Assembly (NCBI GenBank): GCA_029779385.1
Contig: JAKPAQ010000067.1
Location: 1-5,437 of the forward strand
Source: Actinomycetes bacterium
GTDB lineage: Bacteria; Actinomycetota; Actinomycetes; Propionibacteriales; Nocardioidaceae
Reading direction: 5' to 3'
DNA: 5,437 nucleotides
A program made the position numbers and the translations under genes. This document shows positions 1 through 5,437 of this stretch, piece by piece (the stretch's first letter is position 1; the number at the start of each line of letters is the position of its first letter). Below the pieces are notes generated by a model. It had not been told where the DNA came from, made no database searches, and saw nothing but the letters and a program-made list of their open reading frames with translations.

Positions 1-64
1 CGACTTGTACGCAGCGGGTGCTCGCGGCATTTTGGTCACCGATATTTTGTCGTGCCGAATCTGA
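1..64 (+). CDS. hisG: ATP phosphoribosyltransferase, C-terminal end only
   Basis: Only the last 20 complete codons are present; base 1 is the third base of a codon and the TGA stop is at 62-64. They read DLYAAGARGILVTDILSCRI, which resembles the end of the long-form actinobacterial HisG regulatory domain, where a GA-x-x-IL-x-x-DI-x-x-CR pattern closes the protein. HisG joins ATP and PRPP in the first step of histidine synthesis. The identification rests on this short tail plus the gene order. The TGA overlaps the ATG of the next gene (TGATG), which implies translational coupling. Confidence 0.82.
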   Translation, partial: DLYAAGARGILVTDILSCRI

Positions 65-480
65 TGGCCGGGGAACGTCGTCGGTTCCGCCCGACTGGAA
101 TCATCGCGGTGATGTGGGCAGGGGTCGCAATTTTGACGATTCTCACAGCCGTCATCGGCTCGCAGTTGCCGGAGTCGGCTAGGTTCACAACGTCGCAGAA
201 CGCCACGATTTGGGCGCTGGTTGGCGTCGTCGGATTGTTCGCGCTAATCATCTCGATGAGCCAGGTAACTGCTGATGACGAGCAAATACGTTGGGTGAAC
301 GGTCTACGACGACACAAGTTGTCTTGGGATGAAGTTGCCGGAATTTCGATGAATCCGGGCGCCCCCTGGCCGACGTTGGTCACCAAGGACGATCGTCGTT
401 TCATCCTGTTCGCGATTCAGGGCAGCGAGGGCCGATCGGCCACGAACGCGGTCCAATGGCTGGCAGGTCACGTCAAGTGA
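64..480 (+). CDS. Membrane-anchored PH domain-containing protein
   Basis: A protein of 138 residues if it starts at ATG 64. I prefer this start because it overlaps the hisG stop as TGATG; an in-frame GTG at 52 would add four residues. After a short basic N-terminus (residues 1-12, rich in Arg) come two hydrophobic segments, about residues 13-32 and 47-66, joined by a short polar loop. A soluble part follows (about 67-138) with the pattern of a small bacterial PH domain: the strand-forming VTADDEQIRWVNGLRRHKLSW, then WDEVAGI, then a strand near FILFAI and a final amphipathic helix. The topology suggests two membrane spans with a cytoplasmic PH-like domain. Its molecular function is unknown, and PH here describes the fold, not lipid binding. 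It sits between hisG and the SseB-like gene, coupled by overlap to both, so the three are probably co-transcribed. Confidence 0.82.
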   Translation: MAGERRRFRPTGIIAVMWAGVAILTILTAVIGSQLPESARFTTSQNATIWALVGVVGLFALIISMSQVTADDEQIRWVNGLRRHKLSWDEVAGISMNPGAPWPTLVTKDDRRFILFAIQGSEGRSATNAVQWLAGHVK

Positions 481-962
481 GCCGCGACGACGGAACCTTC
501 GGGGGAGGCCGCTCGTTGGCTGAGCCTGCTTTTCCAGACGACGATGGCCTGCTCGATCCGACCCTGAATTTGACCGACGAGTCCTCGTTTTTGGCAACGA
601 TTGGCTCAGCTCGAGTTTTTGTGCCGGTCGTTGCGGTGCTGGGGGAGTTGGCCACTGACGGCAGCGACAAGAATTCCGATATGGCCGCGGTGCTGCTGAC
701 GGGTGCTGACGGCCGCACGGCGCTGCTGGCGTTCAGTTCCCAAGCGGCGATGGCGAGCTGGAATCCGACCTCTCGGCCGGTGCCGGTTTATGGCCGAGAC
801 GCGGCCAGATCCGCGATCGCCGATGGCGCTTCGGCGCTCGTGCTCGATCTTGGACAGCCAACTTTCCAAGTGGTCGAGAGCCCAGACTTAGAGCACGTTG
901 CTGCCGAACACGTCCTGGTCCGAACCGACAGCGGCACCGCCTGGGTTGAACCAAGCGCTTAG
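477..962 (+). CDS. SseB family protein (N-terminal SseB domain)
   Basis: A protein of 161 residues from GTG 477, whose GTGA overlaps the preceding stop (478-480). ATG 456 is in frame but lies further inside the upstream gene and would add only seven residues. Residues 1-40 are acidic and low in complexity. Residues 45-160 fit the SseB N-terminal domain: an ARVFVPVVAV strand, an acidic loop, then SDMAAVLLTGADGRTALLAF, then a PVPVYGRDAARSAIADGASALVLDLG segment. Proteins of this family lie next to infC in several actinobacteria, but their role is not established. The name comes from enterobacterial SseB and does not imply secretion activity. No membrane segment or signal peptide is visible. The infC promoter begins inside the last codons of this gene. 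Confidence 0.82.
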   Translation: MSRDDGTFGGGRSLAEPAFPDDDGLLDPTLNLTDESSFLATIGSARVFVPVVAVLGELATDGSDKNSDMAAVLLTGADGRTALLAFSSQAAMASWNPTSRPVPVYGRDAARSAIADGASALVLDLGQPTFQVVESPDLEHVAAEHVLVRTDSGTAWVEPSA

Positions 963-975
963 GGGCTGCTAAACT
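946..975 (+). promoter_or_regulatory. Predicted housekeeping-sigma promoter of infC-rpmI-rplT
   Basis: The -35 element TTGAAC (946-951) and the -10 element TAAACT (970-975) are separated by 18 nt. This is a good match to the actinobacterial principal-sigma pattern (TTGACn / TAnnnT). The -35 lies in the last codons of the SseB-like gene and the -10 just past its TAG stop. The expected transcription start is about 981-983, giving a leader of about 150 nt before infC. This is a sequence prediction with no mapped start. Confidence 0.65.
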
Positions 976-1023
976 TTTATCTCGAAGTGGAGTTCACTCC
1001 CACCTGCTTGGCTTTTGGGCCTT

Positions 1024-1075
1024 GGGGTCACTGCACCGCCGATCATTCGGCGGGTGTTTTGTGTGTAGTGACTTC
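1024..1075 (+). promoter_or_regulatory. Putative antiterminator stem in the infC leader
   Basis: GGGGTCACT (1024-1032) can pair with AGTGACTTC (1067-1075) over nine positions, two of them G-U. This encloses hairpin 2 (1034-1056). The 1067-1075 segment is also most of the left arm of the terminator, so the two folds exclude each other. The enclosed hairpin 2 (seven GC-rich pairs, plus two beyond a bulge, then TTTT) could itself act as a weak terminator or a ligand-binding element. The pairing is seen directly in the sequence; the switching role is inferred. Confidence 0.45.
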
Positions 1076-1099
1076 CGCTTCGACGGAGGTCACTTTTTT
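1067..1099 (+). terminator. Intrinsic terminator-like hairpin upstream of infC (attenuator)
   Basis: The left arm AGTGACTTCCG (1067-1077) pairs with CGGAGGTCACT (1084-1094): 11 pairs with one U-G wobble and a 6-nt CTTCGA loop. Six T follow directly (1094-1099, the first paired). This is the classic layout of a Rho-independent terminator. It lies after the predicted promoter and 32 nt before the infC start, so it would act as an attenuator of infC-rpmI-rplT. It could also end any readthrough from the hisG-PH-SseB unit. Confidence 0.7.
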
Positions 1100-1102
1100 G
1101 TT

Positions 1103-1128
1103 TCCTCCACCATTTACCATCAGGAGGA
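1103..1128 (+). promoter_or_regulatory. infC Shine-Dalgarno site and its sequestering complement
   Basis: AGGAGG (1122-1127) is a full-strength ribosome-binding site four bases before the ATC start. Upstream, TCCTCC (1103-1108) is a perfect 6-bp complement to GGAGGA (1123-1128) across a 14-nt loop, so the site can be masked. The same pyrimidine stretch can pair with GGAGG at 1085-1089, inside the terminator right arm, which would free the site. The ribosome-binding site is secure; the masking is a prediction. Confidence 0.6.
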
Positions 1129-1131
1129 TCT

Positions 1132-1821
1132 ATCAGCACAGAGCTGCGCGTCAACGAGCGCATCCGCGTCCCGGAAGTCCGGCTTGTCGGACCAGGCGGC
1201 GAACAAGTAGGCATCGTCCGTATCGACGATGCGCTTCGTCTTGCCGCCGAGTCAGACCTCGATCTCGTCGAAGTTGCCCCAGGTGAGCGACCGCCGGTGT
1301 GTCGACTCATGGACTACGGCAAGTTCAAGTATGAAACTGCCCAGAAGGCCCGCGAGTCTCGTCGTAACCAGACGAACACCGTCATCAAAGAGATGAAGCT
1401 TCGTCCGAAGATCGACCAGCACGACTACGACACCAAAAAGGGTCACATCGTCCGGTTCCTTTCGGCCGGCGACAAGGTCAAGATCACCATCATGTTCCGT
1501 GGTCGCGAGCAGCATCGTCCAGAACTTGGTTACCGCTTGCTGCAGAAACTTGCGGCTGACGTTGAGGACCTCGGATTCATCGAATCGAACGCCCGTCAGG
1601 ACGGTCGAAATATGACGATGGTTCTGGGACCGCACAAGAAGAAGTCTGAAGCGCAAGCAGAGGTCAAGGCCGCTAAGGCCGAAGCCACCGCCCAGCGCGA
1701 AGCAGATCGTGAAGCCGAGGCTAAGGCCGAAAAGGCACATCGCGAAGAACACAGCAAGACAGCGACGGCTAAGAAGCCCCGTCGTCGCTCCGAAAACCTC
1801 GATCCAGACATGGAGGCCTAA
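1132..1821 (+). CDS. infC: Translation initiation factor IF-3
   Basis: IF3 binds the 30S subunit, blocks premature 50S joining and discriminates against non-canonical start codons and wrong initiator tRNA. The product is 229 residues, starting at ATC 1132 (reading [18 protein letters not shown], Met at initiation). AGGAGG precedes it, the protein matches IF3 from residue 4 onward, and no ATG, GTG or TTG lies in frame between the upstream stop (1069-1071) and ATC. The next GTG, at 1297, would delete most of the N-domain. The N-domain is about 4-75, with the IF3 signature [11 protein letters not shown] at 58-68. A basic linker precedes the C-domain, about 85-171, including [12 protein letters not shown]. 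Residues 172-229 form a K/E/A-rich tail ending in a basic KKPRRR patch and an acidic end, so it is longer than the 180-residue E. coli protein. It is first in a unit with rpmI two bases after its stop. The ATC start permits self-control by IF3, as known for E. coli infC with AUU. Confidence 0.96.
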
Positions 1822-1823
1822 TC

Positions 1824-2018
1824 GTGCCGAAGTTCAAGCCCCACTCGGGCATGAAGAAGCGCATCAAGATCACTGGCAAGGGCAAACTTCGCCGTGAGCA
1901 GACCAACCGTCGTCACCTCTTGGAGGTCAAGTCCTCGTCCCGGAAGCGCCGCCTCGCCGGCACGACCGAGGTCTCGAAGGCTGACACCAAGCAGGTCAAG
2001 AAGCTGCTCGGTCTCTGA
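1824..2018 (+). CDS. rpmI: 50S ribosomal protein bL35
   Basis: A full-length protein of 64 residues, very basic, beginning MPKFKPHSGMKKRIKITGKG, the typical bL35 N-terminus, and including RREQTNRRHLLEVKSSSRKRRL. It is a small structural protein of the large subunit. The GTG start at 1824 lies two bases after the infC stop (1819-1821). Its ribosome site, TGGAGG (1811-1816), is inside the infC 3' end with 7-nt spacing, so translation is probably coupled to infC. The order infC-rpmI-rplT is conserved across bacteria. Confidence 0.97.
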   Translation: MPKFKPHSGMKKRIKITGKGKLRREQTNRRHLLEVKSSSRKRRLAGTTEVSKADTKQVKKLLGL

Positions 2019-2056
2019 GCGCCCGACTTTCCCCGAATTCGTAAAGGAGCAATACT

Positions 2057-2449
2057 GTGGCACGCGTCAAGCGTTCAGTGAACGCGCAAAAGAAGCGCCG
2101 CGAAATCCTCGAGCGCGCCTCCGGCTACCGTGGCCAGCGCTCGCGCCTATACCGCAAGGCTAAAGAGCAGGTCACCCACTCGCTGGTCTACTCGTACAAT
2201 GACCGCAAGGCAAAGAAGGGCGACTTCCGTCGTCTCTGGATCCAGCGCATCAACGCTGCGGTTCGCGCCGAGGGTATGACCTACAACCGGTTCATCCAGG
2301 GCTTGAAGGCCGCTGAGGTTGAAGTGGATCGCAAGATCCTCGCCGATCTGGCCGTCAACGACCCGGCAGCTTTCAGCGCCCTCGTTGAGGTCGCGAAGGC
2401 AAACCTGCCAGCCGATGTCAACGCCCCCAAGGCTGACTCGGCCGTCTGA
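2057..2449 (+). CDS. rplT: 50S ribosomal protein bL20
   Basis: A protein of 130 residues. bL20 binds 23S rRNA early in 50S assembly and, in Bacillus and Escherichia, also binds its own operon mRNA as a repressor. The N-terminal basic extension [21 protein letters not shown] and [16 protein letters not shown] (about 24-39) form the long rRNA-threading helix. The L20 signature [17 protein letters not shown] is at 54-70, followed by [24 protein letters not shown]. The last 12 or so residues are a variable tail. The GTG start at 2057 has AAAGGAG (2043-2049) at 7-nt spacing. The 38-nt gap after rpmI shows no obvious terminator. bL20 is the natural candidate to act on the leader before infC, but nothing in this window proves it. 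Confidence 0.97.
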
Positions 2450-2462
2450 GTTAGAAACTCTA

Positions 2463-2537
2463 AACGCGTGGCGAGCCCCAGCGATCTGACCGTCCAATCT
2501 GGCCGGGTAAAGACCGCTCGGCGGCTCGCCACGCGTT
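2463..2537 (+). promoter_or_regulatory. Long hairpin covering the methyltransferase gene start
   Basis: AACGCGTGGCGAGCC (2463-2477) is the exact reverse complement of GGCTCGCCACGCGTT (2523-2537), giving 15 perfect pairs. Inside, the fold continues with CC/GG (2478-2479 with 2520-2521), AGCG/CGCT (2480-2483 with 2515-2518) and TCT/AGA (2485-2487 with 2511-2513), interrupted only by two single-base bulges and one mismatch. CTTTT (2538-2542) follows. The GTG start codon (2468-2470) is inside the stem, and no good Shine-Dalgarno site precedes it. It could be a terminator after rplT, a translation block opened by coupling, or an RNase III processing site. The fold is clear; which role applies is open. 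Confidence 0.65.
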
Positions 2538-3265
2538 CTTTTCGCGAGAAAACAGGCGAGTTTCTCGCTGAAGGACCCCAAGCCGTTCGCGAGGCGCTCA
2601 CGGTTCCTCGCGGCGAACCCGGATCGGTCATTGAAGTGTTCGCGACCGTCGATGCGACCGATCGGTACGAAGAGTTAGCAGCAAGAGCAGACCAGTGGCA
2701 CGTGGTAACCGACGACGTTGTGGCCGCGATCGCGGACTCAGTCACCCCCCAAGGGATGGTCGCGCGTTGTCATAGTTTGCTGCGCTGGTTTGACGACTAC
2801 ACCTGGCCGGGGAATGGTTTCGTCGCGGCCGCCGTAGATATCCGTGATCCGGGCAATGCCGGTTCACTGATTCGGGCCGCCGATGCGGCCGGCGCCGCCG
2901 CCGTCTATTTCCTCGGCGACTGCGTAGACCCACAGAATCCCAAAGCCGTTAGGGCCGCCGTAGGATCGCACTTTCATTTGCCGGTTGTCGTTGATCGCGA
3001 TTTGTTCGGTTCGCTGGCAAAACTGCGCGAGTCCGGCGCGAGACTGCTCGCCGCTGACGCCGCTGGAGACGTGAATCTGTTCACCGCCGATTTGAGCAGT
3101 CCGGTGGTCTGGGTTTTTGGTAACGAAGCCCATGGCCTCGATCGCGCCGTAACCGATGCGGTTGATGAGGTCGTCTCGATTCCGCTAATTGGCCGGGCCG
3201 AAAGCCTGAATCTGGCGACCGCGGCGGCGGTGTGCCTGTATGCGTCGGCGCGGGAGCAGCACTAG
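2468..3265 (+). CDS. tsnR: TrmH/SpoU-family RNA 2'-O-ribose methyltransferase (TsnR-like)
   Basis: A protein of 265 residues, the usual length for this family. It is expected to transfer a methyl group from S-adenosylmethionine to a ribose 2'-OH of RNA using a trefoil-knot SPOUT fold. The N-terminal substrate-binding domain (about 10-100) includes the common ARRLATRSFREKTGEFLAEGPQAV block. The three SpoU motifs are present: DIRDPGNAGSLIRAAD (124-139, with N130 and the likely catalytic R136), VWVFGNEAHGL (214-224) and IPLIGRAESLNLATAAAV (238-255). The symbol follows the mycobacterial gene at the same place after rplT; the RNA target and any thiostrepton resistance are not shown by the sequence. 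GTG 2468 is 18 nt after the rplT stop, lacks a clear ribosome site and lies inside a long hairpin, so expression probably differs from that of rplT. Confidence 0.93.
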   Translation: MASPSDLTVQSGRVKTARRLATRSFREKTGEFLAEGPQAVREALTVPRGEPGSVIEVFATVDATDRYEELAARADQWHVVTDDVVAAIADSVTPQGMVARCHSLLRWFDDYTWPGNGFVAAAVDIRDPGNAGSLIRAADAAGAAAVYFLGDCVDPQNPKAVRAAVGSHFHLPVVVDRDLFGSLAKLRESGARLLAADAAGDVNLFTADLSSPVVWVFGNEAHGLDRAVTDAVDEVVSIPLIGRAESLNLATAAAVCLYASAREQH

Positions 3266-3268
3266 GCT
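3263..3268 (+). promoter_or_regulatory. Possible leaderless promoter (-10) of the histidine kinase gene
   Basis: TAGGCT fits the actinobacterial -10 pattern TAnnnT and lies six bases before the GTG start (3275), the spacing expected when the transcript begins at the start codon. Its TAG is also the stop codon of the methyltransferase gene. No good -35 is visible. GGGAG at 3252-3256 is 18 nt from the start, too far for a ribosome site. Confidence 0.4.
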
Positions 3269-3274
3269 CAACGC

Positions 3275-4312
3275 GTGCACTACGAGAACTTTCCTGACGG
3301 GGTAATCGTCGCGGACGCCAACGGAATCGTGACCTTGGCGAACCACTGGGTGCGCGGGCGCCACGGAGCGACCTCGACCGAACTCGTTGGGTTGCCACTG
3401 TCGCGAGTTCTGCCGCTGGACGACTTGAACGGGAACTCGTGGCTCGATTTCAACCGGCCATTCGACGGCCTAGCAATCAGAAAGCGAATCAGCGAGCAGG
3501 CTTGGTATTCCCCGCACGGAACCGAATATTTGGTCACCGCGATGCTGAACCGGGATCGGCCTGCCGGCGAAATCGTGGACGTGGTCGTCTGCATTCGAAA
3601 CGCTCGTGTACGCCAACAACTTGACCGTGAAAAGTCTGACATGGTGGCGATGGTCGCCCACGAGTTGCGGTCACCGTTGACTGGAATAAAAGGGTTTTCG
3701 GCCACGCTGCTAAGACGCTGGGATGCTTTCACCGAAGATCAACGCTTGTTCATGCTGCAGACAATCGATGCTGACGCGGACCGGTTGAGTCGGTTGGTCA
3801 CCGAACTGCTCGATGCCGCCAGGATCGATGCGGGTCGGCTTTCTCTTCGGACCGAGCCCGTTCAACTCGATCAGGTTGCTTCGCGAGTTCTGGAGTCGGT
3901 TTTCTCCACCAGCGAGACGCCGCCGACGGCGCAGGTCGAAGGTCCGGTCCCGGTAATTTGGGGTGACTCGGATCGGCTTACCCAAGTGTTGACCAACATC
4001 GTCGAGAACGCCGTTCGGCACGGCGAAGGACTGCGCGAACTAAGCGTTCGCGAGCTCTATCGCCGAGGTAAACAGGGCGTCGAAGTATCAATAACCGATC
4101 AGGGTCCAGGTATTGATGAGGATCTGCGCGTGCGGGTTTTCAGCCGGTTCTGGCGCTCAGGCCCAGGGGCCGGCAGCGGGCTGGGCATGTTCATTGTTCG
4201 CGGAGTCGTTGATCAGCACGGCGGGATCATCGACATTGAAGATGCCAGCGAAGGCGGCGCGCTGATTAAGGTGTGGCTGCCAGTCAATGAGCCGGACACT
4301 CTCACCGACTGA
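3275..4312 (+). CDS. Cytoplasmic PAS-domain sensor histidine kinase
   Basis: A protein of 345 residues. It would autophosphorylate on His and pass phosphate to a response regulator Asp. A PAS-like sensor domain fills about 3-112 (FPDGVIVADANGIVTLAN near its start). HisKA follows, with H129 in MVAHELRSPLTGIKGF. The HATPase domain has the N-box NIVENAVRHG (241-250, N245), the G1 box DQGPGI (275-280), the F-box FSRFW (289-293) and the G2 box GSGLGMFIV (300-308). No membrane segment or signal peptide is visible, so it should sense a cytoplasmic cue. The position after HE that is usually Thr or Asn for phosphatase action is Ser133, which may weaken that activity. No response regulator is encoded in the window. 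The GTG 3275 start fits because the PAS domain begins at once. Kinases occur at this place in other actinobacteria as I recall; the partner and signal are unknown. Confidence 0.93.
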   Translation: MHYENFPDGVIVADANGIVTLANHWVRGRHGATSTELVGLPLSRVLPLDDLNGNSWLDFNRPFDGLAIRKRISEQAWYSPHGTEYLVTAMLNRDRPAGEIVDVVVCIRNARVRQQLDREKSDMVAMVAHELRSPLTGIKGFSATLLRRWDAFTEDQRLFMLQTIDADADRLSRLVTELLDAARIDAGRLSLRTEPVQLDQVASRVLESVFSTSETPPTAQVEGPVPVIWGDSDRLTQVLTNIVENAVRHGEGLRELSVRELYRRGKQGVEVSITDQGPGIDEDLRVRVFSRFWRSGPGAGSGLGMFIVRGVVDQHGGIIDIEDASEGGALIKVWLPVNEPDTLTD

Positions 4313-4321
4313 CCTCGCCGA

Positions 4322-4327
4322 TAGACT
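4322..4327 (+). promoter_or_regulatory. Predicted leaderless promoter (-10) of pheS
   Basis: TAGACT is a consensus actinobacterial -10 hexamer and lies seven bases before the pheS GTG start (4335), so the transcript would begin at or next to the start codon. It sits in the 22-nt gap after the kinase stop. The -35 region, about 4298-4305, has no clear TTGAC match. Only a weak purine run (GGCAGG, 4328-4333) is present as a ribosome site, and it is too close to the start. Confidence 0.55.
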
Positions 4328-4334
4328 GGCAGGC

Positions 4335-5437
4335 GTGTCTGCGCCCAATTCTGACTATGACCCGGTCGAGGTGACGCCACTGCGCGCCGATGAGGTCGAA
4401 CGCATGCGTGACGAAGCCCTAGCGGCCATCGCCGCGGCCAACACCATCGCCGAACTCAAACAGGTCCGAAGCGACCACGCCGGCGATCGGTCCGGGCTGG
4501 CTTTAGCCAACCGCGAGATCGGCGCGTTGCCGCCGGCGGCCAAAAAAGATGCTGGCAAGCGGATCGGCCAGGCCCGTGGCGCAGTGAACCAGGCATTGGC
4601 GGCGCGCCTTGAAGAGGTTGAGGCGATCGAGTTTGAGCAACGGCTCAACGAAGAGGTCGTCGACGTAACGTTGCCGACTGACGTTGAACCAGTTGGCTCG
4701 CGCCACCCGATAACTACGATCCAAGAGCTAGTCGCGGACATTTTCGTTTCGATGGGTTGGGAAGTGGCCGAAGGTCCAGAAGTCGAAGCCGAGTGGCTGA
4801 ACTTCGACGCGCTCAACCTCGGTCCCGACCACCCGGCCCGCACCATGCAAGACACTTTCTGGCTCAGTCCTGAACGCGCCGCGATGGTGCTGCGTACGCA
4901 CACTTCGCCGGTGCAAGCCAGAACTATGCTCACCCAAGAGCCGCCGATCTACGTGGTTTGTCCGGGTCGGGTTTATCGCACCGACGAGGCTGACGCCACC
5001 CACATGCCAGTGTTCCACCAGGTTGAGGGTCTGGCGATCGACCGGGGACTGTCGATGGCCCACCTGAAGGGCACGCTGGATCACTTCGCTCAAGCCATTT
5101 ATGGCCCGGGCTTGACGACGCGTTTTCGGCCGTCCTATTTCCCGTTCACTGAGCCGTCTGCCGAAGTGGACTTGCTCTGCTACGTCTGCCAGAACGATCC
5201 GGCGGAGGTCGCGAGTTGTCGCACTTGCGGGGGAGAAGGCTGGGTTGAGTGGGGCGGCTGCGGAGTGGTCAATCCGCGTGTCCTGATCGCTTGTGGCGTT
5301 GACCCGAACGAGTACTCGGGCTTCGCCTTCGGGATGGGACTTGACCGCACAATCACTAGCCGTTACGACATCGCTGACCTGCGTGACTTGTGGGACGGCG
5401 ATGTGCGATTCACTGAGCCTTTCGGAGTTGGTCTCTA
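4335..5437 (+). CDS. pheS: Phenylalanyl-tRNA synthetase alpha subunit (3' end cut by at most one base of the stop)
   Basis: PheS carries the catalytic core of the heterotetrameric enzyme that charges tRNA-Phe. The open frame encodes 367 residues and ends DVRFTEPFGVGL, a typical actinobacterial terminus. It is followed by TA at the window edge, almost certainly a split stop codon. Residues 15-110 form the N-terminal coiled coil that contacts tRNA. The class II core follows: motif 1 near 136-151, RTHTSPVQARTM (187-198), motif 2 GRVYRTDEADATHMPVFHQVEGL (211-233), FPFTEPSAEVDL (269-280) and motif 3 GFAFGMGLDR (329-338, with R338). By motif position A331 matches E. coli Ala294 of the amino-acid pocket. 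An insert at 282-298 carries C282-x2-C285-x9-C295-x2-C298, a likely zinc site. pheT is expected just downstream. GTG 4335 was chosen by the adjacent promoter and family length. Confidence 0.96.
   Translation, partial: MSAPNSDYDPVEVTPLRADEVERMRDEALAAIAAANTIAELKQVRSDHAGDRSGLALANREIGALPPAAKKDAGKRIGQARGAVNQALAARLEEVEAIEFEQRLNEEVVDVTLPTDVEPVGSRHPITTIQELVADIFVSMGWEVAEGPEVEAEWLNFDALNLGPDHPARTMQDTFWLSPERAAMVLRTHTSPVQARTMLTQEPPIYVVCPGRVYRTDEADATHMPVFHQVEGLAIDRGLSMAHLKGTLDHFAQAIYGPGLTTRFRPSYFPFTEPSAEVDLLCYVCQNDPAEVASCRTCGGEGWVEWGGCGVVNPRVLIACGVDPNEYSGFAFGMGLDRTITSRYDIADLRDLWDGDVRFTEPFGVGL

Follow-up and report, generated by a model that had tools for sequence, protein, structure and literature searches.

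The 5,437-nucleotide stretch of DNA analysed here (contig JAKPAQ010000067.1, hereafter the window), from a member of the Nocardioidaceae, raises the question of whether an actinomycete controls its infC operon by transcription attenuation and, if so, whether the leader RNA is a counterpart of the one controlled by bL20 in Bacillus. Binding of bL20 to the H1/H2 junction in B. subtilis is accompanied by formation of the terminator H4, and the same source describes the L20 leader RNA as narrowly distributed to Firmicutes (PMC6097659). By IF3, the nearest named relatives of the bacterium studied here are Aeromicrobium (86–90% for the best three).

The infC operon and its leader terminator

The operon lies on the forward strand and comprises infC (1132–1821, encoding IF3; TIGR00168, PF05198/PF00707), rpmI (1824–2018, bL35; TIGR00001), and rplT (2057–2449; PF00453, TIGR01032), the product of which, bL20, is a candidate feedback ligand. 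The infC gene has an ATC start, as is likewise stated for Streptomyces in the accessible text of PMC5472188, and is preceded by a Shine-Dalgarno sequence, AGGAGG, at 1122–1127; in the list of open reading frames it begins at an internal GTG rather than at the ATC. Further downstream, a 15-nt perfect inverted repeat (2463–2477/2523–2537, arms 45 nt apart, followed by CTTTTC) spans the start, at 2468, of a SpoU-type methyltransferase gene. Upstream of the leader, a −35-like TTGAAC (946–951) is located 18 nt ahead of a −10-like TAAACT (970–975); a promoter consensus scan of the window reported none. The −10-like hexamer would place the start of the RNA near 981–983, so that the main antiterminator strand described below would be the 5′ end of the RNA.

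An intrinsic terminator is found in the leader at 1067–1099, as the initial annotation had described, and corresponds to H4 of the L20_leader family. Its 11 pairs (1067–1077/1084–1094) enclose a 6-nt loop and are followed by a T6 tract at 1094–1099. Folded alone, positions 1067–1094 reach −17.0 kcal/mol (z −4.4). The hairpin is also kept within the genus set, which consists of the window and 47 further loci (48 leaders; sequence alignment A2), with 94.7% of cells paired. The left arm together with the loop (1067–1083) is the segment that antiterminator strands can pair with.

Two candidate partners of the terminator arm

The initial annotation proposed that the left arm could instead pair with GGGGTCACT at 1024–1032, across a GC-rich hairpin. 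These elements are all present: GTCACT occurs at 1027–1032 and 1089–1094, flanking AGTGAC at 1067–1072, and the hairpin (P3/H3, originally given as 1034–1056) occupies about 1033–1057, where it is seen in the folds and, in A2, varies among relatives. The complementarity is longer than was described, with 13 pairs between 1024–1036 and 1063–1075, three of which are G-U. When 1001–1056 was matched against 1061–1083, the best pairing, which includes this one, was equalled by 14 of 2,000 shuffles; a target begun at 1067, without 1063–1066, gave 210 of 2,000 and was replaced by the longer-target test. Anchored on the end of P2, one of the two stems described in the next section, the 1024–1036 strand has a z of −5.1 in the window.

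A longer pairing of the same terminator arm, absent from the initial annotation, involves 982–998 and 1067–1083. It comprises 16 pairs (11 from 982–992 and five from 994–998) with one mismatch, and none of 2,000 shuffles was as good. This 5′ strand emerges as the main antiterminator from the free fold, the genus alignment, the anchored test, the shuffles, and the cross-clade matrix. Another site in the 5.4-kb window, near 5194, pairs slightly better with 1067–1083 (−23.8), so energy alone is not decisive, and position and conservation decide.

Within the genus set, the anchored 5′ strand has z < −2 in 35 of the 48 leaders (mean z −3.2), and its pairing is kept in 93.1% of cells, against 39.5–52.4% when slid. 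Covariation of this pairing is slight there (0.195 vs 0.181; 10 of 500 shuffles scored at least as well), and energies with own and with other leaders' terminators are both −17.0, because the 5′ strand hardly varies within the genus. The downstream strand reaches z < −2 in 7 of the 48 leaders (the window, L081–L083, L085, L086, and L095), with a mean z of −0.8 and nearly the same energy with its own terminator as with those of other leaders (−11.8 vs −11.7). Its nine core pairs are kept in L081–L086, with one change on both sides, from U-A to C-G at 1032/1067, and a U-A to U-G change in L083–L086. A single compensatory change between 1024–1032 and 1067–1075 is found among close relatives; the seven alignable pairs show none across A2, where they are complete in 11 of the 48 rows. 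The share of paired cells for these seven is 70.8%, and shifting the register by one position leaves it at 69.3% or 67.0%. This count is blurred, since the 14 both-side cells at the +1 slide indicate that MAFFT misplaced the P2 strand by one column in part of the alignment.

For a wider comparison, the P1 pattern served to select 125 of 128 Actinomycetes leaders (all except L052, L057, and L065), so the invariance of AAGYGGAG among them is partly a matter of construction. Three genomes occur twice in this set (L001/L102, L002/L107, and L003/L088). A terminator was found in 122 leaders (all except L008, L026, and L044), although some of the Streptomyces ones are misplaced. Both sides of the 5′-strand pairing differ between clades, and assigning each clade's 5′ strands to its own terminators was the best of 120 assignments (112 of the 125 leaders). 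Mean energies with own terminators were −24.4 in Aeromicrobium, −24.3 in Nocardioides, −26.9 in Propionibacteriaceae, and −27.5 in Streptomyces, the last coming close to the value for Streptomyces strands with Nocardioides terminators (−26.2). The exception is Mycobacteriales, in which the own pairing is weak (−16.2, against −19.1 with Nocardioides terminators). Mycobacterial leaders, of which L024 and L056 are examples, keep the P1-P2 core and have a weak pairing of 5′ strand and terminator; in them, CCGGUCAC after P2 seems able to pair with GUGAUCGG further downstream, perhaps as part of a different fold. Over the 122 leaders with a terminator, a duplex test gave z < −2 in 80, with energies of −22.5 for self, −18.7 for cross, and −14.9 for shuffled pairs. 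In folds of RNA ending at the terminator loop, the predominant partner of the left arm was the 5′ strand in every leader of the genus set (48 of 48) and in 57 of 74 others.

It is unlikely that the downstream strand (1024–1032, extending to 1036) is by itself the working antiterminator while the 5′ strand is not. The length and shuffle rarity of its 13 pairs, its z in the window, and the core pairs kept in L081–L086 with the change at 1032/1067 all speak for such a reading. Against it stand the few genus leaders with z < −2, the near-identical counts for slid pairings, and the same role of the 5′ strand in the other four clades compared, apart from mycobacteria. The folds are a further argument, as the free minimum-energy structure of the window leader is the 5′-strand antiterminator (−49.3), whereas forcing the nine downstream pairs gives −46.0, 3.3 kcal/mol above it. 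With 982–992 kept single-stranded, RNA ending at 1083 folds into the downstream pairing, while the whole leader folds into P2, P3, and the terminator. On sequence evidence, the terminator arm is predicted to have the 5′ end of the RNA, and not the strand first proposed, as its general partner. The pairing first proposed is supported as a real but local feature, a putative second antiterminator of the window and its close kin.

The P1-P2 core and its distant relatives

The region of the 5′ strand also contains a conserved core (983–1028) that is absent from the initial annotation. P1 (H1; 987–1001) is formed by 989–992/997–1000 plus 987/1001, and is seen in the terminator-forced fold, in alignment A1, and in the covariation of A3. 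P2 (H2; 1002–1028) is formed by 1002–1005/1025–1028 with an inner helix at 1010–1013/1018–1021, and is seen in the terminator-forced fold and in A1, in which the P2 column pair 38/82 occurs as UG, CG, UA, and GC. P1 competes with the main antiterminator, and the 3′ strand of P2 (1025–1028) overlaps the downstream one.

The core, AAGYGGAG..CUCCCACC..P2..GGU, lies ahead of infC in 78 of 81 loci (the window and L001–L080), with AAGCGG in the Nocardioides leaders. It is missing in L052, a Propionibacteriaceae MAG, and in L057 and L065, a Kitasatospora and a Streptomyces; these last two still carry a terminator-like hairpin despite lacking the consensus P1. Mimicry of the bL20 site in 23S rRNA was considered and set aside: in the three relatives compared, the corresponding strand of the rRNA has AAGUGG in common with P1, but hardly anything beyond that.

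Since reading frames are open through the window leader, a translated leader peptide could be imagined to control the terminator. This alternative was set aside as highly improbable because A2 shows one-nucleotide indels among members of the genus, both in the loop of P1 and in the core; moreover, the conserved columns are those of the stems.

A covariance model of the core, R1, scores the window core at 43.5 bits (1.4e-10), with the window itself among the 52 training rows. Its best match is at infC in all 11 genomes searched, which in nine of them is so by construction because they supplied training rows; apart from infC, no site was matched below E 0.011, the value of the next best match anywhere, which speaks against the second copy before infA that PMC3207917 suggests. 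We also scanned 296 genomes of the phylum, a search that is no census given the strict filters and partial placement, and obtained 34 hits in 33 genomes. All 20 matches with E ≤ 2.3e-5 are directly upstream of infC on the same strand. Among the 14 weaker matches, two precede infC (G323 and G280), nine lie elsewhere, and three (G153, G231, and G080) are unplaced against the infC positions listed.

Upstream regions from 16 distant genomes of the Actinomycetota do not carry the consensus pattern, yet 12 of them share the layout while differing in their stems, as exemplified by CAAGAAGGG..CCCUCACCUCC; in L197 the terminator loop is complementary. The addition of sixty further upstream regions gave 76 deep regions, of which 52 contain a loose motif; 39 were picked by hand, and 35 passed a rule requiring both P1 and P2 stems. 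Alignment A3 consists of 31 of these deep leaders and A4 of 25, the starts of five being set by hand. The 97.4% of paired cells in A3 is inflated by the stem-requiring rule and by hand-picking; the useful part is that P1 and P2 covary, with 63 cells changed on both sides against 17.7 in shuffled data.

Covariation of P1 and P2 in the deeper lineages also bears on the proposal that the terminator is unswitched, being that of a small RNA (Scr1601-like) or a plain damping device, with the 5′ complementarity as a by-product. Rfam does file the Streptomyces version as a small RNA gene (RF02830), but a plain terminator has no need of a 5′ strand and an arm that differ together between clades, and strong R1 sites precede infC. 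We therefore regard this proposal as very unlikely. The initial suggestion that the infC leader contains an attenuation switch is supported, with two exclusive pairings of the terminator arm kept in homologues.

The relation of the leader to RF00558, the Rfam family of the Bacillus L20_leader, was examined directly and through the deep leaders. The Infernal search of the window against Rfam that the initial annotation called for returned only matches far below gathering scores, with none to RF00558 up to E 10. RF00558 also did not find the leader in six Actinomycetes genomes, and none of eight genomes exceeded its cut-off of 58.7 bits. When 20 of the 76 deep loci, chosen for resemblance, were run against Rfam, RF00558 matched 12 infC loci at E ≤ 5, five of them at 2.8e-9 to 3e-5; all deep matches are below the gathering score, the best deep relative having 56.1 bits. 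In two deep genomes searched whole, the best RF00558 match is the infC leader (G091, 2.0e-10; G331, 2.2e-7), followed by matches at 1e-3 and 0.011, respectively. At E ≤ 10 the model has matches in 13 of 14 control genomes, so weak RF00558 matches mean little. In 6 of the 12 shared loci, the R1 match (E 9e-4 to 0.6) starts within 1 nt of that of RF00558.

Two further models connect the deep leaders with the window, with E-values that are rough owing to short calibration. R2, built from deep leaders without the window, places 980–1034 first in the window (17.3 bits, E 3.3e-4) and recovers the core in 31 of the 38 Actinomycetes leaders tested from among loci L001–L080 (E 8.4e-7 to 0.23). R3, from CUCACC-type deep leaders, likewise places 980–1034 first, at only 8.5 bits (E 0.026); it recovers the core in five of the 38 loci from Actinomycetes and in one of seven deep loci. 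A low-scoring R2/R3 match recurs within the infC coding sequence near 2290–2350 (L002, L007, L014–L016, L028, L030, L044, L072, and L079), probably by chance over conserved codons. Descent can thus be followed through intermediates, from RF00558 to the deep leaders and, by R2 and R3, to the window, with the R3 step being weak (E 0.026).

A terminator was found in 35 deep leaders, of which six reach z < −2 for the 5′ strand (L192, L197, L220, L226, L237, and L241); in four the terminator pairs instead with the P1-P2 middle (z < −2). These mixed pairings suggest that the wiring may differ in deep leaders.

Proposed switch, its ligand, and known systems

In the window leader, forcing the terminator gives −48.9 with P1, P2, and P3 formed. 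The predicted energies of this state and of the free fold (−49.3) are nearly equal, as expected of a switch tipped by a ligand. Our preferred reading, to which we assign a probability of about 0.7, is that the leader is related to the Bacillus L20 leader but has diverged from it, and that P1 and P2, the candidate bL20 site (core 980–1034), sequester the strands of both antiterminators and so permit terminator formation. In the ON state, pairing of the initial ~17 nt of the RNA (982–998) with 1067–1083 would block the terminator; in the window and its close kin, 1024–1036 could take the same arm as a second antiterminator. In the OFF state, P1 would lock the 5′ strand and P2 would lock 1025–1028, leaving the left arm free, and the terminator (1067–1099) would halt RNA polymerase ahead of infC. 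As P1 takes up the 5′ strand, and P2 positions 1025–1028 of the downstream strand, a ligand holding both stems would disable both antiterminators. By analogy with Bacillus, surplus bL20 would bind the P1-P2 junction and favour the OFF state. The alternative pairings, their conservation, the near-equal predicted energies, and the homology chain are observed here; the role of bL20 as ligand and the operation of the switch in vivo we infer.

The same switch might respond to a ligand other than bL20 bound to P1-P2, whether IF3, a different ribosomal protein, or an intermediate of assembly, which we consider unlikely. IF3 is the first product of the operon, and in Streptomyces the ATC start is described as making IF3 autogenous at translation (PMC5472188, in the accessible text). 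The actinomycete core also differs from RF00558, with GGAG/CUCC in P1 and CCCACC in place of CUC.CC, and the 5′ UTRs of infA and infC in M. tuberculosis are reported to align, hinting at a shared signal (PMC3207917, available portion). However, the homology chain leads to RNAs that are read as bL20 leaders, and R1 has no second site below E 0.011 in the 11 genomes searched. A broader conjecture, of about the same rather low likelihood, is that Actinomycetota and Firmicutes share a single infC attenuator of ancient origin and that in Actinomycetes its sensor moved to a new signal, for example IF3, uniting transcriptional feedback and translational feedback through the ATC start on one mRNA.

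Returning to the bL20 reading, the initial guess that the leader is an actinobacterial counterpart of the Bacillus one gains support from the homology chain through the deep leaders. The accompanying remark that it does not look like the Bacillus leader holds for a direct Rfam search; it does not hold for the architecture, in which H1–H4 and AAG...CACC...GGU can be traced via the deep leaders. As in the L20_leader of the B. subtilis infC-rpmI-rplT operon (RF00558), the RNA precedes infC-rpmI-rplT and has AAG, H1, a C.CC junction, and H2 in order, H2 closing with GG, then a variable H3 and the terminator H4. The two differ in the junction, CUC.CC in the RF00558 consensus and CCCACC in the window, the latter with GGAG/CUCC in P1; the window and the six Actinomycetes genomes are outside the model. 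Having no RF00558 match at the cut-off, the leader is described here as a relative and not filed as a member.

Scr1601 (RF02830), a Streptomyces small RNA, matches the infC leader of L016 at gathering level (178.7 bits, 1693–1905), from ahead of P1 to the terminator. This was the only match among 18 loci scanned, and RF02830 has none in the window, which is consequently not assigned to that family. Scr1601 differs in being filed as a small RNA gene rather than as a cis-regulator; it is said to be confirmed by expression and to lie in a UTR in S. ambofaciens (PMC8388888, in the text available). If the proposed reading is true, this listed small RNA would be the stopped form of an mRNA leader, and L20-type control would reach Actinomycetota, Streptomyces included.

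Among other known systems, M. tuberculosis shares a long infC leader, and related mycobacterial loci carry the core. RPKM of its infC 5′ UTR is given as 2.6 times that of the coding sequence in exponential phase and 4.9 times in stationary phase (PMC3207917); the available portion of that paper differs from the present account in offering the infA UTR alignment and a general analogy to L20 control, with no switch. An actinobacterial infC leader switch was likewise not found in the open-access literature searched. In E. coli, bL20 feedback acts on the same genes, rpmI-rplT, but at translation, via a pseudoknot and a hairpin, according to the accessible part of PMC10931766. Set beside these systems, the leader is ordinary in kind and notable in reach, being an L20-related infC attenuator in a phylum outside the reported range.
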